Assembly (NCBI RefSeq): GCF_004368405.1
Contig: NZ_SBJH01000010.1
Span: 124,001 to 188,000, forward strand
Length of the DNA: 64,000 nt
Origin: Olivibacter sp. XZL3
GTDB lineage: Bacteria; Bacteroidota; Bacteroidia; Sphingobacteriales; Sphingobacteriaceae
Direction of reading: 5' to 3'
How positions within the stretch are numbered: the stretch's first letter is position 1; the number at the start of each line of letters is the position of its first letter. The notes under the pieces were generated by a model. That model was not told where the DNA came from and did not search any database. It saw only the letters and a list, made by a program, of their open reading frames with translations. The position numbers and the translations under genes were made by a program. Below are positions 1 through 64,000 of the stretch, piece after piece.

Positions 1-1027
1 TCAGGAGTTGTTGATTTTCGGTCGGCGTTCCAACCGTAATACGGAGGCAGCCTTCGCACAATATCACTGAAGATCGGTCGCGCACAATAATACCTAATTC
101 AACAAGGTAATTGTAAACCGCTTTAGGGGCGGTCATTTTTACCAAAATGAAATTTGCCTCCGAAGGATATAGGTGTTGGACGAAAGGCAATGTGCTTAGG
201 CTTGCAGCGAGCTTTTCTCTTTCTGCAACCGTAGTCTTTATCCAGGTGTTGATTTCGTCTACATTCTCCAGCGCTTGTAATGCCAATGTTTGCGAGGCCT
301 CGTTAATGTTGTATGGAGGTTTGATCTTATTGAATACATGAATAATGTCGCTGGCGGCAAATGCCATACCGATTCGCAGTCCCGCTAAACCCCACGCCTT
401 TGAGAGCGTCTGTAGGATTACCAAGTTGTTGTATTCGGCCAACTCCTGTGTAAAAGAGCGTTGTCTGGCAAAGTTGATATACGCTTCATCTACAACCACT
501 ATGCCGTTAAAGTTATTCAACAGTGTTTCAATATCGCTTCTGTTGATGGCGTTTCCTGTCGGATTATTTGGCGAGCAGATAAAAATGATCTTGCTGTATT
601 CGTCAATTGCTTCTGCAATACCGTTCAAATCGAGCTGAAAATCGGAGGTGAGCGGAACACGTTTAATAAGTACATCGTTGATATTGGCCGAGACTTCATA
701 CATGCCGTACGTTGGCGGAACGATAATGATATTGTCTACACCTGGGCGACAAAACGCTCGGAATAACAGGTCGATCGCCTCATCGCTGCCATTGCCGATA
801 AAAATATGCTCAGGCGGAACGCCTTTGACTTGACTGATTTTTGTCTTCAAGCGTCCCTGCAAAGGGTCAGGATATCGGTTGTAATTGGTCGGTAGCGGCG
901 ATCCGAATGCGTTTTCATTGGCATCCAGCAGGATGGAGGCCTCTCCCTTAAATTCATCCCTTGCGGAAGAATAAGGCGTCAGTCTTTTTATATTTTCCCT
1001 TAACAGGTTTTCGATATTGACAAGCAT
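1..1027 (-). CDS. hisC: histidinol-phosphate aminotransferase, 3' end cut by window edge
   Basis: PLP-dependent fold-type I aminotransferase that converts imidazole-acetol phosphate and glutamate to histidinol phosphate in histidine biosynthesis. The ATG at 1027 opens a frame that stays open to base 1, giving about 342 residues; only the last few residues and the stop are outside the window. Visible motifs are SPNNPTGN, DEAYINFA and the PLP-lysine segment LSKAWGLAGLRIG, in the order usual for the family. It follows hisD with a 53-bp gap and is the third gene of a hisG-hisD-hisC operon. The identification rests on these motifs and on the operon context. Confidence 0.93.
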   Translation of the reverse strand, partial: MLVNIENLLRENIKRLTPYSSARDEFKGEASILLDANENAFGSPLPTNYNRYPDPLQGRLKTKISQVKGVPPEHIFIGNGSDEAIDLLFRAFCRPGVDNIIIVPPTYGMYEVSANINDVLIKRVPLTSDFQLDLNGIAEAIDEYSKIIFICSPNNPTGNAINRSDIETLLNNFNGIVVVDEAYINFARQRSFTQELAEYNNLVILQTLSKAWGLAGLRIGMAFAASDIIHVFNKIKPPYNINEASQTLALQALENVDEINTWIKTTVAEREKLAASLSTLPFVQHLYPSEANFILVKMTAPKAVYNYLVELGIIVRDRSSVILCEGCLRITVGTPTENQQLL

Positions 1028-1036
1028 GTTTGAAAA

Positions 1037-1064
1037 AAAAAGTAAAAAGTAAAAAGTAAAAAGT
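1037..1064. repeat. four 7-bp tandem repeats in hisD-hisC gap
   Basis: Four perfect copies of AAAAAGT (ACTTTTT in the direction of transcription) follow each other in the short gap between hisD and hisC. They lie about 10 bases upstream of the hisC ATG. A run of this kind can change copy number by slippage and so change the hisD-hisC spacing. That consequence is inference; the repeat itself is plain in the sequence. Confidence 0.9.
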
Positions 1065-1080
1065 AAATTTTAACTAACAA

Positions 1081-2370
1081 CTAACCTTTTAACCGTACGC
1101 TTACTGCGTTTTTATGGGCCTGTAGCCCTTCGAGCTCGGCTAATATTTCTACAGTAGGTCCGAGTTGTTTGATACCGTCGGATGTAATATGCTGAAAAGT
1201 AATTTTTTTAATAAAAGAATCTACCGACACCCCGGCATAAGCCTTTGCATAAGCGCTTGTAGGTAAGGTGTGGTTGGTGCCAGAAGCATAATCTCCTGCA
1301 CTTTCAGGGGTTAAATGCCCTAAGAAGACCGAACCTGCGTTTATTATTCGGTTCGTAATTGATTGCCAATTGTCGAGTGCAAGGATAAGATGTTCAGGTG
1401 CATAGGCGTTACTAAATGCCATGGCATCTATTAAGTCGTTACACAATATGGCATAGGAGTTAGCAATGGCGGCTCGTGCGATTTCGGCTCTCGGTAATAT
1501 ATCGATTTGTTTGGCCAGTTGTTGATTAACCTCTTTTATGATGGACTCGCTATCGGTCACCAAAATGGCTTGGCTATCTTTACCATGTTCGGCCTGAGCC
1601 AAAAGATCGGCTGCCACAAATACCGGATTACTTGTCCGGTCGGCTATGATCAGCACTTCCGAGGGGCCCGCGGGCATATCGATCGCTGTATTGGTAGTGG
1701 CTTGTACCGTGGTTTTTGCCTTTGTAACGAATTGATTTCCCGGTCCGAATATTTTGTCGACCTTCGGAACGGTTGCCGTTCCATACGCCATGGCTGCAAT
1801 AGCTTGGGCACCACCAATAAGGTAAATCCGTTTTATTTTCAATAAATAGGCACAATAGGCGATATAACCATTGATAAGGCCATTGGCTTGTGGTGGACAG
1901 CAGACCACAATTTCCCTGCATCCGGCAATACGAGCGGGCACGCCAAGCATCAGGAAGGTGCTGGGAAGTACCGCCGAACCGCCGGGCACATAAAGTCCTA
2001 CGCGCTCGATGGGCCGCGCTTCTCTCCAGCAAGTAACACCTTGCATGGTGTCTATTTTCTTTTCTTTCCGTAATTGATTTTGGTGGAACTTGTAAATATT
2101 GTTAAATGCAATTTCCAAAGCCCTTTGCTGCTCCCTGCCGATGCTGGTGGCCAGTGCTTGGATCTCGTCTTCTTCAATATATAATTTTTGCAGTTTAACC
2201 TTGTCGAACTGCTCGGTGAAGTCGAATAGTGCCGCATCGCCTCTATCGCGTACGCTTTGAATAATATGGTCAACACTTTCCTGAATGGTATTGGCAGGAT
2301 CTGTATTGCGCAGCGTCAGCTGGTTTAGCGCATCCTGGGAAAGCTCGTTATAGTTATATGTATTTAACAT
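1081..2370 (-). CDS. hisD: histidinol dehydrogenase
   Basis: Zn-dependent, NAD-linked enzyme that oxidises histidinol to histidine, the last step of the pathway. At 429 residues it has the usual family length. Landmarks in order are GPGNQFVTKAK and GPSEVLIIAD of the nucleotide-binding core, the Gln/His zinc-ligand segment LLAQAEHGKDSQ, the catalytic Glu-His pair in APEHLIL, and the ESAGDYASGTNH segment with a further ligand. All expected catalytic residues appear to be present. The ATG at 2370 gives an N-terminus typical of HisD. It sits between hisG and hisC on the same strand, 112 bp after hisG. Confidence 0.97.
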   Translation of the reverse strand: MLNTYNYNELSQDALNQLTLRNTDPANTIQESVDHIIQSVRDRGDAALFDFTEQFDKVKLQKLYIEEDEIQALATSIGREQQRALEIAFNNIYKFHQNQLRKEKKIDTMQGVTCWREARPIERVGLYVPGGSAVLPSTFLMLGVPARIAGCREIVVCCPPQANGLINGYIAYCAYLLKIKRIYLIGGAQAIAAMAYGTATVPKVDKIFGPGNQFVTKAKTTVQATTNTAIDMPAGPSEVLIIADRTSNPVFVAADLLAQAEHGKDSQAILVTDSESIIKEVNQQLAKQIDILPRAEIARAAIANSYAILCNDLIDAMAFSNAYAPEHLILALDNWQSITNRIINAGSVFLGHLTPESAGDYASGTNHTLPTSAYAKAYAGVSVDSFIKKITFQHITSDGIKQLGPTVEILAELEGLQAHKNAVSVRLKG

Positions 2371-2394
2371 GTTTTACTCGTATTAAGATAAAAG

Positions 2395-2427
2395 TATCAA
2401 GCCTGTCTGCGGAGGGCAGGTATCAAG
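2395..2427. repeat. 19-bp imperfect palindrome flanked by TATCAAG direct repeats
   Basis: In the hisG-hisD gap the sequence reads TATCAAG (2395-2401), then the stem-loop CCTGTCTGCGGAGGGCAGG (2402-2420), then TATCAAG again (2421-2427). The stem pairs CCTGTC with GGCAGG using one T-G wobble. A palindrome bounded by a perfect 7-bp direct repeat resembles a tiny insertion with target duplication, or one unit of a dispersed intergenic repeat. No coding role is visible. Confidence 0.75.
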
Positions 2428-2482
2428 ACCAATATATTATGATGATAAATCTTAAGTCCTGATACCGATATCGTCTGTCTAA

Positions 2483-3334
2483 TTACATAATAATTTTCTC
2501 AATCGGCATCACAACAATACCCTGCGCGCCGGCGGCTTTAAGCTTATTTATTCTTTCCCAAAAATCACGTTCTTGGATAACCGTATGAACCGCCACCCAA
2601 TCTTCTTCAGCGAGTGGCACCACCGTTGGGCTCTTTACACCTGGAAGCAGATTAAGGATAACGGGCAGGTTTTCACGTCTCACATTAAGCACAACATATT
2701 TCGTTTCTTTCGCTTTTAAAACCGATTGAATACGTTGCATTAACTCTTTTACTATCTCTTCTTTTTCAATTCCGTTCTTACCGATTAAGATGGCTTCGGA
2801 CGACATAACGTCGGCAAAAGGTTTTAATCCGTTGCTCTTTAAGGTGCCACCGGTAGAAACAATATCACAGATTGCATCGCTCAAGCCTAAACCGGGAGAA
2901 ATTTCCACCGAGCCGGAGATGGTTCTGATGGTCGCATCAATCTGATTGTCGGCTAGAAACTTCTTCAAAATGTTTGGATAAGAAGTGGCGATAGCCCGGC
3001 CTTCCAAATCGCCGATCGTCGTGAGTTCGCTTTCATTCGGGATCGCGATTTTCAAGGTGCATTTTCCAAAGCCAAGGCGTTGGAGGTAATGTACATCTAC
3101 TTCTGTCTCGTTAATCACGTTTTCGCCAACAATTCCCAAATCCGCAATGCCGTCTTGCACGTATTCGGGTATATCGTCATCACGTAAGAAAAGAATCTCT
3201 AATGGAAAATTGGATACGGAGGATATTAAAGAGCTCTTATAGTTTTCGAAGATTAAGCCACAGTTTTTAAGCAGCTCGACAGACTTCTCATTTAGTCTGC
3301 CTGATTTTTGGATGGCAATTTTTAAAGATGACAT
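2483..3334 (-). CDS. hisG: ATP phosphoribosyltransferase, long form
   Basis: Catalyses the first, committed step of histidine synthesis by joining ATP and PRPP. The 283-residue product is the long, hexameric form: two catalytic lobes (about 1-210) with GIADLGIVGENVI and the PRPP-binding segment DIVSTGGTLKSNGL, then a C-terminal ACT-like regulatory domain (about 211-283) that in this family binds histidine for feedback inhibition. It therefore does not need HisZ. It is first in the operon and lies 108 bp downstream of the histidine-rich leader peptide, so both allosteric and attenuation control are likely. Confidence 0.97.
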   Translation of the reverse strand: MSSLKIAIQKSGRLNEKSVELLKNCGLIFENYKSSLISSVSNFPLEILFLRDDDIPEYVQDGIADLGIVGENVINETEVDVHYLQRLGFGKCTLKIAIPNESELTTIGDLEGRAIATSYPNILKKFLADNQIDATIRTISGSVEISPGLGLSDAICDIVSTGGTLKSNGLKPFADVMSSEAILIGKNGIEKEEIVKELMQRIQSVLKAKETKYVVLNVRRENLPVILNLLPGVKSPTVVPLAEEDWVAVHTVIQERDFWERINKLKAAGAQGIVVMPIEKIIM

Positions 3335-3356
3335 CTAATAACGTATATTAAGGTTG

Positions 3357-3379
3357 ATAGCTTGTACTTGACAGGCTAT
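3357..3379 (-). promoter_or_regulatory. hairpin just upstream of hisG
   Basis: ATAGCcTGT pairs with ACAaGCTAT around a CAAGT loop: nine positions with one mismatch. It sits 22 bases before the hisG ATG, at the end of the leader region. It lacks a clear T-tract on its 3' side, so it could be a translation-control stem or part of the attenuator rather than a classic terminator. The role is inferred from position. Confidence 0.5.
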
Positions 3380-3421
3380 TAAATAATAAAATAAAATGAA
3401 AAATCGATTGGAGTTTATTTG

Positions 3422-3491
3422 CTTCACGTAGAAACATACTTATTACATATCGCCGCAAAGGCGATGATGAAAATGTACGTGATGTGTGAAG
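3422..3491 (-). promoter_or_regulatory. his attenuator secondary structures
   Basis: Two mutually overlapping pairings are visible in the leader RNA. One is the perfect hairpin ATCGCC-TTTGC-GGCGAT (3449-3465) at the end of the leader peptide. The other is long-range pairing of the His-codon region with downstream RNA: CACGTA (3476-3481) with TACGTG (3425-3430), or CTTCAC (3486-3491) with GTGAAG (3422-3427). A ribosome stalled on the His codons would block the long-range pairing. I do not see an unambiguous intrinsic terminator with a U-run, so the final step of the switch is unresolved. Confidence 0.55.
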
Positions 3492-3502
3492 ACTTTTGAC
3501 AT
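3443..3502 (-). CDS. hisL: histidine operon leader peptide
   Basis: A 19-codon frame upstream of hisG encodes MSKVFTHHVHFHHRLCGDM. Five of 19 residues are histidine, including two adjacent pairs (CAT CAC and CAT CAT). The ATG at 3502 lies about 30 bases after the predicted transcription start of a good Bacteroidota promoter, and the frame stops 108 bp before hisG. Its last codons lie inside a perfect hairpin. This is the expected layout of a ribosome-stalling attenuator that senses charged tRNA-His. Function is inferred; the frame and its composition are directly visible. The gene name follows the enterobacterial precedent. Confidence 0.8.
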   Translation of the reverse strand: MSKVFTHHVHFHHRLCGDM

Positions 3503-3540
3503 TTTTTATTGCTAAGTGCCTTTATTTAAAAGGAACATTG

Positions 3541-3571
3541 CAAATATAGCGTTTGATTTTGTTTTTACAAA
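3541..3571 (-). promoter_or_regulatory. his operon promoter
   Basis: TTTG (3568-3571) and TATATTTG (3541-3548) on the minus strand are separated by exactly 19 bases, matching the Bacteroidota -33/-7 consensus TTTG-N19-TAnnTTTG. Transcription would start near 3534, about 30 bases before the leader peptide ATG. Confidence 0.8.
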
Positions 3572-3787
3572 CAGAAGGTAACTTTTATTGTCAAAAAGTT
3601 ATACGCCTCCAGGAGAGCGTCCGAAGGCTATTATCAGACCGCTATAATCCAAACAGCAGACAGAAAAGCGTAAGCTTCGGCCCGGCGCTTATGGAGTAAA
3701 ATAACAAAGTAAGATCACCCAATACTAAATATATAAATTGTCCCTGGTCTATTGTTTTCGTACATCAAATACTGTACATTGGCTATG

Positions 3788-3795
3788 TAAATTTG
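3788..3795 (+). promoter_or_regulatory. -7 box of the alpha-glucosidase gene
   Basis: TAAATTTG matches TAnnTTTG and lies 13 bases before the ATG at 3809, which implies a very short leader. I see no matching -33 TTG at the usual distance, so the call is tentative. The rest of 3572-3787 shows no gene. Confidence 0.4.
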
Positions 3796-3808
3796 AAACA
3801 GACAGAAT

Positions 3809-6256
3809 ATGGCTGAAACAATTAATAAGAATACAATAGAACCAATTAAGGAAGAAGTGTTAGAATCGGGTATCCAGCATGTTAACAATCCCGTGCTGGA
3901 TTTGCCACAGATTGTAAAAAAGTATCTTCAGAAAATTACAGGATATACACAAAATGGTAATAGTTATGTTTTTACAGATGGTTCGGCTGCTGTAGAAATT
4001 AAAGTAGTAAGTGATGAGATTATTCGCGTGCGTCTAGCTCCGCATAACCAATTTTTAGATGACTTTTCGTATGCCGTTCCTAATCCCGATCAGCATGTGG
4101 CGCTTTATGCTTTTCAAGAAGAGGATGATACTTACAGCGTAAGCACGAACACGGTAACTTGTGTAATTAATAAAGAAGACTTTTTGATTTCCTTTCAAGA
4201 CAGAGAGGGGCGCGTGATCAACCGCGATCATACACCAATGCATTGGGAAGAGAACCCCGACTTTGGAGGCTATTACGTCTATTGTACCAAGGTGGCAGAA
4301 GAACAGGAAGCATTTTATGGAGTAGGGGATAAGCCAACGCATTTGAATTTACGCGGTAAACGGGTTACCAACTGGAACTCGGATACCTACTCGTTTTCGT
4401 TTGACCAAGATCCGCTCTACAGGAGTATTCCCTTTTATATCGGGCTGAACGAAGGAGAGGCATACGGTATCTTTTTCGACAACACGTTTAAAACTTATTT
4501 TGACTTTGCGGCAGAAAAAAATGATCAAACGAGTTTTTGGTCGGAAGGCGGAGAGCTGCAATATTATTATATCCATGGCCCACATATGATGGACGTTGTG
4601 AAACGCTACCACAGCATTACAGGCACACATTATTTGCCACCATTATGGGCTTTAGGGTTTCATCAATGCCGATGGAGCTATTATCCTGAAAGTAAAGTGC
4701 ATGAAATAGCGGATGGCTTCCGCTCGAGAAATATCCCCTGCGATGCCATTTATTTGGATATCGATTATATGGACGGTTATCGTTGCTTTACTTGGAACAA
4801 ACATTATTTCCCGAATCCCAAGAAGATGATCAAGACCTTGGCCGATCAAGGATTTAAGACCGTTGTCATCATTGATCCAGGTATTAAGGTGGATGATAAT
4901 TATTGGGTTTTTAAAGAAGGGAAAGAAAATAAATACTTCTGCAGAAGGGGCGATGATTACTTTATGGAAGGGCATGTATGGCCCGGTAGATGCCAGTTTC
5001 CTGATTTTACCAATCCCGATACACGTGAATGGTGGGGTGGTTTGTTTAAGGGACTGGTTGACGTAGGTGTGGCTGGCGTATGGAACGATATGAATGAGCC
5101 CGCCGTATTTGGGCGCGGGACTTTTCCCAACGATGTGAGGCATAACTACGATGGCTATCGCGGTTCGCACCGCAAGGCGCACAATGTATACGGAATGCAA
5201 ATGGTACGGGCAACCTATGAAGGTCTGAAAAAGTTGAATCACGGAAAGCGGCCCTTTACCATTACCCGCGCCGCCTATGCGGGGACGCAACGGTATTCTT
5301 CGGTTTGGACAGGCGATAATGTGGCTACTTGGGAGCACCTCCGTTTGGGGGTGTTGCAGCTTCAACGCCTATCGGTGTCAGGCATGCCTTTTTGCGGGAC
5401 GGATATCGGCGGGTTCAGTGGTGAGCCCGATGGCGAGTTGTTTAGCCGATGGATTCAGTTTGGAGTCTTTTCACCTTTTATGAGGGCACATTCAGCGGGC
5501 GACACGCGCGAGCGGGAGCCTTGGAGCTTCGGAGAAGAATTTGAAGCAATCAATAAGCAGTTTATCGAACTTCGTTATAAATTTCTGCCCTATATTTATT
5601 CCGTGTTTTGGGAGCATGCGCAATATGGTTTCCCTATCTTACGGCCTATAACGATGCTTGAACAGGCGATCGAGAGTAATATACCGAGAGAAGAAGAATT
5701 TTCTTTTGGCGATAAGGTGCTGGTTTCGCCGGTTATCAATCCCGGGCAGTTAAGTAAAAAAGTTTACCTGCCTGAAGGTTCCTGGTATTACTATTGGTCG
5801 AACAAGCTGTTTAAAGGCGGCGAGGAGCACGACATTCCGACCCCATTAAACGAAATGCCCCTGTTTATAAAAGCCGGCGCCGTCATTCCGGAGTTTCCTG
5901 TCATGCAATATGTCGATCTTCGGCAGGTAGAGTTTCTGAAACTGCGCGTTTACTATGCCGACCTCGAAGTGAACTCTTTTATTTACGAAGATCACGGAGA
6001 TACCTTCGCTTACGAGCAGGAAATATATCTTGAGAAAAAAATTGTACTAAAAGGTGAAAAAAATAGCCTGACCTTAAACCAAACGATTGATGGATTGTTT
6101 ACAGAGAGGTATGAAACTTATACGTTATGTTTTATTGGCTTACCTTTTGAAATAAAGAAAATATTGGTTGATAATCGGGCCGTTGAATGGAAAGAGGAAG
6201 AGGGGGTTCCAACTATTCAGGTTAATAAAGATTTCCGGAATATTGTCGTTGAATAA
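3809..6256 (+). CDS. alpha-glucosidase, glycoside hydrolase family 31
   Basis: Retaining alpha-glucosidase releasing glucose from alpha-glucan ends. The 815-residue chain has an N-terminal galactose-mutarotase-like domain (about 40-270), a catalytic barrel and C-terminal beta domains. The nucleophile is Asp427 in GVWNDMNEP and the acid/base is probably Asp503 in WTGDNVATW; HQCRWSYY and DIDYMDGYR are also family signatures. No signal peptide is seen, so it probably acts in the cytoplasm. It precedes glgB-glgA-glgC on the same strand, which suggests turnover of glycogen or of imported malto-oligosaccharides. The exact substrate cannot be read from sequence. Confidence 0.95.
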   Translation: MAETINKNTIEPIKEEVLESGIQHVNNPVLDLPQIVKKYLQKITGYTQNGNSYVFTDGSAAVEIKVVSDEIIRVRLAPHNQFLDDFSYAVPNPDQHVALYAFQEEDDTYSVSTNTVTCVINKEDFLISFQDREGRVINRDHTPMHWEENPDFGGYYVYCTKVAEEQEAFYGVGDKPTHLNLRGKRVTNWNSDTYSFSFDQDPLYRSIPFYIGLNEGEAYGIFFDNTFKTYFDFAAEKNDQTSFWSEGGELQYYYIHGPHMMDVVKRYHSITGTHYLPPLWALGFHQCRWSYYPESKVHEIADGFRSRNIPCDAIYLDIDYMDGYRCFTWNKHYFPNPKKMIKTLADQGFKTVVIIDPGIKVDDNYWVFKEGKENKYFCRRGDDYFMEGHVWPGRCQFPDFTNPDTREWWGGLFKGLVDVGVAGVWNDMNEPAVFGRGTFPNDVRHNYDGYRGSHRKAHNVYGMQMVRATYEGLKKLNHGKRPFTITRAAYAGTQRYSSVWTGDNVATWEHLRLGVLQLQRLSVSGMPFCGTDIGGFSGEPDGELFSRWIQFGVFSPFMRAHSAGDTREREPWSFGEEFEAINKQFIELRYKFLPYIYSVFWEHAQYGFPILRPITMLEQAIESNIPREEEFSFGDKVLVSPVINPGQLSKKVYLPEGSWYYYWSNKLFKGGEEHDIPTPLNEMPLFIKAGAVIPEFPVMQYVDLRQVEFLKLRVYYADLEVNSFIYEDHGDTFAYEQEIYLEKKIVLKGEKNSLTLNQTIDGLFTERYETYTLCFIGLPFEIKKILVDNRAVEWKEEEGVPTIQVNKDFRNIVVE

Positions 6257-6311
6257 AATAGAAAGGAATATTTACTAGCTATATAGGCTAACATATTTTC
6301 TTTCAGTGGCC

Positions 6312-6349
6312 GGCGTGTGCCCCGAATTACGTTGTTCGGGTGGCACGCC
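6312..6349. other. stem-loop between GH31 gene and glgB
   Basis: GGCGTG pairs with CACGCC and CCCGAA with TTCGGG around a 3-base internal loop, giving a stable stem in the 157-bp gap. There is no T-run after it, so it is not a textbook terminator. It may separate or process the GH31 and glg transcripts. Confidence 0.45.
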
Positions 6350-6413
6350 CTATAAACAAAAACGCAGTGACTACCGAAAGTGCCTAACTTTTTAAAAAAA
6401 ACTATACCATACT

Positions 6414-8324
6414 ATGCATAGTACTGTCGAAGTATTTTCGTTGTTTACTGAGTTTGATGTTAACCTTTTCAAAGCAGGAAAACATATTAAGCTATATGAG
6501 AAATTTGGGGCTCATTATCTAGAGAAAGAAGGAAAGAGTGGTACCTATTTTTCTGTGTGGGCGCCTACAGCAGCCTCCGTGGGTGTAATAGGTGACTTTA
6601 ATGGGTGGAATCCTTACTCACATCCTTTATACGTTCGATGGGATGCGTCGGGTATCTGGGAAGGCTTTATTCCAGATGTTCCCTTAGGAACTAACTACAA
6701 ATATATTATCAAAACCGCGGCAGGAGAGAATTTAGAAAAGGGAGATCCCTTTGCGCTGGTCTGGGAAACGCCGCCGCAAACGGCGTCCAAGGTGGCTACC
6801 ACCTGGTATGAGTGGAAGGACGAAAATTGGATGGCAAAAAGACATCTACACAATGGTTTGGACAAGCCAATATCAGTATATGAGCTGCACCTTGGTTCCT
6901 GGATGCGAGATCCCGCACATCCGGATCGCCTATTAAGCTATGGCCAGGTGGCCGATCAGTTAGTGCCTTATGTCAAAGAAGCTGGTTTTACGCATGTTGA
7001 GCTGATGCCCATTATGGAGCACCCGTACTATCCGTCGTGGGGCTACCAAGTAACGGGTTATTTTGCGGCAAGCGCCCGATATGGTCCGCCGCAGGAGCTT
7101 ATGTACCTTATTGAGCAATTGCATTTGAATGATATAGGTGTTATCCTTGATTGGGTTCCTTCTCATTTCCCGGGAGATGCACACGGCCTGTATTGTTTCG
7201 ACGGATCGCATTTATACGAACACGCAGATCCGCGAAAAGGTTATCACCCTGATTGGAGCTCGTATATTTTTAATTATGGCCGTAATGAAGTCAGGGCTTT
7301 TTTGATAAGCAATGCGCTGTTTTGGCTGGATAGGTATCATGCAGACGGCATACGGGTAGATGCGGTGGCCTCCATGCTTTACCTGGATTATTCGCGGAAA
7401 CAGGATGAGTGGATACCGAATGAATACGGTGGGCGTGAAAACTTGGAGGCCGTAAGCTTTTTACGGGAATTGAATGAGGCTGCCTATGCGGCTTTTCCGG
7501 ATATACAGATGATTGCCGAAGAGTCAACGGCGTGGCCCGGCGTTACCACCCCTACTTTTGCGGGCGGTTTAGGTTTTGGGATGAAGTGGATGATGGGGTG
7601 GATGCACGATACGTTAAATTATTTTAAGCAAGACCCGGTTCACCGGAAGTATAATCATCAGCAAATTACCTTTAGTACGGTTTATGCCTTTCACGAAAAT
7701 TTCATGCTTCCCTTATCGCACGATGAAGTAGTGTATGGAAAGCAGTCGTTAATATATAAGATGCCGGGGGATGAGTGGCAGCGTTTTGCCAATCTCCGCG
7801 CGCTATATCTCTATATGTTTACACACCCAGGTACCAAGTTGTTGTTTATGGGGGGCGAATTTGGGCAAACGGCCGAATGGGACTATAACAGGTCGCTTGA
7901 CTGGCATCTGCTTCAATATCCGCCGCATAAAGGACTGTTTCTTTTCGTAAAAGATCTGAACAGCCTCTATAGAACCCAACCAGCGTTATATGAAAAGAGT
8001 TTTTCGGCGGAAGGTTTCGAATGGGTCGAATTGGGTGACCACGAGCGCTCGGTAGTGGTTTATTATCGGAAAGGGCATTTACAAGCAGACGATTTGATTG
8101 TTGTACTCAATCTGACGCCGGTTGTTAGAGAGTTTTATCGCATTGGTCTCCCTGCTAAGGGTAGCTATGAAATATTGTTGAATTCAGACGATCAAGTATA
8201 TTTTGGAAGTGGCGTGGGCTGTGAACCGGTTGTGGCGGAGCCTCATCCCTGGATGCATAAAGCTTATTCAGCGCAGCTTACCCTGCCCCCCTTAAGTGGC
8301 TTGGTGTTAAAAAGGAAAAAGTAA
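6414..8324 (+). CDS. glgB: 1,4-alpha-glucan branching enzyme
   Basis: Family GH13 enzyme that cuts alpha-1,4 chains and re-attaches them as alpha-1,6 branches in glycogen. The 636-residue protein has a short N-terminal CBM48 domain (about 40-125, with the usual DFNGWNP), the catalytic barrel and a C-terminal beta domain. Catalytic residues are visible: nucleophile Asp316 in GIRVDAVASML, acid/base Glu369 in MIAEESTAWP and the stabiliser Asp437 in SHDEVVYGK. The length fits the shorter GlgB form that lacks the extra N-terminal domain. It lies 11 bp before glgA and is probably co-transcribed with glgA and glgC. Confidence 0.97.
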   Translation: MHSTVEVFSLFTEFDVNLFKAGKHIKLYEKFGAHYLEKEGKSGTYFSVWAPTAASVGVIGDFNGWNPYSHPLYVRWDASGIWEGFIPDVPLGTNYKYIIKTAAGENLEKGDPFALVWETPPQTASKVATTWYEWKDENWMAKRHLHNGLDKPISVYELHLGSWMRDPAHPDRLLSYGQVADQLVPYVKEAGFTHVELMPIMEHPYYPSWGYQVTGYFAASARYGPPQELMYLIEQLHLNDIGVILDWVPSHFPGDAHGLYCFDGSHLYEHADPRKGYHPDWSSYIFNYGRNEVRAFLISNALFWLDRYHADGIRVDAVASMLYLDYSRKQDEWIPNEYGGRENLEAVSFLRELNEAAYAAFPDIQMIAEESTAWPGVTTPTFAGGLGFGMKWMMGWMHDTLNYFKQDPVHRKYNHQQITFSTVYAFHENFMLPLSHDEVVYGKQSLIYKMPGDEWQRFANLRALYLYMFTHPGTKLLFMGGEFGQTAEWDYNRSLDWHLLQYPPHKGLFLFVKDLNSLYRTQPALYEKSFSAEGFEWVELGDHERSVVVYYRKGHLQADDLIVVLNLTPVVREFYRIGLPAKGSYEILLNSDDQVYFGSGVGCEPVVAEPHPWMHKAYSAQLTLPPLSGLVLKRKK

Positions 8325-8335
8325 AAAAAAGAAAA

Positions 8336-9760
8336 ATGCGTGTAATTCATTTTGCGGCAGAGTGCTTTCCTGTGGCCAAAGTGGGCGGCTTGGCAGATGT
8401 ATTGGGGGCGTTGCCGAAATATCAGCGAAAACAGGGAATCGAAGCCATGGTTGTGATGCCCTTTTACGACAAACCTTTCGTACGGGATCATGCCTTTGAG
8501 GTATTGAATGAGGGACATATTGTGCAAGGAGGCTCATCGTATGGGTATAGCGTATTAAGGGAGTCGACAAGTAGTTTGGGTTTTGAGTTGATCCTTGTCA
8601 AAATCCCCGGCCTGCTCGATAGAGAGGAAGTATACAGTTACTCAGACGAGCGGGAACAGTTTCTCGCTTTTCAACATGCTTCGTTAAACTGGTTATGCGT
8701 TAGTTCCCAACGGCCTGATATCATTCACTGCCACGACCACCATGTAGGCTTAATCCCCTTCTATATGGAACATGTAGAGCAATTTAGTTTTTTAAAGGGC
8801 GTGCCTACCGTTGCGACCGTTCATAATGGACAATATCAAGGGTGGATGAGCTGGGATATGGCATCATTGATGCCTGCATTCGATACTTGGAGATGGGGCT
8901 TGCTCGATTGGAACGGACTGATTAATCCCCTGGCAGCGCTGATAAAGTGCAGCTGGGCTTATACAACCGTTTCAACAGGTTATTTGGATGAATTATTTAA
9001 AAAAGCAAATGGCTTGGAAGCTCTTTTTCAAGCAGAACGCGCCAAGGCCTATGGTATTGTTAACGGCATAGATACCGATATCTGGAACACTTCGAGCGAC
9101 CCGATGCTTGATACTCATTTTACGCAAGCCTCTGTCAGGAAAGGGAAAGCGTTAAATAAGAAAGCAATATGTGATCAATACGGCCTTGATGAGCGCTTAC
9201 CTTTGTTCGTTTTTATTGGTCGGTTTGCCTTGGAAAAAGGAGCCGATCTATTGCCGCCAGCCCTTCAATCAATTTTTGAACGTTTGGCAGATCAGGTTAA
9301 TTTCTTTGTGCTGGGATCTGGCGACAAAATCATTGAAACGTCATTACTGGAGACTCGTGAACATTTTCCACAACATTTGGCCTTGTTTCTTGGTTATAAT
9401 GAAGAGCTGGCTCACCAAGTTTACGCCGCGGCAGACTTTTTACTGATGCCTTCCCGAGTGGAACCCTGTGGTTTAAATCAATTGTATGCAATGCGCTATG
9501 GAACGGTGCCCGTTGTGCATGCAACAGGAGGGTTGAGGGATACCGTGGTAGATGTTGACGCGGACGGATATGGGGTGTTGTTTGATCATATTACGGCAGA
9601 AGGCATATTGGAGGGAGTTGAAAGGGCATTGAAGTACTGGAACAACGTGGGTTTGAAAGAACAAACAGCCCTGCGAAAGAAATTAATGAAACTCGACTTT
9701 TCGTGGGAAAAGTCGGCAGCCAAATATACAGATTTATATAAAAAACTAATTAATTTATGA
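8336..9760 (+). CDS. glgA: glycogen synthase, ADP-glucose type
   Basis: GT5 retaining glucosyltransferase that extends alpha-1,4-glucan from ADP-glucose. The 474-residue protein has two Rossmann domains. The N-terminal ADP-glucose signature KVGGLADVLGALP starts at Lys15. The C-terminal E-x7-E region is in PSRVEPCGLNQLYAMRYGT. The length is typical. Its stop overlaps the glgC start by 4 bases (ATGA), which indicates translational coupling with the enzyme that makes its substrate. Confidence 0.97.
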   Translation: MRVIHFAAECFPVAKVGGLADVLGALPKYQRKQGIEAMVVMPFYDKPFVRDHAFEVLNEGHIVQGGSSYGYSVLRESTSSLGFELILVKIPGLLDREEVYSYSDEREQFLAFQHASLNWLCVSSQRPDIIHCHDHHVGLIPFYMEHVEQFSFLKGVPTVATVHNGQYQGWMSWDMASLMPAFDTWRWGLLDWNGLINPLAALIKCSWAYTTVSTGYLDELFKKANGLEALFQAERAKAYGIVNGIDTDIWNTSSDPMLDTHFTQASVRKGKALNKKAICDQYGLDERLPLFVFIGRFALEKGADLLPPALQSIFERLADQVNFFVLGSGDKIIETSLLETREHFPQHLALFLGYNEELAHQVYAAADFLLMPSRVEPCGLNQLYAMRYGTVPVVHATGGLRDTVVDVDADGYGVLFDHITAEGILEGVERALKYWNNVGLKEQTALRKKLMKLDFSWEKSAAKYTDLYKKLINL

Positions 9761-11031
9761 CTCCTAAGGTAATATCCATTGTGCTAGGCGGAGGGAGGGG
9801 TTCCCGATTAGCACCTTTAACTGACAAACGGTCAAAACCGGCGGTGCCGATTGCAGGTAAATACCGCTTAGTTGATATTCCGATCTCGAATTGCCTAAAC
9901 TCCGGCTTCAATAGAATATTCGTGTTGACCCAATATAACTCGGCGTCTTTAAACACGCATATCAAGAATACCTATAATTTCAGTGTTTTTAGTAAAGGCT
10001 TTGTTGATATTATCGCCGCTGAGCAGACGATTGAGGGAGATAAATGGTTTCAAGGGACAGCAGACGCCGTGCGGCATTCTTTACGTTATATGGTGAATCA
10101 TGACTACGATTTCATCCTGATTTTGTCTGGTGACCAGTTGTATCAGATCGATTTTCAGGAGATGATTGAGTTCCATATAAGCAAAAAGGCAGAAATTACC
10201 ATTGCTACAATTCCGGTTAACGCGAAAGATGCCACCTCATTCGGTATATTGAAATCGGATGAGGAGGGGAATATCACCTCGTTTACAGAGAAACCCAAAA
10301 CCGAGCTACTTGTTGATTGGAGTTCTGAGGTAAGTGATGAAATGAAAGAAGCAGGACGCGTGTACCTCGCTTCCATGGGGATTTATGTCTTCAGTAAAGG
10401 TGTATTAAACGATTTGCTAACGCAGAATCAGGGCTTAGATTTTGGGAAGGAACTCATTCCTGATGCGATTACCGACCAGAAAAAGGTGATCAGTTATCAG
10501 TACGACGGGTATTGGACGGACATCGGTAATATCGACTCTTTCTTTGAAGCCAATATCGGTCTTACGGACGAAATACCAGCTTTCAATTTATTCGACAAAC
10601 AAAGCATTTTTACCCGCCCGCGCATGTTGCCTCCTTCGAAAATAGCTGCAACGACGCTTTATAATGCTATTGTAGCAGAAGGCTGTATTATTGCTGCCAA
10701 AGAAATCGAACGGTCTGTGATTGGTGTGCGTTCGCGCGTCGGAAGGGGTACGGTTATTAAGAATACCTACATGATGGGAAGTGACTTCTATCAGAACCTG
10801 GAAGAATTGGAAGACGCTAAGCGGAATAACAAACCTATTGTGGGCGTTGGTGAAGATTGCCATATTGATACCGCCATTTTAGATAAAAGTTGCTCTATAG
10901 GTAATAATGTGCAGATTAAGGGAGGGGCACATTTACCGGATGGCGACTTCGATACCTATACCGTGAAGGATGGCATTGTTGTTATTAGGAAACGCGCCGT
11001 TATTCCCGATAACACCGTTATCGGTGGTTAA
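9757..11031 (+). CDS. glgC: glucose-1-phosphate adenylyltransferase
   Basis: Makes ADP-glucose from ATP and glucose-1-phosphate, the regulated entry step to glycogen. The 424-residue protein begins with the nucleotidyltransferase signature LGGGRGSRLAPLTDKRSKPA and continues with GKYRLVDIPISNCLNSG. The C-terminal third is a left-handed beta-helix with hexapeptide-like repeats (about 300-424), as in other GlgC proteins. It overlaps glgA by 4 bases and is followed 36 bp later by a strong terminator, so it ends the glycogen operon. Confidence 0.97.
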   Translation: MTPKVISIVLGGGRGSRLAPLTDKRSKPAVPIAGKYRLVDIPISNCLNSGFNRIFVLTQYNSASLNTHIKNTYNFSVFSKGFVDIIAAEQTIEGDKWFQGTADAVRHSLRYMVNHDYDFILILSGDQLYQIDFQEMIEFHISKKAEITIATIPVNAKDATSFGILKSDEEGNITSFTEKPKTELLVDWSSEVSDEMKEAGRVYLASMGIYVFSKGVLNDLLTQNQGLDFGKELIPDAITDQKKVISYQYDGYWTDIGNIDSFFEANIGLTDEIPAFNLFDKQSIFTRPRMLPPSKIAATTLYNAIVAEGCIIAAKEIERSVIGVRSRVGRGTVIKNTYMMGSDFYQNLEELEDAKRNNKPIVGVGEDCHIDTAILDKSCSIGNNVQIKGGAHLPDGDFDTYTVKDGIVVIRKRAVIPDNTVIGG

Positions 11032-11067
11032 CCAGCCATACGCGTCCAAATCCGCTTTGTAAACTTT

Positions 11068-11118
11068 AAAGTACAAAATATTCGTTAGCATTAACGACTA
11101 TTTTGTACTTTTGTTTTT
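11068..11118 (+). terminator. strong terminator after glgC
   Basis: AAAGTACAAAATA (11068-11080) pairs with TATTTTGTACTTT (11099-11111), with an inner CGTTA/TAACG stem and then a T-rich tail. The A/T symmetry could allow weak function in both directions. The right arm also contains TACTTTTG (11106-11113), a good TAnnTTTG match, so a promoter for the next genes may overlap the terminator. Confidence 0.8.
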
Positions 11119-11120
11119 TA

Positions 11121-11282
11121 ATGGAAGTTCCTCAAACCGTACTGCATTTCTTAGTAGGTTTTATAGCCGTTCCGGTTATACTAAAACAGTTTTTCCCTTT
11201 CCCCGTTGTCGTCCGACCTTCCTATGAAGGCATTGACAGCCTATATTTATACTTCAAAAATCGTTTTGTTTTACATGGATAA
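11121..11282 (+). CDS. possible 53-residue hydrophobic peptide, coupled to next gene
   Basis: An ATG at 11121, 7 bases after a TACTTTTG box, opens a 53-codon frame starting MEVPQTVLHFLVGFIAVPVI. Residues about 6-26 are hydrophobic, so it may be a small membrane peptide. It overlaps the start of the dihydroorotase-like gene by 8 bases, which would allow coupled translation. I do not recognise it. It could also be chance: a leader this close to the promoter would be nearly leaderless. Confidence 0.3.
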   Translation: MEVPQTVLHFLVGFIAVPVILKQFFPFPVVVRPSYEGIDSLYLYFKNRFVLHG

Positions 11283-12546
11283 AATATTGATAAAATCTGC
11301 CACTTTAGCGTTTCCAGGTCATGAAAAGGATGGCCAGATGATAGATGTTCTCATCTACCGGGGCGTTGTCGATACAATAGGCGATAAGAATACGCTGAAC
11401 GATGAAGAAGCAGTGATTATTGATGCTCATGGGCATTACCTTGCTCCTGGTTTTTTCGATTTGAATGCAAACCTGGGAGAACCCGGTTTAGAAACCAAGG
11501 AAACCATTATGAGTGGTTGTGGGGCGGCGGCCGCAGGCGGCTTTACCGGACTGGCAATGCAACCGAATACAGAGCCTGCCCTTCATAGCAGGGGAGAAAT
11601 CGCGATGGTTGTCAATATTGCTAAGGATAACCTGGTATCGCTTCATCCCGTTGGCGCAATAAGCAAAGAAAGATCTGGTAATGACCTCGCAGAGCTTTAC
11701 GATATGAAACTGGCCGGGGCTATTGCTTTCTCGAATGGGAACAAGAGTATCCAGCAGGCCGGGCTGATGAGCAGGGCCTTACTATATTGCAAGGGATTTA
11801 ATGCGTTGGTCATGTCGTATGCAGAAGATGCCTCCATTGCCAACCATGCGAAGATGAATGAAGGTGTAGTGAGCACCTATTTGGGCATGAAGGGCAATCC
11901 CTCCCTTGCCGAGGAACTAATGGTAGCAAGAGACTTGTCGCTTGCCAGTTATCACGAAACGGCCATTCACTTTAGTACAATCAGTACAAAAGGAAGTGTT
12001 TCCCTCATCAGGGAAGCGAAGAAAAAGGGGATAGCGGTAACCTGCGACGTGGCTGCGCATCATTTGGTGTTAACCGACCAAGAGGTTGCGGGATTCGATA
12101 GCAACTATAAAGTTAGTCCGCCATTAAGAACAGCGGACGACGTGCACGCCTTAAAAGAAGGGCTGTTGGATGGCACGATCGATGCGGTGGTTTCGCAGCA
12201 TACGCCACATGAAGTCGAGTTTAAACGGGTTGAGTTTGAAATTGCAAAAAATGGTATGATCGGCCTGCAAACCGTACTGCCCTTGTTATTGAAAGCCGAA
12301 TTGCCGATCAGTTTAATTGTACAAAAGATAGCGATCAGCCCCCGGAAGATATTAAATCTCCCAATGCCCGCCTTCAATGTAGGAGCCGCAGCCAATTTAG
12401 TGTTGTTTAATCCGAAAGAAAGTTGGACTTTTGACGAACGGACGAACCACTCCAAGTCGAACAACAGTCCTTTTTACGGGACGACGTTAACGGGTAGGGT
12501 AAGTCTTGTTATAAATAACAACAAAGTATATAGTAATCTAAATTAA
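11275..12546 (+). CDS. dihydroorotase-like protein lacking metal ligands
   Basis: Amidohydrolase-fold homologue of class I dihydroorotase, 423 residues from the ATG at 11275. That start is preferred because it begins at the conserved DKILIKSATL strand; an upstream in-frame start at 11206 would add 23 unusual residues. The active site is degenerate. The HxH metal motif is Asn64-Ala-Asn66 in FDLNANLGEPG, the HCED motif is YAED, the HVST histidine is replaced in FSTISTKGS, and the catalytic Asp of TDHAPH is Gln in SQHTPHE. It is therefore probably a non-catalytic paralogue, comparable in principle to PyrC-prime proteins that support aspartate transcarbamoylase. No other pyrimidine gene is nearby. 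Confidence 0.85.
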   Translation: MDKILIKSATLAFPGHEKDGQMIDVLIYRGVVDTIGDKNTLNDEEAVIIDAHGHYLAPGFFDLNANLGEPGLETKETIMSGCGAAAAGGFTGLAMQPNTEPALHSRGEIAMVVNIAKDNLVSLHPVGAISKERSGNDLAELYDMKLAGAIAFSNGNKSIQQAGLMSRALLYCKGFNALVMSYAEDASIANHAKMNEGVVSTYLGMKGNPSLAEELMVARDLSLASYHETAIHFSTISTKGSVSLIREAKKKGIAVTCDVAAHHLVLTDQEVAGFDSNYKVSPPLRTADDVHALKEGLLDGTIDAVVSQHTPHEVEFKRVEFEIAKNGMIGLQTVLPLLLKAELPISLIVQKIAISPRKILNLPMPAFNVGAAANLVLFNPKESWTFDERTNHSKSNNSPFYGTTLTGRVSLVINNNKVYSNLN

Positions 12547-12550
12547 CGTT

Positions 12551-13222
12551 ATGGACTCACGTATTGAGAAAGCACTAATAGCCGCAGTTACTACCTTTAA
12601 TAAGGTGAGCGGAATTAACGAAAATCAGTTTCAAGCGGCCTTGGTGGACGTTTTCAACAGCGAAGAGAGCTATATGCAAAAAGTAGCGTTATTGGACGAC
12701 TGTTTCGATTCAAATCCTTCCTACGAGGATTTAAGAGAAATTATGTTTGATCTCTTATTGATGAACTTTTTCGCTGCCGACGTTGAAAAGCTGGAAGAGG
12801 ATTATCTGGAGTCGGAGGAATGGGAAGATATCGAGGAACAGACGATCGATAGAGGGACGGAACTGCTCAATTTATTGCTCTATCTAAGGGAGTGTGCAGA
12901 TGAAGAGATTGAACCCGAACTGGATGACTTTCTAAAGGAATTTTTGTTAGTGGACGAGGATGAATTTCAGGATGAACATCGTATCTATGAACCGATGATC
13001 GCCAATCAGATGTTGGTAGACAGCAGTTACGAGGAAATAAGTCGCGTTGCCGCCAAACTGGATGATCAGCAAGAGCTCGCCGACATATTTTATCCGATTA
13101 TGAGTTTCTTTGCTGAGCAAAATCCGTCTGAGCATCAATTTGCTGAATACTTAAAAGCAAGCGCCAATACTGCTGTCGATGCGGCTATTTATGCGCTTGT
13201 GATTGCTTACAACAAATACTAA
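12551..13222 (+). CDS. acidic hypothetical protein
   Basis: A 223-residue protein very rich in Asp and Glu, especially between residues 75 and 145, predicted largely helical, with no signal peptide or membrane segment. I do not recognise a family. It starts 4 bp after the dihydroorotase-like gene and ends 6 bp before the DUF4199 gene, so it is surely part of that operon. The tight spacing and normal codon use support a real gene. A soluble partner for the neighbouring membrane or pseudoenzyme protein is possible but only inferred. Confidence 0.8.
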   Translation: MDSRIEKALIAAVTTFNKVSGINENQFQAALVDVFNSEESYMQKVALLDDCFDSNPSYEDLREIMFDLLLMNFFAADVEKLEEDYLESEEWEDIEEQTIDRGTELLNLLLYLRECADEEIEPELDDFLKEFLLVDEDEFQDEHRIYEPMIANQMLVDSSYEEISRVAAKLDDQQELADIFYPIMSFFAEQNPSEHQFAEYLKASANTAVDAAIYALVIAYNKY

Positions 13223-13228
13223 ACCGAA

Positions 13229-13813
13229 ATGGAGAACAACAGTTTATTACGGAAAGAAGGAGCTATTTTGGGCATCACGTTGGGTATACTTATGTTGGTG
13301 CTAACCATCCTGCCTATGTATTATTACGCGTCTAGCTCTTCTTTTTGGATGGTTATTATCGGTCCGGTAATCACTGGCTTTTTTCTTCCTTTGATTCTGG
13401 CCGTTTTATTTACATTCCAGCTTAGAAAAAAGGTGGGCGGATATTGGAGCTTTAAACAAGCCGTGATAGCGGTTTTCTCTATGCTGTTTGTAGCAAGTCT
13501 CATTTCGACTATTTCAGGATTCGTTTTTGAGAAATATGTAGAACCGGATATGCGCGAACGTTATATGCGCAATATTGCGAATAACTCCATTGAATACATG
13601 GAGAAGTCGGGCGCTAATGCCGAGCAGATTGATGCACAACTAGAAAAAATAGACGAACAAATCGAAAACACGGGAGAGGCGAACCTCAGTAACACACTGC
13701 GCGGTTTAGCTATTTCCACTATTGTCGTCTTTGTTATCGCCTTAATATTCGGTGCGCTGTTCAAAAAGGAACGGCCGGTTTTCCAACCTATTTCTGAAGA
13801 ACCGCAGGAATAA
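13229..13813 (+). CDS. DUF4199 family membrane protein
   Basis: A 194-residue integral membrane protein with four predicted segments: two near the N-terminus (about 12-32 and 37-62), one at about 74-97 and one near the C-terminus (about 157-178). Between the last two is a charged helix of about 50 residues. The layout matches DUF4199 proteins, which are common in Bacteroidota and often sit next to family 2 glycosyltransferases, as here. No catalytic residues are known for the family. It may serve in envelope glycolipid assembly together with the glycosyltransferase 36 bp downstream (inference). Confidence 0.75.
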   Translation: MENNSLLRKEGAILGITLGILMLVLTILPMYYYASSSSFWMVIIGPVITGFFLPLILAVLFTFQLRKKVGGYWSFKQAVIAVFSMLFVASLISTISGFVFEKYVEPDMRERYMRNIANNSIEYMEKSGANAEQIDAQLEKIDEQIENTGEANLSNTLRGLAISTIVVFVIALIFGALFKKERPVFQPISEEPQE

Positions 13814-13849
13814 CATTTTAACAACTGGCTTAGTAAAGTTTATTTAGAC

Positions 13850-14800
13850 ATGGATATATCTATCGTCATACCTTTGTACAACGAAGTGGAGTCTTTACCT
13901 GAATTGATGGCTTGGATTAAGCGTGTTAATGAGGAGAACGGCTTTACTTATGAGGTGATCATGATAGACGATGGGAGCACGGACGGATCGTGGGAAGAAA
14001 TCGTAGCGCTTAAATCGATATACCCGGAAATTTATGCCATTAAGTTTAGGCGCAACTACGGAAAATCTGCAGCATTGAATGTAGGCTTTGCCGCCGCCTC
14101 GGGTGATGTCGTCATCACGATGGATGCCGACTTACAAGACAGCCCGGACGAGATACCGAGTCTCTTCCGTCGCATAAAGGGAGAAAAACTCGATTTGCTT
14201 TCTGGTTACAAGCAGAAAAGGCATGATCCGTTGAGTAAAACCGTACCAACCAAGCTCTTCAATGCGGTGACGCGTAAGGTATCCGGAATAGAAAATTTGC
14301 ACGACTTTAACTGCGGATTAAAAGCCTACCGAAAAGACGTCGTTAAAAACATTGAAGTTTATGGTGAGATGCACCGTTATATTCCCGTTATTGCAAAATG
14401 GGCTGGCTTTACAAAAATTGAAGAACAGGTTGTAAAGCACTACCCAAGGAAGTACGGAACAACCAAATTTGGCTTTAGCCGCTTTGTAAACGGTTTTCTC
14501 GATCTGTTGTCGATCTTTTTTGTAGGCAAGTTTAGCAAAAGGCCGATGCATTTTTTTGGCAGCTTGGGCGTGCTAAGCTTTATGGGCGGTTTTATCATCA
14601 CCCTGTGGCTGATTATGGATAAATTGATCAGTATATCGAAAGGCACAGTTTACCGCAATGTAACGGATCAACCCTTGTTTTATATTGCGCTTGTCGCGAT
14701 CATTGTGGGTACTCAATTGTTTCTAACTGGCTTTATCGCTGAATTAGTGTCGCGGAACGCGCAAGACAGAAATAATTATCAAATAGAAAAAGTGATCTAA
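13850..14800 (+). CDS. polyprenyl-phosphate glycosyltransferase, GT2, GtrB/DPM1-like
   Basis: A 316-residue family 2 glycosyltransferase with the fold DISIVIPLYNE at the start, the DDGSTDGS segment and the nucleotide/metal motif MDADLQDSPDE. Two C-terminal membrane segments (about 232-256 and 276-298) follow the catalytic domain. This build is typical of enzymes that load a sugar onto undecaprenyl phosphate at the inner membrane. It lies in the operon after the DUF4199 gene. Sugar and final acceptor are unknown. Confidence 0.9.
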   Translation: MDISIVIPLYNEVESLPELMAWIKRVNEENGFTYEVIMIDDGSTDGSWEEIVALKSIYPEIYAIKFRRNYGKSAALNVGFAAASGDVVITMDADLQDSPDEIPSLFRRIKGEKLDLLSGYKQKRHDPLSKTVPTKLFNAVTRKVSGIENLHDFNCGLKAYRKDVVKNIEVYGEMHRYIPVIAKWAGFTKIEEQVVKHYPRKYGTTKFGFSRFVNGFLDLLSIFFVGKFSKRPMHFFGSLGVLSFMGGFIITLWLIMDKLISISKGTVYRNVTDQPLFYIALVAIIVGTQLFLTGFIAELVSRNAQDRNNYQIEKVI

Positions 14801-14818
14801 GTTAGCTGTTCTTTTTAT

Positions 14819-15811
14819 ATGCTTTTTTTTTCCATCGTTATACCTTTATATAACCGGCCACAAGAGATAGACGAACTTCTCTTTACCTTGGTGCAGCAAG
14901 ACTACCCTAAGTTTGAGGTACTCGTAATCGAAGATGGGTCATCGTCAGATGCACGGGAGATTGTTGCTCGTTACGAGGACAGGCTCGATCTTCATTACCA
15001 TTTTAAACCGAATGAAGGGCAAGGATTCAGTCGGAATTTTGGTTTTGAGCGAGCGAAAGGAGATTACTTCATTGTATTCGATTCCGATTGTTTGATTCCA
15101 GCGAACTACCTTCGATTGGTTAACGATTATCTGTCGACTCATCCATTGGATGCCTATGGAGGGCCTGATGCTGCACATGCCTCTTTTACACCGGTTCAGA
15201 AAGCGATCAGTTACTCGATGACTTCACCCTTTACTACGGGCGGAATCAGGGGGAACAAGAAGCATATCGGACCGTTCCATCCACGGAGTTTCAATATGGG
15301 TATTTCACGAAGCGTTTGGGAAACTGTGGGCGGGTATAAATTGACCAGATTGGGGGAGGATATAGAATATAGCATTCGGATTCAAAGAGCCGGATTCAAA
15401 ATCGGCTTGATACCGGAAGCGGTGGTTTATCATAAGCGAAGAACAGACTTTAGCCAGTTTTATAAGCAATTGCATTTTTTTGGAAGAGCTAGAATTAATA
15501 TTTACAAACATTTTCCATCGGAATTAAAGTTGGTGCATTTCTTTCCGGCACTTTTTACGCTCTTTTTTTTCTTCACGCTGGGATTAAACTTGTTGGAAGG
15601 GCTTTTTTTGTGGCGGCTGTCATGTACGCAATGGTGTAATTTCCTACTTATCGCGTACATTTTATTGCTTTTTTTTCACGGATGGTGGCAAACAAAATCG
15701 CCAAAAATTGCGGGTTTAGCCGTGATCGCGGCGTTTATCCAATTGATAGCTTATGGAATCGGATTTATGCAAGACTTTTGGAAGAGAGTGATCTTGGCCA
15801 AGCAGCGCTAA
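14819..15811 (+). CDS. family 2 glycosyltransferase with C-terminal membrane segments
   Basis: A 330-residue GT2 enzyme: FFSIVIPLYNRPQEI, VIEDGSSSD and the metal-binding DSDCLIP lie in the first 110 residues, and LGEDIEYSIRIQRAG corresponds to the ED acceptor-site motif. Two or three hydrophobic segments close the protein (about 243-262, 274-292 and 298-318). It follows the other glycosyltransferase by 18 bp. The two probably act in one surface-glycan or glycolipid pathway. The gene converges on the response regulator, leaving only 4 bp between stops. Confidence 0.88.
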   Translation: MLFFSIVIPLYNRPQEIDELLFTLVQQDYPKFEVLVIEDGSSSDAREIVARYEDRLDLHYHFKPNEGQGFSRNFGFERAKGDYFIVFDSDCLIPANYLRLVNDYLSTHPLDAYGGPDAAHASFTPVQKAISYSMTSPFTTGGIRGNKKHIGPFHPRSFNMGISRSVWETVGGYKLTRLGEDIEYSIRIQRAGFKIGLIPEAVVYHKRRTDFSQFYKQLHFFGRARINIYKHFPSELKLVHFFPALFTLFFFFTLGLNLLEGLFLWRLSCTQWCNFLLIAYILLLFFHGWWQTKSPKIAGLAVIAAFIQLIAYGIGFMQDFWKRVILAKQR

Positions 15812-15815
15812 AAAT

Positions 15816-16172
15816 CTATTCGAGGGCGAGGATCTTACGATTTAAATCTTCTATACTGAAAGGTTTTGCGATATAATCGTCTGCTCCGGCCTCCAAAGCG
15901 ATTTGCTCACTTTCTCTGCTCGCTGAAAACATAATAATGGGCAAACGCGCAGTTTCTTTATTGCTTTTTAGGATCCGGACAATTTCATCTCCCATCAGGA
16001 AAGGCATCCAAATATCTATTAAGAGCAAATCTGGCTTTTCTTCTGCTATCCGGGGTAATAAATGCATGCTATTAGGTTCTAACAACACGTGATATCCGTA
16101 ACTTTCCAATAATAGGCCGGTAATATCTAATATGCCTTCATCGTCGTCACATATCATTATTGTCTTTATCAT
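15816..16172 (-). CDS. single-domain response regulator of the LOV kinase
   Basis: A receiver-only protein of 118 residues from the ATG at 16172; an alternative start three codons upstream is possible. The acidic pocket is in ICDDDEG, the phospho-acceptor is Asp53 in LLIDIWMPFLMGDE and the conserved Lys is in AKPFS. There is no output domain, so it must act by protein-protein contact or as a phosphate relay. It overlaps the end of the LOV histidine kinase by 26 bases, so the two are translated from one message and are most likely cognate. Confidence 0.9.
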   Translation of the reverse strand: MIKTIMICDDDEGILDITGLLLESYGYHVLLEPNSMHLLPRIAEEKPDLLLIDIWMPFLMGDEIVRILKSNKETARLPIIMFSASRESEQIALEAGADDYIAKPFSIEDLNRKILALE

Positions 16173-17709
16173 GTTCATCATACTTAAGTGGTAACGTAAA
16201 GCTAAAGGTTGCTCCTTCTCCGATTGAGCTTTCGACCCAAAGGGTTCCTCTATGTTTCTTGATAATCTGGTTGCTTATATACAGGCCAATACCGATACCC
16301 GGATATCGCTTTTGCACGTCATCTACGCGGTAAAAGGAATCGAATATTTTCTTTTGATATTGGTGGTCGACTCCCAAGCCGTAATCGGTGATAGACACTT
16401 TGATAAAATCGCTTAGTCGCGAAAGGTGAATATTGATCGATCTGTTTGCTGGAGAAAATTTAATGGAGTTTGTTAGCAAATTTAGGACAACCTGCTCCAG
16501 GCGTAACTTATCTCCTACGTAGTAATTGCTTGCCGTTCCTTGAATTTCAAAATGATTGTCTACATAACGTTTTCGCAATTTGGATACCACGTCTACAATC
16601 ATCGCATCGAAATCAAAAGGTTGTTTAGCCAATTCAATGGTGCCTGTTTTTATTTTTGATGCATCTAAAAGGTCGGCGATTAGATGTTCCAGCTTATCAA
16701 CATAGGACTTCGTTTTATTCAGCGTCTTTTTGATTGTATTATCTACTTCAGGGGGAAGCATCCGTTGTGTCAATTGCAAACTTGCTGTAACCGTTGTCAA
16801 AGGCGTTTTAAGCTCATGGCTGGCTAAACTGAGAAAATCGTCCTTTCTTTTTTCGACCTCTCTCAATTCCGTTATATCACTGATAGCCAAAATAATATTA
16901 GCATGATTTTGATGTGATACAAATTGTGCATCAAAAGTCAGTACTTTTTTTCCGGTTCTCGTCGGAAAGTCTTCTATCTGATAATTTCTTATCTGAGTGT
17001 TTTTAGAAATTAGGCGCTCCACCAGATTTCGAAGTTCCATGATATCCCATTTGCCCTTGTCAAGTTCAAAGATGTGTTGATTCAGTATTTCATCTTCTGC
17101 GATGTGAAATGTTTTAAGAAAGGGAGTGTTAACCTTAATAATGGTTAAGTCTTTTGTAAGTATCATTACGGCATCCTTAACCGTTTCCAATACAGCAAGC
17201 ATTAGGCTTTCATGATCGGTTAAGTGGTTGTCGTGCTCAACCAAGTGTTTTTTTACTTTTAATTTTTCTATACGCAATTGCTCGCTGGTGAGCTTTAAAC
17301 GCGTAATGTCGTTTTGAACGCCTACATAATAGATAACTTTGCTGTCCTTATCCTTAAGCGCTTTCAAATGAAGGGCATTCCAAAAGAGGGAGCCGTCCTT
17401 TTTGTAGTTTTTTATTTCTATCTGACAGTCTTGACCTGAATGAAGCGCTTCTTTAATGATTTTTCTTTGCTCTTCATTATGGTCGTTGCCTTGTAGAAAC
17501 CGACAATTATGTCCAATAATCTCATCGCGTGAATATCCGGTAAGCTCTTCAAATGCGCTATTGCAGTAAACAATCGGGTGATCGGGCTGGGCGCAATCAG
17601 TTATCACTACACCGGCTTTTGTTGCATTCAAAGCTGTGAGTAGGAGATCTAATTCCTGACTGTGAGTACGAGCGGAAAATGAAAATTTATTTTCGTCAAT
17701 TTGCTTCAT
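16147..17709 (-). CDS. LOV-domain (blue-light) hybrid-free sensor histidine kinase
   Basis: A 520-residue soluble sensor kinase. Residues about 20-137 form a LOV-type PAS domain: GHNCRFLQG carries the photoactive Cys69 and the Asn/Arg/Gln set that binds flavin, and LFWNALHLKALKD plus YYVGVQNDIT complete the signature. A second PAS domain (about 165-280), a HisKA domain with His298 in LASHELKTPL, and a HATPase domain (about 390-510, with a DYGLGVD-type box) follow. There is no membrane segment. In LOV kinases light forms a Cys-FMN adduct that alters autophosphorylation. The family assignment is strong; photochemical activity is inferred. Confidence 0.93.
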   Translation of the reverse strand: MKQIDENKFSFSARTHSQELDLLLTALNATKAGVVITDCAQPDHPIVYCNSAFEELTGYSRDEIIGHNCRFLQGNDHNEEQRKIIKEALHSGQDCQIEIKNYKKDGSLFWNALHLKALKDKDSKVIYYVGVQNDITRLKLTSEQLRIEKLKVKKHLVEHDNHLTDHESLMLAVLETVKDAVMILTKDLTIIKVNTPFLKTFHIAEDEILNQHIFELDKGKWDIMELRNLVERLISKNTQIRNYQIEDFPTRTGKKVLTFDAQFVSHQNHANIILAISDITELREVEKRKDDFLSLASHELKTPLTTVTASLQLTQRMLPPEVDNTIKKTLNKTKSYVDKLEHLIADLLDASKIKTGTIELAKQPFDFDAMIVDVVSKLRKRYVDNHFEIQGTASNYYVGDKLRLEQVVLNLLTNSIKFSPANRSINIHLSRLSDFIKVSITDYGLGVDHQYQKKIFDSFYRVDDVQKRYPGIGIGLYISNQIIKKHRGTLWVESSIGEGATFSFTLPLKYDEHDKDNNDM

Positions 17710-18108
17710 ACGTTAACGACTGTTTGCCTATGCCTATTCGAAGCAGGGAATATCTTGTACAGTAAAGTGGTCATATCCGCGCTTCCCTTTTTGTATTTTG
17801 CTATTGCAAACTTCAAACCAAAGTACGATTGATAACCACAGCGCCGAAATCAGGGCGAAGAAAATTACTCACATTGTATACGATCGGTAGGAAGAAGGGG
17901 CTAAAGGTAATTTATGTCCGACCGCTAAGCGCGTGGTAGGCCATTATAGCTAATAAAAAAATAACATAAAAATGATAAAAAGGTTTTTTGTTTAAAATCA
18001 AGCAATTGAGCCTTTCAGTCAACTTTATTATTAGCTAAAAGAAGATTTTGGTTGAATATTTGATTAGCATATATACGGATGTTACTGCTGCCGACGTTAT
18101 AAAAATAA

Positions 18109-18143
18109 CTTTTAAGCATCTTAGTATAATAGGTGCTTAAAAG
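18109..18143. repeat. long inverted repeat, orphan hairpin or operator
   Basis: CTTTTAAGCATC (18109-18120) pairs with GGTGCTTAAAAG (18132-18143) over 12 positions, with one G-T wobble, around an 11-base A/T-rich loop. It is over 230 bp from the nearest recognised start on the plus strand and about 400 bp from the kinase start on the minus strand. It could end an unseen small RNA or bind a dimeric regulator. Confidence 0.7.
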
Positions 18144-18277
18144 GAGCCCAACGGCGGTTTGATAAAGGTTTAGGATCCTGATTAAAAATTAACTAGTGAA
18201 GCGAATATATAGTTATGGAGTTTAGTTATTTTCTATACAAATAGCTTCTTTATTGTTGAAAAATTAAATGAACGAAC

Positions 18278-18339
18278 CTAGCATGTGCTTATGCTAGCGA
18301 AGGGAAATGAATAAGAGCTTACACCTGCTCGCCGAGCAG
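18278..18339 (+). promoter_or_regulatory. two hairpins in the leader of the receiver gene
   Basis: CTAGCAT-GTGCTT-ATGCTAG (18278-18297) and CTGCTC-GCC-GAGCAG (18325-18339) are both perfect stems. They lie 36 to 98 bases before the ATG at 18376. Two tight hairpins in a row suggest a structured 5' leader, but no known RNA family is recognised. Confidence 0.5.
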
Positions 18340-18375
18340 ATGGGATTTCATCGCCATTAAAAATTAAACACACAG

Positions 18376-18747
18376 ATGAGAAACATTCTTTGCGTAGATG
18401 ACGACACTGATTTTGCAATGATGGTTGCAGATATATTAAAACGAGAGGGATACAACGTAAAAATAGACACGGGTAAGAACATGCATAGTATTTTGAGAAG
18501 CGATAAATATGGATTGGTTCTGCTGGATGAACGCCTGATGTGGATGTGGGGCAGCGACCTCTGCATGGAACTGAAACAAAACCCGTCAACGAGGCATATC
18601 CCGGTAGCGATGGTGTCTGCAGCGGACGACATCGCAAAAATTAAGGATAGATGTGGGGCAGAGGCCTATATGAAGAAGCCATTTGAGCTCATGCAATTTT
18701 TGCATTTAGTAGACCAACTTTATCTATATAAGGACGAAGTTGTGTAG
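18376..18747 (+). CDS. receiver-only response regulator, atypical switch region
   Basis: A 123-residue CheY-like protein. The acidic pocket is CVDDDTD, the phospho-acceptor is Asp51 in LLDERLMWMWG and the Lys is in MKKPFEL. The proline that usually lies four residues after the acceptor Asp is Met55, and two tryptophans follow, so the beta3-alpha3 loop is unusual. There is no output domain. No kinase gene is directly beside it on this strand; the LOV kinase 670 bp away on the other strand is a possible partner. Confidence 0.85.
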   Translation: MRNILCVDDDTDFAMMVADILKREGYNVKIDTGKNMHSILRSDKYGLVLLDERLMWMWGSDLCMELKQNPSTRHIPVAMVSAADDIAKIKDRCGAEAYMKKPFELMQFLHLVDQLYLYKDEVV

Positions 18748-18780
18748 CTTTGTATACTAAGGATATTTTAAAGAAATTCT

Positions 18781-18981
18781 ATGAGCAGCGGACAACACCG
18801 TAAAGAGATTTATAAAGGACTAAACGTCGGAATTATACTGAAGAAAGATCAGCGGACAGGCACTATCACTTATGGGTACGTCAAAGATATTTTAACATCA
18901 GCATCGTTTCATTCCAGGGGCATTAAAGTGAGGCTTGAAGACGGGCAGGTTGGTCGGGTTGCCGAAATTCTGGAGGAATAG
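18781..18981 (+). CDS. ywbE: YwbE family protein
   Basis: A 66-residue basic protein matching the YwbE (DUF2196) family over its whole length, with SSGQHRKEIYKGLNVGIILK at the start and GIKVRLEDGQVGRV near the end. The family is small and widespread; its biochemical role is not established. It starts 34 bp after the receiver gene and is followed by a strong terminator, so the two may share a transcript. Confidence 0.92.
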   Translation: MSSGQHRKEIYKGLNVGIILKKDQRTGTITYGYVKDILTSASFHSRGIKVRLEDGQVGRVAEILEE

Positions 18982-19003
18982 TTTATCAACTTAAGAAAGT
19001 ATT

Positions 19004-19031
19004 AAAAAGGCTGTCTTTTGGCAGCCTTTTT
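19004..19031 (+). terminator. intrinsic terminator after ywbE
   Basis: AAAAAGGCTGTC pairs with GGCAGCCTTTTT around a TTTT loop, 12 positions with one wobble, and ends in a T-run. It sits 23 bp after the ywbE stop. Confidence 0.9.
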
Positions 19032-19093
19032 ATGTTATATAGAAGGATATTAGGATCCGAGAGGTTTACGGAGTGTCTTTGTTTAAACGGATC

Positions 19094-19107
19094 GTACAAA
19101 TTTGTAC
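19094..19107. promoter_or_regulatory. 14-bp perfect palindrome upstream of exonuclease gene
   Basis: GTACAAATTTGTAC is a perfect palindrome 30 bp before the exonuclease ATG at 19137. Its position suits a dimeric repressor site or promoter element. The regulator is unknown. Confidence 0.4.
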
Positions 19108-19136
19108 TTATTAGTAAAAAGAACTATTTTTCTTCC

Positions 19137-19847
19137 ATGCAAGAATACCTCTTATTCATTGATACAGAAACGACCGGTTTGCCTAAAAAGTGGACCGTGG
19201 GATATGCTGCAAAGGATAATTGGCCCAGTGCGGTTCAGGTCGCCTGGATTATATTTACAAAGGAAGGGAAAGAAGTGAAGCGGGAAAATTTCTACATAAA
19301 TGAAAACGACATTAGCATTAGTACACAGGCGCAACGCGTTCACCGTATAGACAACGTCTATTTAAGAAAACATGGAGTGCCGCGTTTAGCAGTAATGGAA
19401 AAACTCAAAAGCGATTTGGCGAAATTTAAGCCATTGGTTATAGGCCACTTTATCGCCCTCGACGTCCACGTGTTGGGTGCAGATTTTTACCGATGTGCGC
19501 TAGCGCAGCCTTTTTCTGAATTGTCCTTGTTCTGTACTATGATCGCGAGTTCAAAATATGTTAAAAAGCCTTGGAAGAAACACCTCCGTTTAAACGAGCT
19601 ATACCAAGAGCTCTTCGAAACGGAGTTAGAGAAGGCGCATAATGCGTTGGTCGATGCAGAGGCAACCGCAAGGAGTTATTTTGAGTTGGTTAAGCGGAAG
19701 GAAATTACCGAAGAAGTTATTCGTGCGCAGCAGGTTACCTTGTCTGAACAGTTGACGGTCAATCACGGGCGAATAAGCAAGTCGGCGCTACTAATGATGA
19801 TCTTTTTGTTGGTCGGTATAATCGTATGTTGCATCTTGATTTTTTAG
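19137..19847 (+). CDS. membrane-anchored DnaQ-like 3'-5' exonuclease
   Basis: A DEDDh-family exonuclease of 236 residues from the ATG at 19137; an upstream in-frame start at 19032 would run through the terminator region and is unlikely. Exo I is DTETTG (Asp9, Glu11), Exo II is in GHFIALDVHVL and Exo III is HNALVDAEATARS. The last about 20 residues (LLMMIFLLVGIIVCCILIF) form a hydrophobic tail, so the protein is probably tail-anchored with the nuclease in the cytoplasm. It lies 7 bp before a CBS/nucleotidyltransferase gene, a pairing seen in many bacteria. The substrate is unknown. Confidence 0.9.
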   Translation: MQEYLLFIDTETTGLPKKWTVGYAAKDNWPSAVQVAWIIFTKEGKEVKRENFYINENDISISTQAQRVHRIDNVYLRKHGVPRLAVMEKLKSDLAKFKPLVIGHFIALDVHVLGADFYRCALAQPFSELSLFCTMIASSKYVKKPWKKHLRLNELYQELFETELEKAHNALVDAEATARSYFELVKRKEITEEVIRAQQVTLSEQLTVNHGRISKSALLMMIFLLVGIIVCCILIF

Positions 19848-19854
19848 ATTTTTT

Positions 19855-21342
19855 ATGAACAGTAAAAAAGAAGAAAACTTTTTCTCGGAAGAAGGTTACC
19901 TAATGCCTGAGGAAATTTATTCGAAGAAAATAAGTGATATTGCGTTCAGGGAGCTTGTGACATGCAAAGAAAACATGCCAGCTTATGAAGCTGCACGCAT
20001 TATGGCCGAAAATAAGGTGAGCTGTTTGTTCGTTACGAGCGAGAGCGGGCATGTCAACGGCTTTGTTACCGACATCACTTTACGAGACAACGTTATAGCC
20101 AAAAAGGCAGATCCCACCAAACCTATTTATTATTTCATGGATCGGGCAATCCAATCGATCCCGATAGAGACCTATGTATATGAGGCGTTGTTAACCATGT
20201 ATGAGACAAAGCTTCGCTATTTACTCGTAGAGTCGGAGGGGAAATATGTAGGCTTTGTCAGCCGGAACAAATTGATGAGTGAACAAGCGCAATCGCCTCT
20301 GGTATTTATCCAATCTGTTAAGCTTGCTAAAACAAGTAGTGAGTTAAAATACAAATGGGCTCGCGTACCTTATATCGTCAACCAGCTACTAAATAAGGGT
20401 GTACAGGCCGAAATCGTCAACCAATTGATAACGGCCATAGCCGATACGATAGCGCAAAATGTCGTGGAAGAAGTGTTGCATGAAATGGGCAATCCACCTT
20501 GCAAATTTGTGTTTATGGTGTTGGGCAGTGAAGGGCGCAAAGAACAGACTTTGAAAACAGATCAAGATAACGCCATTATTTACGAGGATAAGGCGAACGA
20601 ACACCGGGAAGAAGTTAGGAAATGGTTTCTTGAATTTGCCCAGAAAGTGTCAGACAACCTGCATTTCATAGGCTTTACCTATTGTACGGGTGGATACATG
20701 GCGAGCAATTCACAGTGGACGCATTCCTTGTCGCACTGGAAAAACAATTATAAAAAGTGGATGGAAGAATCGCTTCCTGAAACTGCAATCAAATTTTCTA
20801 CTTTTTTCGATTGCCGAATGATCTATGGCGATAAAGCGATCATGGACGGCCTTCGCGAATTTCTCGATGCGGAGCTTCAGCAACCATTAGAAAAATTTTT
20901 TGTATACCTGGCGAAGAATGCGTTGCAGTATGTCCCGCCCTTAACGTTTTTTAAACCGATTAAGACAATCACCGTGCAGGGACGGGAAGTCTTTGATATT
21001 AAAAAAGCAATGACGCCGATCGTGGACCTTGTGCGGGTCTACGCGCTAAGAAATCGGATTTTCCTTGAAAACACCGGAGAGCGAATGAAAATGCTGCGTG
21101 ATATGGGTGTCTTTACCGAAAAGCAGTACCAAGAATTGAGCTTGTCTTATTATTATTTGATGACCATGCGTTTGAAAAGCCAAGCGGTTCGCATGATTGT
21201 CGATAAGGCAGAGCCGGATAATTACATTGATATCGACAAAATTACCCGAATAGAGCGTGTTACCCTAAAAGAAATTTTTAAAACGGTTGAAAACTTTCAG
21301 TCTGGCATACGTATCAAGTTTACTAATAATCTATTAGGATAG
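19855..21342 (+). CDS. CBS-pair / DUF294 nucleotidyltransferase-like protein
   Basis: A 495-residue cytoplasmic protein. Two CBS motifs (about 22-145) form a likely adenine-nucleotide sensor. They are followed by a DUF294 nucleotidyltransferase-like domain with the signature LGSEGRKEQTLKTDQDNAI (about 222-240), which carries the GS and DxD metal-binding residues, and a DUF294 C-terminal substrate-binding-like helical domain (about 340-480). The layout is that of GlnD-like regulators lacking the HD and ACT domains. It is paired with the DnaQ-like exonuclease upstream. The target of any nucleotidyl transfer is unknown. Confidence 0.88.
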   Translation: MNSKKEENFFSEEGYLMPEEIYSKKISDIAFRELVTCKENMPAYEAARIMAENKVSCLFVTSESGHVNGFVTDITLRDNVIAKKADPTKPIYYFMDRAIQSIPIETYVYEALLTMYETKLRYLLVESEGKYVGFVSRNKLMSEQAQSPLVFIQSVKLAKTSSELKYKWARVPYIVNQLLNKGVQAEIVNQLITAIADTIAQNVVEEVLHEMGNPPCKFVFMVLGSEGRKEQTLKTDQDNAIIYEDKANEHREEVRKWFLEFAQKVSDNLHFIGFTYCTGGYMASNSQWTHSLSHWKNNYKKWMEESLPETAIKFSTFFDCRMIYGDKAIMDGLREFLDAELQQPLEKFFVYLAKNALQYVPPLTFFKPIKTITVQGREVFDIKKAMTPIVDLVRVYALRNRIFLENTGERMKMLRDMGVFTEKQYQELSLSYYYLMTMRLKSQAVRMIVDKAEPDNYIDIDKITRIERVTLKEIFKTVENFQSGIRIKFTNNLLG

Positions 21343-21356
21343 GAGGCGGCCACTTG

Positions 21357-22670
21357 TCAGACGACCAAACTCAGTAATAATACGCCAATAAGGCCAACGA
21401 TGGCGACAATAGATTCCATAACCGACCAAGTAAGCACAGTGTCTTTTATAGTGAGATTAAAGTATTCTTTAAACATCCAAAAGCCGGAGTCATTGACGTG
21501 AGAGAAAGCCAGACTGCCGGCTCCAACGGCTAGTACCATTAAATTTGGATCGGTTGCTGTTGAGTGTATTAAGGGTAAAATCATCGAGCCGGTGGTGAGC
21601 CCCGCCACTGTTGCCGACCCTATGCATATCCGTATGATCGCCGCTATGATCCACCCCAATGCGAGTGGCGGAACGGGGAGTGCCTGTAAAGAATTTGCAA
21701 TTTCTTCGCTTACCCCAGTTTGTGTAAACACCTCTTTGAGTGCGCCCGATCCGGCAATAATTAAAATAATGGTAGCCACATCCTTCACTGCCTGCGTACA
21801 ATGGTTCATCAGATCGTCCATTTTATGCTTTTGCGCGACGCCGAGGGAGAAAAGCGCGTAAAAAAAGACGATCATCAAGACAACTGAGGGAGAACTAAGG
21901 AAAATGAGTGATTTTTGGACCGTCGGACTAAGCCTAAAGGTATGTTGTAAAAATGTGGTAGCAATCAGTAGTATGACAGGAAGCAGGGCCGTAAAAAAGC
22001 TATTGAAAGTACCGGGTAGTTTGTCTTCCGGCAAATCTTCCGAGACGAAGGTTTTGAGCGGCTGCGAAGGAATTCTCTTTAGAAACTGTGCAAAAAAGGG
22101 ACCGGCGATGACAATGGCAGGTATAGCCAAAGCGAAGCCGTAGACGAGTGTGAGCCCCATATTCGCATTAAACAGGATGACTAAGGCAGAAGGAGAAGGG
22201 TGGGGTGGCAAAAAGCCATGCGTAACCGATAAAGCAGCCAACATGGGCAAACCGATAAAGACGGCAGGAAGCTTGTATTTGTAAACTACCGAAAATATGA
22301 GTGGTACCATTAGTACAAAGCCGACACCGTAAAAAAGAGGAATGCCAATAATAAAGCCTACGACCATCATGGCCCATTGGATTTTACCGGGTCCTACCCA
22401 AGCCATCATCACGCTGGCTATTTTTTGCGCCGCGCCGCTAACGGCTATGATTTTTCCAAACATGGCTCCAAAGGCGATCAAAATCAGCAAGGAGGACAGG
22501 ATGTTGCCGATTCCCTTTTCAAGTGCCGGCGCAATTTGATCGATAGACAAGCCTAAGCTGATTGCGGCAAAAATTGAAACGACTAGAAATGCAGGGAAAG
22601 GATGGACTTTAAAGCTATTAATCAGTAGGATCAACAACAAGATCGATATGGCAATACAAATTAAGGTCAT
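21357..22670 (-). CDS. gluconate:proton symporter family permease
   Basis: A 437-residue inner-membrane permease of the GntP family, with about a dozen hydrophobic segments spread over the whole chain and family segments such as LLILIAFGAMFGKIIAVSGA, LPPHPSPSALVI and a C-terminal SLAFSHVNDSGFW. GntP proteins import gluconate or related aldonic acids. It lies downstream of the SusC/SusD pair on the same strand but is separated from it by two terminator-like hairpins, so it probably has its own promoter. No gluconate kinase is nearby. The substrate assignment is at family level only. Confidence 0.92.
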   Translation of the reverse strand: MTLICIAISILLLILLINSFKVHPFPAFLVVSIFAAISLGLSIDQIAPALEKGIGNILSSLLILIAFGAMFGKIIAVSGAAQKIASVMMAWVGPGKIQWAMMVVGFIIGIPLFYGVGFVLMVPLIFSVVYKYKLPAVFIGLPMLAALSVTHGFLPPHPSPSALVILFNANMGLTLVYGFALAIPAIVIAGPFFAQFLKRIPSQPLKTFVSEDLPEDKLPGTFNSFFTALLPVILLIATTFLQHTFRLSPTVQKSLIFLSSPSVVLMIVFFYALFSLGVAQKHKMDDLMNHCTQAVKDVATIILIIAGSGALKEVFTQTGVSEEIANSLQALPVPPLALGWIIAAIIRICIGSATVAGLTTGSMILPLIHSTATDPNLMVLAVGAGSLAFSHVNDSGFWMFKEYFNLTIKDTVLTWSVMESIVAIVGLIGVLLLSLVV

Positions 22671-22777
22671 TGGTTTCTGTTTTTGTTGGCCTGTTTAGGA
22701 CCAAAATAACAGAATAGTTTTATTTATAGAAATAAAGAGCAAATATTATTGAGAATATCTTTAGAAGGATATAGCAA

Positions 22778-22804
22778 AGCCGCTCGTCATTTCGACGAGC
22801 GGCT
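22778..22804 (-). terminator. hairpin behind the SusD remnant
   Basis: AGCCGCTCGTC (22778-22788) pairs perfectly with GACGAGCGGCT (22794-22804) over 11 bp. On the minus strand it begins 7 bases after the stop of the fossil SusD tail, so it looks like the old terminator of that gene, retained after the body was lost. The T-run is weak. Confidence 0.65.
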
Positions 22805-22810
22805 GAAGAG

Positions 22811-22891
22811 TTAGTATCCTGGATTTTGCTGTAAGTTAGGATTAATAGCAATTTGGGTAATAAAAAACCCAACACCGTTGCTGTTATTTTT
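22811..22891 (-). pseudogene. fossil C-terminus of a SusD-like gene
   Basis: Read on the minus strand, the last codons give FFITQIAINPNLQQNPGY followed by a stop. This is the characteristic C-terminal tail of SusD/RagB lipoproteins; compare LLPIPQRELQANPNLAPNNP in the intact gene at 23072-24592. An in-frame stop lies 26 codons upstream and there is no start, so only the tail remains. It is in the same orientation as the intact SusD gene and is followed by its own hairpin. It is most simply the remains of an earlier SusD that was replaced or duplicated. Confidence 0.75.
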
Positions 22892-23031
22892 TTACATCCG
22901 TTAGCTTAAACAGATGTAGAAAAAGTGTCTGAATTTTCAGTGCTGCCAGTCTTTGATTAAATCCAAGAGACTTCCCTTTCCGGAACAACGTGTTATAAGA
23001 ATAAAGAAGTAAACGAAGCATATCGCAAAAC

Positions 23032-23067
23032 AAAAAAGGCTGCCTCACTTCTGAGACAGCCTCTTTT
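23032..23067 (-). terminator. terminator after SusD
   Basis: AGGCTGCCTCA (23037-23047) and TGAGACAGCCT (23052-23062) form an 11-position stem with one wobble. On the minus strand it is followed by TTTTTT, and A/T runs flank both sides. It begins 5 bp after the SusD stop. Confidence 0.88.
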
Positions 23068-23071
23068 TATT

Positions 23072-24592
23072 TTACCAACCTGGATTATTGGGAGCCAAGT
23101 TAGGATTTGCCTGCAACTCGCGTTGCGGAATAGGGAGTAACAGATATTTTTCTGTCCATGTGGTTCCGCTTTCATTACGGAAGCCGATCAAATCTACAAA
23201 ACGATTATTCGTGAGATCATACGCTTTTCGGGTTCGTTGTATGTCGAAATAGGCTTTATTCTCATAACACAATTCGTGATATCTTTCTCTCCATACCGCC
23301 TCTCTGAACTGATCTTGATTGAGACCGCTGAGTGGTTGAAGTCCGGCGCGCTCACGAACCTTGTTAAGGGATTCATAGGCAGCAGCGGTAGGTCCTCCGT
23401 TTGCTTCGTTTTCTGCTTCGGCATGAATTAAATAGACTTCCGGCATACGAATCAACGTGAAATTGATGTCGGGTGTCAGGTCTCCATTAACTCCGGAAGA
23501 AGCTTCCAGCCAATATTTATACAAAGCAGGGGGGAAGGTAATTGTACCAGATCCTCCTTTTGCACGTGGCGAGCTGGTGAAAAAGAAGCCCCGTTCTGCA
23601 CTACGTTTATCACCCTCTTCGTAGGTATTAACAAAAGCAGGGCGAGGAACCAGCGCTCCGTATTCATCACCATGAGGTGAAATCGAGGAGTTGTAAGGGA
23701 TAATCATCTGCGTGATGTTGTTCTCCGCAACGCCACCCAGGTATTGAACCTGTAGGATAAACTCGCCCATGTTTTTATTTGGACGATCGTGAAGAAAGTC
23801 GAGATTGCTAAATAACGGATATAATGCGTCTCCCTGGCTGGTTATTTCCGCTGCTTTATCTGCGGCTAAGCGGTAATACTCGGCTCCTTTGTTTAAGGGA
23901 TAACCAGCCATCGTTAGATAAACATTGGCCAATAGCGACTTAACAGCTCCTTTAGATACCCTGCCTGTTCGTTCCACTTCTGGCAGACTAGATGCTTCGG
24001 CAGCAGTTAGATCGCTCACAATCAGCTCATAAATTGCTTCCTGACTGCTTCTGCTTGGACGAAGTTCCTCGTCAACCAAAGGATCTACCGGCGTAGTCAC
24101 CAGCGGAATATCTCCAAATAGTCGGGTAAGGAAGAAGTAATAGTATGCCCGGAGGAAATGCGCTTGGCCCATTAAATTAGATTTCTGCTCCTCTTCCATG
24201 TCAATCTGTGGAATCCGCTCAATAGCCACGTTTGCATTGGCAATACCTTCGTAGAATCCCTGCCAATAACTGTAAAACCCAGGATTTTCTGTGCCTGTGG
24301 TATGGTTTATCACGCCTAGATTGAAATTACTTTGAGAGTTCGTTGTTGCATGGCCAACCAGTAATTCAAGATTGATCCATGGGCTTTCGCCGTAGCTAAG
24401 ACCGTCACCGCTCGTATTAGAGCGCAAGTTCGTATAGATACCATTTACAAAAGTCTCGGCTTGGGAGCCGTTCTGAAAATAGCTCTCCTGTGTAGGGTTG
24501 CTCTTATTGTTCTCGTCGAGAAAGCTTTTGCTACACGAGCTCGCAAGGAGCAGCGTCGCAATTGTAAAAATGGATATGATAGGTGTCTTCAT
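23072..24592 (-). CDS. SusD/RagB family outer-membrane nutrient-binding lipoprotein
   Basis: A 506-residue surface lipoprotein that binds glycan or other substrates and lids the SusC pore. The signal peptide ends in the lipobox LLASSC with lipidated Cys20, followed by SKSFLDENNKSNPT. The family tetratricopeptide-like fold is marked by GQAHFLRAYYYFFLTRLFGD (about 135-155) and the C-terminal LPIPQRELQANPNL. It starts 21 bp after the SusC gene and is its partner. No glycoside hydrolase is in this cluster, so the substrate cannot be inferred from neighbours. Confidence 0.95.
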   Translation of the reverse strand: MKTPIISIFTIATLLLASSCSKSFLDENNKSNPTQESYFQNGSQAETFVNGIYTNLRSNTSGDGLSYGESPWINLELLVGHATTNSQSNFNLGVINHTTGTENPGFYSYWQGFYEGIANANVAIERIPQIDMEEEQKSNLMGQAHFLRAYYYFFLTRLFGDIPLVTTPVDPLVDEELRPSRSSQEAIYELIVSDLTAAEASSLPEVERTGRVSKGAVKSLLANVYLTMAGYPLNKGAEYYRLAADKAAEITSQGDALYPLFSNLDFLHDRPNKNMGEFILQVQYLGGVAENNITQMIIPYNSSISPHGDEYGALVPRPAFVNTYEEGDKRSAERGFFFTSSPRAKGGSGTITFPPALYKYWLEASSGVNGDLTPDINFTLIRMPEVYLIHAEAENEANGGPTAAAYESLNKVRERAGLQPLSGLNQDQFREAVWRERYHELCYENKAYFDIQRTRKAYDLTNNRFVDLIGFRNESGTTWTEKYLLLPIPQRELQANPNLAPNNPGW

Positions 24593-24613
24593 CTTTTTTC
24601 TTCTGTTTTTTGA

Positions 24614-27600
24614 TTAAAAGGTTGCGTTTACGCCAAAAGTGAAGGTCATCGGCTTTGGATAATCGTGAAACTCGATGCCTTGTGCAAACGTGTCGTCGTA
24701 AGTGGTTACTTCCGGATCATAGCCACTGTAATCTGTAATCAAAAAGAAATTTTGTACAGATGCATATAGCCTCAATCTGCTCAATTTAATTTTACTTAAC
24801 GCATCAGAAGAAAAGTTGTATCCGAGCATTAAGTTTTTACCCCGAATAAAAGAACCGTCTTCCACTTTATGAGAGTCTAATAGCGTATCGTAACGCACGC
24901 CCGCTCCTCTTATTTCAGCAATTGGTGTGTTTTGATTTTCAGGAGTCCACGCGTTTAATACGGTCGCGTAGCTGTTGGCGATACCGGTGCGGTCCTCTGC
25001 GGAGTGTTGACTCATACGGAAAACGTCATTTCCATAAGAATACTGAAGCTCCAATGTAAGGTCTAAATTTTTATAGCGGAATGTATTAAAGAATCCACCA
25101 TAGAAATCGGGAATACCTTTTCCGAGAATGGTCCGGTCGGCATCGTTGATTTGTCCATCATCGTTTAAGTCACGGTATTTAATATCACCGGGTAAACGGT
25201 TGTATCGAGCAGCCTCGGCTTCTTCGGCAGTACTCCAGGTACCTTCCCGTATTAATCCATAGAAGCTACCTACAGGATTGCCTACGCGTAAGATGTTACT
25301 GTTGCTTCCAATAAAGAAGGGATTCATGAAAACGTCTTCGTTGTTGGTGCCGAGTGCGGTAACTTCATTTTTTAAATACGAGAAATTCAGTGCTGAAGTC
25401 CAAGAGAAATCACCCCTGTCGATATTTACCGTATTGATTCCAAACTCGAATCCACTGTTTTTCATATCACCGATATTCGTCATGAGCGTCGTATAACCAC
25501 TGGAGGCGGGTACAGGTGCCGCAAGAAGAAGGTCGGAGGTTTTCTTAATATAGGCATCAAATACGATATTGATCCGATCGTTTAACAAGCCTAAGTCGAA
25601 ACCCGCATTATATTGAGCGGTTTTCTCCCATTTAAGATTTGGGTTAGGCAAGGTGTTAATAACGGTTCCGGCCGATAAACGCCCATCGAAAACGTAGTTG
25701 CCTGATTGTAAATTGGCTCTAGACAAATAGCTGTCGATTTCCGAGTTTCCGGTTAACCCATAGCTTAAACGAAGTTTTAAATTACTTACGGTTTCATTTC
25801 CTTTTAAGAAATCTTCTTCAGAAATACGCCATGCTGCAGCAGCAGAGGGGAAGAATGCGAATTTGTTATTCTCTCCGAAGCGAGAGGAACCATCGAAACG
25901 ACCGGTAACGGTTAATAGATACTTGTCCTTATAGCTGTAATTAGCACGGGCAAAATACGAGTTCATTTGATAGTTTTGTATGCTGGAAGTTGGTGGCATA
26001 GGCGTAGCTCCCATACCGAGGTTGTTCCACTGGTAGAAGTCGTCCGCTATGTCATTAGCCGATGCTTCCCAGTTCAACACTTCAAACTTTTGCGCCTCCG
26101 TACCCAATGTTGCACTGATGTGATGATCTCCGAACGTTTTATTATAGTTTAAGTGGTTTGACCATTGCCAAAAGAATGAACTTTCAGCACCAATTCGGGC
26201 AAAGCTTCTTCCTAAGCCGCCGTCAAAATTTGAAAAACTACTTGCAAAATAAGGTTGATGTTGATCGCGAACATTAGCCCCAATGGTAGTGGTAAAGTCT
26301 AGTCCTTCCAAGATAGTTGCTCTCGCATAGGCATTTCCGGTAAAGACATTGCGTCTGTAGAGCCGTGTGATTTCATCTGCCTGTGCTCTCGGGTTGTCGC
26401 CTGTTTCTAAGCCGTCGTAGTCTTCACGTCTTCCGTAAGTGCCGTCTGGATATTGATAAGGAATAAACGGAACCATTTCAATCATCATACGCGGTGGTAT
26501 ATTTCCACCTACGCCATCGTCTTGGCGACGTTCTGTGTTGTTGGAATAACTGATTGTTCCTCCTACTTTTAGCCAATCACGTACTTGATTGTCGATCACG
26601 GCCCGTGCGCTATACCGCTTTTGGAAGCTGTTTACAATGATACCTTGGTCGTCGAAATAACCTAAGTATAAGCCATAAGTAGAACGCTCGCTTCCTCCCG
26701 TAAAGGATAAATTGTGCGATTGACCAATAGAAGTGCGGGTTAATAAATCTTGCCAGTCAACATCGTATAGAGGCGTCCCATCCGTATTAAAGAGTTCTCT
26801 ATTGCCGAGGGTATTCCCTACGGCATAGCGTCTGTGCTTCTCTGCTGGGTCTTCATAGCGACCTGCCGCAAAGCCTTCAGGGTCGTATTTTGCTGCATTT
26901 CTATAGCCCAGTGCTTCTATTTCCATCCATTCCGCTGAATTTAAAACATCTTGCTTACGGGCCATTTTGTTTACTGTCATGAACGCATCGTAGCTGATCT
27001 GGTTTTGATCGCTTTTACCGCGTTTTGTCGTAATCATAATAACGCCGTTGGCACCGCGCGTACCATAGATAGCGGTTGCCGAAGCGTCTTTCAGTACGTC
27101 GACGGATTCGATATCCCCTGGGTTCAGGGTGGAAATATCTTCGGTAAAGATAATTCCGTCAACTACGTATAATGGCTCATTCGTGGCGTTAATTGAACTA
27201 AAACCGCGTATGCGGACTTGCGTCCGACCGCCGGGCCTTCCCGAGTTAGTAGACGCGTTTACCCCAGCAATACGGCCGCTCAGCGCCTGGTTAACGTTTT
27301 GGGCAGGGCGTTGTGTCAGCTCTTCGGACTTAACGCCTGCTACTGACCCTGTTATGTCTACTTTTCGCTGGGTTCCGTAACCGACAACGACTACCTCGTC
27401 CAAACTTTGGTTATCTTCTTGTAAAACCACGTTGAGCGAGGTGGTATTCCCAACCGGCTTTTCGGTGCTTAAGAAACCGATATAACTGAAAACAAGAATG
27501 TCTGTTGGAGAAGCCTTGATGGTATACTGGCCTTTTTCATTGGTAGTTACACCTTGATTTGTTCCTTTAACAAGAACAGATACTCCAGGGAGTGGTGATT

Positions 27601-27790
27601 GATCCGTTGCACTGGTAACTGTTCCGGTAATTTGTGCCTGTCGTGCCCCAAGAGGAGATTTGGTTACCTTAGCAATAGACATGGTGGTAGACGCTTTTGC
27701 TTGCGTAAGCGTGCCGCCTATTGTCATTAATAAAGCCAAACTCCCTGTTAAGGCTAAATGCTTAATTGGTTTGCTTTTTTGATTGGTCAT
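24614..27790 (-). CDS. SusC/RagA family TonB-linked outer-membrane transporter
   Basis: A 1058-residue TonB-dependent transporter. In order it has a signal peptide (about 1-33), a carboxypeptidase-regulatory-like domain (about 52-125), the SusC signature VVVVGYGTQRKVDITGSV, a plug domain with DGIIFTEDISTLNPGDIESV and the 22-strand barrel ending in an aromatic strand. There is no N-terminal STN domain, so control by an anti-sigma partner is unlikely. Instead, two LacI-type operators lie just upstream and a LacI-family regulator is divergent. It forms a complex with the SusD 21 bp downstream. Confidence 0.96.
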   Translation of the reverse strand: MTNQKSKPIKHLALTGSLALLMTIGGTLTQAKASTTMSIAKVTKSPLGARQAQITGTVTSATDQSPLPGVSVLVKGTNQGVTTNEKGQYTIKASPTDILVFSYIGFLSTEKPVGNTTSLNVVLQEDNQSLDEVVVVGYGTQRKVDITGSVAGVKSEELTQRPAQNVNQALSGRIAGVNASTNSGRPGGRTQVRIRGFSSINATNEPLYVVDGIIFTEDISTLNPGDIESVDVLKDASATAIYGTRGANGVIMITTKRGKSDQNQISYDAFMTVNKMARKQDVLNSAEWMEIEALGYRNAAKYDPEGFAAGRYEDPAEKHRRYAVGNTLGNRELFNTDGTPLYDVDWQDLLTRTSIGQSHNLSFTGGSERSTYGLYLGYFDDQGIIVNSFQKRYSARAVIDNQVRDWLKVGGTISYSNNTERRQDDGVGGNIPPRMMIEMVPFIPYQYPDGTYGRREDYDGLETGDNPRAQADEITRLYRRNVFTGNAYARATILEGLDFTTTIGANVRDQHQPYFASSFSNFDGGLGRSFARIGAESSFFWQWSNHLNYNKTFGDHHISATLGTEAQKFEVLNWEASANDIADDFYQWNNLGMGATPMPPTSSIQNYQMNSYFARANYSYKDKYLLTVTGRFDGSSRFGENNKFAFFPSAAAAWRISEEDFLKGNETVSNLKLRLSYGLTGNSEIDSYLSRANLQSGNYVFDGRLSAGTVINTLPNPNLKWEKTAQYNAGFDLGLLNDRINIVFDAYIKKTSDLLLAAPVPASSGYTTLMTNIGDMKNSGFEFGINTVNIDRGDFSWTSALNFSYLKNEVTALGTNNEDVFMNPFFIGSNSNILRVGNPVGSFYGLIREGTWSTAEEAEAARYNRLPGDIKYRDLNDDGQINDADRTILGKGIPDFYGGFFNTFRYKNLDLTLELQYSYGNDVFRMSQHSAEDRTGIANSYATVLNAWTPENQNTPIAEIRGAGVRYDTLLDSHKVEDGSFIRGKNLMLGYNFSSDALSKIKLSRLRLYASVQNFFLITDYSGYDPEVTTYDDTFAQGIEFHDYPKPMTFTFGVNATF

Positions 27791-27849
27791 AAGTGTTTAA
27801 TAATCAAGTTGTTAATACTTGGTGTGTTTTGATTAATTGGTTTGACGTT

Positions 27850-27867
27850 AACTAAATCGCTTTAGTT
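27850..27867. promoter_or_regulatory. LacI-type operator 1
   Basis: AACTAAATCGCTTTAGTT has perfect 7-base arms (AACTAAA/TTTAGTT) around TCGC, close to the LacI-family pattern with central CG. It lies 60 bp upstream of the SusC ATG and between SusC and the divergent LacI-family gene. Confidence 0.75.
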
Positions 27868-27911
27868 ATTCCGTTCGTAAAAAAGCGAGCTGGTTTTGGT
27901 GCTTCTGAAAA

Positions 27912-27927
27912 GTTAAATCGCTTTAGC
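27912..27927. promoter_or_regulatory. LacI-type operator 2
   Basis: GTTAAATCGCTTTAGC repeats the core TAAATCGCTTTA of operator 1, with centres 61 to 62 bp apart (about six helical turns). Two same-phase sites fit looping or cooperative binding by the adjacent regulator. Confidence 0.7.
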
Positions 27928-28170
27928 AAATTGCTTAAAAAGTAGTTAGTCATCATTTTACGGTTTTGTTAGCTCAATTTTTGTTTACAATTGGCTAACT
28001 TCTTAATAAAAAACGTAATATCAAAGTACTTTATGAAATTTGTGTACAATGGCGGGTAGTTAGCCGATTTTTTAACAATTAATGTGAAAACGATTGCCTT
28101 ATTGTTTAAGTTAAATATTATCTTTACCACAACCATATCAGCTAAACATACGACTACCAATTGGATATCA

Positions 28171-29187
28171 ATGAAAAGAAATAGAATCTCAATTAAAGAT
28201 ATTTCCAAAGCGCTGGGGCTTTCCAATACAACGATCTCTTTTATTCTAAACGGAAAAGCGGAAGAAATGCGAATAAGCGCTCAAGTTGCAGCGCGCGTTT
28301 TGGCCTATGTAAAGGAGGTTGGTTACACGCCGAACTATTTAGCAAGAGGATTAGTAACAGGGAAGACAAACACGATAGGATTTATTGTAGAGAATATTGG
28401 TAATCCCTTTTTTTCGCAAATAGCCTCTTTAATAGAAGAACAGGCCTATAACAATGGTTATAAAATAATTTATAGCAGTACGAATGGCGAGAAAGCGAAA
28501 GCGTTGGAGTTGATACGCATGTTCAGAGATCGGGGGGTGGACGGTTATATTCTTTGTCCGACAGAAGGACTGGAAGAGGAGATTACGCAGCTTAGGGAGG
28601 AAAACAGACCGGTCGTTTTGTTTGATAGGTATTTGCCAGCGGTAGATTCGCACTATATCGGAATCAGCAATGAGGATGCTATGTACAACGCTTGTAAACA
28701 CTTAGCAGATAAAGGCAAGAAGCATATAGCTTTAATTACGACAGACTCCCAACAAACACAGATGTTAAGCAGGCTCGAAGGATACCGGAAACTGCTCAAA
28801 GAACGAAATCTGACAGCGTATATTCTATCTGTTCCTTATGAGGAAAGAAGAGAGCGGCTGCAATTGGATCTTGAAAATTTCCTGGAAAACAACGGTATTA
28901 TAGACGGTATCTGTTTTGCAACGAACTATCTTGCGGTGGGTGGACTGGAGGTGCTGAGGCGTAATCAAATTAAAATTCCTTCTCATATTGCCGTTGTTGC
29001 ATTCGACGACAATGAGGCGCTTCGCCTGTTCCAGCCCGGTATAACCGCCGTGGCCCAACCACTTGAAGATATGGCAAAGCTCATTATCGACAGATTGCTT
29101 ATCGACTTAAAGCTTGGGAAGGTAACCGATAAAACCTTTCATAAAGAACTGCCTGCACGATTGATCGTTAGGGAATCGACTGGATAA
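28171..29187 (+). CDS. LacI/GalR family transcriptional regulator
   Basis: A 338-residue regulator from the ATG at 28171. The helix-turn-helix IKDISKALGLSNTTISFILN is at the very N-terminus of this start, whereas the longer frame from 28084 adds 29 unrelated residues. The hinge GYTPNYLARGLVTGKTNTIG is followed by a periplasmic-binding-like effector domain. It is divergent from susC, with two TAAATCGCTTTA operators in the gap, and very likely represses the SusC/SusD genes and perhaps itself until a sugar binds. The effector is unknown. Confidence 0.95.
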   Translation: MKRNRISIKDISKALGLSNTTISFILNGKAEEMRISAQVAARVLAYVKEVGYTPNYLARGLVTGKTNTIGFIVENIGNPFFSQIASLIEEQAYNNGYKIIYSSTNGEKAKALELIRMFRDRGVDGYILCPTEGLEEEITQLREENRPVVLFDRYLPAVDSHYIGISNEDAMYNACKHLADKGKKHIALITTDSQQTQMLSRLEGYRKLLKERNLTAYILSVPYEERRERLQLDLENFLENNGIIDGICFATNYLAVGGLEVLRRNQIKIPSHIAVVAFDDNEALRLFQPGITAVAQPLEDMAKLIIDRLLIDLKLGKVTDKTFHKELPARLIVRESTG

Positions 29188-29214
29188 GCGTTGTCGGACA
29201 GTCGTGAATATTGA

Positions 29215-29775
29215 TCAGCGGTTCCATCTCGGAATTTCCAGGTCGAATCCGAACAAATCAAGTGCACGCGCCACTGTATGCGTAACCATTTCATCCAATG
29301 ATTGGGGTTGCATGTAGAATGCAGGCACCGGTGGCATGATGATACCACCCATTTCAGTTACTTGTAACATGGTTTTTAGATGCCCGGCATGCAAAGGAGT
29401 TTCCCTAAAAAGGAGAACTAGTTTTCTCCTTTCTTTTAAGGTGACATCGGCGGCTCTCGATAAAAGTGAACTCGTTACGCCAGTGGCGATTTCGGACATC
29501 GTTTTTACCGAACAGGGGGCGATTAGCATACCCATCGTTTTAAACGAACCGCTGGAAATCGCTGCGCCAACATCCGATAACGCATACACTTTATGCGCTA
29601 AGGCTGCCAACTGATCGTGCTTATAACTCGTTTCATACGTCCTTACCATTTCGGCCGCTTTGCTTATAATAAGGTGTGTTTCAACTTCCAGTTCGCGCAG
29701 TAGTTCCAAAGCTTTTATTCCATATTGAATGCCTGTTGCCCCGCTGATACCCACAACTAGTCTTTTTTTGTTCAT
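29215..29775 (-). CDS. ubiX: flavin prenyltransferase, UbiX/Pad1 family
   Basis: Transfers a dimethylallyl group to FMN to make prenylated FMN, the cofactor of UbiD-type decarboxylases. The 186-residue protein has the family features VGISGATGIQYGIKALELL at the N-terminus, APCSVKTMSEIATG and the C-terminal RRKLVLLFRETPLH and MPPVPAFY segments. Size is typical. It follows the gamma-glutamyltransferase gene by 15 bp on the same strand. A UbiD partner is not in the window. Confidence 0.94.
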   Translation of the reverse strand: MNKKRLVVGISGATGIQYGIKALELLRELEVETHLIISKAAEMVRTYETSYKHDQLAALAHKVYALSDVGAAISSGSFKTMGMLIAPCSVKTMSEIATGVTSSLLSRAADVTLKERRKLVLLFRETPLHAGHLKTMLQVTEMGGIIMPPVPAFYMQPQSLDEMVTHTVARALDLFGFDLEIPRWNR

Positions 29776-29790
29776 TTTCTTTCAAAGGCT

Positions 29791-31707
29791 TTACCAACCA
29801 ATACCATAATCTTCTCCATGATTACTACTTCCTCCCCAAAAAGTATGATGGTCTTGATCGACAAAGATAGCATTTATCGGGCCGCTCGTACGTTCTCCAA
29901 AGCTCATGTTATACCCCATTTGTTCTAAGGTCTTCCTAACTTCCTCGCTGGTATTGTTCTTGAGTAGAATACTGCCTGATTTAGGCATTCTGTCTTTCGT
30001 TTTGGTACCGCCGAGTGATAGCCATAGTTGGTTGCTGTTAATGTTTGCCGCTTCACTTGCTTGTTGCACGGTCATACCGAATTCAACGGTATTAAGAAAG
30101 AACTGAAGCAGGTTTTGGTCTTGTGTATCTCCGCCCTGTACAGCAAAGGCTAAAAAAGGTTTGCCGTCCTTCAAGGCTAGGGAGGGTGTTAAGGTTACAC
30201 GTGGACGTTTTCCGGGTTGTACCACGTTATAAGGGCTGATGGTGGAGTCGAGAACAAAGCTCTGTAGTCTTTGGCTCATGCCCACGCCCGTGTTTCCGGC
30301 GATGCAAGCAGGAACCCAGCCTCCACTGGGCGTAATGGCAATCAGCCATCCATCTTTGTCGGCAGCAACGACACTGGTTGTGCCCCGCCAGAGGCGATCA
30401 TGATACAGGCTGTCTTCCAAGGCTTGTTTATTTAATAGAGCGTGGTTACCTGCATCGTGTTTAGGGACAAAATCTTTGATCTGTTGATTGCTACTGGTGT
30501 CCAGTAAGGATTGTCTTTTCGTTAAAAGCTCTTCAAAGGGGTTTTTTGCGCCTTCGAAAGGAAAAGGGTCGCCCGGCAAGGCAATAGCGAGGTTCTTGTT
30601 TTTAGGTATCGAAGCTGCGCGTGATTTGGCATACGTTTTATCAAGAAGTCCTTTAATAGGAGGCCGCGGTTTAAAATAAGGGTCTCCATAATAAAAATCA
30701 CGATCGGCAAATGCCAAATTCATGGCTTGATAAAGTGTGTGAATATAGTCGGCAGAATTGTAACCCATTTTCTTTAAGTCGAAGTTTTCAAGAATATTCA
30801 GACTCTGCAACAGGGCTGGTCCTTGCGTCCATTCTTGAAGTTTGTATACCTCGACACCTCGATAATTTACATGAAGTGGTTCTTCCTCGATGGGTGCCCA
30901 ATTGGCTAAATCCTCTTTGGTGATTAACCCGCCTTGTTCCGCTGAACCGCGGACAAATTCATCCGCAATGTCTCCCTTATAAAAGCGGTTATAGGCGTTC
31001 ATGATCGCATCTGCTCTGCTTTTACCTTGCTGCAGCGCCTGCTGTTCGGCCTCAACAAGTTTGTTAAGCGTGGCTAATAGCTGAGGCTGCCTAAAAATTT
31101 CTCCGGCAACGGGAGCTTCCCGCTCTTCGCCAAGATGCGGTAGAAAAACATTTTTGCTGTAAGGCCATGCCTTTATTTTTTCTTTGTTGCGTTCAATGCT
31201 ATTGGCGGTTTGTGCGTCAATCGGATAGCCGGAGGCCATTTCCATCGCTGGCGCTAAAACGTCTTTTAAACTGAGTGAACCGTATTTTGCCAACATATAG
31301 CAAATCCCGCCCGGCGTACCGGGTGTTACGGCAGCCAAAGGACCGTACTCCGGAGGGAATTCGTAGCCTTTATTTTTAAAGAAATCGACGGTTGCGCCTG
31401 TAGGAGCAACGCCTAATGCGTTGATGGCGATCACTTTCTTCGTCGTCGGGTTAAAAATTAAAGCCTGTGTTTCCCCTCCCCAGCTCAGCACATCCCACAT
31501 GGTACAAGTAGCCGCCAACATCGCGCATGCGGCGTCAATGGCATTTCCGCCTTTTTGAAAGGTCATAGCGCCTGCGGTAGCAGCCAAAGGCTTACCGGTA
31601 ATGGCCATCCAATTTTTGCCGTGGAGCGGTGGTTTTTGGGTTTGCTGACCGAGTGATAGCGTCGGGAATAAAAAGAAGGAGCAGAGGAATAGGGAAAAAT
31701 ACTTCAT
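29791..31707 (-). CDS. gamma-glutamyltransferase family protein
   Basis: An exported N-terminal-nucleophile hydrolase of 638 residues with a signal peptide ending near LSLGQQ. The processing site and catalytic Thr are best placed at Thr443 in RGTTSVVAADKDG, aligned with the classical TTHYSVVDKDG; the His and first Ser are replaced. The oxyanion and small-subunit segments follow, including RPRVTLTPSLALKDGKP and a GGD. The relation to classical GGT is clear, but it may belong to a divergent subfamily with another acyl donor. It likely acts in the periplasm on glutathione or related gamma-glutamyl compounds. Confidence 0.88.
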   Translation of the reverse strand: MKYFSLFLCSFFLFPTLSLGQQTQKPPLHGKNWMAITGKPLAATAGAMTFQKGGNAIDAACAMLAATCTMWDVLSWGGETQALIFNPTTKKVIAINALGVAPTGATVDFFKNKGYEFPPEYGPLAAVTPGTPGGICYMLAKYGSLSLKDVLAPAMEMASGYPIDAQTANSIERNKEKIKAWPYSKNVFLPHLGEEREAPVAGEIFRQPQLLATLNKLVEAEQQALQQGKSRADAIMNAYNRFYKGDIADEFVRGSAEQGGLITKEDLANWAPIEEEPLHVNYRGVEVYKLQEWTQGPALLQSLNILENFDLKKMGYNSADYIHTLYQAMNLAFADRDFYYGDPYFKPRPPIKGLLDKTYAKSRAASIPKNKNLAIALPGDPFPFEGAKNPFEELLTKRQSLLDTSSNQQIKDFVPKHDAGNHALLNKQALEDSLYHDRLWRGTTSVVAADKDGWLIAITPSGGWVPACIAGNTGVGMSQRLQSFVLDSTISPYNVVQPGKRPRVTLTPSLALKDGKPFLAFAVQGGDTQDQNLLQFFLNTVEFGMTVQQASEAANINSNQLWLSLGGTKTKDRMPKSGSILLKNNTSEEVRKTLEQMGYNMSFGERTSGPINAIFVDQDHHTFWGGSSNHGEDYGIGW

Positions 31708-31998
31708 ATGAAAATAACAGATTTTTGATATAAGTCAAACTTAGATAAATTCCGCTTTTTTCACAAGTACTCATTTTCTTTTTGGCGTTCACGCTTTCCT
31801 CATTTCAATGACGGAGCTATATGATTGGGAGCTTGTTTCATAGCCGAAAAGACATGTAAAAATCGGGTGATGTGCTGTTGCCGAATTGGCAGCGCAGATA
31901 ATTTAAATCGGTAAGTATAAAAATCCGAGCACCTATGTCAAATGTAGAAAAGAACAATCAAATTATAAGCTTTACTGTTATAGGATAAAAGGTTACAT

Positions 31999-33033
31999 AT
32001 GAATAATATATCGCTCTATTTACCCAATAGACTGCAAGGGAGAGAGGCCCTGTTACTCGCTGCCGATATAGGCGGAACCAAAACCAGTTTGGGCACTTTT
32101 AAAGTAAAAGGTACAGTGATTACGTTGCTGAATGAACAAACGTTTCCTTCAAGCGGGTATCTTTCATTTGACGACATCTTGGATGAATATCTACAAGGGT
32201 ACGTAGATTCACCTCCGAACATTTTATCCATCGGCGTTGCGGGTCCGGTTGTTGATCATGCAGTGAAACTAACCAATCTCTCTTGGAATATTGATGCGAG
32301 ATTGATACAACAAAACAGAGGTTGGGACAAGGTCTGTTTGTTGAATGATTTGGAAGCGACGGCTTACGGATTGGCAGGCGTGGCAGAAGATGACGTTGCG
32401 ACCATCTATTCCGGAGTGCAACAAGACGGGAATATTGCGGTATTGGCGCCAGGTACTGGCTTGGGTGAAGCAGGTTTATTTTGGGATGGTGCATTTTATC
32501 GGCCTTTTGCCACAGAAGGTGGACACAGTGAATTCGCTCCCCGCACGGAGCTGGATATAGAGCTGTTTCGTTATTTGCGAAAGAGCAGCCGATTGATCAG
32601 TTGGGAACACTTGATTTCCGGTGCCGGCATTTACAGCATATACAGTTTCCTACGGGATGTGAAGGGATACAAGGAGCCGGCTTGGCTGAGTGAAAAGCTC
32701 CGGGCAGACGACCCGGCGGCAGTGGTTAGTCATACAGCAATGCGCGAGCTTAATGATGCATGTGTTAAAGCGATGCAATTGTTTGTGAGTTATATGGCGC
32801 GGGAGGCCACGAGTTTGGTCCTCAAATTAAAAGCCACAGGTGGCCTGTTCCTCGGCGGCGGAATTCCGCCAAAGATTTATCCACTTTTACGGAATGAGCT
32901 TTTTCGTGAACAGTTTGTTCAGAGTGATCGTATGGAGCGTTTATTGCAAGATGTTCCTATTCATCTCATATTAAAAAGTCGGACTGCACTCATCGGGGCG
33001 GCTTATTATGGTGCTTTTGGTGAAGATATTTAG
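31999..33033 (+). CDS. glk: glucokinase
   Basis: Phosphorylates glucose with ATP. The 344-residue protein belongs to the bacterial glucokinase (Glk) family of the ASKHA fold: AADIGGTKTSLG is the phosphate-1 motif, SIGVAGPVVDH and LLNDLEATAYGL flank the sugar site, LAPGTGLGEAGLFWDG is the phosphate-2 segment and TEGGHSEFAPR carries sugar-binding Glu/His. The gene stands alone, 291 bp from the divergent GGT gene. It would feed glucose from the GH31 enzyme or transporters into glucose-6-phosphate and, through phosphoglucomutase, glycogen. Confidence 0.94.
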   Translation: MNNISLYLPNRLQGREALLLAADIGGTKTSLGTFKVKGTVITLLNEQTFPSSGYLSFDDILDEYLQGYVDSPPNILSIGVAGPVVDHAVKLTNLSWNIDARLIQQNRGWDKVCLLNDLEATAYGLAGVAEDDVATIYSGVQQDGNIAVLAPGTGLGEAGLFWDGAFYRPFATEGGHSEFAPRTELDIELFRYLRKSSRLISWEHLISGAGIYSIYSFLRDVKGYKEPAWLSEKLRADDPAAVVSHTAMRELNDACVKAMQLFVSYMAREATSLVLKLKATGGLFLGGGIPPKIYPLLRNELFREQFVQSDRMERLLQDVPIHLILKSRTALIGAAYYGAFGEDI

Positions 33034-33072
33034 TCGTTCCGCTTTAAGAGCGAAATGTTACTGCGAATTTTT

Positions 33073-33080
33073 TACTTTTG
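33073..33080 (+). promoter_or_regulatory. -7 box of the helicase gene
   Basis: TACTTTTG matches TAnnTTTG and lies 44 bp before the helicase ATG. No clear -33 element is seen. Confidence 0.45.
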
Positions 33081-33124
33081 TTGATTAAATCCTTCTTACA
33101 AATTCTCGCAGATCACCACATTCA

Positions 33125-35230
33125 ATGAATTTACATGCCGTCCATAAGCGTATTATCGACCTTTTAACAAAGACCGATACCCCTATATTTTTAACAGGCA
33201 AAGCCGGGACTGGTAAAACGACTTTTCTTCGTTATATAAAAAGTAACCTGACAAAAAATATAGCGGTCGTAGCGCCGACAGCAATAGCGGCCTTAAATGC
33301 AGGGGGTGTTACCATTAACTCATTATTTCAAATACCCTTCGGGCCACTTATTCCACAACAGAATCGAAACAATTTGAAGGGGGATATGGCGGTTCGCATG
33401 TCGCCGGACAAAACGAAGTTATTCATCAGTTTAGAACTCCTTGTTATTGATGAAATCAGTATGGTTCGGGCCGATGTTATAGACAGAATCGACTTTGTCC
33501 TAAGAGCGGTAAAAGGATCTGCCCGCCCATTTGGAGGCGTTCAACTGCTGATGATCGGTGACCTTTATCAATTGCCGCCCGTTTACCAAAACGACTGGCC
33601 TATCCTGAAGGAATATTACGGCAGTCCTTATTTTTTCAGTGGCCGTGTCTTTGAATCCGTTCCGTTGCTGAGTTTTGAACTTACAGAAGTTTTTCGCCAG
33701 GCCGATCCTATTTTTATTACCATTTTAAATAGTATTCGGAGTGCGCAGATTGACGAGTCGCTTTTAGCCGTTTTAAACCGGCAGTACAAGCCGGAAATTG
33801 CAGCTACTGAATTGAATGAGTATGTCACGCTGTCTACCCATAATAGCTCCGTTGCTCAAATAAATGAGTCGCGACTTCGTGATTTGCCCGGTGAGTTGAT
33901 GGTATATAGAGCAAGGGTTGTAGGCGATTTTCCAAAAGACGCATATCCTGCGGACGTTGAACTATGCCTTAAAGTGGGTGCCCAGATTATTTTTATAAAG
34001 AACGATTCAAGCGGTAAAAAACAATACTACAATGGACGAGCGGCGCAAATTTTAAACCTTGCAGAAAACAGCATACGCGTCCGTTTTTTGGATGATGAAT
34101 CTGAATTCGATGCGGTGCCGGAAACTTGGGAGAACACAAAGTATGCGCTGAATGAATCGGAGGGCAAAATAGCGTCGTCCTCGAGCGGTTCGTTTACCCA
34201 ATATCCCATTAAATTAGCCTGGGCAATTACGGTACATAAGAGTCAGGGTTTAACGTTCGACAAGGCGGTTATCGATGTTGAAGCGGCTTTTGCACATGGA
34301 CAAACCTATGTAGCACTGAGTCGCTGTAGAAGCTTAGAAGGGTTGGTGTTAAAAGCGCCGATAAAAGCTGAAAATGTAATAACGGACGCTCGTATTACCG
34401 ACTTTATGCGCCGCAATATAGAAAGAACTGAATCCGAGCAGAAACTAGCGCAACTGCTGCTGCAGCAGGAATATCTTGTCGTAGCAGATCTGTTCAATTT
34501 TCATAATATCGAAGCAGAATGGGGCGAGCTGAAGTTGCTATTGAAGCCTTCAGAAAATGAGCCCATGGTTGCCGAATGTGTCGGGCAGATTGAAGATGTT
34601 TTGGGCAAGCAGGTAAGCAAGGTGGCCGACAAATTTTTGGCGAAGGAGTTTGCTGACCTGAACCGCGAACAAGCGCTTCTCTCGCATATCGACTTTCTGG
34701 CTCGGTTAAAGAAAGCAATGAGCTACTTTATGCCTAAGATCGAAGTGTTGTTAACACAGATCCAGAAGCTGTTGGTATTACCTATAGATGAAGAGCCCGA
34801 TCCAGCATTTTTCTCGATATATAACCAATTACTCATGCATTTGAAGGGAAAATTTGCTGCTATGCGAATCGAGTTAACAGACGCTTGGTTGAGGGATTTG
34901 TCGGCAGTCACCATAGAGGCCGCAATGAATCATTTTCCGGTTTATCAGACAAAAAAAGCGGTAGCGGAGCCTAAACCGAAGGAGATTGCAAATCCATTGT
35001 TGCTAACCGAAATTCTTGCTTGGCGTAAAGAGCAGAGCCGCAAATTGGATGTGCCAGAATATCTCATCTTAAGCGAGCAACTTTGTATCACCATTTCTGC
35101 CAAAGCCCCCAAAACTTTGGGCGACTTGGCACAAGTTAAAGGTGTGGGTGTGGGCAAGGCGAAAGAGCTGGGAGATGCATTTGTGAAGATTATTCGCCAT
35201 TTTTACGGAGAGCACGACTTATTTGGTTAA
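33125..35230 (+). CDS. PIF1-like superfamily 1 helicase with C-terminal HRDC domain
   Basis: A 701-residue SF1B helicase. Walker A is GKAGTGKTTF (about residues 22-31), Walker B LLVIDEISM, motif III IGDLYQLPPV and the C-terminal UvrD-like motifs AITVHKSQGLTFDKA and YVALSRCRS. A helix-rich linker follows, then an HRDC-type domain (about 625-695, with GVGVGKAKELGDAF) that probably binds DNA. Related Bacteroidota proteins share this domain order. It may act in replication restart or recombination; a precise role cannot be read here. It has its own -7 box. Confidence 0.92.
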   Translation: MNLHAVHKRIIDLLTKTDTPIFLTGKAGTGKTTFLRYIKSNLTKNIAVVAPTAIAALNAGGVTINSLFQIPFGPLIPQQNRNNLKGDMAVRMSPDKTKLFISLELLVIDEISMVRADVIDRIDFVLRAVKGSARPFGGVQLLMIGDLYQLPPVYQNDWPILKEYYGSPYFFSGRVFESVPLLSFELTEVFRQADPIFITILNSIRSAQIDESLLAVLNRQYKPEIAATELNEYVTLSTHNSSVAQINESRLRDLPGELMVYRARVVGDFPKDAYPADVELCLKVGAQIIFIKNDSSGKKQYYNGRAAQILNLAENSIRVRFLDDESEFDAVPETWENTKYALNESEGKIASSSSGSFTQYPIKLAWAITVHKSQGLTFDKAVIDVEAAFAHGQTYVALSRCRSLEGLVLKAPIKAENVITDARITDFMRRNIERTESEQKLAQLLLQQEYLVVADLFNFHNIEAEWGELKLLLKPSENEPMVAECVGQIEDVLGKQVSKVADKFLAKEFADLNREQALLSHIDFLARLKKAMSYFMPKIEVLLTQIQKLLVLPIDEEPDPAFFSIYNQLLMHLKGKFAAMRIELTDAWLRDLSAVTIEAAMNHFPVYQTKKAVAEPKPKEIANPLLLTEILAWRKEQSRKLDVPEYLILSEQLCITISAKAPKTLGDLAQVKGVGVGKAKELGDAFVKIIRHFYGEHDLFG

Positions 35231-35326
35231 GCGGCTATTGCTCAAATACAGGCCATTTGTTCTAGCTGCCATAAGCACACAATTCCCGTTGTTTTCACAA
35301 AAGCTATGGAATGTTAAAAGAATATC

Positions 35327-35334
35327 TATATTTG
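35327..35334 (+). promoter_or_regulatory. -7 box of the TonB receptor gene
   Basis: TATATTTG is an exact TAnnTTTG match 27 bases before the ATG at 35361. The -33 region is not convincing. Confidence 0.5.
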
Positions 35335-35360
35335 TCTACTAATTCCATAGATTTAATATC

Positions 35361-37925
35361 ATGTTTAAAAAATTACTTTTTCTTAGTTTTTCCGTATTAA
35401 TTTCACAGGTCATGTTTGCACAGCAAACGATCACCGGCACGGTTAAGGATGGTGATGATGTGGCCATCTTGGGCGCAACCGTTATTGTGAAGGGGACGTC
35501 GATAAAAGTTGCGACCGACATTAACGGTGCATTTGTCGTTCAAGTACCAAATCCACCGCCTTTTACGCTTTCCGTCAGCTCGGTGGGATACAGAACAAGA
35601 GAAGTCCAAATAGAGGAAGTGCCGACTAGCCCTCTCAATATTGTGCTCATTGCCGATGATTTCCAACTTTCGGAAGTGGCGGTTACCGCCAGACGGCGCA
35701 CCGAACGTATACAAAATGTACCCATCTCTATTTCCGTCGTCGGTGGTGCCCGCGTAGAAAATGCGGGGGCATTTAATGTTAATCGGTTAAAGGAGCTCGT
35801 GCCAGCAGTGCAGTTATATTCTTCTAATCCCCGAAATACGACACTCAATATCCGAGGTTTAGGGTCGACCTTTGGACTCACCAACGATGGTATTGATCCG
35901 GGCGTTGGGTTTTACGTTGACGGCGTTTATTTTGCCCGTCCGGCAGCTACTACACTCGATTTTATCGATGTTGAACGCATAGAGGTACTGAGAGGTCCGC
36001 AAGGTACGCTGTTCGGAAAAAATACTACAGCCGGCGCCTTTAACATCACGACGCGTAAACCAAGTTTCACACCAGAAGTGAACTTTGAAGCGAGCTACGG
36101 AAACTATGGCTATATTCAGGCAAAGAGTTCGATCACTGGTCCTTTAACAAAGAATTTGGCCGCTCGTTTTTCTTTTTCGGGTACGCAACGAGACGGCGTA
36201 CTGTATAATGTTGCTACGGATCAACACGTAAATGATCTCAATAACTTGGGGTTCCGGGGACAATTGCTTTACACGCCATCCAACGATGTTTCCATTATAT
36301 TGGCAGGGGACGCCTCGAGGCAACGTCCTAACGGTTATGCACAAGTATTCGCCGGTGTGGCTACTACTCAGAGGGCCACTTACCGTCAGTTCGAGCAGAT
36401 TATCAGTGACTTAGGGTATGATTTGCCGAGTCGTAATCCCTTTGATAGAGAAATAGACCATGACACGCCTTGGCGATCAGATAATGATTTAGGCGGTGTT
36501 TCGCTGAATGCAGATATTAAGGTTGGAGCAGGTACGCTCACCTCAACCACCGCCTGGCGCTATTGGAACTGGAATCCGTCCAACGACCGCGATTTTACCG
36601 GTCTTCCTGTTCTGGCGCTTTCACAGGCTCCTTCCAAACATCAGCAATGGTCGCAGGAAATTCGTTACGCTGGTGAATTTTCGTCGCGTTTAAGCGGTGT
36701 TTTTGGTATCTACGCGATCGGTCAGCAATTAAAGACAGATCCTTATCATACCGAAGAATCCGGTGCAGCGCAATGGCGTTTTTCTCAGAGCTCAACGAGC
36801 TCATTATGGAACACGGCGGGCTTGCTCGATGGTTATGGAATCCGTACCTACTCCAAGCTTACTTCATTCAGTGGCGCTGTATTCGGTCAGCTCGACTGGG
36901 CAATTACCGAACGACTACACATTTTGCCGGGATTGCGTTTTAATTATGATGAAAAGAAAGTCGATTTTAACCGCCAGACTTACGGGGGGCTTCAAACGGA
37001 AGATGCCGAGCTTTTAGAAATAAAAAGAGCGGTTTACACCGATCAGGTATTCAATGCAAACACCGATAATACGAACTTGTCCGGGCAGATAACACTTGCT
37101 TATAAGGCAAGTGACCGAGTTAATAGCTACGCGACTTTCTCTACAAACTACAAGCCAGTGGGACTTAACTTGGGTGGTTTACCAACCAGCGATGGGGAAC
37201 CGATGCTAGAGCTGGCAGAAATTAAGCCGGAGTATGTGACCTATTATGAGTTAGGCCTGAAGACGACACCCTCTGAAAACGCTACCTTGAACTTTGCAGT
37301 CTATAATACCGATATCAAAGATTTTCAAACCCAAGTTCAGACAGCAGAGGTAGGCGTTAATCGTGGTTATCTGGCCAATGCCGAAAAAGTGCGGGTGCGT
37401 GGTGCGGAGGTGGATGGAAATATCTTTTTAGGGAACGTTTTCTCCTTATACGGAGCGCTTTCCTATACAGACGGGAAATACGTTTCCTTTACGAATGCAC
37501 CGGTTCCGTTGGAGGAAACCGGTGGACCATCTGCGTTTAAGGATATTTCGGGCGGCGACTTACCCGGTATTTCGAAATGGGCGGGCTCACTAGGCGGTCA
37601 GATTGATGTCTCCGGCAAATTTCTTACTTTAGGCGGGAATTACTTTTTGGCACTTGACTCTTACTTCCGCTCTTCTTTTTCCTCAAGTCCGTCGCCGTCT
37701 CAATACCTGAATGTGGATGGTTACGTATTGTTGAATGCGCGACTTGGATTTCAGGCCAGCCGAGGTACTTCCTTTTTTATCTGGAGCAGAAATCTGTTAG
37801 ATAAGGACTATTTCGAGCAGCTGCTTCCAGCAGCAGGTAATGCGGGCCATTACGCAGCGGTACTCGGCGATCCGCGCACCTTTGGAGTTACTATCCGTTA
37901 TAGCTTCGGACGTCCGACACCCTAA
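35361..37925 (+). CDS. TonB-dependent receptor, not paired with SusD
   Basis: An 854-residue outer-membrane transporter with a signal peptide ending VMFAQQ, a carboxypeptidase-regulatory-like domain (about 22-105), a plug domain with DGVYFARPAATTLDFIDVER and VLRGPQGTLFGKNTTAG, and a 22-strand barrel ending in RYSFGRPTP. It is shorter than SusC proteins, lacks the VVVGYGT signature and has no SusD gene next to it. The plug resembles that of siderophore, vitamin or small-ligand receptors. The ligand is unknown. Confidence 0.92.
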   Translation: MFKKLLFLSFSVLISQVMFAQQTITGTVKDGDDVAILGATVIVKGTSIKVATDINGAFVVQVPNPPPFTLSVSSVGYRTREVQIEEVPTSPLNIVLIADDFQLSEVAVTARRRTERIQNVPISISVVGGARVENAGAFNVNRLKELVPAVQLYSSNPRNTTLNIRGLGSTFGLTNDGIDPGVGFYVDGVYFARPAATTLDFIDVERIEVLRGPQGTLFGKNTTAGAFNITTRKPSFTPEVNFEASYGNYGYIQAKSSITGPLTKNLAARFSFSGTQRDGVLYNVATDQHVNDLNNLGFRGQLLYTPSNDVSIILAGDASRQRPNGYAQVFAGVATTQRATYRQFEQIISDLGYDLPSRNPFDREIDHDTPWRSDNDLGGVSLNADIKVGAGTLTSTTAWRYWNWNPSNDRDFTGLPVLALSQAPSKHQQWSQEIRYAGEFSSRLSGVFGIYAIGQQLKTDPYHTEESGAAQWRFSQSSTSSLWNTAGLLDGYGIRTYSKLTSFSGAVFGQLDWAITERLHILPGLRFNYDEKKVDFNRQTYGGLQTEDAELLEIKRAVYTDQVFNANTDNTNLSGQITLAYKASDRVNSYATFSTNYKPVGLNLGGLPTSDGEPMLELAEIKPEYVTYYELGLKTTPSENATLNFAVYNTDIKDFQTQVQTAEVGVNRGYLANAEKVRVRGAEVDGNIFLGNVFSLYGALSYTDGKYVSFTNAPVPLEETGGPSAFKDISGGDLPGISKWAGSLGGQIDVSGKFLTLGGNYFLALDSYFRSSFSSSPSPSQYLNVDGYVLLNARLGFQASRGTSFFIWSRNLLDKDYFEQLLPAAGNAGHYAAVLGDPRTFGVTIRYSFGRPTP

Positions 37926-37935
37926 TGTGTCGGAC
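37912..37935 (+). terminator. perfect hairpin spanning the stop codon of the TonB receptor
   Basis: GTCCGACAC and GTGTCGGAC form a perfect 9-bp stem around CCTAAT, which contains the TAA stop. No T-run follows, so it may act as an mRNA 3'-end stabiliser rather than a terminator. Confidence 0.5.
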
Positions 37936-38228
37936 TAATACCCTGTTCGTTCGTTTAATGCTGTACATTCTATCGCCAACTGATTATAAGGAGGGGATGT
38001 TAAAAAGGCTGCCAATCGATTTATTATTGACTATATTAATGGAAAAGTAAAACTTTCAAAAAAAAATCATTTTGTTTGGGTAGAATTTTAAACCATTGGC
38101 TACCTTTGGCCTGTTAAAATTATGTGTACTGTATGTTAACGATATGGTACGACGCGGTTTAGTTAAAGGGATGCTTACGCATGCTGGATATAGCATCTCC
38201 TTTTATAGAAAATAATTTAGATTAACGA
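37936..38228 (+). promoter_or_regulatory. promoter and long leader of the inositol-phosphate synthase gene
   Basis: TACCTTTG (38101-38108) matches the -7 consensus, with TTTG at 38075-38078 as a possible -33 box at a slightly long 22-base spacing. The leader is then about 113 bases long and contains the stem GATGCT/AGCATC (within 38169-38198) and two very short frames starting with ATG (nine and 14 codons). A structured leader suggests post-transcriptional control. No known riboswitch is recognised. Confidence 0.5.
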
Positions 38229-39431
38229 ATGGAACATAAAATCAAAGTCGCTATTCTCGGTGTGGGAAATTGCGCAAGCTCACTGGTACAAGGCGTTGAG
38301 TATTATACCAATCATCCTGACCAAAAATCTGGCTTAATGACAGACGATATCGGTGGATATCGTGCGGCTGATATTGAATTTGTTTGTGGGTTCGATGTTG
38401 ATGAGCGAAAAATCGGTAAAACCTTGAAAGAGGCCATTTTTGAAAAACCGAACTGTACAATGGTTCTATACGATCAAATCGGTTCTGAAGCGCCTATCTA
38501 TCCATCTGTGGTGCTTGACGGGGTTTCTCCGCTGATGTCGTCTTATCCGGAAGCACAGCGATTCAAGGTTGCTGAACCGTTGAAAGTGACGGATATGCTG
38601 GACAAGAGTGTTACATACGATAAAGCGCTTGTGGATACTTATCGCGAGCAGATCGTTAAGCAATTAACCGCGCATCAGGTAGAGGTTTTGATTAATTATC
38701 TTCCTGTCGGCTCTCAAATTGCCACAGAATTCTTCGCAGAGATCTGTTTAGAGCTCGGTATTTCGTTGGTAAACTGTATCCCTGTGTTTATTGCTTCAGA
38801 CCCCGTTTGGGAACAAAAGTTTATTGATGCCGGCATCCCAATCATTGGAGATGATATGAGAAGTCAGTTTGGAGCGAGTATCTTATCACAAATGCTTCAA
38901 GAACTTGCCTTTGCTCGTGGTCATCATGTAAAAGCGCACATACAAAGAAATATAGGTGGGAATACCGACTTTCTGAATATGGAAGATAAAAACCGCCTAA
39001 AATCGAAGAAAATCTCAAAAGAAAACGTGATTAGGGCGCAAAATGATATACGGAATATATCCACAGAAAATAGCTTTCTGCATGCCGGGCCTTCTGAGTA
39101 TATCGCTTATTACGGCGACAACAAAGTAGCTAATTTCCGACTGGAACTGGAAGGTTTTATGGGAGCACCTGTGATATTGGATGCACAATTGTCGGTACAG
39201 GATTCGCCAAATTCGGCAGGCGTGGTGATAGACGCTATACGATACGTTTACGTTGCCAGGGAACTGGGCATTGTAGGCGCATTGCGCGGTCCGTCCGCAG
39301 CAACGCAAAAGACTCCGCCCGAACAAATGATGTTCAGTCAAGCACTGGAGGAGTGTCATGCTTTGGCTAAACGCGAGTTGACCGCTTCTACCCAAAGTCA
39401 GCTAAAAAAGGAGCAGCTTGTCACAGAATAG
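38229..39431 (+). CDS. ino1: myo-inositol-1-phosphate synthase
   Basis: NAD-dependent isomerase that turns glucose-6-phosphate into inositol-3-phosphate. The 400-residue protein has the Rossmann start VAILGVGNCASSLVQGVEYY and family segments NYLPVGSQIATEFFAE, IGDDMRSQFGAS and the Lys-rich NRLKSKKISKEN. Length and features match the bacterial/archaeal form. Some Bacteroidota use it to make phosphoinositol lipids, but the usual lipid-synthase genes are not beside it here. It has its own promoter with a long leader and its own terminator, so it is a single-gene unit. Confidence 0.95.
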   Translation: MEHKIKVAILGVGNCASSLVQGVEYYTNHPDQKSGLMTDDIGGYRAADIEFVCGFDVDERKIGKTLKEAIFEKPNCTMVLYDQIGSEAPIYPSVVLDGVSPLMSSYPEAQRFKVAEPLKVTDMLDKSVTYDKALVDTYREQIVKQLTAHQVEVLINYLPVGSQIATEFFAEICLELGISLVNCIPVFIASDPVWEQKFIDAGIPIIGDDMRSQFGASILSQMLQELAFARGHHVKAHIQRNIGGNTDFLNMEDKNRLKSKKISKENVIRAQNDIRNISTENSFLHAGPSEYIAYYGDNKVANFRLELEGFMGAPVILDAQLSVQDSPNSAGVVIDAIRYVYVARELGIVGALRGPSAATQKTPPEQMMFSQALEECHALAKRELTASTQSQLKKEQLVTE

Positions 39432-39455
39432 TGGTTGCCTACGTTGAGGTAATAC

Positions 39456-39495
39456 AAGGCGAGCACTTCATCTTTAGGTGCTCGCCTTCCTTTTT
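39456..39495 (+). terminator. terminator after ino1
   Basis: AAGGCGAGCAC (39456-39466) pairs perfectly with GTGCTCGCCTT (39478-39488) and is followed by CCTTTTT. It lies 25 bp after the ino1 stop. Confidence 0.9.
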
Positions 39496-39537
39496 GAATC
39501 AAAGTCCTAAAGGCTTGTAGAAAAAATAATGGCGCTG

Positions 39538-40029
39538 CTATGGCCACCAGCCGTTTACTTTTCTTATCAATAAAATCTGTCCGACGTGGTAAGCATTGTG
39601 ATCTAGGATCAATAAGGCTTCGTTAAATAAACTTTGGCCACTACCATGATCAAAGCGCCTAAAGATGTCGACATCGTTCCGCATAAGCAGATCAATAAAA
39701 GCTTTATGATCTTCCCGAATGCTAGTTTGCGTTTGTTTCCATTCGCGACTATCTCTGGGGCTACTGTGTTTCGGCCAGTAACCGGAAGGCCAGTTTGGAG
39801 ATACATAGCTTGGATTGCGGCAAAACTCTAGGATGTCGAATTGCGTAATGCGGATATGTTCTGTTAATTGCCAAATATTATAAGGGAAATTCTCCTGTTT
39901 CTGTCCGGCTTGTTCCCAAGAGAGGCCATGTATAGCGTCGATGAGGTCAACGTGTGCCCCGCTATTTGTAAAGCGATCCAATAACTGGCTTTTAACCTGT
40001 GAAATAAGGTCGTTTATTGCAGTTTCCAT
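39538..40029 (-). CDS. DinB/YfiT-like metalloprotein
   Basis: A 163-residue four-helix-bundle protein of the DinB superfamily. The three candidate metal-ligand histidines lie in QLTEHIRI and LILDHNAYHVGQ. Members act as metal-dependent thiol-transferases or hydrolases in detoxification, but the substrate of this one is unknown. It is convergent with ino1 and separated from it by the terminator. Its closest same-strand neighbour upstream is a NUDIX gene, 141 bp away. Confidence 0.88.
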   Translation of the reverse strand: METAINDLISQVKSQLLDRFTNSGAHVDLIDAIHGLSWEQAGQKQENFPYNIWQLTEHIRITQFDILEFCRNPSYVSPNWPSGYWPKHSSPRDSREWKQTQTSIREDHKAFIDLLMRNDVDIFRRFDHGSGQSLFNEALLILDHNAYHVGQILLIRKVNGWWP

Positions 40030-40170
40030 GCGAATAAAAGTGCTGAAACCATCATTTTGTTTGAATGAATGTAAAATACGCGAGGTTGCCGCCTTACAGC
40101 TTTCTTTTAATGCCGGTTAAAAAGATATTGGTATGATGGCATCGGCTGGATGCTTGCGTTAAATCTCAAG

Positions 40171-40608
40171 TTAAGTAACTGAACTTAGTTTTTTTCTGCC
40201 ATCCATCATTATTTTTTGATGATCAAAGGCAAGATGGGGTAATTTGTCTATGGCAAACCATTCTGCTTCTAAGGCATCATCTGAGGCAATCGCGCCGCGT
40301 TGTTCATCAAGGATGCCTATATAAGCTATGGATATGGTACGTCCGCGTGGATCCCTGTCCGGATCGTCATATATGCCAAGGCGCTCTAGGTTTAAGTTTG
40401 TTATACCCGTCTCTTCCTCAAGTTCTCTGAAGGCAGCGGCATCTATTTTTTCATCGATATCAACGAAACCTCCCGGGAATGCCCATTGATCTTTAAAGGG
40501 TTCTTGTTTTCTTTTGATTAATAAGATATGCCATTCCTGGTTTTCGCCGCGGTGAAAAAGCAGGATGTCTACGGTTAAGGCCGGTCGTTGATGCTTATAA
40601 GTGTACAT
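40171..40608 (-). CDS. NUDIX hydrolase
   Basis: A 145-residue nucleoside-diphosphate-linked hydrolase from the ATG at 40608; a longer in-frame start at 40728 adds 40 atypical basic residues and is less likely. The NUDIX box is GGFVDIDEKIDAAAFRELEE followed by ETGI, with all catalytic Glu residues in place. PFKDQWAFPGG before it is typical of the ADP-ribose or NrtR-like NUDIX branch. The substrate is not defined. It is divergent from moaE. Confidence 0.92.
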   Translation of the reverse strand: MYTYKHQRPALTVDILLFHRGENQEWHILLIKRKQEPFKDQWAFPGGFVDIDEKIDAAAFRELEEETGITNLNLERLGIYDDPDRDPRGRTISIAYIGILDEQRGAIASDDALEAEWFAIDKLPHLAFDHQKIMMDGRKKLSSVT

Positions 40609-40831
40609 AGAAATTAAGTGAAGTAGATGTTTTGATTTTTGTTGGTGCCGAGTTTTGTGCCCCACTCTTTTGAACCAACATGCAAGTCGGTTTGCGCGGT
40701 TGATGTACAGCGTATTTAGATCTTCCATATTTTCGGCATCCGGTTATACAATAATAACCTTTTAGGCCGATTTCAGCAACGCAAATAGCCGAATAGTGCT
40801 ACAGAATTATTACTTTTAGCACTGTATTTAT

Positions 40832-41269
40832 ATGTATACAATGAAGCAGATTTTCCATCAAGGCCCGATAAGTCCGTCGTTTATTGCAGAAAGTATCGCG
40901 AAACATAGCGTTAAAACCGAAATTGGCGCTCATAATATCTTTTTAGGGCAGGTGAGGGCAGACCTTATTGATGGAAAGGATGTAGCTGCCATATCGTACA
41001 CAGCCTATGAAGAAATGGCATTGGAAAAGATGCATATAATCCGTGAAGAAATTTTTTCGAAGTATTCACTGACCTGCATGCACGTACACCACAGTTTAGG
41101 CACGGTAGGAACCGGTGAAATTTGCCTTTTTGTATTTACATCTTCGCCGCACCGCAATGCAGCTATTGAAGCATGTACCGAAGTGGTTGAACGAATAAAA
41201 AGCGAATTGCCTATTTGGGGTAAAGAGCTCTTGGATGATGCGGGGCATCAATGGAAGGTGAATCACTGA
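40832..41269 (+). CDS. moaE: molybdopterin synthase catalytic subunit
   Basis: Large subunit that converts cyclic pyranopterin phosphate to molybdopterin with sulfur from MoaD. The 145-residue protein shows IFLGQVRAD, YTAYEEMALEKM, the HHSLGTVGTGEICLFV strand and the catalytic region SELPIWGKEL with its conserved Lys. Length and motifs match MoaE well. No moaA, moaC, moaD or molybdoenzyme gene lies nearby, so it is an orphan here. The start at 40832 could be replaced by the ATG three codons later. Confidence 0.92.
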   Translation: MYTMKQIFHQGPISPSFIAESIAKHSVKTEIGAHNIFLGQVRADLIDGKDVAAISYTAYEEMALEKMHIIREEIFSKYSLTCMHVHHSLGTVGTGEICLFVFTSSPHRNAAIEACTEVVERIKSELPIWGKELLDDAGHQWKVNH

Positions 41270-41277
41270 GAAGATGA

Positions 41278-41310
41278 TCCATAGCTAGGCCTGCATCGGC
41301 TAGCTATGGA
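41278..41310. terminator. hairpin between convergent moaE and SDR genes
   Basis: TCCATAGCTAG (41278-41288) pairs perfectly with CTAGCTATGGA (41300-41310). The stem lies between two convergent genes and may serve both, although neither side has a strong T-run. Confidence 0.6.
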
Positions 41311-41322
41311 CCGGGTAGTAAG

Positions 41323-42207
41323 TTAAATGGCTATTTTGCCACCCGTTATAGCGATGGTTGCACCTGCAATGTAGCTGCTATCCTCGGAAGCGAGGAAGAC
41401 ATACGCGGGCGCTATTTCTGCCGGCTGGCCGGGCCTTTTCATTGGGCTATTTTTGCCGAAATTTTCTGGTTCAGGCATGGTTGATGGAATCAATGGCGTC
41501 CATACAGGGCCTGGAGCCACCGCGTTCACCCGTATTCCTTTATCCTGTTCCAATAACATTTGAGCCAGATTGGCCGTGAAGTTCTGAATGGCTCCTTTTG
41601 TGGCTGCGTAATCAAGCAGAACCGCATTGGGATGATACGAATTAACCGAAGCCGTGTTGATGATAGAACTTCCAGGTTTCATATGCGGTTCAGCGGCCTT
41701 ACATAGATAAAACATACTTCGAATGTTGGTCTCGAATGTACGGTTCCATTCTTCCGAAGAGATTTCGCTTAGGGTTTTGTGCGACATCTGGTACGCAGCA
41801 TTATTTACGAGGATATCGATCTGCCCAAACTCTTTAATGGCCGTTTCAATTAGTAGCTGACAGGACTGTTCGTCTCGAACGTCACTTTTCAGCACTACTG
41901 CCTTTTGGCCGGCAGCCTCCACCCATTTGGCGGTTTCCTTCGCATCTTCTTCTTCGACGTCGTATCCATAACCTATCAATACATCGGCACCCTCTCTAGC
42001 ATAGGCAATTGCTACTGCACGGCCTATGCCCGAGTCTGCACCGGTAATAACGGCCTTCGCGCCCTTAAGCTTGTTTGTGCCTTTATAACTTTCTTCACCA
42101 TGGTCCGCCTTAGGCTTCATTTCAGCTTCCGTACCGGGTACGTCCTGAACTTGTTTTGGAAAAGGTGGTACGGGATATTTTGTGTGGGGATTTTTGAATA
42201 CACTCAT
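41323..42207 (-). CDS. short-chain dehydrogenase/reductase
   Basis: A 294-residue NAD(P)-dependent SDR. About 50 N-terminal residues (rich in Pro and Lys) precede the Rossmann core with ITGADSGIGRAVAIAYAREG, the VNNAA motif and the catalytic Ser/Tyr/Lys in NTASVNSYHPNAVLLDYAAT plus the following Lys. The N-terminal extension is typical of the YghA/YhdF/GsiB-neighbour group of SDRs linked to general stress and glucose-dehydrogenase-like activity. The substrate is unknown. It is followed by a hairpin shared with moaE. Confidence 0.9.
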   Translation of the reverse strand: MSVFKNPHTKYPVPPFPKQVQDVPGTEAEMKPKADHGEESYKGTNKLKGAKAVITGADSGIGRAVAIAYAREGADVLIGYGYDVEEEDAKETAKWVEAAGQKAVVLKSDVRDEQSCQLLIETAIKEFGQIDILVNNAAYQMSHKTLSEISSEEWNRTFETNIRSMFYLCKAAEPHMKPGSSIINTASVNSYHPNAVLLDYAATKGAIQNFTANLAQMLLEQDKGIRVNAVAPGPVWTPLIPSTMPEPENFGKNSPMKRPGQPAEIAPAYVFLASEDSSYIAGATIAITGGKIAI

Positions 42208-42471
42208 ATCAATAATATTCGTTTATGCGTTTGTGAAATCTTTTACAGGACAACAACTATTAAGAGCGATTGTTTAACAGAAGGTTTTCCAAATCTTTGC
42301 ATTCCTGCGTGCCCATAGAAGGTCGGGGTACTACATAAGGTTATTGAACACTTTCGTGATGCAATTGTTATAGTTGAATATGGAAGCGGTAATAAGGTCT
42401 TAGGAAGGCCTTCTGATTCTCATTGTCAACCGTTACTGAATCTGATTTAATGAGGTAAAGCACGGAAATGA

Positions 42472-43245
42472 ATGTTTAGCAAAAACTCAAATCATATTTA
42501 TACAGGAACGAGTGGTATCGTTCTGCCGTTTAAAAACAAGTCGTTTTATCCGGCGGAGTTCCAGGAGAAGAGTAGGCTGGAAGTTTACGGTCTGCTCAAT
42601 AACAGTATTGAAGTCAACAGTTCATTCTATAAAATTCCAATGAAGTCTACCGTCAGCAAATGGAGTAAAATGGTTCCGTCGGCATTCAAATTTACCTTTA
42701 AATTATTTCGGGAAATTACCCATACCAAAGGCGGGTTTTATAAGGATGCAGATATTGTGCAATTTATGGATGCGGTAGACGGTGTTGATATTGAAAAAAG
42801 GGGATGTATCCTCATGCAGTTTCCTGCTAGCTATAAATTTCAAAACCAGACAATGTTTATGGATTTATTGCAGGTTATTTATCCAGAAATAAAACGGCAA
42901 AAATGGGAACTCGCTATCGAATTCAGAGACAACTCCTGGTATGGTGAGACGATCTACGAAATGATGGATAACCTAGGTTTCGGTCTTGTTATTCATGATA
43001 AAGGCGGAAATAGTACGCCGCTTTTTCATACGACGGCTGATTTTGTATATGTCAGGTTCCATGGACCGGACGGCGATTATAAGGGCTCATATGAAGACGA
43101 TTTCTTACACGAGTACGCCGCCTATATCGTGGATTGGTTTCGTGAAGGCAAAAACATTTTCGTGTATTTTAATAACACCATGGGCAATGCATTAAAGAAT
43201 CTAGAAACGCTTCGCCGGGGCATAGTTGAATTAGTAACACCATAA
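42472..43245 (+). CDS. DUF72 family protein, YecE-like
   Basis: A 257-residue TIM-barrel-like protein of the DUF72 family. Visible family features are IYTGTSGIVLPFKNKSFYP, IEVNSSFYKIPMKSTV and YVRFHGPDGDYKGSYEDD. The family is widespread; no enzymatic activity is established. It starts a two-gene unit, ending 15 bp before the DUF3891 gene. Nothing in the 264-bp gap upstream looks like a gene. Confidence 0.88.
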   Translation: MFSKNSNHIYTGTSGIVLPFKNKSFYPAEFQEKSRLEVYGLLNNSIEVNSSFYKIPMKSTVSKWSKMVPSAFKFTFKLFREITHTKGGFYKDADIVQFMDAVDGVDIEKRGCILMQFPASYKFQNQTMFMDLLQVIYPEIKRQKWELAIEFRDNSWYGETIYEMMDNLGFGLVIHDKGGNSTPLFHTTADFVYVRFHGPDGDYKGSYEDDFLHEYAAYIVDWFREGKNIFVYFNNTMGNALKNLETLRRGIVELVTP

Positions 43246-43260
43246 ACGAACTGTTTGCTC

Positions 43261-43986
43261 ATGATTGTCACGTATAAAGAAAATGGATGGGATGTTATCC
43301 TACAGCGCCATCACGGAAAAATTGCTGCAACTCTTTTGAATCAGTTAACGTGGGTAAAGGACGATCAAAGAAAGTTGGATTTGTTGTTGGCCACCGCCGA
43401 ACACGATGATTCGGCGAACGAATTTGAAAAAAGCAATTTAATCACTAAAACTGGTGGGCCGATCGATTTCCATATGGAAATGTTTTCGGAAGAGCTATGC
43501 GACCGTTTAATGAAGCAGGCGTTTACGCGGGGGCTATTTATTGTTCTGCTTATATCTTGCCATATTCAGTTCCTTTATGATGGCGCATCGCCTGAGGCAA
43601 CGGCATATTGTAGGCGCCTTCAGCTTTTTCAACGCGAATGGAGGAGACAATTGGACGTGACGGAAGCAGCAATGAGGCGATATTACACCATTTTGCAATG
43701 GTGTGATGCGTTTTCACTGATTCTATGTCAGCAGCAAATTCCTCCGGAAGGACGAAAATTGGAAATAAGTAAAGGGCCAGAAGGCGAAAGTTTTAGTTTA
43801 TTTTCTTTATCTGATGAAAATTATCTTTCCGTAGAGCCTTGGCCTTTTGTTTCTCCCAGCTTTACGTTAAATCTTGAAATCAGAACCCTGACCTCTTTGT
43901 CCTTTAAAAGCGATCGCCAATTTCTAGACGAGCTTTGGGCAGCGCCTTTATCAATTCGATCGATTACTATTTGCAAGAATAGTTGA
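43261..43986 (+). CDS. DUF3891 family protein
   Basis: A 241-residue cytoplasmic protein from the ATG at 43261, beginning MIVTYKENGWDVILQRHHGK. The start resembles the DUF3891 family, whose members have a conserved His-rich N-terminal helical domain (here HHGK and ATAEHDDSANEF). HD-like Asp and His residues suggest a possible metal-dependent hydrolase, but no activity is known. It follows the DUF72 gene directly. Confidence 0.75.
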   Translation: MIVTYKENGWDVILQRHHGKIAATLLNQLTWVKDDQRKLDLLLATAEHDDSANEFEKSNLITKTGGPIDFHMEMFSEELCDRLMKQAFTRGLFIVLLISCHIQFLYDGASPEATAYCRRLQLFQREWRRQLDVTEAAMRRYYTILQWCDAFSLILCQQQIPPEGRKLEISKGPEGESFSLFSLSDENYLSVEPWPFVSPSFTLNLEIRTLTSLSFKSDRQFLDELWAAPLSIRSITICKNS

Positions 43987-44009
43987 TAACCAGCAATCGC
44001 ACGCACGCT

Positions 44010-44927
44010 TCAAAAAAGGAGTAAACATAATAGCGGAACCAGAAAAAGGGATATAATGGACGAAATTCCCACCAGCAGTGCCGAATTCGCTTTTTCGGTT
44101 TCTAAGAAAGAGGCGAAAACAACTAAATTTGCGGCAATTGGAAAACCGGAAATAAGTAGCATTAAATTAGATTTTTCGGCATTTAACACCTGTAAAAATT
44201 GCTTTTCGAGTAATACCAGTGTTATTAAGAATACCGCTCCTGAAAGATAACGTATGGCCAATATTTTGGTAAAGGTGAGATAAGGGATCTGTTTAAAATT
44301 CAACTCCGCTAGGGTAATGCCAATGATGAGCATACCTAAAGCGGAAGCGGCCCAGCTTATCACGCTGCCTATCGCTTCGGCACCTTTTGGAAGCTCGATT
44401 TTTGTGATGTTTAACAGAATTGCAATAAGGCAGGCATAAATAGCTGGAATTTTAAAGATGTTTTTCACAGCTTTGGTCACTCCTAACCCTTTTGTGCGCG
44501 ACATCAAATAGTAGCCTATTGTATCGCCATAGAGTACATTTCCTACATAAGCGCTGATGATGAGTGGCATTTCTTTACTTCCGAAGAGCGCCATGACGAC
44601 GGGAATGCCAAACCAGCCAATGTTGTAATAGGAGAAACTGCCTTTTAACAGACTTCCATTAAAATCCTTTGCAAAAAAGCGTTTGCAAAGGATTGCCGGT
44701 AGGTTCATTGTGAGTGCGAGAACAAAAACCATGGAGCCGATTACCATTGTTTCTGATAAATTGGCTTTCAACAGATTTTCAACAATCAGCAGAGGAATTA
44801 GTATATATAATAACAATTTAGAAATCCATTTACTTTCCAGGTTCCACCGTCGTTTGGCAAAAAATCCGACAACGATTAGGGCATAGAGCGGTAGCACATG
44901 AGTGAGTAGTTGCTGAAATACATCCAT
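44010..44927 (-). CDS. AEC family transporter (auxin-efflux-carrier-like)
   Basis: A 305-residue membrane protein with about ten hydrophobic segments covering the whole chain, arranged as two five-helix repeats, as in the AEC/BART superfamily. The family segment SYYNIGWFGIPVVMALFG (about 98-115) is conserved. Members move malonate, malate or other organic acids; the substrate is not clear. Its ATG overlaps the stop of the upstream FAD-protein gene by one base (TAATG), so the two are translationally coupled and may share a small-molecule substrate. Confidence 0.9.
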   Translation of the reverse strand: MDVFQQLLTHVLPLYALIVVGFFAKRRWNLESKWISKLLLYILIPLLIVENLLKANLSETMVIGSMVFVLALTMNLPAILCKRFFAKDFNGSLLKGSFSYYNIGWFGIPVVMALFGSKEMPLIISAYVGNVLYGDTIGYYLMSRTKGLGVTKAVKNIFKIPAIYACLIAILLNITKIELPKGAEAIGSVISWAASALGMLIIGITLAELNFKQIPYLTFTKILAIRYLSGAVFLITLVLLEKQFLQVLNAEKSNLMLLISGFPIAANLVVFASFLETEKANSALLVGISSIISLFLVPLLCLLLF

Positions 44928-46453
44928 TAGCGTATCTGTTGAATAATGTCGTCCGTTAAGCGATCTGCTTGTTCCACATTAAACCATAAAGAATTTACAT
45001 CTAGCTGAAGTCCCGAAAGCGGGTGCCCCACCGTATAGAGCGGAAGACGGGGTATTCCATCTCCGCTTTCAAGTCTCATGGTGTTTAAATCGGCGAGTAA
45101 GCCGCCGGCAGCGTATTCTTGGATGTAATTTTTTTTCAGCAAAATCTGTAGCAGTGGCAGGTCTTCCATTTTACTAACAACGCTTGCAGGACCAGAGGCG
45201 TTGATCACAAAATCTGCTTCGTAGGATTTTTCATCCTCCGTTTTTAGGATAAACTTGGTTCCATCCCATTGAATGTCATCGCTATTGCCGATGACTCGAA
45301 GTTGATTAGTCTTTAGCAGGTTCCTAACCTTCACGCCATTTTCCATTGGAATGGCATGTCTGTTAATGTCAAAATAGGGCTTTATCCACTTGTCAAATAG
45401 GATTTTCTGGTCAGCAGACAATAATTTCCATATGGCGTAGGTGTCTTCCCTCAATGAATAGAGAATATTTTGATAAAGGTTGGCTCCTTGTGTTGCCTGT
45501 CTGATATCTCCTTCCAACAAATCGAGCTGGTTCTTGCCTACACGTTCTTCCGCGGCCCAATCGACTTTTCGCTGTAAATGATTTTCTACTTCTGCTCGGA
45601 ATAAACGTATCAGATCCTTGACGCGTAAGGATCGTTGGTTCTCCCGGATCAGGGTTCTGATGTTGGAAAGTGTTAGTACTTTTCTTTGAAAGGGAATCTC
45701 GGCGGGCGACTGAACCCTTGGTAAAAGCCCGCTCAACGAAAAAAAGGTGATCGGGCCCTTATGGCCATTTTCAACTAAAGTAATCAATGCGTCAATAGCG
45801 GTAAGGCTGCTTCCCACGATGCTTACTTTTGCGTTTTTATCTTCTATCGTTGTGAGTATTCTTTTGGAAGGCCAGGGCGAAGCAATAAATTGCGTTAAGC
45901 CATTCAACTCCCTGAAGGTCGCGGAGGCCGGCGTGCCCGTCGCCAATATGACGTAATCTGCATGATAATAGGAGTTTTTGTTTGATTTTAATGTGATTCG
46001 CTGCTCACCGGTTGCTTCCGCATCAACAATTTCCATATGTTGTTTGCTGACCTGTAGCTTGTGTTGCTGTGCTATTTGGAAATAATGATCGAGCATGGAT
46101 TGAACATACAGCCCATATAGCATTCTCGGTGGATAAGAGTCGGGGTGGGGGTGTACTTGCGGAAAGTCTTGCTCTATTAAATCTTTGTGCTGATGCATCC
46201 ATTGCACAAAGTGCAATCGTTCTCCGGGAAACAGTCCCATTAAACCTGCTTTCGTGTTAAGCAAATGCCCTTCTTGCCCCGTACCGTAAGCCAATCCGGT
46301 ACCGAATTCGTTTTTTCTTTCGAAGAGGACGATCGAAAGCGGTTGTGAAGATTTTGCGATTATATATTTTAATACTAGCTGTATAAAACAGGCTACGCCA
46401 CTAGCGCCAGATCCAACGATAGCGATTGTCTTTAGTTCGGTATCCATACGCAT
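44927..46453 (-). CDS. FAD/NAD(P)-binding protein
   Basis: A 508-residue flavoprotein of the FAD-NAD(P)-binding (PF13454-type) family. The dinucleotide motif is IVGSGASGVACFIQLV, followed by FERKNEFGTGLAYGTG, then a second ATGTP motif near residue 170 and FVINASGPASV near 415. Members resemble the hydroxyacylglutathione/aminoacid-oxidase-like monooxygenases found in biosynthetic clusters, but no product is identified here. It is the first gene of a coupled two-gene unit with the AEC transporter. Confidence 0.85.
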   Translation of the reverse strand: MRMDTELKTIAIVGSGASGVACFIQLVLKYIIAKSSQPLSIVLFERKNEFGTGLAYGTGQEGHLLNTKAGLMGLFPGERLHFVQWMHQHKDLIEQDFPQVHPHPDSYPPRMLYGLYVQSMLDHYFQIAQQHKLQVSKQHMEIVDAEATGEQRITLKSNKNSYYHADYVILATGTPASATFRELNGLTQFIASPWPSKRILTTIEDKNAKVSIVGSSLTAIDALITLVENGHKGPITFFSLSGLLPRVQSPAEIPFQRKVLTLSNIRTLIRENQRSLRVKDLIRLFRAEVENHLQRKVDWAAEERVGKNQLDLLEGDIRQATQGANLYQNILYSLREDTYAIWKLLSADQKILFDKWIKPYFDINRHAIPMENGVKVRNLLKTNQLRVIGNSDDIQWDGTKFILKTEDEKSYEADFVINASGPASVVSKMEDLPLLQILLKKNYIQEYAAGGLLADLNTMRLESGDGIPRLPLYTVGHPLSGLQLDVNSLWFNVEQADRLTDDIIQQIR

Positions 46454-46582
46454 AATAAACGCCTTGATCTATATATTGTTCGTTGCTGATTGCGATCGGT
46501 CAATACCGATGTTAATGCTTGGATTGCTAAGAACAATATGATCATTAAAATTGTTGTTTAGCAGGATTTGTTCAGAAAGCTA

Positions 46583-46732
46583 ATGGAAATCGATGTTACC
46601 GTTGTCGTTATAGTAGTCGTTGTTGTTATAGCGGTATTGCTGTGGTTTCTCCGTCGTAATAGGCAGGACCGAAAGGACATGGAGCAAACGATTCGTTCAC
46701 GAGAGATAGAACCGGAGAAACACCGAGACTAG
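46583..46732 (+). CDS. small single-pass membrane protein
   Basis: A 49-codon frame that begins with ATG at 46583. Residues 5-22 are a Val/Ile-rich membrane helix, followed by a highly charged Arg/Lys/Glu tail (FLRRNRQDRKDMEQTIRSRE). The sharp hydrophobic-then-basic layout argues for a real N-terminal membrane anchor with a cytoplasmic tail. It is short and not recognised. Confidence 0.55.
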   Translation: MEIDVTVVVIVVVVVIAVLLWFLRRNRQDRKDMEQTIRSREIEPEKHRD

Positions 46733-46816
46733 AAGGTGTAAATGAAGGTAGCCGACAACCGAATTCGTAATAAATGAAAGGTGCTATGAATAGCCTTGAA
46801 CCTAATATTAACAGAG

Positions 46817-47098
46817 ATGAACTATACACAAACAAAAGAAGTCATTGAACATCATCAGCTAAAGAGTGGCAGTTCAGTCACCTATAAAGGAGACCACTAC
46901 GATGTCATCCGTTTATTGCCGTTACCAAGTGATGAAACGCATATGCGCGAATATATTGATACGTATTTAGCACTTTATCCAACGGTAGACACAACTGAAG
47001 TTGAAAAGAAATTAGTTGAAGCCGAAGACCTTACGGTGGGAGCACTTATTAAAACAGACGTTATCTACAGGTTGGTTAAAGTAGACGAACTGATGTAA
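46817..47098 (+). CDS. small hypothetical protein
   Basis: A 93-residue soluble protein from the ATG at 46817, beginning MNYTQTKEVIEHHQLKSGSS; an in-frame upstream start adds seven residues. It is mixed alpha/beta by composition, with no membrane segment or recognised motif. It lies 84 bp after the small membrane protein. I do not know a family. Confidence 0.7.
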   Translation: MNYTQTKEVIEHHQLKSGSSVTYKGDHYDVIRLLPLPSDETHMREYIDTYLALYPTVDTTEVEKKLVEAEDLTVGALIKTDVIYRLVKVDELM

Positions 47099-47485
47099 TC
47101 TTGTAGTGCAGCCTCGACCTCACTTTAGGAGACATGCTATTGTATTATCAGCCGGACTGTTTGAGTTTTCCTGCCAGCGAGGCTTTGGAAGTAAGCTGGT
47201 CAAGTCGAAGTTGCGCGAAGCGAATAGTAAACGTTGCTGTCGGTAAAAAAGGACGCAGAAGTAGCCTTTAATGCATGTTTTCTAAACGATTTTTCTTAGA
47301 GAAGATGTTGAAAATATTGTCTGATGGCGTTTTAGCTTTAATGTTTTTCTTTAGCGTAAATAGCAAAGAAACCGATTTATTTATCAGGGTTTAAGTATGA
47401 CAGCAATATTTTTTATCCACAAAAGGGTTCTTTTGCCAGCTGTTGGCGCAAGCCTTGCGGCCTATGCCGTTAGACGTTAATATCC
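47099..47485. other. 387-bp gap with only very short frames
   Basis: No convincing gene is seen. A 45-codon frame at 47134-47271 follows an AGGAG run, and a 27-codon frame at 47397-47480 (MTAIFFIHKRVLLPAVGASL start) ends 5 bases before the receiver ATG. Either could be a small peptide, but neither has strong protein-like composition. There are no clear repeats. Confidence 0.4.
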
Positions 47486-47857
47486 ATGAAAAAGAAAGTC
47501 GTACTATTGGAAGATGACGAAGCAATTAGGGAAATGATAGAGTACCTATTGGTTGACGAACAGTTTGATGTATCAAGCTATAGTCGGGCGGCTATGTTTA
47601 TGCGAAATCTGCGAAACGAAAAAGCCGATCTTTTTCTTTTGGATATCATGCTGGCCGATGGTAATGGAATCGATATCTGTTATAAGTTGAAAAGGAGCGA
47701 GGATACCAGGCACATTCCTATAATTATGATGTCTGCTCATTACGATCTTAATATTATGGAGAACATACCGGCAGAAGATTTCATCAAGAAGCCTTTCGAT
47801 ATTGATGATTTTCTATGGCGGGTGCAAAAACAGTTGTTTAAGTTTGCCATGCCATAA
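47486..47857 (+). CDS. receiver-only response regulator
   Basis: A 123-residue CheY-like protein with LLEDDEAIRE, the phospho-acceptor Asp53 in LLDIMLADGNG and the conserved Lys in IKKPFD. The Pro usually four residues after the acceptor is Ala. There is no output domain and no adjacent kinase. It lies 136 bp before the ECF sigma gene on the same strand, but a functional link is not shown by the sequence. Confidence 0.88.
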   Translation: MKKKVVLLEDDEAIREMIEYLLVDEQFDVSSYSRAAMFMRNLRNEKADLFLLDIMLADGNGIDICYKLKRSEDTRHIPIIMMSAHYDLNIMENIPAEDFIKKPFDIDDFLWRVQKQLFKFAMP

Positions 47858-47968
47858 GCAGAGCGGCATAATACAATCAACCGATCTTCCTCCTGCCGTA
47901 TCTCCTGTTTTTTTCTGCCTAGAACGAGGGGTTTCTTTGTCGTCATTAGTAATTACACGATAAAAATG

Positions 47969-47976
47969 TATATTTG
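47969..47976 (+). promoter_or_regulatory. -7 box of the ECF sigma gene
   Basis: TATATTTG is an exact TAnnTTTG match 17 bases before the ATG at 47994. The -33 region is weak. Confidence 0.5.
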
Positions 47977-47993
47977 ACGGTAGAGAAGGCTTT

Positions 47994-48623
47994 ATGGAGC
48001 AACCTAACGACCATTTAAAACACTTGTGGAACCAAGTATGTCTATTCAATGATAAAAAGTCATTCGAATTGCTTTTTTATCAATTGAACAGAAACCTGAT
48101 TAACTTTTGCAATACCTTTATTCATCATGAGTATGCCGCCGAGGAAATTGTATCAGATGTATTCGTCACATGTTGGAATAATAGGAGGGAGCTGACCGCG
48201 ATATTGAATCCGAAAGCTTATCTTTATATGGCTGTTAAGAATCGGGCACTTAATCACCTCAAAAAATATTCTCATTTACATCTACAAACAGGCCTTACAG
48301 ATGAGCTCGTGCTTATTGACACCCGCGATCCAAATGTAGAGTTGGAAAAGAAGGAGTTTTTCCTTAAAATTGACAGTATAATCCAGCGCTTGCCAGGGCA
48401 AACCTCACTCGTTTTTCGATTGATTAAGGAAGACGGTATGAGATACAAGGAAGTTGCCGAACTTTTGGAGATTTCCCCGAGAACGGTACAGACACATATG
48501 CGTCGTGCTATTCAAAAGATTAGTGAATGCCTGCGGGCGTATAATAAACGTGATCATCTGGTTACCAAAAACAAACTTTATTCTTTTATCTCCTTGGTTT
48601 CTTTTTATTTTCTGCACAGCTAA
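47994..48623 (+). CDS. ECF sigma factor, FecI-like
   Basis: A 209-residue extracytoplasmic-function sigma factor. Region 2 (about 20-90) includes ASP-rich EEIVSDVFVTCWNNRREL, and region 4 (about 125-180) has the helix-turn-helix YKEVAELLEISPRTVQTHMR. The C-terminal tail is hydrophobic. It is followed by a FecR-type anti-sigma, an STN-bearing SusC and SusD, which is the classic trans-envelope signalling order in Bacteroidota: substrate in the transporter releases the sigma, which turns on the PUL. Confidence 0.94.
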   Translation: MEQPNDHLKHLWNQVCLFNDKKSFELLFYQLNRNLINFCNTFIHHEYAAEEIVSDVFVTCWNNRRELTAILNPKAYLYMAVKNRALNHLKKYSHLHLQTGLTDELVLIDTRDPNVELEKKEFFLKIDSIIQRLPGQTSLVFRLIKEDGMRYKEVAELLEISPRTVQTHMRRAIQKISECLRAYNKRDHLVTKNKLYSFISLVSFYFLHS

Positions 48624-48749
48624 AAGCCATCTTGGTAGCAGAAAAGATATTTCCCTTTTTTTTTGGTGCGTTGTACGCATTTTCCATTTTAAAACTGTCT
48701 ATATTGAAAAAGGGAGTAGCTTAGGCTTTTTAATTTCCAAGAACTCAAT

Positions 48750-49760
48750 ATGGATCGTCGGCGATTTGAATTTTTAATAACAAAAGAACTTAGTGATGAG
48801 CTTTCTGTACAAGAGTCAGAAGAATTGGCTTGGATATTGAAAAATAATGCAAAGTTTTACACCGAATATCAATTGTTAAAGCAATATTGGAACCACAAGC
48901 AATCGCATAGTTTACGTGACGAACAGTTATTTAGAAAAGTTTTAGAAAGAATCGGCGAGAGCTCTGCCCCTGAAAAAAAGAGGTCCCAGTTTCGTGTGCC
49001 ATTAGTTGCCGCATCTATCGCCTTGCTGCTAGTTTCCTCGTTATTTTTCTTCTTCTTTTTTGAGCGCCCCTTCAACCAGGAATTGATGACCGAACGCCAA
49101 AAGCGTGACATCACTTTGGAAGACGGCACCCAAGTCGTGTTAAACGCAGCGAGTAAGTTGGTTTATCCTGAAACATTTGGCGCTGACAAACGGGAGGTCT
49201 CCTTGGTTGGCGAAGCTTTTTTTAATGTTGCAAAAGACAGAAATCGGCCATTTGTCATCCATACCGAACATGCAGACCTGAAAGTGTTAGGCACCTCGTT
49301 CAATTTGCGTGCTTATCCAGATGAACACAAAACGGAAACGAGTTTAATAGAAGGCGCTGTAGAAGTGTCTTCGAAGAACAAGCGACACAAAGCAGTCCGG
49401 TTGCAGCCGTCGGAGAAGCTTATTATATACACTGAACCGGAGGAGCGAAGGCATAGCACGCAGGTCGCGTCGGTGGAGCGTTCGAAAATCTCTTTTTTTC
49501 ATCCTAGAGACTCCGTTTCCGTGGAAACGAGTTGGTTGGAAGACAAATTAGCGTTTAAAGATACTCCTTTTGGCGAGCTGGCATTAGCACTGGAAAGAAA
49601 GTATGGGGTGGAGGTCGACTTTGAAAGCGATAAAGCCCGGGCGCTGCGCTTCAATGCTGTTTTCGAAAACGAAGATATCCGTCAGGTTATGACGGCACTG
49701 AAATTGGCCGCGCCTTTTAAATACCGCATAATAGCCAATAGAATAACGATATATGACTAA
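48750..49760 (+). CDS. FecR family anti-sigma factor
   Basis: A 336-residue inner-membrane anti-sigma. The N-terminal cytoplasmic helical domain (about 1-75) would hold the sigma factor, a single membrane helix at about 86-104 (VAASIALLLVSSLFFFFFF) follows, and the periplasmic FecR domain begins with TLEDGTQVVLNAASKLVYP. A DUF4974-like C-terminal domain (about 265-336) ends the protein and would contact the STN domain of the SusC encoded next. Order and domains fit the signalling set. Confidence 0.94.
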   Translation: MDRRRFEFLITKELSDELSVQESEELAWILKNNAKFYTEYQLLKQYWNHKQSHSLRDEQLFRKVLERIGESSAPEKKRSQFRVPLVAASIALLLVSSLFFFFFFERPFNQELMTERQKRDITLEDGTQVVLNAASKLVYPETFGADKREVSLVGEAFFNVAKDRNRPFVIHTEHADLKVLGTSFNLRAYPDEHKTETSLIEGAVEVSSKNKRHKAVRLQPSEKLIIYTEPEERRHSTQVASVERSKISFFHPRDSVSVETSWLEDKLAFKDTPFGELALALERKYGVEVDFESDKARALRFNAVFENEDIRQVMTALKLAAPFKYRIIANRITIYD

Positions 49761-49863
49761 TTTTAACTAAACGCCTAACCATGTATATAAAGACCCATCC
49801 CACTTAAAAAAGTGAAAGCTGCCCAGCAGCCTCCACTTAATGTACAATTGAATCAAAATCCCG

Positions 49864-49885
49864 CTAGCTTTTTGGCGAAAGCTAG
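49864..49885 (+). other. hairpin in the SusC leader
   Basis: CTAGCTTT (49864-49871) pairs perfectly with AAAGCTAG (49878-49885) around TTGGCG. It lies 25 bases before the preferred SusC ATG at 49911. A stem here argues against the upstream GTG at 49812 as the true start and suggests a structured leader. Confidence 0.5.
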
Positions 49886-49910
49886 TTTTAACTTAATTCT
49901 TAGTAAAATT

Positions 49911-52900
49911 ATGATTTTTTTTCCGCACCCCAGAGGTGTTATTAGAAAACGTAAGCTTTCTCAAGTACTAATAACCATGAAGCTCACCATAATCCTGCTC
50001 CTATTATTTCAATTTCAGGCTTTTTCGGAGATGAAAGCACAGAGTAAGGTATCCTTGAAACTTAAGTCGGCCAGCATTGCTGATTTATTGGCCGAACTGG
50101 AAACAAAGACCGATTTTCGGTTTGTTTTCAACCAAAATGCTGTTTTTGCCAAAAATGATGTGAATGTAACGGCCGAACAGGAGTCGGTAGTGAAAATATT
50201 GGATCGGGTGCTGGCCAAAAAGGGCATTTCTTATACCTTACTGGAGGACAATTTGATTGTGATTAATGATCCAACATTACAAAAAATGGTGACTGGTGTA
50301 GTAGTAGACGAAACCGGCGACCCATTGCCTGGGGTAAGCGTGCGGGTTAAAGGGGTGAATCGTGGCGCGGTGACGGATGCTAATGGACGCTACCAAGTAG
50401 AAATCGCTAACGGTGAAGTTTTGGTGTTTACTTATATCGGCTACGAAAATGCAGAACTGACCTATACGGGACAGGCGGAGTTGCGAACAGGCCTGAAACT
50501 AGCAGCCGAGGGTTTAGATGAGGTGGTAGTAGTGGGCTATGGAACGCAAAAGAAAGTGAACCTGACAGGATCGGTAGCAACCATTAAGCAAGAAGACATC
50601 AACAGGCAACCGGTAGGACAAGCTTCGCAAGCTTTGCAGGGATTATCCGCTGGTTTAACGGTCACTACCAACAGCGGGCAGCCAGGCCGGGATCAGGGAG
50701 CTTTGCGTATTCGCGGTTTAGGAACTTTAAACGATAACAGTCCACTGGTGCTGATAGATGGTGTGCGTTATGATAACAGTATCAGCTTAAACGATATTGA
50801 TGCAAATGACATTGAGTCGGTATCGGTGCTAAAAGATGCGGCTGCGGCCTCTATCTATGGTGTGCGTGCAGCAAATGGTGTGATCCTGGTTACCACCAAA
50901 AGGGGAGCCGCAAACACACCTCAAATTAATTATGGAAATTATTTTGGTTGGCAGGAGGCCATACGGACACCGGACTTTGTAGGTGCACAAGATTATATGA
51001 ACTTGGTTAACTTAATGTATACTAATTCAGGAGGTGCGGCACAGTTTACGCAAGAGCGGATCAATGCCTATAATGACCCCAATAGAGATCCAATTGCTTA
51101 TCCAGATAATAATTGGTATAAAGATGTTCTATCTGGCTCGGGCTTCCAGCAGCAGCATAATATATCATTGAGTGGAGGCTCCGAGAAAACAAAGTACCGC
51201 TTTTCGGGCAATTATTTTGATCAGGCCGGTTTGGTAAAGAACATGAATTTTGACCGCCTTACCTTACGCTTGAATACTGACTTCCAGATTTCTGAGAAGC
51301 TCGACTTCACGGCGGATCTCTCGGCACGTATTGCCAATAGGAATGAACCACAAGCTCCTAGCGGCGATTCACCTTGGTTTCAGTTTGGTCAGGCTTATCT
51401 CGTTACCCCTATCCAATCCAGTAAAGATGCTGATGGAAATTGGAGAGCTTTACGTGGCGAGAACAATATGTTACGCCTACAGGAAGAAGGTGGTCTTTAC
51501 AGTTTAAAAGATCAGCTGTATTCAAGCAATCTTCGCCTGAATTATCGTCCCGTCGAAGGGATGACCTTAAGCGCCGTTGCTTCGAACAATATGCAAACCA
51601 TGTATAATAGCCAGCATACGAAGCAGTTTACTTACGTCAATCTGGATGCACCTATCGGTCGGAACGATATCCGTAAAATATATACGGGTTACCGCAACGA
51701 AAATTATCAGGCTTTAGCAAACTATGAGAAGACCTTCAATAAGCATTATGTTAAAGTATTGGGCGGAGCTTCCTACCTCAATCAATATACCGATAATTTA
51801 AGCGGGATGCGCCTCAATTTACCGAATGGTAATTTAAGCCAGATTGATGCTGGTGCCGCCGATGGGCAGGTAGCTGAAGGAAGTGCAGAACAATATACCT
51901 TGATTTCTTATTTTGGACGGATTAACTATACGTTTAACGATAAATATCTTTTTGAAGCCAATATCCGCCGGGATGGTTCTTCCCGCTTTTCAGATGGGCA
52001 ACGTTGGGGATGGTTTCCTTCGGCTTCAGCGGGTTGGCGCATATCGGAGGAAGATTTCATGAAAAATGTTTCCTTTGTGCAGGATCTGAAGTTGAGGGCC
52101 TCTTATGGGGTATTGGGAAATGATGCGCTCGCTGGCGGAGCCTTAGGAGATAACATTGATGGCAATTATCCTTATCAGTCCAATTATTTTTTAAATAGCT
52201 ACCCCATTGGTGGCGTGCTCTACCAAACTGCGGGCTTGCGGAACTATCCGAATAGTGGCCTGACTTGGGAAACAACCAATATTGCCAACTTTGGATTGGA
52301 CTTTACACTGGTTAAGAAATTGAATGTGACCTTTGATTATTTCGATAAACGAACAAAGGACATTCTGTTCAATCTCCCGATCCCTTCGTCTGTTGGGCTG
52401 GAGCCGACGGTACAAAATGCCGTTTCAGTAAAAAATACCGGATGGGAGTTAGCGCTTAATTATCAGGATCAAATTGGGGATGAATTTAAATATACCGTTG
52501 GATTGAACGTCTCTGATGTACGGAATGAAATTACCGACCTGAAAGGTGCCGATCAGGTGACGATCAACAGTAATAATGTCGCTATCGGAAATTTTGTAGG
52601 ACAACCAATCAATGCTTTCTATGGCTATCAGGTGGCCGGGATCTATCAAACAGCCGAACAAGTTGCGCAAAGTGCGGTGATCTCTTCTGCTGTTGGCCCG
52701 GGCGATTTAATGTACCAGGATTTAAATAATGATGGGGTATTTGATAACGTGAATGACTTTGCGTACTTGGGAAGCAATATCCCACGCTATAATTACGGCA
52801 TCAATTTAGGGGCATCGTATAAAAATTTCGACTTCAGTGCTTTTCTACAAGGGGTAGGAAAGGTGGATGTAAACACCTTGAACATCGAAAAGGCGCGGGA

Positions 52901-53246
52901 AAACCTCGACGGGAATATACGCAGCAATTGGCTGGATAGCTGGACACCGGAAAATACCGATGCGGCTTTTCCGCGTCTGATTACTTCGGCCGTCAACTAC
53001 CAACCCTCGTCTTTCTGGATCAAAAGTGGAGCTTATCTCCGTCTTAAAAATGTGTCTGTGGGTTATCGTTTACCGAAATCGCTGTTAGCAAAAACGTTTA
53101 TTAACAATTTGCGGATTTTTGCTACCGGCCAGAATCTATTGACTTTTTCTTCTTTACCAAAAGATGTTGACCCGGAGGCCCCGAACGATATTCGCTATTA
53201 TCCGCAGGTACGTACCCTCACTTTTGGTTTAAATGCTAACTTTTAA
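49911..53246 (+). CDS. SusC-type TonB-linked transporter with STN signalling domain
   Basis: An outer-membrane transporter of 1111 residues from the ATG at 49911; a GTG at 49812 in the same frame would add 33 residues but would place a strong hairpin inside the gene. The signal peptide is MKLTIILLLLFQFQAF near residues 23-38. Then come an STN domain (about 45-125) that talks to FecR, a carboxypeptidase-regulatory-like domain (about 128-205), the VVVVGYGTQKKVNLTGSV signature, plug and barrel. It matches the ECF sigma/FecR pair upstream and partners the SusD downstream. Confidence 0.95.
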   Translation: MIFFPHPRGVIRKRKLSQVLITMKLTIILLLLFQFQAFSEMKAQSKVSLKLKSASIADLLAELETKTDFRFVFNQNAVFAKNDVNVTAEQESVVKILDRVLAKKGISYTLLEDNLIVINDPTLQKMVTGVVVDETGDPLPGVSVRVKGVNRGAVTDANGRYQVEIANGEVLVFTYIGYENAELTYTGQAELRTGLKLAAEGLDEVVVVGYGTQKKVNLTGSVATIKQEDINRQPVGQASQALQGLSAGLTVTTNSGQPGRDQGALRIRGLGTLNDNSPLVLIDGVRYDNSISLNDIDANDIESVSVLKDAAAASIYGVRAANGVILVTTKRGAANTPQINYGNYFGWQEAIRTPDFVGAQDYMNLVNLMYTNSGGAAQFTQERINAYNDPNRDPIAYPDNNWYKDVLSGSGFQQQHNISLSGGSEKTKYRFSGNYFDQAGLVKNMNFDRLTLRLNTDFQISEKLDFTADLSARIANRNEPQAPSGDSPWFQFGQAYLVTPIQSSKDADGNWRALRGENNMLRLQEEGGLYSLKDQLYSSNLRLNYRPVEGMTLSAVASNNMQTMYNSQHTKQFTYVNLDAPIGRNDIRKIYTGYRNENYQALANYEKTFNKHYVKVLGGASYLNQYTDNLSGMRLNLPNGNLSQIDAGAADGQVAEGSAEQYTLISYFGRINYTFNDKYLFEANIRRDGSSRFSDGQRWGWFPSASAGWRISEEDFMKNVSFVQDLKLRASYGVLGNDALAGGALGDNIDGNYPYQSNYFLNSYPIGGVLYQTAGLRNYPNSGLTWETTNIANFGLDFTLVKKLNVTFDYFDKRTKDILFNLPIPSSVGLEPTVQNAVSVKNTGWELALNYQDQIGDEFKYTVGLNVSDVRNEITDLKGADQVTINSNNVAIGNFVGQPINAFYGYQVAGIYQTAEQVAQSAVISSAVGPGDLMYQDLNNDGVFDNVNDFAYLGSNIPRYNYGINLGASYKNFDFSAFLQGVGKVDVNTLNIEKARENLDGNIRSNWLDSWTPENTDAAFPRLITSAVNYQPSSFWIKSGAYLRLKNVSVGYRLPKSLLAKTFINNLRIFATGQNLLTFSSLPKDVDPEAPNDIRYYPQVRTLTFGLNANF

Positions 53247-53255
53247 CACCCCGCT

Positions 53256-54839
53256 ATGATCATGATACATAAAAGCTATAAAATATTAACAGCCGCCATT
53301 TTATTATGCATGGCCGGTTGTTCCAAAGATTTAGATAGACAGCCCCTGGATAGCCTCGGTAACACTACTTATTGGTCATCCCAACAAGATGCCGAACGTA
53401 CAGTAACCGAAATTTATCGTTATCTAGGTTCTAACGAACGGTTTTTTATCTCTTGTGCTACCGATGATAGTTATTCTTGGAGTAACTGGCCGGTAGATAT
53501 TCAATTTGTGGCCAATGGTAGCGCAACACCCGGCACGGGTACTTTTGGCAATTTTTGGAAAAATTTGTATCAGCAGGTGGCGAGAGCCAACGATGTGACG
53601 GATAATATCGACCGTGTTCCAGACCTTGATCCTGCTGTGAAGGCCCGTCTTTTGGGAGAAGCTCGATTCTTGAGAGCTTATGCTTATCAACAGCTTACAG
53701 GCTTATTTGGCGATGTGCCTCTCATTACACATATCCAAGCGTCTGATGAATTTAACATTGCTAAAACGCCCAGAGAGGAGATTGTGCAATATATATTGGA
53801 TGAGCTCAGTGCAATTAGTAGTGATCTGCCGGAAACCTACGCCGCAAGCGAGTATGGACGTATTACCAAAGGCGCGGCATTAGCTTTAAAAGCAAGGGTA
53901 GAGCTTTATAATGAGCGCTGGCAGGAAGCAGCCGTTACGGCTAAACAAGTGATGGACTTAGGGGTGTATCAAATCGATAATAATTACCTGAGTTTATTTA
54001 ATGGTGATAATAAGCAAAGTAAAGAGATCATTGTTTCTGCACAGTACTTACCAAATGTCTACCCCAATCCCAATGCAACCTGGATTGGAGCGCCCAGCCT
54101 GGCGGGATGGGGGCAGATTGTTCCTTTAAGATCCCTAGTTGACGCGTATGAATGTGTGGATGGATTACCGATTGACGAATCTCCATTATACGATGCGAAT
54201 AGGCCTTTCGAAAATCGGGACCCCCGTTTAAAATTAAGTATTGTTGTGCCCGGTACGCAGGTAAATAACAGTGTGATTGATATTACCAGAGCCGGATCGC
54301 CTGATGCACTGGGACAATCGAATGCTTCTTTTTCTGGCTATTATTACAAAAAATATGTGCCTACCACCATAAGTGGAGGATGGGAAACAAGTTCTGCGGC
54401 TGATGTCATGATCTTGCGTTATGCGGAGGTGTTGTTAACGTATGCGGAGGCGAAGGTTGAGAGTGGGCAAATTGACCAGTCGGTATATGACGCGATCAAT
54501 CAGGTACGGCAGCGCAATGGCGTAAATATGCCTGCTGCTACTACAGCAAATCATCCAGATCAAGGTTCCTTAAGGGAACTCATTAGACGTGAACGCCATG
54601 TGGAATTTCCGGTGGAGGATAATCGCTTATTTGATATTCGCAGGTGGCGGATTGCCGAAGAAGTGATGCCTGGACGTGCGCAGGGAATCTTTAATAATTT
54701 TGATAGCAGCCGTGACGATTATAATAACTACGTCTTGGTAGAGACGAGAAATTTCAACCCTTCCCGGGATTATTTATGGCCCATACCGGCCAACGAAATT
54801 TCGTTGAATAACAGTATTACACAAAACGCGGGCTGGTAA
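53256..54839 (+). CDS. SusD/RagB family surface lipoprotein
   Basis: A 527-residue lipoprotein with a lipobox AAILLCMAGC and lipidated Cys22, then SKDLDRQPLDSLG. The SusD fold is marked by EARFLRAYAYQQLTGLFGDV (about 134-153) and the C-terminal RDYLWPIPANEISLNN. It follows SusC by 9 bp and is immediately followed by the GH35 gene. It would bind galactose-containing glycans and pass them to the SusC pore (inference from the neighbour). Confidence 0.95.
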   Translation: MIMIHKSYKILTAAILLCMAGCSKDLDRQPLDSLGNTTYWSSQQDAERTVTEIYRYLGSNERFFISCATDDSYSWSNWPVDIQFVANGSATPGTGTFGNFWKNLYQQVARANDVTDNIDRVPDLDPAVKARLLGEARFLRAYAYQQLTGLFGDVPLITHIQASDEFNIAKTPREEIVQYILDELSAISSDLPETYAASEYGRITKGAALALKARVELYNERWQEAAVTAKQVMDLGVYQIDNNYLSLFNGDNKQSKEIIVSAQYLPNVYPNPNATWIGAPSLAGWGQIVPLRSLVDAYECVDGLPIDESPLYDANRPFENRDPRLKLSIVVPGTQVNNSVIDITRAGSPDALGQSNASFSGYYYKKYVPTTISGGWETSSAADVMILRYAEVLLTYAEAKVESGQIDQSVYDAINQVRQRNGVNMPAATTANHPDQGSLRELIRRERHVEFPVEDNRLFDIRRWRIAEEVMPGRAQGIFNNFDSSRDDYNNYVLVETRNFNPSRDYLWPIPANEISLNNSITQNAGW

Positions 54840-56732
54840 GTGAATAAATTTAAGTTAATATGTTTGACGGGGCTCTTAGTGGGCTCCGTCTGCACGATAA
54901 GAGCGCAGGAAAAAAAAGGACATTCGTTTAAGATTGAAAATGGTCATTTTCAATACGACAATAAACCCCTGCAAATCCATGCGGGCGAAATGCACTATGC
55001 CCGCATTCCACATCAATATTGGCGGCACCGACTGCAAATGCTGAAAGCATTGGGATTGAATACCGTAGCAACTTACGTTTTTTGGAACTTTCACGAACCG
55101 GAAGAGGGTAAATGGAACTTTGAAGGCGACCACGATCTGGCCACTTTTATTCGAACAGCGCAGGAAGAGGGACTGATGGTCATTCTTCGTCCGGGACCTT
55201 ATGCCTGTGCGGAATGGGAATTTGGAGGATATCCCTGGTGGCTGCAAAACGTACCAAACTTAGAAATCAGAAGGGATAATCCGGCATTTTTAGCTTATAC
55301 CCAAAAGTACCTCAATCGCCTCGGTCAGGAAGTAGGCAACTTGCAAATAAGCAAAGGCGGACCGATTGTTATGGTACAGGCAGAAAACGAGTTTGGCTCT
55401 TACGTCAGCCAAAGGCAAGATATCCCCTTGGAAGAACATAAATCTTACAATGCCAAAATCAAAAAGCAACTCGAAGAGGCCGGTTTTGAAGTGCCTTTAT
55501 TTACTTCGGACGGTACCTGGCTTTTTGAAGGCGGTGCAACGGCCGGCGCATTGCCAGCAGCAAACGGAGAAAATAATGTCGAGAGCTTAAAAAAAGCAGT
55601 TGACCAGTATCACGGCGGTCAAGGCCCTTATATGGTGGCGGAGTTTTATCCGGGTTGGTTAAGCCACTGGGCTGAGCCTTTTCCGAAGGTGGCGGCTTCC
55701 AAAGTCGCGCAGCAAACGGAGACCTATCTGAAAGATAAGGTGTCCTTCAATTTTTATATGGTGCATGGTGGTACAAATTTTGGCTTTACCAGTGGAGCCA
55801 ACTATAACAAGCAACATGATATACAACCCGATCTGACCAGCTATGATTACGATGCGCCAATCAGTGAAGCCGGTTGGGCTACGCCAAAATATGATTCGAT
55901 CCGCAATGTGATGCTGAAGTATGTAGATTATAAAGTACCTGCGGTGCCTAAGCCCATGCCTGTAATTGAAATTCCTTCCATTACGCTTGATAAGGTAGTC
56001 GACGTGTTGGGATTTGCGGAACAACTGGGAGGAAACGAAGATGAACAGCCGCTTACATTTGAACAGCTAGGACATCCATACGGCTATGTGGTCTATAGCC
56101 GGCGATTTAATCAGCCAATCAACGGGAAGCTCTCGTTAAAAGGTTTACGCGACTATGCATGTGTATATGTTGATGGCGAGTTTGTGGGTGAGTTAAACCG
56201 CTATTTCAAACACTACGACTTAGAGATCGATATTCCTTTTAATTCGACCTTACAAATAGTCGTAGAGAATATGGGAAGGATCAATTACGGAGCTGAAATT
56301 GTCCATAATAACAAAGGGATTATCAGTCCCGTCACAATTAACGACATACCAATTACAGGGAACTGGCTAAGTACGCCCTTGCCATTGAGCGAGACAATAG
56401 AGCCGACGAAGTTGTTGGGATTGGGGCAAGCCATCGATAATAAGCAGGCACAGCAAAACATGCCGGTATTGTACGAAGGCAGTTTTGAGCTTTCAGAAGT
56501 AGGGGATACCTTTCTTGACATGGAAAGCTGGGGTAAAGGAATCGTTTTTGTTAACGGACGGAACATAGGTCGTTACTGGAAGTTGGGGCCGCAACAAACC
56601 CTGTACATTCCCGGTGCGTTTTTAAAGAAGGGGAAAAACTCCCTTGTGATATTTGAGCAGCTCAATCAACAGCCACAGAAGAGTGTTCGGACAGTGAAGG
56701 TTCCGGTGCTGGATAAATTGGCCTTACAGTAG
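54840..56732 (+). CDS. beta-galactosidase, glycoside hydrolase family 35
   Basis: A secreted retaining beta-galactosidase of 630 residues. The start is a GTG directly after the SusD stop (TAAGTG), so the two are coupled. A signal peptide (ending near CTIRAQ) precedes the barrel: IHAGEMHYARIPHQYW, TYVFWNFHEPEEG, acid/base Glu184 in QAENEFGSY and nucleophile Glu268 in VAEFYPGWLSHW. C-terminal beta domains follow, with GKGIVFVNGRNIGRYW. No lipobox is seen, so it is probably periplasmic. It trims beta-linked galactose from the oligosaccharides imported by the adjacent SusC/SusD. Confidence 0.95.
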   Translation: MNKFKLICLTGLLVGSVCTIRAQEKKGHSFKIENGHFQYDNKPLQIHAGEMHYARIPHQYWRHRLQMLKALGLNTVATYVFWNFHEPEEGKWNFEGDHDLATFIRTAQEEGLMVILRPGPYACAEWEFGGYPWWLQNVPNLEIRRDNPAFLAYTQKYLNRLGQEVGNLQISKGGPIVMVQAENEFGSYVSQRQDIPLEEHKSYNAKIKKQLEEAGFEVPLFTSDGTWLFEGGATAGALPAANGENNVESLKKAVDQYHGGQGPYMVAEFYPGWLSHWAEPFPKVAASKVAQQTETYLKDKVSFNFYMVHGGTNFGFTSGANYNKQHDIQPDLTSYDYDAPISEAGWATPKYDSIRNVMLKYVDYKVPAVPKPMPVIEIPSITLDKVVDVLGFAEQLGGNEDEQPLTFEQLGHPYGYVVYSRRFNQPINGKLSLKGLRDYACVYVDGEFVGELNRYFKHYDLEIDIPFNSTLQIVVENMGRINYGAEIVHNNKGIISPVTINDIPITGNWLSTPLPLSETIEPTKLLGLGQAIDNKQAQQNMPVLYEGSFELSEVGDTFLDMESWGKGIVFVNGRNIGRYWKLGPQQTLYIPGAFLKKGKNSLVIFEQLNQQPQKSVRTVKVPVLDKLALQ

Positions 56733-56757
56733 TTTTTGCTTTTTAGATTCCCAATTG

Positions 56758-56794
56758 TCTCCATAGACGCTGTTGTAAATAGCGTCTATGGAGA
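56758..56794. terminator. perfect 14-bp hairpin after the GH35 gene
   Basis: TCTCCATAGACGCT (56758-56771) pairs perfectly with AGCGTCTATGGAGA (56781-56794) around GTTGTAAAT. It lies between the convergent GH35 and MscS genes. There is no strong T-run, so it may work as a processing stop as well as a terminator. Confidence 0.7.
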
Positions 56795-56821
56795 TATATC
56801 TTGGGGCGATACCTGTCGCGT

Positions 56822-57688
56822 TTAGGATTCTTTATTATTGGTAATCAAATGAACATCTCGTTGCGGAAAAGGTATCTCTATACCGGCAGTATCCAAAGCC
56901 TCCTTACAATCTATAATAAGTTGCTCATGCATCGTCCAAAAATTTTCATTGGAGGTGGTAACCCTTATCGACAAATTAACTGCGCTATCACCGAGTTCCG
57001 TCACCACAACTTGAGGAGCTGGTTCTGTAAACGCAAATTCGTTGTTTTTGATTACATTCATCAATATTTCTTTCGCTTGTTTTAAATTACTTCCATAGGC
57101 AATACCAATATCAAACCAGGTCCTACGTGTTCCGAGTTGTGTATAATTGGTGATGCTGTTGTTGGACAACTCGCCATTGGGTACAACGATTAATTGATTT
57201 TGTGGAGTATTTAGTCGCGTGTTGAAAATATCAATGATCATGACTGTTCCGGAAACCCCGTTTGCTGTCGATATAAAATCCCCTACGCGAAATGGCTTTA
57301 GCGTTAATATGAGTACGCCACCCGCAAAATTAGCGAGTGAGCCCTGTAAGGCAAGGCCGATTGCTAAACCGGCTGCACCGATGATGGCCACAAAGGTGGA
57401 CGTTTGAACGCCGAGCTGGGTTACAACGACAATGAACAACATAATTTTTAATACCCAATTGATCAGGCTACCCAAGAACCGTCTGATAGAAAGGTCGATT
57501 TTCTGTTTTTCAAACAGCTTGTCAATAAAACGACTCAGTAATTTTATAATCCATAAGCCAATTAGCAGAATTAAAATGGCCGATACGATGGCCGAAATAA
57601 AACGGGGTGCGTAGGCTAATACGGAGTCAATAAATTTGTCCCAGTGTTCTTGGATTTTACCGACATTTTCGACTGATAAATCTTGCAT
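56822..57688 (-). CDS. MscS family mechanosensitive channel
   Basis: A 288-residue small-conductance mechanosensitive channel with three N-terminal membrane helices (about 20-110) and a pore-lining third helix rich in Gly/Ala (AAGLAIGLALQGSLANFAGG), followed by the cytoplasmic beta domain (GDFISTANGVSGTV) and C-terminal alpha/beta domain. The size matches the minimal MscS type. It protects against hypo-osmotic shock by releasing solutes. It is convergent with the GH35 gene. Confidence 0.95.
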   Translation of the reverse strand: MQDLSVENVGKIQEHWDKFIDSVLAYAPRFISAIVSAILILLIGLWIIKLLSRFIDKLFEKQKIDLSIRRFLGSLINWVLKIMLFIVVVTQLGVQTSTFVAIIGAAGLAIGLALQGSLANFAGGVLILTLKPFRVGDFISTANGVSGTVMIIDIFNTRLNTPQNQLIVVPNGELSNNSITNYTQLGTRRTWFDIGIAYGSNLKQAKEILMNVIKNNEFAFTEPAPQVVVTELGDSAVNLSIRVTTSNENFWTMHEQLIIDCKEALDTAGIEIPFPQRDVHLITNNKES

Positions 57689-58059
57689 GATTACGATTTT
57701 GTATAGTTAAACATCTGTTCGATGCTTTAAAAGTATAGGCATATTCTGTAAAACCCAAATAAAAAGCGAAAAAATTGTGCTGATAAGTAAAAAAGAGGAA
57801 TAATACATATACTTAAAAACGGTATTTTAAGCAAGGTATTTTACTTTCAAGCAATATAAATGCAGCTGATGCCCTTTGCCTTCGGGATATTACGTCGGTC
57901 GTGGTTGGCGATTTGAGAAGACATTACAAATTACCCAATTCTTATCGTACTGCAAAAGATTTACGGTGGCGAAGATTTGAAGACGTGCCTGCGCTTTAAA
58001 CGCAAAAGAGGCAGCGATTGCTACCTCTTTGTTTGCTATAATATAAAGATCTATATAGC
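57689..58059. other. 371-bp gap with one terminator and an open frame without start
   Basis: The 183-bp frame at 57817-57999 on the plus strand stays open for 60 codons and reads like protein near its end (GDLRRHYKLPNSYRTAKDLR), but it has no ATG, GTG or TTG at a sensible place and no recognised family. It may be a gene fragment or chance. The terminator at 58004-58031 belongs to the HTH gene. Otherwise the gap is A/T-rich with nothing notable. Confidence 0.35.
58004..58031 (-). terminator. terminator after the HTH gene
   Basis: AAAGAGG and AGC pair with CCTCTTT and GCT around a GATT loop with one mismatch, and A/T runs flank both sides. It lies 29 bp after the stop of the HTH gene on the minus strand. 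Confidence 0.75.
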
Positions 58060-58422
58060 TTATATTACCATTCGATTTTGTTTTATAGACAAAGCCTCAT
58101 TGTATTGCTCCAATAAAGATATATACTTGTCTTTCCAGAAGGAAAGCTCTTCAATATGATCTGCAGCCGCTGAAAAATGCTGTTTTTTCTTTTCAAATTC
58201 TCGTTGAAAATCTTCTGAGGAAAAAAGTTCCGGAAATTCATTGGAAAAATCGTGGCGAAGTGCTACGCCTATTTTAAAAATGATTTCGGGTTTAAACTTT
58301 GCTTGGGCAAACCAGTTATAGATCGATCTTCGGTTTACCTTCATCATGCGGCTAAGCTCACTGATGCTGTAGCCATTTCTTCTGATTGCTCTTTCAATAA
58401 TTTCTCCGTAATGCTTGTTCAT
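58060..58422 (-). CDS. helix-turn-helix DNA-binding protein
   Basis: A 120-residue protein with an N-terminal helix-turn-helix (ISELSRMMKVNRRSIYNWFA, about 19-38). This follows the resolvase/Cro-like pattern of a short-hairpin HTH. A coiled-coil-prone, charged region (about 70-110) follows and may dimerise. There is no adjacent partner gene and no effector domain. It could regulate the divergent M23 lipoprotein, which starts about 240 bp away, but this is only positional. Confidence 0.8.
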   Translation of the reverse strand: MNKHYGEIIERAIRRNGYSISELSRMMKVNRRSIYNWFAQAKFKPEIIFKIGVALRHDFSNEFPELFSSEDFQREFEKKKQHFSAAADHIEELSFWKDKYISLLEQYNEALSIKQNRMVI

Positions 58423-58664
58423 GTGTAGTATCTGTTTTTTATTATCCCAAAGATCGAGAAAACAAGGAAGGAATCAACAAGCGTTCTACCTGACTTTATA
58501 CAGGAAATATCCTGTTTTTGTGATAAGGGGCATTAAATTTCCCATGAGCGCTGTATTGCACTGTTCTTGAACCGTTCGTTAATTGCCCACTGTGAGTGAA
58601 AAACGTGAAGCAGCAAACCGGCATAGGGCTTCCAACATTTTAATATCTATGCTGTTTTCTCCAT

Positions 58665-59984
58665 ATGACTAAAGTAAAAAAGAGTATTTTTTGGCTATGT
58701 TGCTTGCCGGGCTTCCTTTTAATCTTCGACGCCTGTAAAAGCCCAGTAACACTTTTTAAAGGTCAATATGCGCACCAACGTTATGTTCAACAGTTAAAAA
58801 ACGCGGGTCTGGAAAATACGCTGTTATATCGATCGTGGATTTCGGAAGCTGAAAACAGTTTGAAAAACCCACAGGAGGTCAGTGTACCTTACCAGGAGCA
58901 CGGTTATTTTCAGGCCGATCGTCCAACAGCGATGGCGTTTGTTTTTGAAGCCAAAGAGGGCGAGCGTCTAGAAGTTTCTGTAACTCCAATTGGGTTAGAC
59001 AGCTCACAACTTTTTATCGATTTATTTCAGCAAGCGGTGGATAGTCTTCAGGACGCAGAGCATGTCACTTCGGCAGATACAAATGCTTATAGTTTGCTCT
59101 ACGAAGTAGAGGAAACGGCGAACTACGTATTGCGTATACAGCCAGAACTCTTAACAACCGTTTCTTATGAGTTGAAGCTTACCGCGGAAGGTTCCTTGTC
59201 TTTTCCCGTAGCGGCTTCACCCAATATGCACATCGGCAGCTTCTATGGGGCCGACCGTGACGCGGGGGCCCGCAAGCACGAAGGGGTGGATATTTTTGCC
59301 CAACGCCTTACACCGGCTATTGCAGCCGCAACCGGGAGGATAACAAGAGTCGGCACGAACAATTTGGGCGGAAATGTGATTTGGCTACGTCCACATGGTA
59401 AACCTTATAATCTTTATTATGCGCATCTGGATACGCAGTTGGTTCAGTCGGGCAGCGAGGTGAAGATAGGCGATACCCTCGGTTTAGTCGGAAATACGGG
59501 TAACGCGCGCACTACACCTCCCCATCTGCACTTCGGTATATACAGCTCATCAGGCGTGGTGGATCCGCTACCTTTTTTAAGGCCCAATAAGTCTACCCCG
59601 CCGCGAATCGCATCCCGTAAGGACCGCATAGGCGACACACTTCGCTTGCGCCAGCCCAAAAATTACGTTTCCATCGGTAAGTTTGCCGACAGGCCGAGCG
59701 GAGATGAGCCCGTGATAATAGAAGCCGCTATGCAAAACAATTACCGCGTATTGTTTCCGGATAAACGTAAAGGTCTCATCCCACAGAATGAGCTTAGTTC
59801 CTTGTCGAATGCCGTGCGGACGGTTAAACTGAAATCCGATCAGCCGGTATATAAACAACCTGATGTATTGGCTGCGAGGTTGGGCGTCGTCTCGAAAGGA
59901 ACCTTGGCCAGGGTGCTGGCAACCTATCGGAAGTTTTATTTAATCGAGGCAAAAACGCCCGGATGGATCCTACAGGAAATGTAA
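58665..59984 (+). CDS. M23 family metallopeptidase lipoprotein with SH3 domain
   Basis: A 439-residue exported peptidoglycan-hydrolase-like protein. The signal peptide ends at a lipobox-like IFDAC (Cys24), so it is probably a lipoprotein. After an about 170-residue beta-rich N-terminal region comes the LytM/M23 domain (about 195-300) with zinc ligands in RKHEGVDIFA and PPHLHFGIY. SH3-like segments (about 325-435) end the protein. It likely trims cell-wall peptides in the periplasm. All zinc-ligand motifs look intact, so the enzyme is probably active. Confidence 0.9.
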   Translation: MTKVKKSIFWLCCLPGFLLIFDACKSPVTLFKGQYAHQRYVQQLKNAGLENTLLYRSWISEAENSLKNPQEVSVPYQEHGYFQADRPTAMAFVFEAKEGERLEVSVTPIGLDSSQLFIDLFQQAVDSLQDAEHVTSADTNAYSLLYEVEETANYVLRIQPELLTTVSYELKLTAEGSLSFPVAASPNMHIGSFYGADRDAGARKHEGVDIFAQRLTPAIAAATGRITRVGTNNLGGNVIWLRPHGKPYNLYYAHLDTQLVQSGSEVKIGDTLGLVGNTGNARTTPPHLHFGIYSSSGVVDPLPFLRPNKSTPPRIASRKDRIGDTLRLRQPKNYVSIGKFADRPSGDEPVIIEAAMQNNYRVLFPDKRKGLIPQNELSSLSNAVRTVKLKSDQPVYKQPDVLAARLGVVSKGTLARVLATYRKFYLIEAKTPGWILQEM

Positions 59985-60093
59985 TACAATTGGGCTCGAC
60001 TCGTCTGCACAGCATGCGTTCGAAGATGAAAACGCTATAAGAGCGAAAACACTTAACTGACTTATCTGTTAACTCTATAAAAACGAAAGAGAA

Positions 60094-60282
60094 ATGGAAG
60101 AGAATAAGCCAAATAGTTCAAAAACCGAAATGGAAACCGATTACAGCGCCCACGAAGAAAATCCAGGACCCCCTAAGGCGGCGATTGAAGAAAAGGATGA
60201 TAAAAAAGTCGGATTCACAATACATTGGGCTATTATTGTAGCGATAATTGCCTTGGTAATTGCCTATTTTTTCTTTATGTAG
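60094..60282 (+). CDS. small tail-anchored membrane protein
   Basis: A 62-residue protein with an acidic, Pro/Glu-rich N-terminal half (EENPGPPKAAIEEKDDKK) and a C-terminal membrane helix at about 43-61 (HWAIIVAIIALVIAYFFF). It begins with an ATG preceded by AAAGAGAA. I do not recognise a family. It stands 109 bp after the M23 gene. Confidence 0.7.
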   Translation: MEENKPNSSKTEMETDYSAHEENPGPPKAAIEEKDDKKVGFTIHWAIIVAIIALVIAYFFFM

Positions 60283-60613
60283 TTCGGTTTGAGTCGTATC
60301 CATTTGCTGGATCAATTTGACATGGATGGATCACATCGGTTGATCTCCCTTATGAGCAGTCCACATGGGTATGGTTTAGCCATTAAGAACCTTTATGGCG
60401 CTTTCATCTCCCGCGGTGACCGTATGTCCGATTATGAAGGTTTTGCTTTTCCGTCCGATCTTGATTTATTCAATGTTCACACTAGCTAATTACCGAAGTT
60501 TGCCGTCTATAAAAATCAGAAAGTGCAGCGCGGTGTTGATTGAATAAATCAAGGCTTCGGTTATAGTATAAGAATATTATAAATTTGCACGGAGAAACAT
60601 TATCAACGATCAT
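60283..60613. other. 331-bp gap with a weak open frame
   Basis: A 67-codon frame at 60289-60489 starts with TTG and shows no protein-like features, so I do not call it. The end of the gap holds the TAAATTTG box of the next gene at 60580-60587. Confidence 0.4.
60580..60587 (+). promoter_or_regulatory. -7 box of the SDR gene
   Basis: TAAATTTG matches TAnnTTTG and lies 26 bases before the ATG at 60614. No -33 TTG is clear. Confidence 0.5.
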
Positions 60614-61330
60614 ATGACTAATTTAAAAGGAAAGACCGCTATCATTACCGGAGGTGGACGAGGGCTCGGAAGAGCCATGGCCTTAACGCTGGCGCATGAA
60701 GGCGTCAATATCGGTATTACTGGACGAAATGAGGAAAACTTAAAGAAGACGGTAGAGGAGATTAAGAAAGCTGGCGTTAGTGCTGCTTATAGCGTTTTTT
60801 CTGTTGAAGACGAAAATGATGTAAAAGAGGGCCTCGCTTCGCTGGTTCAGCAGCTTGGGGCTGTGCATATTTTGATTAACAATGCAGGAATAGGCGACTT
60901 CGGAAGTATAGAAGAGATGCCCTCAAAGGTTTGGGAACAGGTTATTAAAACCAATCTCTTCGGTGTTTACTATGCAGCAAAAGCGATCTATCCTTTTTTG
61001 AAGAGTAATGGAGAAGGCGATATCGTCAATGTCGCATCTACAGCCGGTTTAAAAGGAGGGGGCAATATGTCGGCATATGCAGCATCCAAAGCTGCGGTTA
61101 TTTCCCTTTCGCAATCAATGATGGCCGAATGGAGAAAACACAATATTCGTGTAATTACTTTGACTCCGAGCACGATTGCTTCTGATATGAGTATACAGGG
61201 CGGGTTGACCGATGGCAATCCTGAGAAGGTGCTTCAGCCGGAAGATTTCGCAGAATGGGTGCGAGACATTTTGAAGATGAATAGGCGCGCGATGATTGCC
61301 AATGGCTCCATTTTTTCGACGAATCCCTAG
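60614..61330 (+). CDS. 3-ketoacyl-ACP reductase-like SDR
   Basis: A 238-residue FabG-like SDR. The cofactor motif is ITGGGRGLGRAMALTLA, followed by INNAGIGDFG and the catalytic Ser-Tyr-Lys in VASTAGLKGG and SAYAASKAAV. The size and motifs match the classical FabG group, which reduces 3-ketoacyl chains with NADPH, but other small alcohol or ketone substrates are possible. A MaoC-type hydratase lies 190 bp downstream on the same strand, which would suit a hydratase-reductase pair in fatty-acid metabolism. Confidence 0.9.
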   Translation: MTNLKGKTAIITGGGRGLGRAMALTLAHEGVNIGITGRNEENLKKTVEEIKKAGVSAAYSVFSVEDENDVKEGLASLVQQLGAVHILINNAGIGDFGSIEEMPSKVWEQVIKTNLFGVYYAAKAIYPFLKSNGEGDIVNVASTAGLKGGGNMSAYAASKAAVISLSQSMMAEWRKHNIRVITLTPSTIASDMSIQGGLTDGNPEKVLQPEDFAEWVRDILKMNRRAMIANGSIFSTNP

Positions 61331-61474
61331 GCGCTTCGTTCTTTTATAAATCAACGTACAGGTCTGCCTGTATAGGTAGTTGCACGAAGCTCATAAGTAA
61401 ACGAAATATCGATAAGTCGCCTTCGGGCGATTGGGTTGTATATCGACCTGTTAAACGTCGCTTAATTAACCATT

Positions 61475-61482
61475 TAGATTTG
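61475..61482 (+). promoter_or_regulatory. -7 box of the MaoC gene
   Basis: TAGATTTG matches TAnnTTTG and lies 38 bases before the ATG at 61521. No strong -33 box is seen. Confidence 0.5.
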
Positions 61483-61520
61483 AATAAGACGCGTATAGCG
61501 GCTGATCAATAAAAATATAT

Positions 61521-61979
61521 ATGTTAGTAATAAATAATTTTGAGGAATACAAGGCGCATGAAGGAAGCGAACTAGGTGCATCCACTTGGCATAAAATAGA
61601 CCAGGAACAGATCAACAAATTTGCGGATGCAACCTTAGATCATCAATGGATACATGTAGATCGGGAAAAGGCCGAAAAAGAGGGGCCGTTTAAAGCTACC
61701 ATCGCACACGGTTATCTAACGCTATCTTTAATCCCCTATTTGTGGAAGCAAATTGCGGATGTGCGGAATATTAAAATGGAAATAAATTACGGGATAGAAA
61801 ATCTCAGGTTCGGTCAACCTGTTTTGGTAGATAGTGAGGTACAGCTGAAGGCTAAATTAAAATCAGCGGTAAATTTAAGAGGTGTTACCAAAGTTGTTAT
61901 TGAAGCCACCTTGGTTATCAAAGACCAGCCAAAGCCTGTATATACCGGCGACGTGGTGTTTTTATATCATTTTATATAA
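61521..61979 (+). CDS. MaoC-like (R)-hydratase
   Basis: A 152-residue hot-dog-fold protein of the MaoC family. The catalytic Asp/His pair is in DATLDHQWIHVD, with GPFKATIAHGYLTLSLIPYL forming the second signature. It would hydrate trans-2-enoyl-CoA to the (R)-3-hydroxy form. Together with the preceding SDR it could act in beta-oxidation or in polyhydroxyalkanoate-like or lipid pathways. It has its own -7 box. Confidence 0.93.
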   Translation: MLVINNFEEYKAHEGSELGASTWHKIDQEQINKFADATLDHQWIHVDREKAEKEGPFKATIAHGYLTLSLIPYLWKQIADVRNIKMEINYGIENLRFGQPVLVDSEVQLKAKLKSAVNLRGVTKVVIEATLVIKDQPKPVYTGDVVFLYHFI

Positions 61980-62090
61980 GCTTATTACAGGGTAGCCTAA
62001 CGCTTATCTCATGAGGTCATTGCGCTTGCGAGCCAGCACATCTTTGAGCCGCTGGGGTACTACCCATAAGAAATAGCGCTAAAAACTATT

Positions 62091-62125
62091 GAAAAGGGCG
62101 CCGGAAAAATATCGGCGCCCAATCA
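62091..62125 (-). terminator. terminator after the COG0523 gene
   Basis: GGGCGCCG and CGGCGCCC form a perfect 8-bp stem (62096-62103 and 62113-62120). On the minus strand TTTTC follows. It begins 14 bp after the stop of the COG0523 gene. Confidence 0.85.
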
Positions 62126-62138
62126 CCAACCAACTCAA

Positions 62139-63338
62139 CTAAATATTTTCTGGAAAGGCATCTTCCCAGTGCTTATGTTCCCAGTGTTCCGATTCTTCAT
62201 CAGTTAACAGACAGGTTTCCAGTTCGCGGAGACATTCGTCCTTGTTTAGGTGCTGTCCAATGAATACCAATTCATTTTGCCGGTCGCCCCACTTCCCGCT
62301 CCATCTGCTTTCGATTTCTTCCTTAAACTCGTGATAGGAAGGATACCTGATGCGGTCTTTATAAGGCATGCTACACCACCATGAACCGGCAGGTTCGATT
62401 CGTAAACTGCCTCCGGCTTGACTGAAGCTTATTGCAAAATCCGGTCGGGAGGGTATCCAAAAGAGCCCTTTTGCCCGTATTATCGAACTCGGGTAGCGGT
62501 CGTTCAGGTAGTTGAGCCAACGAACCGGATGAAAAGGACGCTGCGATTTGAATACAAATGAGGAAATTCCGTATTCCTCCGTCTCGGGCACATGTTCATT
62601 GGCAAGTTCCTGCTGCCATCCTGCCATAGAAGAAGCCGCATCAAAATCGAACATCCCCGTATTGAGAATGGCCGACGGCGGCACCGTTCCAAAACTGGAA
62701 CGTAAAATAGATGCTTGCGGATTGAGTTTTCGGATAGCCGCTTCCAAGGTGCCGACAGTCGATTCCGCAACGAGATCCGTTTTATTGAGCACAATGACAT
62801 TTGCAAATTCCAATTGGTCCGTTAGTAAATTGACAATAGTCCGGTTATCGTGTGCGTCGTCGGTAAGTGCTCGATCAAGAAGTGTTTCATTTGTGCCAAA
62901 ATCCTTAAAGAAATTGAAGCAGTCTACAACGGTCACCATGGTATCGATGTAGCTAAAGGAGCTTAGATCAATGTCTTGCTGCTCATCGACGTAACTCCAG
63001 GTCTGCGCCACGGGAATAGGTTCGGAGATGCCGGTGCTTTCAATCAGTAGGTAATCAAAGCGATTTTCCTTTGCAAGTTTTTCGACTTCAACTATCAGAT
63101 CTTTCCTGAGCGTGCAACAAATGCAGCCATTGCTCATTTCTACCAACTTTTCCTCCGTTCTCGAGAGCACGTTTTCGCGGCCCACCGTCTGCGCATCAAT
63201 GTTTATCTCGCTCATGTCGTTAACTATTACAGCCACTTTGAGGTTATCCTTGTTATGCAGAATGTGGTTTAAAAGCGTCGTTTTACCAGCTCCTAAAAAG
63301 CCGCTCAGTACCGTTACGGGAAGTTTTCTTAATGTCAT
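62139..63338 (-). CDS. COG0523 family GTPase, zinc metallochaperone type
   Basis: A 399-residue G3E-family GTPase. Walker A is [17 protein letters not shown], the metal motif CxCC is in [12 protein letters not shown], and the guanine-specificity motif is NKTD. A CobW C-terminal domain (about 255-365) follows. Members deliver zinc to client enzymes when zinc is scarce. Here the gene is co-transcribed with a small protein and is divergent from a MerC-type gene, with operator-like boxes between them, which strongly suggests zinc-responsive control. The metal is inferred, not shown. Confidence 0.94.
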
Positions 63339-63544
63339 ATATCATTTGCATTTACAATCCGTTCAAACCATGATCGTATTCTCCTATAATGATCTATTCC
63401 GTATAAACGAATAAATTCGATCGTCTCTGGGTGCTGCGCTTGCCGATAGACCGCTAATCTCGACTGCGCGAAATCTTTCGTAAGCGCTAGCTTACACTTC
63501 TTTGTAATACAGTCATGCCAGCTTTCAAAATCTTGTGGTATCAT
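63335..63544 (-). CDS. small protein of the metal locus
   Basis: A 69-residue protein from the ATG at 63544, beginning [20 protein letters not shown]. This start is preferred over an in-frame one at 63604, because the longer one runs through the operator region. Two Cys and several His could bind metal, but no motif is defined. It overlaps the start of the COG0523 gene by 4 bases, so translation is coupled. I do not recognise the family. Confidence 0.75.
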
Positions 63545-63548
63545 TTTG

Positions 63549-63603
63549 TTGCAATTGAGTTGCAAACATAAATAACTATTTGTTAATTTGCAACTCAATT
63601 GCA
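63549..63603. promoter_or_regulatory. twin 17-bp operator and overlapping promoter
   Basis: Box 1 is TTGCAATTGAGTTGCAA (63549-63565); box 2 is TTGCAACTCAATTGCA (63588-63603), its reverse complement over 16 bases. Each has TGCAA/TTGCA arms. The minus-strand -7 box TATGTTTG (63563-63570) overlaps box 1, and a TTG 20 bases upstream of it lies in box 2, so a regulator bound here would block the COG0523 promoter. A zinc repressor of the Zur/Fur family is the best guess from context. Confidence 0.7.
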
Positions 63604-63630
63604 TTTGTATATTAAAATAAAAGACGAGCT

Positions 63631-64000
63631 ATGAAAGTTAGTTTATTAGGAAAAATGGACCGGGTGGGGTTTACCGCATCAGCGCTATGTGCTATTCATT
63701 GTGCATTAATGCCTTTTTTGATCACGTTGTTACCCTTAGTGGGCCTTGAGTTTCTTTCCAGTCTATGGGTAGAAATCTGTGTAATCGCCTTGTCGGTGCT
63801 AATCGGGATAAGCTCGCTTATACCATCCTATCTGAGGTATCATCGAAAGCTGTCGCCTGTTTTGATGTTTATTGCCGGACTCATCTTGATTTTTGGTGCC
63901 CATTTTTTGGGCTTTCATGAACAGGAATTCATCCTAGTGCCTATCGGAGGGTTTACCATTGCAGGAGCGCACTTCTTGAATTGGAAGCTAAACCGGCCTT
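63631..64000 (+). CDS. MerC domain membrane protein, cut by window edge
   Basis: The ATG at 63631 opens a frame that is still open at the window end, giving the first 123 residues. It begins MKVSLLGKMDRVGFTASALC and has at least three hydrophobic segments (about 13-43, 47-65 and 72-92). The conserved Cys/His-containing CAIHCALMPFLI near residues 20-31 is typical of the MerC family, which binds or moves metals. It is divergent from the COG0523 locus and shares the operator region. The 3' end is outside the window. Confidence 0.85.
   Translation, partial: MKVSLLGKMDRVGFTASALCAIHCALMPFLITLLPLVGLEFLSSLWVEICVIALSVLIGISSLIPSYLRYHRKLSPVLMFIAGLILIFGAHFLGFHEQEFILVPIGGFTIAGAHFLNWKLNRP

Follow-up and report, generated by a model that had tools for sequence, protein, structure and literature searches.

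The his operon of Olivibacter sp. XZL3 lies behind a short histidine-rich leader frame that very likely serves as a ribosome sensor of histidine shortage. It was found in a 64,000-nucleotide stretch of genomic DNA (the window), and the terminator-less his leader of the family to which this bacterium belongs is a variant of known attenuation. Sensing through the His codons is strongly supported because the third bases of these codons vary, the position of the first His is nearly fixed, and the surrounding RNA helices respond to the modelled position of the ribosome. Taken as a whole, the locus would be a histidine attenuator in which a long-range RNA form (P0/P1) cuts expression through premature termination at a U-rich tract, a reading that we regard as just probable. 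The original prediction had named ribosome-mediated attenuation; its sensor stands, and a classical transcription attenuator is not shown for the window, which has no canonical terminator and in which the modelled helix at a T-rich site responds in the wrong direction.

All features of the locus lie on the minus strand. The promoter consists of TTTG (3571-3568), the -33 element, and, after a 19-nt spacer, the -7 element TATATTTG (3548-3541), which is of the Bacteroidota type TAnnTTTG and places the predicted transcript start near 3534. The leader frame MSKVFTHHVHFHHRLCGDM (3502-3443), as read from the sequence, begins with the ATG at 3502, ends with the stop codon at 3445-3443 and encodes 19 residues, five of them His (codons 7, 8, 10, 12 and 13). 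It is followed by hisG, encoding ATP phosphoribosyltransferase (3334-2483; TIGR00070, 5e-57), hisD, encoding histidinol dehydrogenase (2370-1081), and a probable hisC (1027-2), which runs past the window edge and is assigned from the sequence as read and its position after hisD. The promoter, the 19-residue frame and its five His codons ahead of hisG are thus all present as originally described. The clustered His codons match the operon's own product and are conserved among relatives. By itself the frame is only suggestive, because 4 of the 846 short ATG frames (10-45 aa) in the window hold at least five His codons; conservation decides. The predicted fold of the 202-nt leader is more stable than all 200 shuffled versions (z -3.1). 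In the window, the interval from the leader frame to hisG contains no second TAnnTTTG box, so there is no hint of transcripts starting downstream of 3443, the start site itself being a prediction.

The leader is conserved throughout the window's family. The nearest hisG is that of Olivibacter jilunii (93% protein identity), and the best 80 of 514 relatives were taken as the family set; most of its record titles name Mucilaginibacter, Pedobacter, Parapedobacter and the like, presumably Sphingobacteriaceae, judging by genus name. A conserved short His-rich frame upstream of hisG had been proposed as a check on the prediction, and an ATG frame with at least three His codons was found within 450 nt upstream at 78 of the 80 loci. 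The other two are a locus with only 20 nt of upstream DNA (L074) and one where a frame with two His codons was seen by eye (L078); these were left out, and the 78 leaders plus the window make up a set of 79. A match to TAnnTTTG occurs no more than 80 nt upstream of the leader ATG in all 79, mostly at about 30-57 nt (first match in each). His occupies codon 7 in 74 of 83 distinct leader frames, and in those 74 the entropy of the His codon is 0.84 at the third base vs 0.38 and 0.36 at the first and second. Among 92 leaders, 74 have their first His at codon 7, and the His codons are kept within the genus Olivibacter. In Parapedobacter, five of the six leaders have 140-319 nt between leader stop and hisG, and P1 remains beside the leader. 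At two Parapedobacter loci (L003 and L004) this distance is 319 and 287 nt, and the interval contains no further TAnnTTTG box.

Beyond the family, 217 genomes of the window's class (at least 90% completeness) were sampled and a HisG match was found in 96, the window's own genome included. At E 0.001 the remaining 121 of the 217 had no HisG match. Apart from the window's own, 95 hisG loci were examined, and 70 of them have an ATG frame (10-45 aa) with at least four His codons no more than 350 nt upstream of the gene (shuffled mean 2.6; reverse strand 0). With at least five His the count is 50/95 (shuffled 0.4; reverse strand 0), and with at least three it is 80/95 (shuffled 7.3; reverse strand 11); hisG starts in this sample are alignment ends, so the distances are approximate. 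These counts indicate that histidine leader-peptide attenuation is common in the class where hisG is present. In the literature consulted, Proteobacteria do provide the best-described cases of such attenuation, as originally stated; the survey finds it widespread in this class as well. Of 103 matching genomes outside the class, 40 were sampled, and these cover 18 of 20 families. ATG-started frames (8-45 aa) holding at least three His codons were found in 16 of the 40 and ones with at least four in 15, some of the longer frames possibly by chance. HisG outside the class falls by score into two types, close (E < 1e-76, 24 loci) and remote (E > 1e-43, 16 loci), and ATG His leaders occur at 16 of the 24 close-type loci vs none of the 16 remote-type loci. 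The remote-type loci include one TTG His frame, which may be chance, and four close-type loci have a GTG frame with at least four His. Among the 24 close-type loci, no ATG His leader was found in three families (f69, f73 and f80).

The RNA downstream of the leader stop carries a near-invariant sequence in the window's family, GTATGTTTCTACG(T/C)GAA(A/G). In the window it forms the conserved palindromic hairpin P3, GTTTC-TACGT-GAAGC (3435-3421), in which the first five bases pair with the last five. Counted from the stop codon's first base, P3 is 8-10 nt away in 64 of 92 leaders. The element pattern, with at most one mismatch, occurs once each in 42 of 121 family genomes, a count that misses variants such as GTTTTG-TACTT-CAAAAC of some Pedobacter, and the pattern written backwards gave 5 matches in 4 genomes. 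The hairpin of that Pedobacter variant is preserved through two-sided changes. A His leader frame precedes the element at 20 of 20 loci sampled among the 42 genomes, and the element is free of mismatches in all five Olivibacter genomes. The element loop (TACGT or TACGC) and the TGTATG that precedes GTTTC (3438-3426 in the window) are, in the window and its relatives, more invariant than the pairings alone seem to need; they may be recognised by a protein or take part in a further pairing.

Two further pairings are predicted. P0 joins CTTCAC (3491-3486), in the leader frame ahead of the His codons, to GTGAAG (3427-3422); since GTGAAG also belongs to the 3' side of P3, P0 and P3 are mutually exclusive. 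P1, a weak helix of mostly A-U pairs in the predicted fold, joins the leader start region AATAAAAAATGTCAAAAGTC (3510-3491) to GATTTTTCATTTTATTTTATTATTT (3405-3381), which contains the U-rich tract. The fold also has a hairpin at the end of the leader frame, P2a (ATCGCC/GGCGAT, 3465-3449), and a small hairpin ATAGC...GCTAT (3379-3357) between the U-rich tract and hisG. The His codons had been described as overlapping alternative pairings. This applies to the last of them (3466-3464), which overlaps the separate hairpin P2a; the competing pairing is mainly that of P0, whose 5' arm precedes the His codons. Counted from the element centre, positions +21 to +30 are 60-67% T in the relatives, and the T-richest 8-mer holds 6.39 T vs 5.83 in shuffled sequences.

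The pairings were examined by an alignment-free arm-swap test, in which arms were exchanged between genera and the duplex energies compared, with 92 sequences in 19 groups of equal weight. The groups were drawn by hand from titles and genus labels, and eight of the 19 are single sequences; one locus in which no element was found (L049) was left out of the swaps and the state models, and six of 20 later loci were dropped as duplicates. Native arms of P1 averaged -13.0 vs -8.8 when swapped and were better in 18 of 19 groups. For P0, taken as the element 3' half, the values were -7.0 vs -5.2, again with 18 of 19 groups (17 in a wider window), and P3 was better in 17. Two control segment pairs were better in 7 and 11 of the 19 groups. 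Mucilaginibacter, with 52 of the 92 sequences, shows P1 clearly (-12.6 vs -7.1), and its native arms are no better than swapped ones for P0 (-3.4 vs -3.8) and P3 (-2.2 vs -2.5). Olivibacter, although tallied as better for P1, gives it no support (-7.4 vs -7.3); its P0 arms fit better in native combination (-8.6 vs -6.2; window, -8.2 vs -6.2). By this measure P0, P1 and P3 coevolve, with Mucilaginibacter (P0 and P3) and Olivibacter (P1) as exceptions, and the covarying stems that the prediction had suggested looking for were recovered to that extent. P2a was better in only 9 of 19 groups with fixed windows, perhaps because the position of the hairpin varies; some hairpin is predicted in the frame end of all 92 leaders (57 different sequences), a lenient count in which any hairpin qualifies. 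For P2, a candidate helix between the His codons and the stretch that precedes the element, the test gave no support (5 of 12 groups).

The effect of the ribosome was modelled in 78 sequences by equilibrium folding with a ribosome block, which ignores kinetics. With the ribosome at the first His codon, the mean for P3 was 0.85 and P0 had 0.1 pairs; with the ribosome at the stop codon, P3 fell to 0.07 and P0 rose to 4.9 pairs. In the window, P3 was 0.95 at the stall vs 0.00 at the stop. In the model, then, the mutually exclusive pairings P0 and P3 follow ribosome position, in the window too; for Mucilaginibacter this is without arm-swap support, and one of its leaders (L014) kept P3 in every modelled state. 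The helix at the T-rich site exceeded its stalled value by over 0.2 with the ribosome at the stop in 37 of 78 sequences, with the reverse in 5. In the window this helix has the wrong sign, 0.74 when stalled vs 0.51 at the stop.

Terminators were sought at class loci with one scanner, as a hairpin plus T tract between leader and hisG, at cut-offs of -9 and -6 kcal. In the window's family none of the 79 leaders, the window included, has one at -9 kcal (shuffled 0.7), and the 6 of 79 found at -6 kcal equal the shuffles (6.0). The unclear terminator reported originally is thus a trait of the whole family. The window's his leader has a single candidate of -6.2 kcal, and no canonical G+C-rich hairpin with a U tract was found in it, nor any stable hairpin abutting the U tract of the window's family. 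The class sample includes seven loci of this family; a hairpin passed in one of them (L087, -10.0 kcal), and this was P2a over the frame end. In the class outside the window's family, by comparison, 67 of 73 loci with a frame of at least three His codons have a terminator at -9 kcal (shuffled 5.3), and 68 of 73 at -6 kcal (shuffled 20.0). At 68 loci with a terminator its 5' arm was held by an antiterminator at 0.67 with the ribosome at the second His vs 0.34 at the stop. The antiterminator was favoured by the stall (difference > 0.2) at 50 of 68 loci and the reverse was seen at none. These values come from RNA folded up to the terminator 5' arm, a truncated fold that was used because the equilibrium model failed to split stall from stop at ordinary terminators (0.92 vs 0.95). 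As modelled, the class version outside the window's family is the classical attenuation scheme.

Other leaders of the Olivibacter genome have terminators. The Phe/Tyr-rich pheA leader MKYTAAYWFFGYFYFSSKGRD (locus L237 on contig C95, 1349-1414, plus strand) has a terminator of -19.2 kcal and is a probable Phe/Tyr attenuator; the model gave no difference between stall and stop for it (0.73 in both). The leader MTINTTIRNWWWPVKNSAGSTYNGID, with Trp-Trp-Trp, precedes a chorismate-binding trpE-like gene (locus L240 on contig C113, 3033-2953, minus strand) and has a terminator of -13.7 kcal, with stall-dependent antitermination in the model (0.61 vs 0.02). A Thr/Ile-rich leader, MKRTIAITTSTIITTGTAWYRGK (locus L243 on contig C113, 185-256, plus strand), lies before a fused aspartokinase/homoserine dehydrogenase gene and shows a hairpin plus T tract by eye; its composition resembles that of E. 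coli thrL. A non-exhaustive look at the same genome recognised no leucine or isoleucine/valine leader before leuA-like genes or ilvD.

From these observations we infer the following scheme. Transcription of the leader would begin at its own promoter, with translation following immediately. Under a shortage of histidyl-tRNA, the leading ribosome would stall at codons 7-8 and cover the first part of the leader frame; the element further downstream would then fold as P3, and the his operon would be on. When histidine is ample, the ribosome would reach the stop codon. The terminating ribosome probably masks the 5' half of P3, because the stop lies 8-10 nt before P3 in most relatives. The 3' half of the element would then pair with the first part of the leader frame (P0), a helix that in most genera would extend through the leader translation start into the U-rich tract (P1). 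The P0/P1 form may be a long-range terminator of a non-canonical kind that descends from the ordinary hairpin of the rest of the class. Termination is the output towards which we lean, at about one half. In its favour are the U-rich tract, the T-site helix that is stronger at the stop in 37 of 78 sequences, and the switch remaining with the leader in Parapedobacter, where hisG is far off; the lack of an ordinary hairpin and the wrong sign in the window speak against it. A terminator there would also not need pairing beyond the region richest in U, yet the leader 5' UTR favours such partners too (11 of 12 groups; -3.9 on both sides in Mucilaginibacter). More tentatively, and short of an even chance, we propose for the Sphingobacteriaceae a terminator-less attenuator in which i) the leader translation start supplies one strand of the long-range helix, which would make translation of the leader and formation of the OFF structure mutually exclusive; ii) the palindrome is masked by the terminating ribosome; and iii) the ordinary terminator has been replaced at his alone, the other leaders of the genome being unchanged.

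A translational output of the same sensor and switch is possible but unlikely. Here P1 would mask the region just upstream of hisG when histidine is replete, and stalling would open it. The original caution that the output may be translational or of another kind stands. Positions -30 to -8 of hisG fit the native leader 5' UTR better than swapped ones (-10.1 vs -6.2; better in 10 of 12 groups), an ordinary terminator was not found, and the pairing runs past the U tract. The start codon of hisG, taken as the tblastn alignment start and not the annotated one, is ATG at only 7 of 80 loci and otherwise GTG or TTG. However, the -30 to -8 pairing is hardly or not better than the swaps in Olivibacter and Parapedobacter, and the mean openness of the hisG start is the same, 0.59-0.60, in all four modelled states. 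The element ends 86 nt before the ATG of hisG in the window, and in five of the six Parapedobacter leaders 140-319 nt separate the leader stop from the gene. Sequestration of the hisG start by the element 5' side (6 of 12 groups) or by the leader frame (5 of 12) was unsupported, and pairing with these segments is not specific.

Rho-dependent termination, or alternatively RNA decay, is an improbable output, in which the switch would expose or hide a C-rich, G-poor stretch after the element. Such a stretch exists, with 35-41% C and 7-17% G at +11 to +20 from the element centre in an A+T-rich context, but it is short, and we know of no established rut rule for Bacteroidota. Less probable still is that the leader peptide is a real relic whose control was lost in Olivibacter. 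The P1 arms of this genus and the sign of the window's U-tract helix would fit such a loss, but the element free of mismatches in every Olivibacter genome, the better native P0 arms and the retained His codons speak against it. A chance His-rich frame, for which the few comparable frames in the window might be cited, has practically no standing, as it is ruled out by conservation through the family and the class.

The reading of the locus as a terminator-less histidine attenuator can be set against what has been described before. Leader-peptide systems were at one time known only in Proteobacteria and Actinobacteria, Firmicutes being added in PMC2965389, whose main text has no word starting "Bacteroid". 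The main text of PMC8305728, on the his genes of the superphylum, has no word starting "leader". For his leader attenuation in the phylum only hints were found in open papers, to judge from the parts consulted (PMC9723704, PMC7366714). Strong clues for leader-peptide attenuation before amino-acid operons are reported for Flavobacterium psychrophilum, with a structured conserved hisG 5' element in Flavobacteriaceae that has no Rfam matches (PMC9723704); that is another family, and the text as consulted contains no sequence, terminator-less variant or class-wide survey. In Bacteroides thetaiotaomicron, short frames in long 5' UTRs are described as reminiscent of transcription-attenuation leader peptides (PMC7366714); the example named there is a hypothetical protein, and histidine and hisG are absent from the main text. 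No account of a terminator-less his leader was found in open papers, and the attenuation survey of Lopatovskaya et al. 2010 might list his leaders of the phylum.

Rfam leader models gave no match in window positions 2400-5000 at E up to 10, where seven snoRNA matches fell below gathering scores, and none at gathering score in 18 loci. A T-box riboswitch or a known Rfam leader, the his leader family RF00514 included, is ruled out on this basis for that interval and those loci.

The nearest known counterpart is the hisL attenuator of E. coli and Salmonella, which the window resembles in its short His-rich frame before hisG, its very likely sensing by ribosome stalling and its exclusive RNA pairings. 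An intrinsic terminator is part of the enteric his leader; in the window's family an ordinary terminator was not found, and the exclusive pairing involves the first part of the leader frame. Within the Olivibacter genome, phe, trp and thr resemble his in having a leader frame rich in the cognate residue and differ from it in having ordinary terminators. Elsewhere in the class and phylum, hisG is likewise preceded by a His frame at a comparable position. Beyond the window's family, most such leaders of the class add a strong terminator and a stall-favoured antiterminator. A family that lacks the his terminator and keeps the sensor and coevolving helices is a natural experiment: the same sensor can therefore be compared with and without a terminator, and whether such a switch can work with none becomes a directly testable question.
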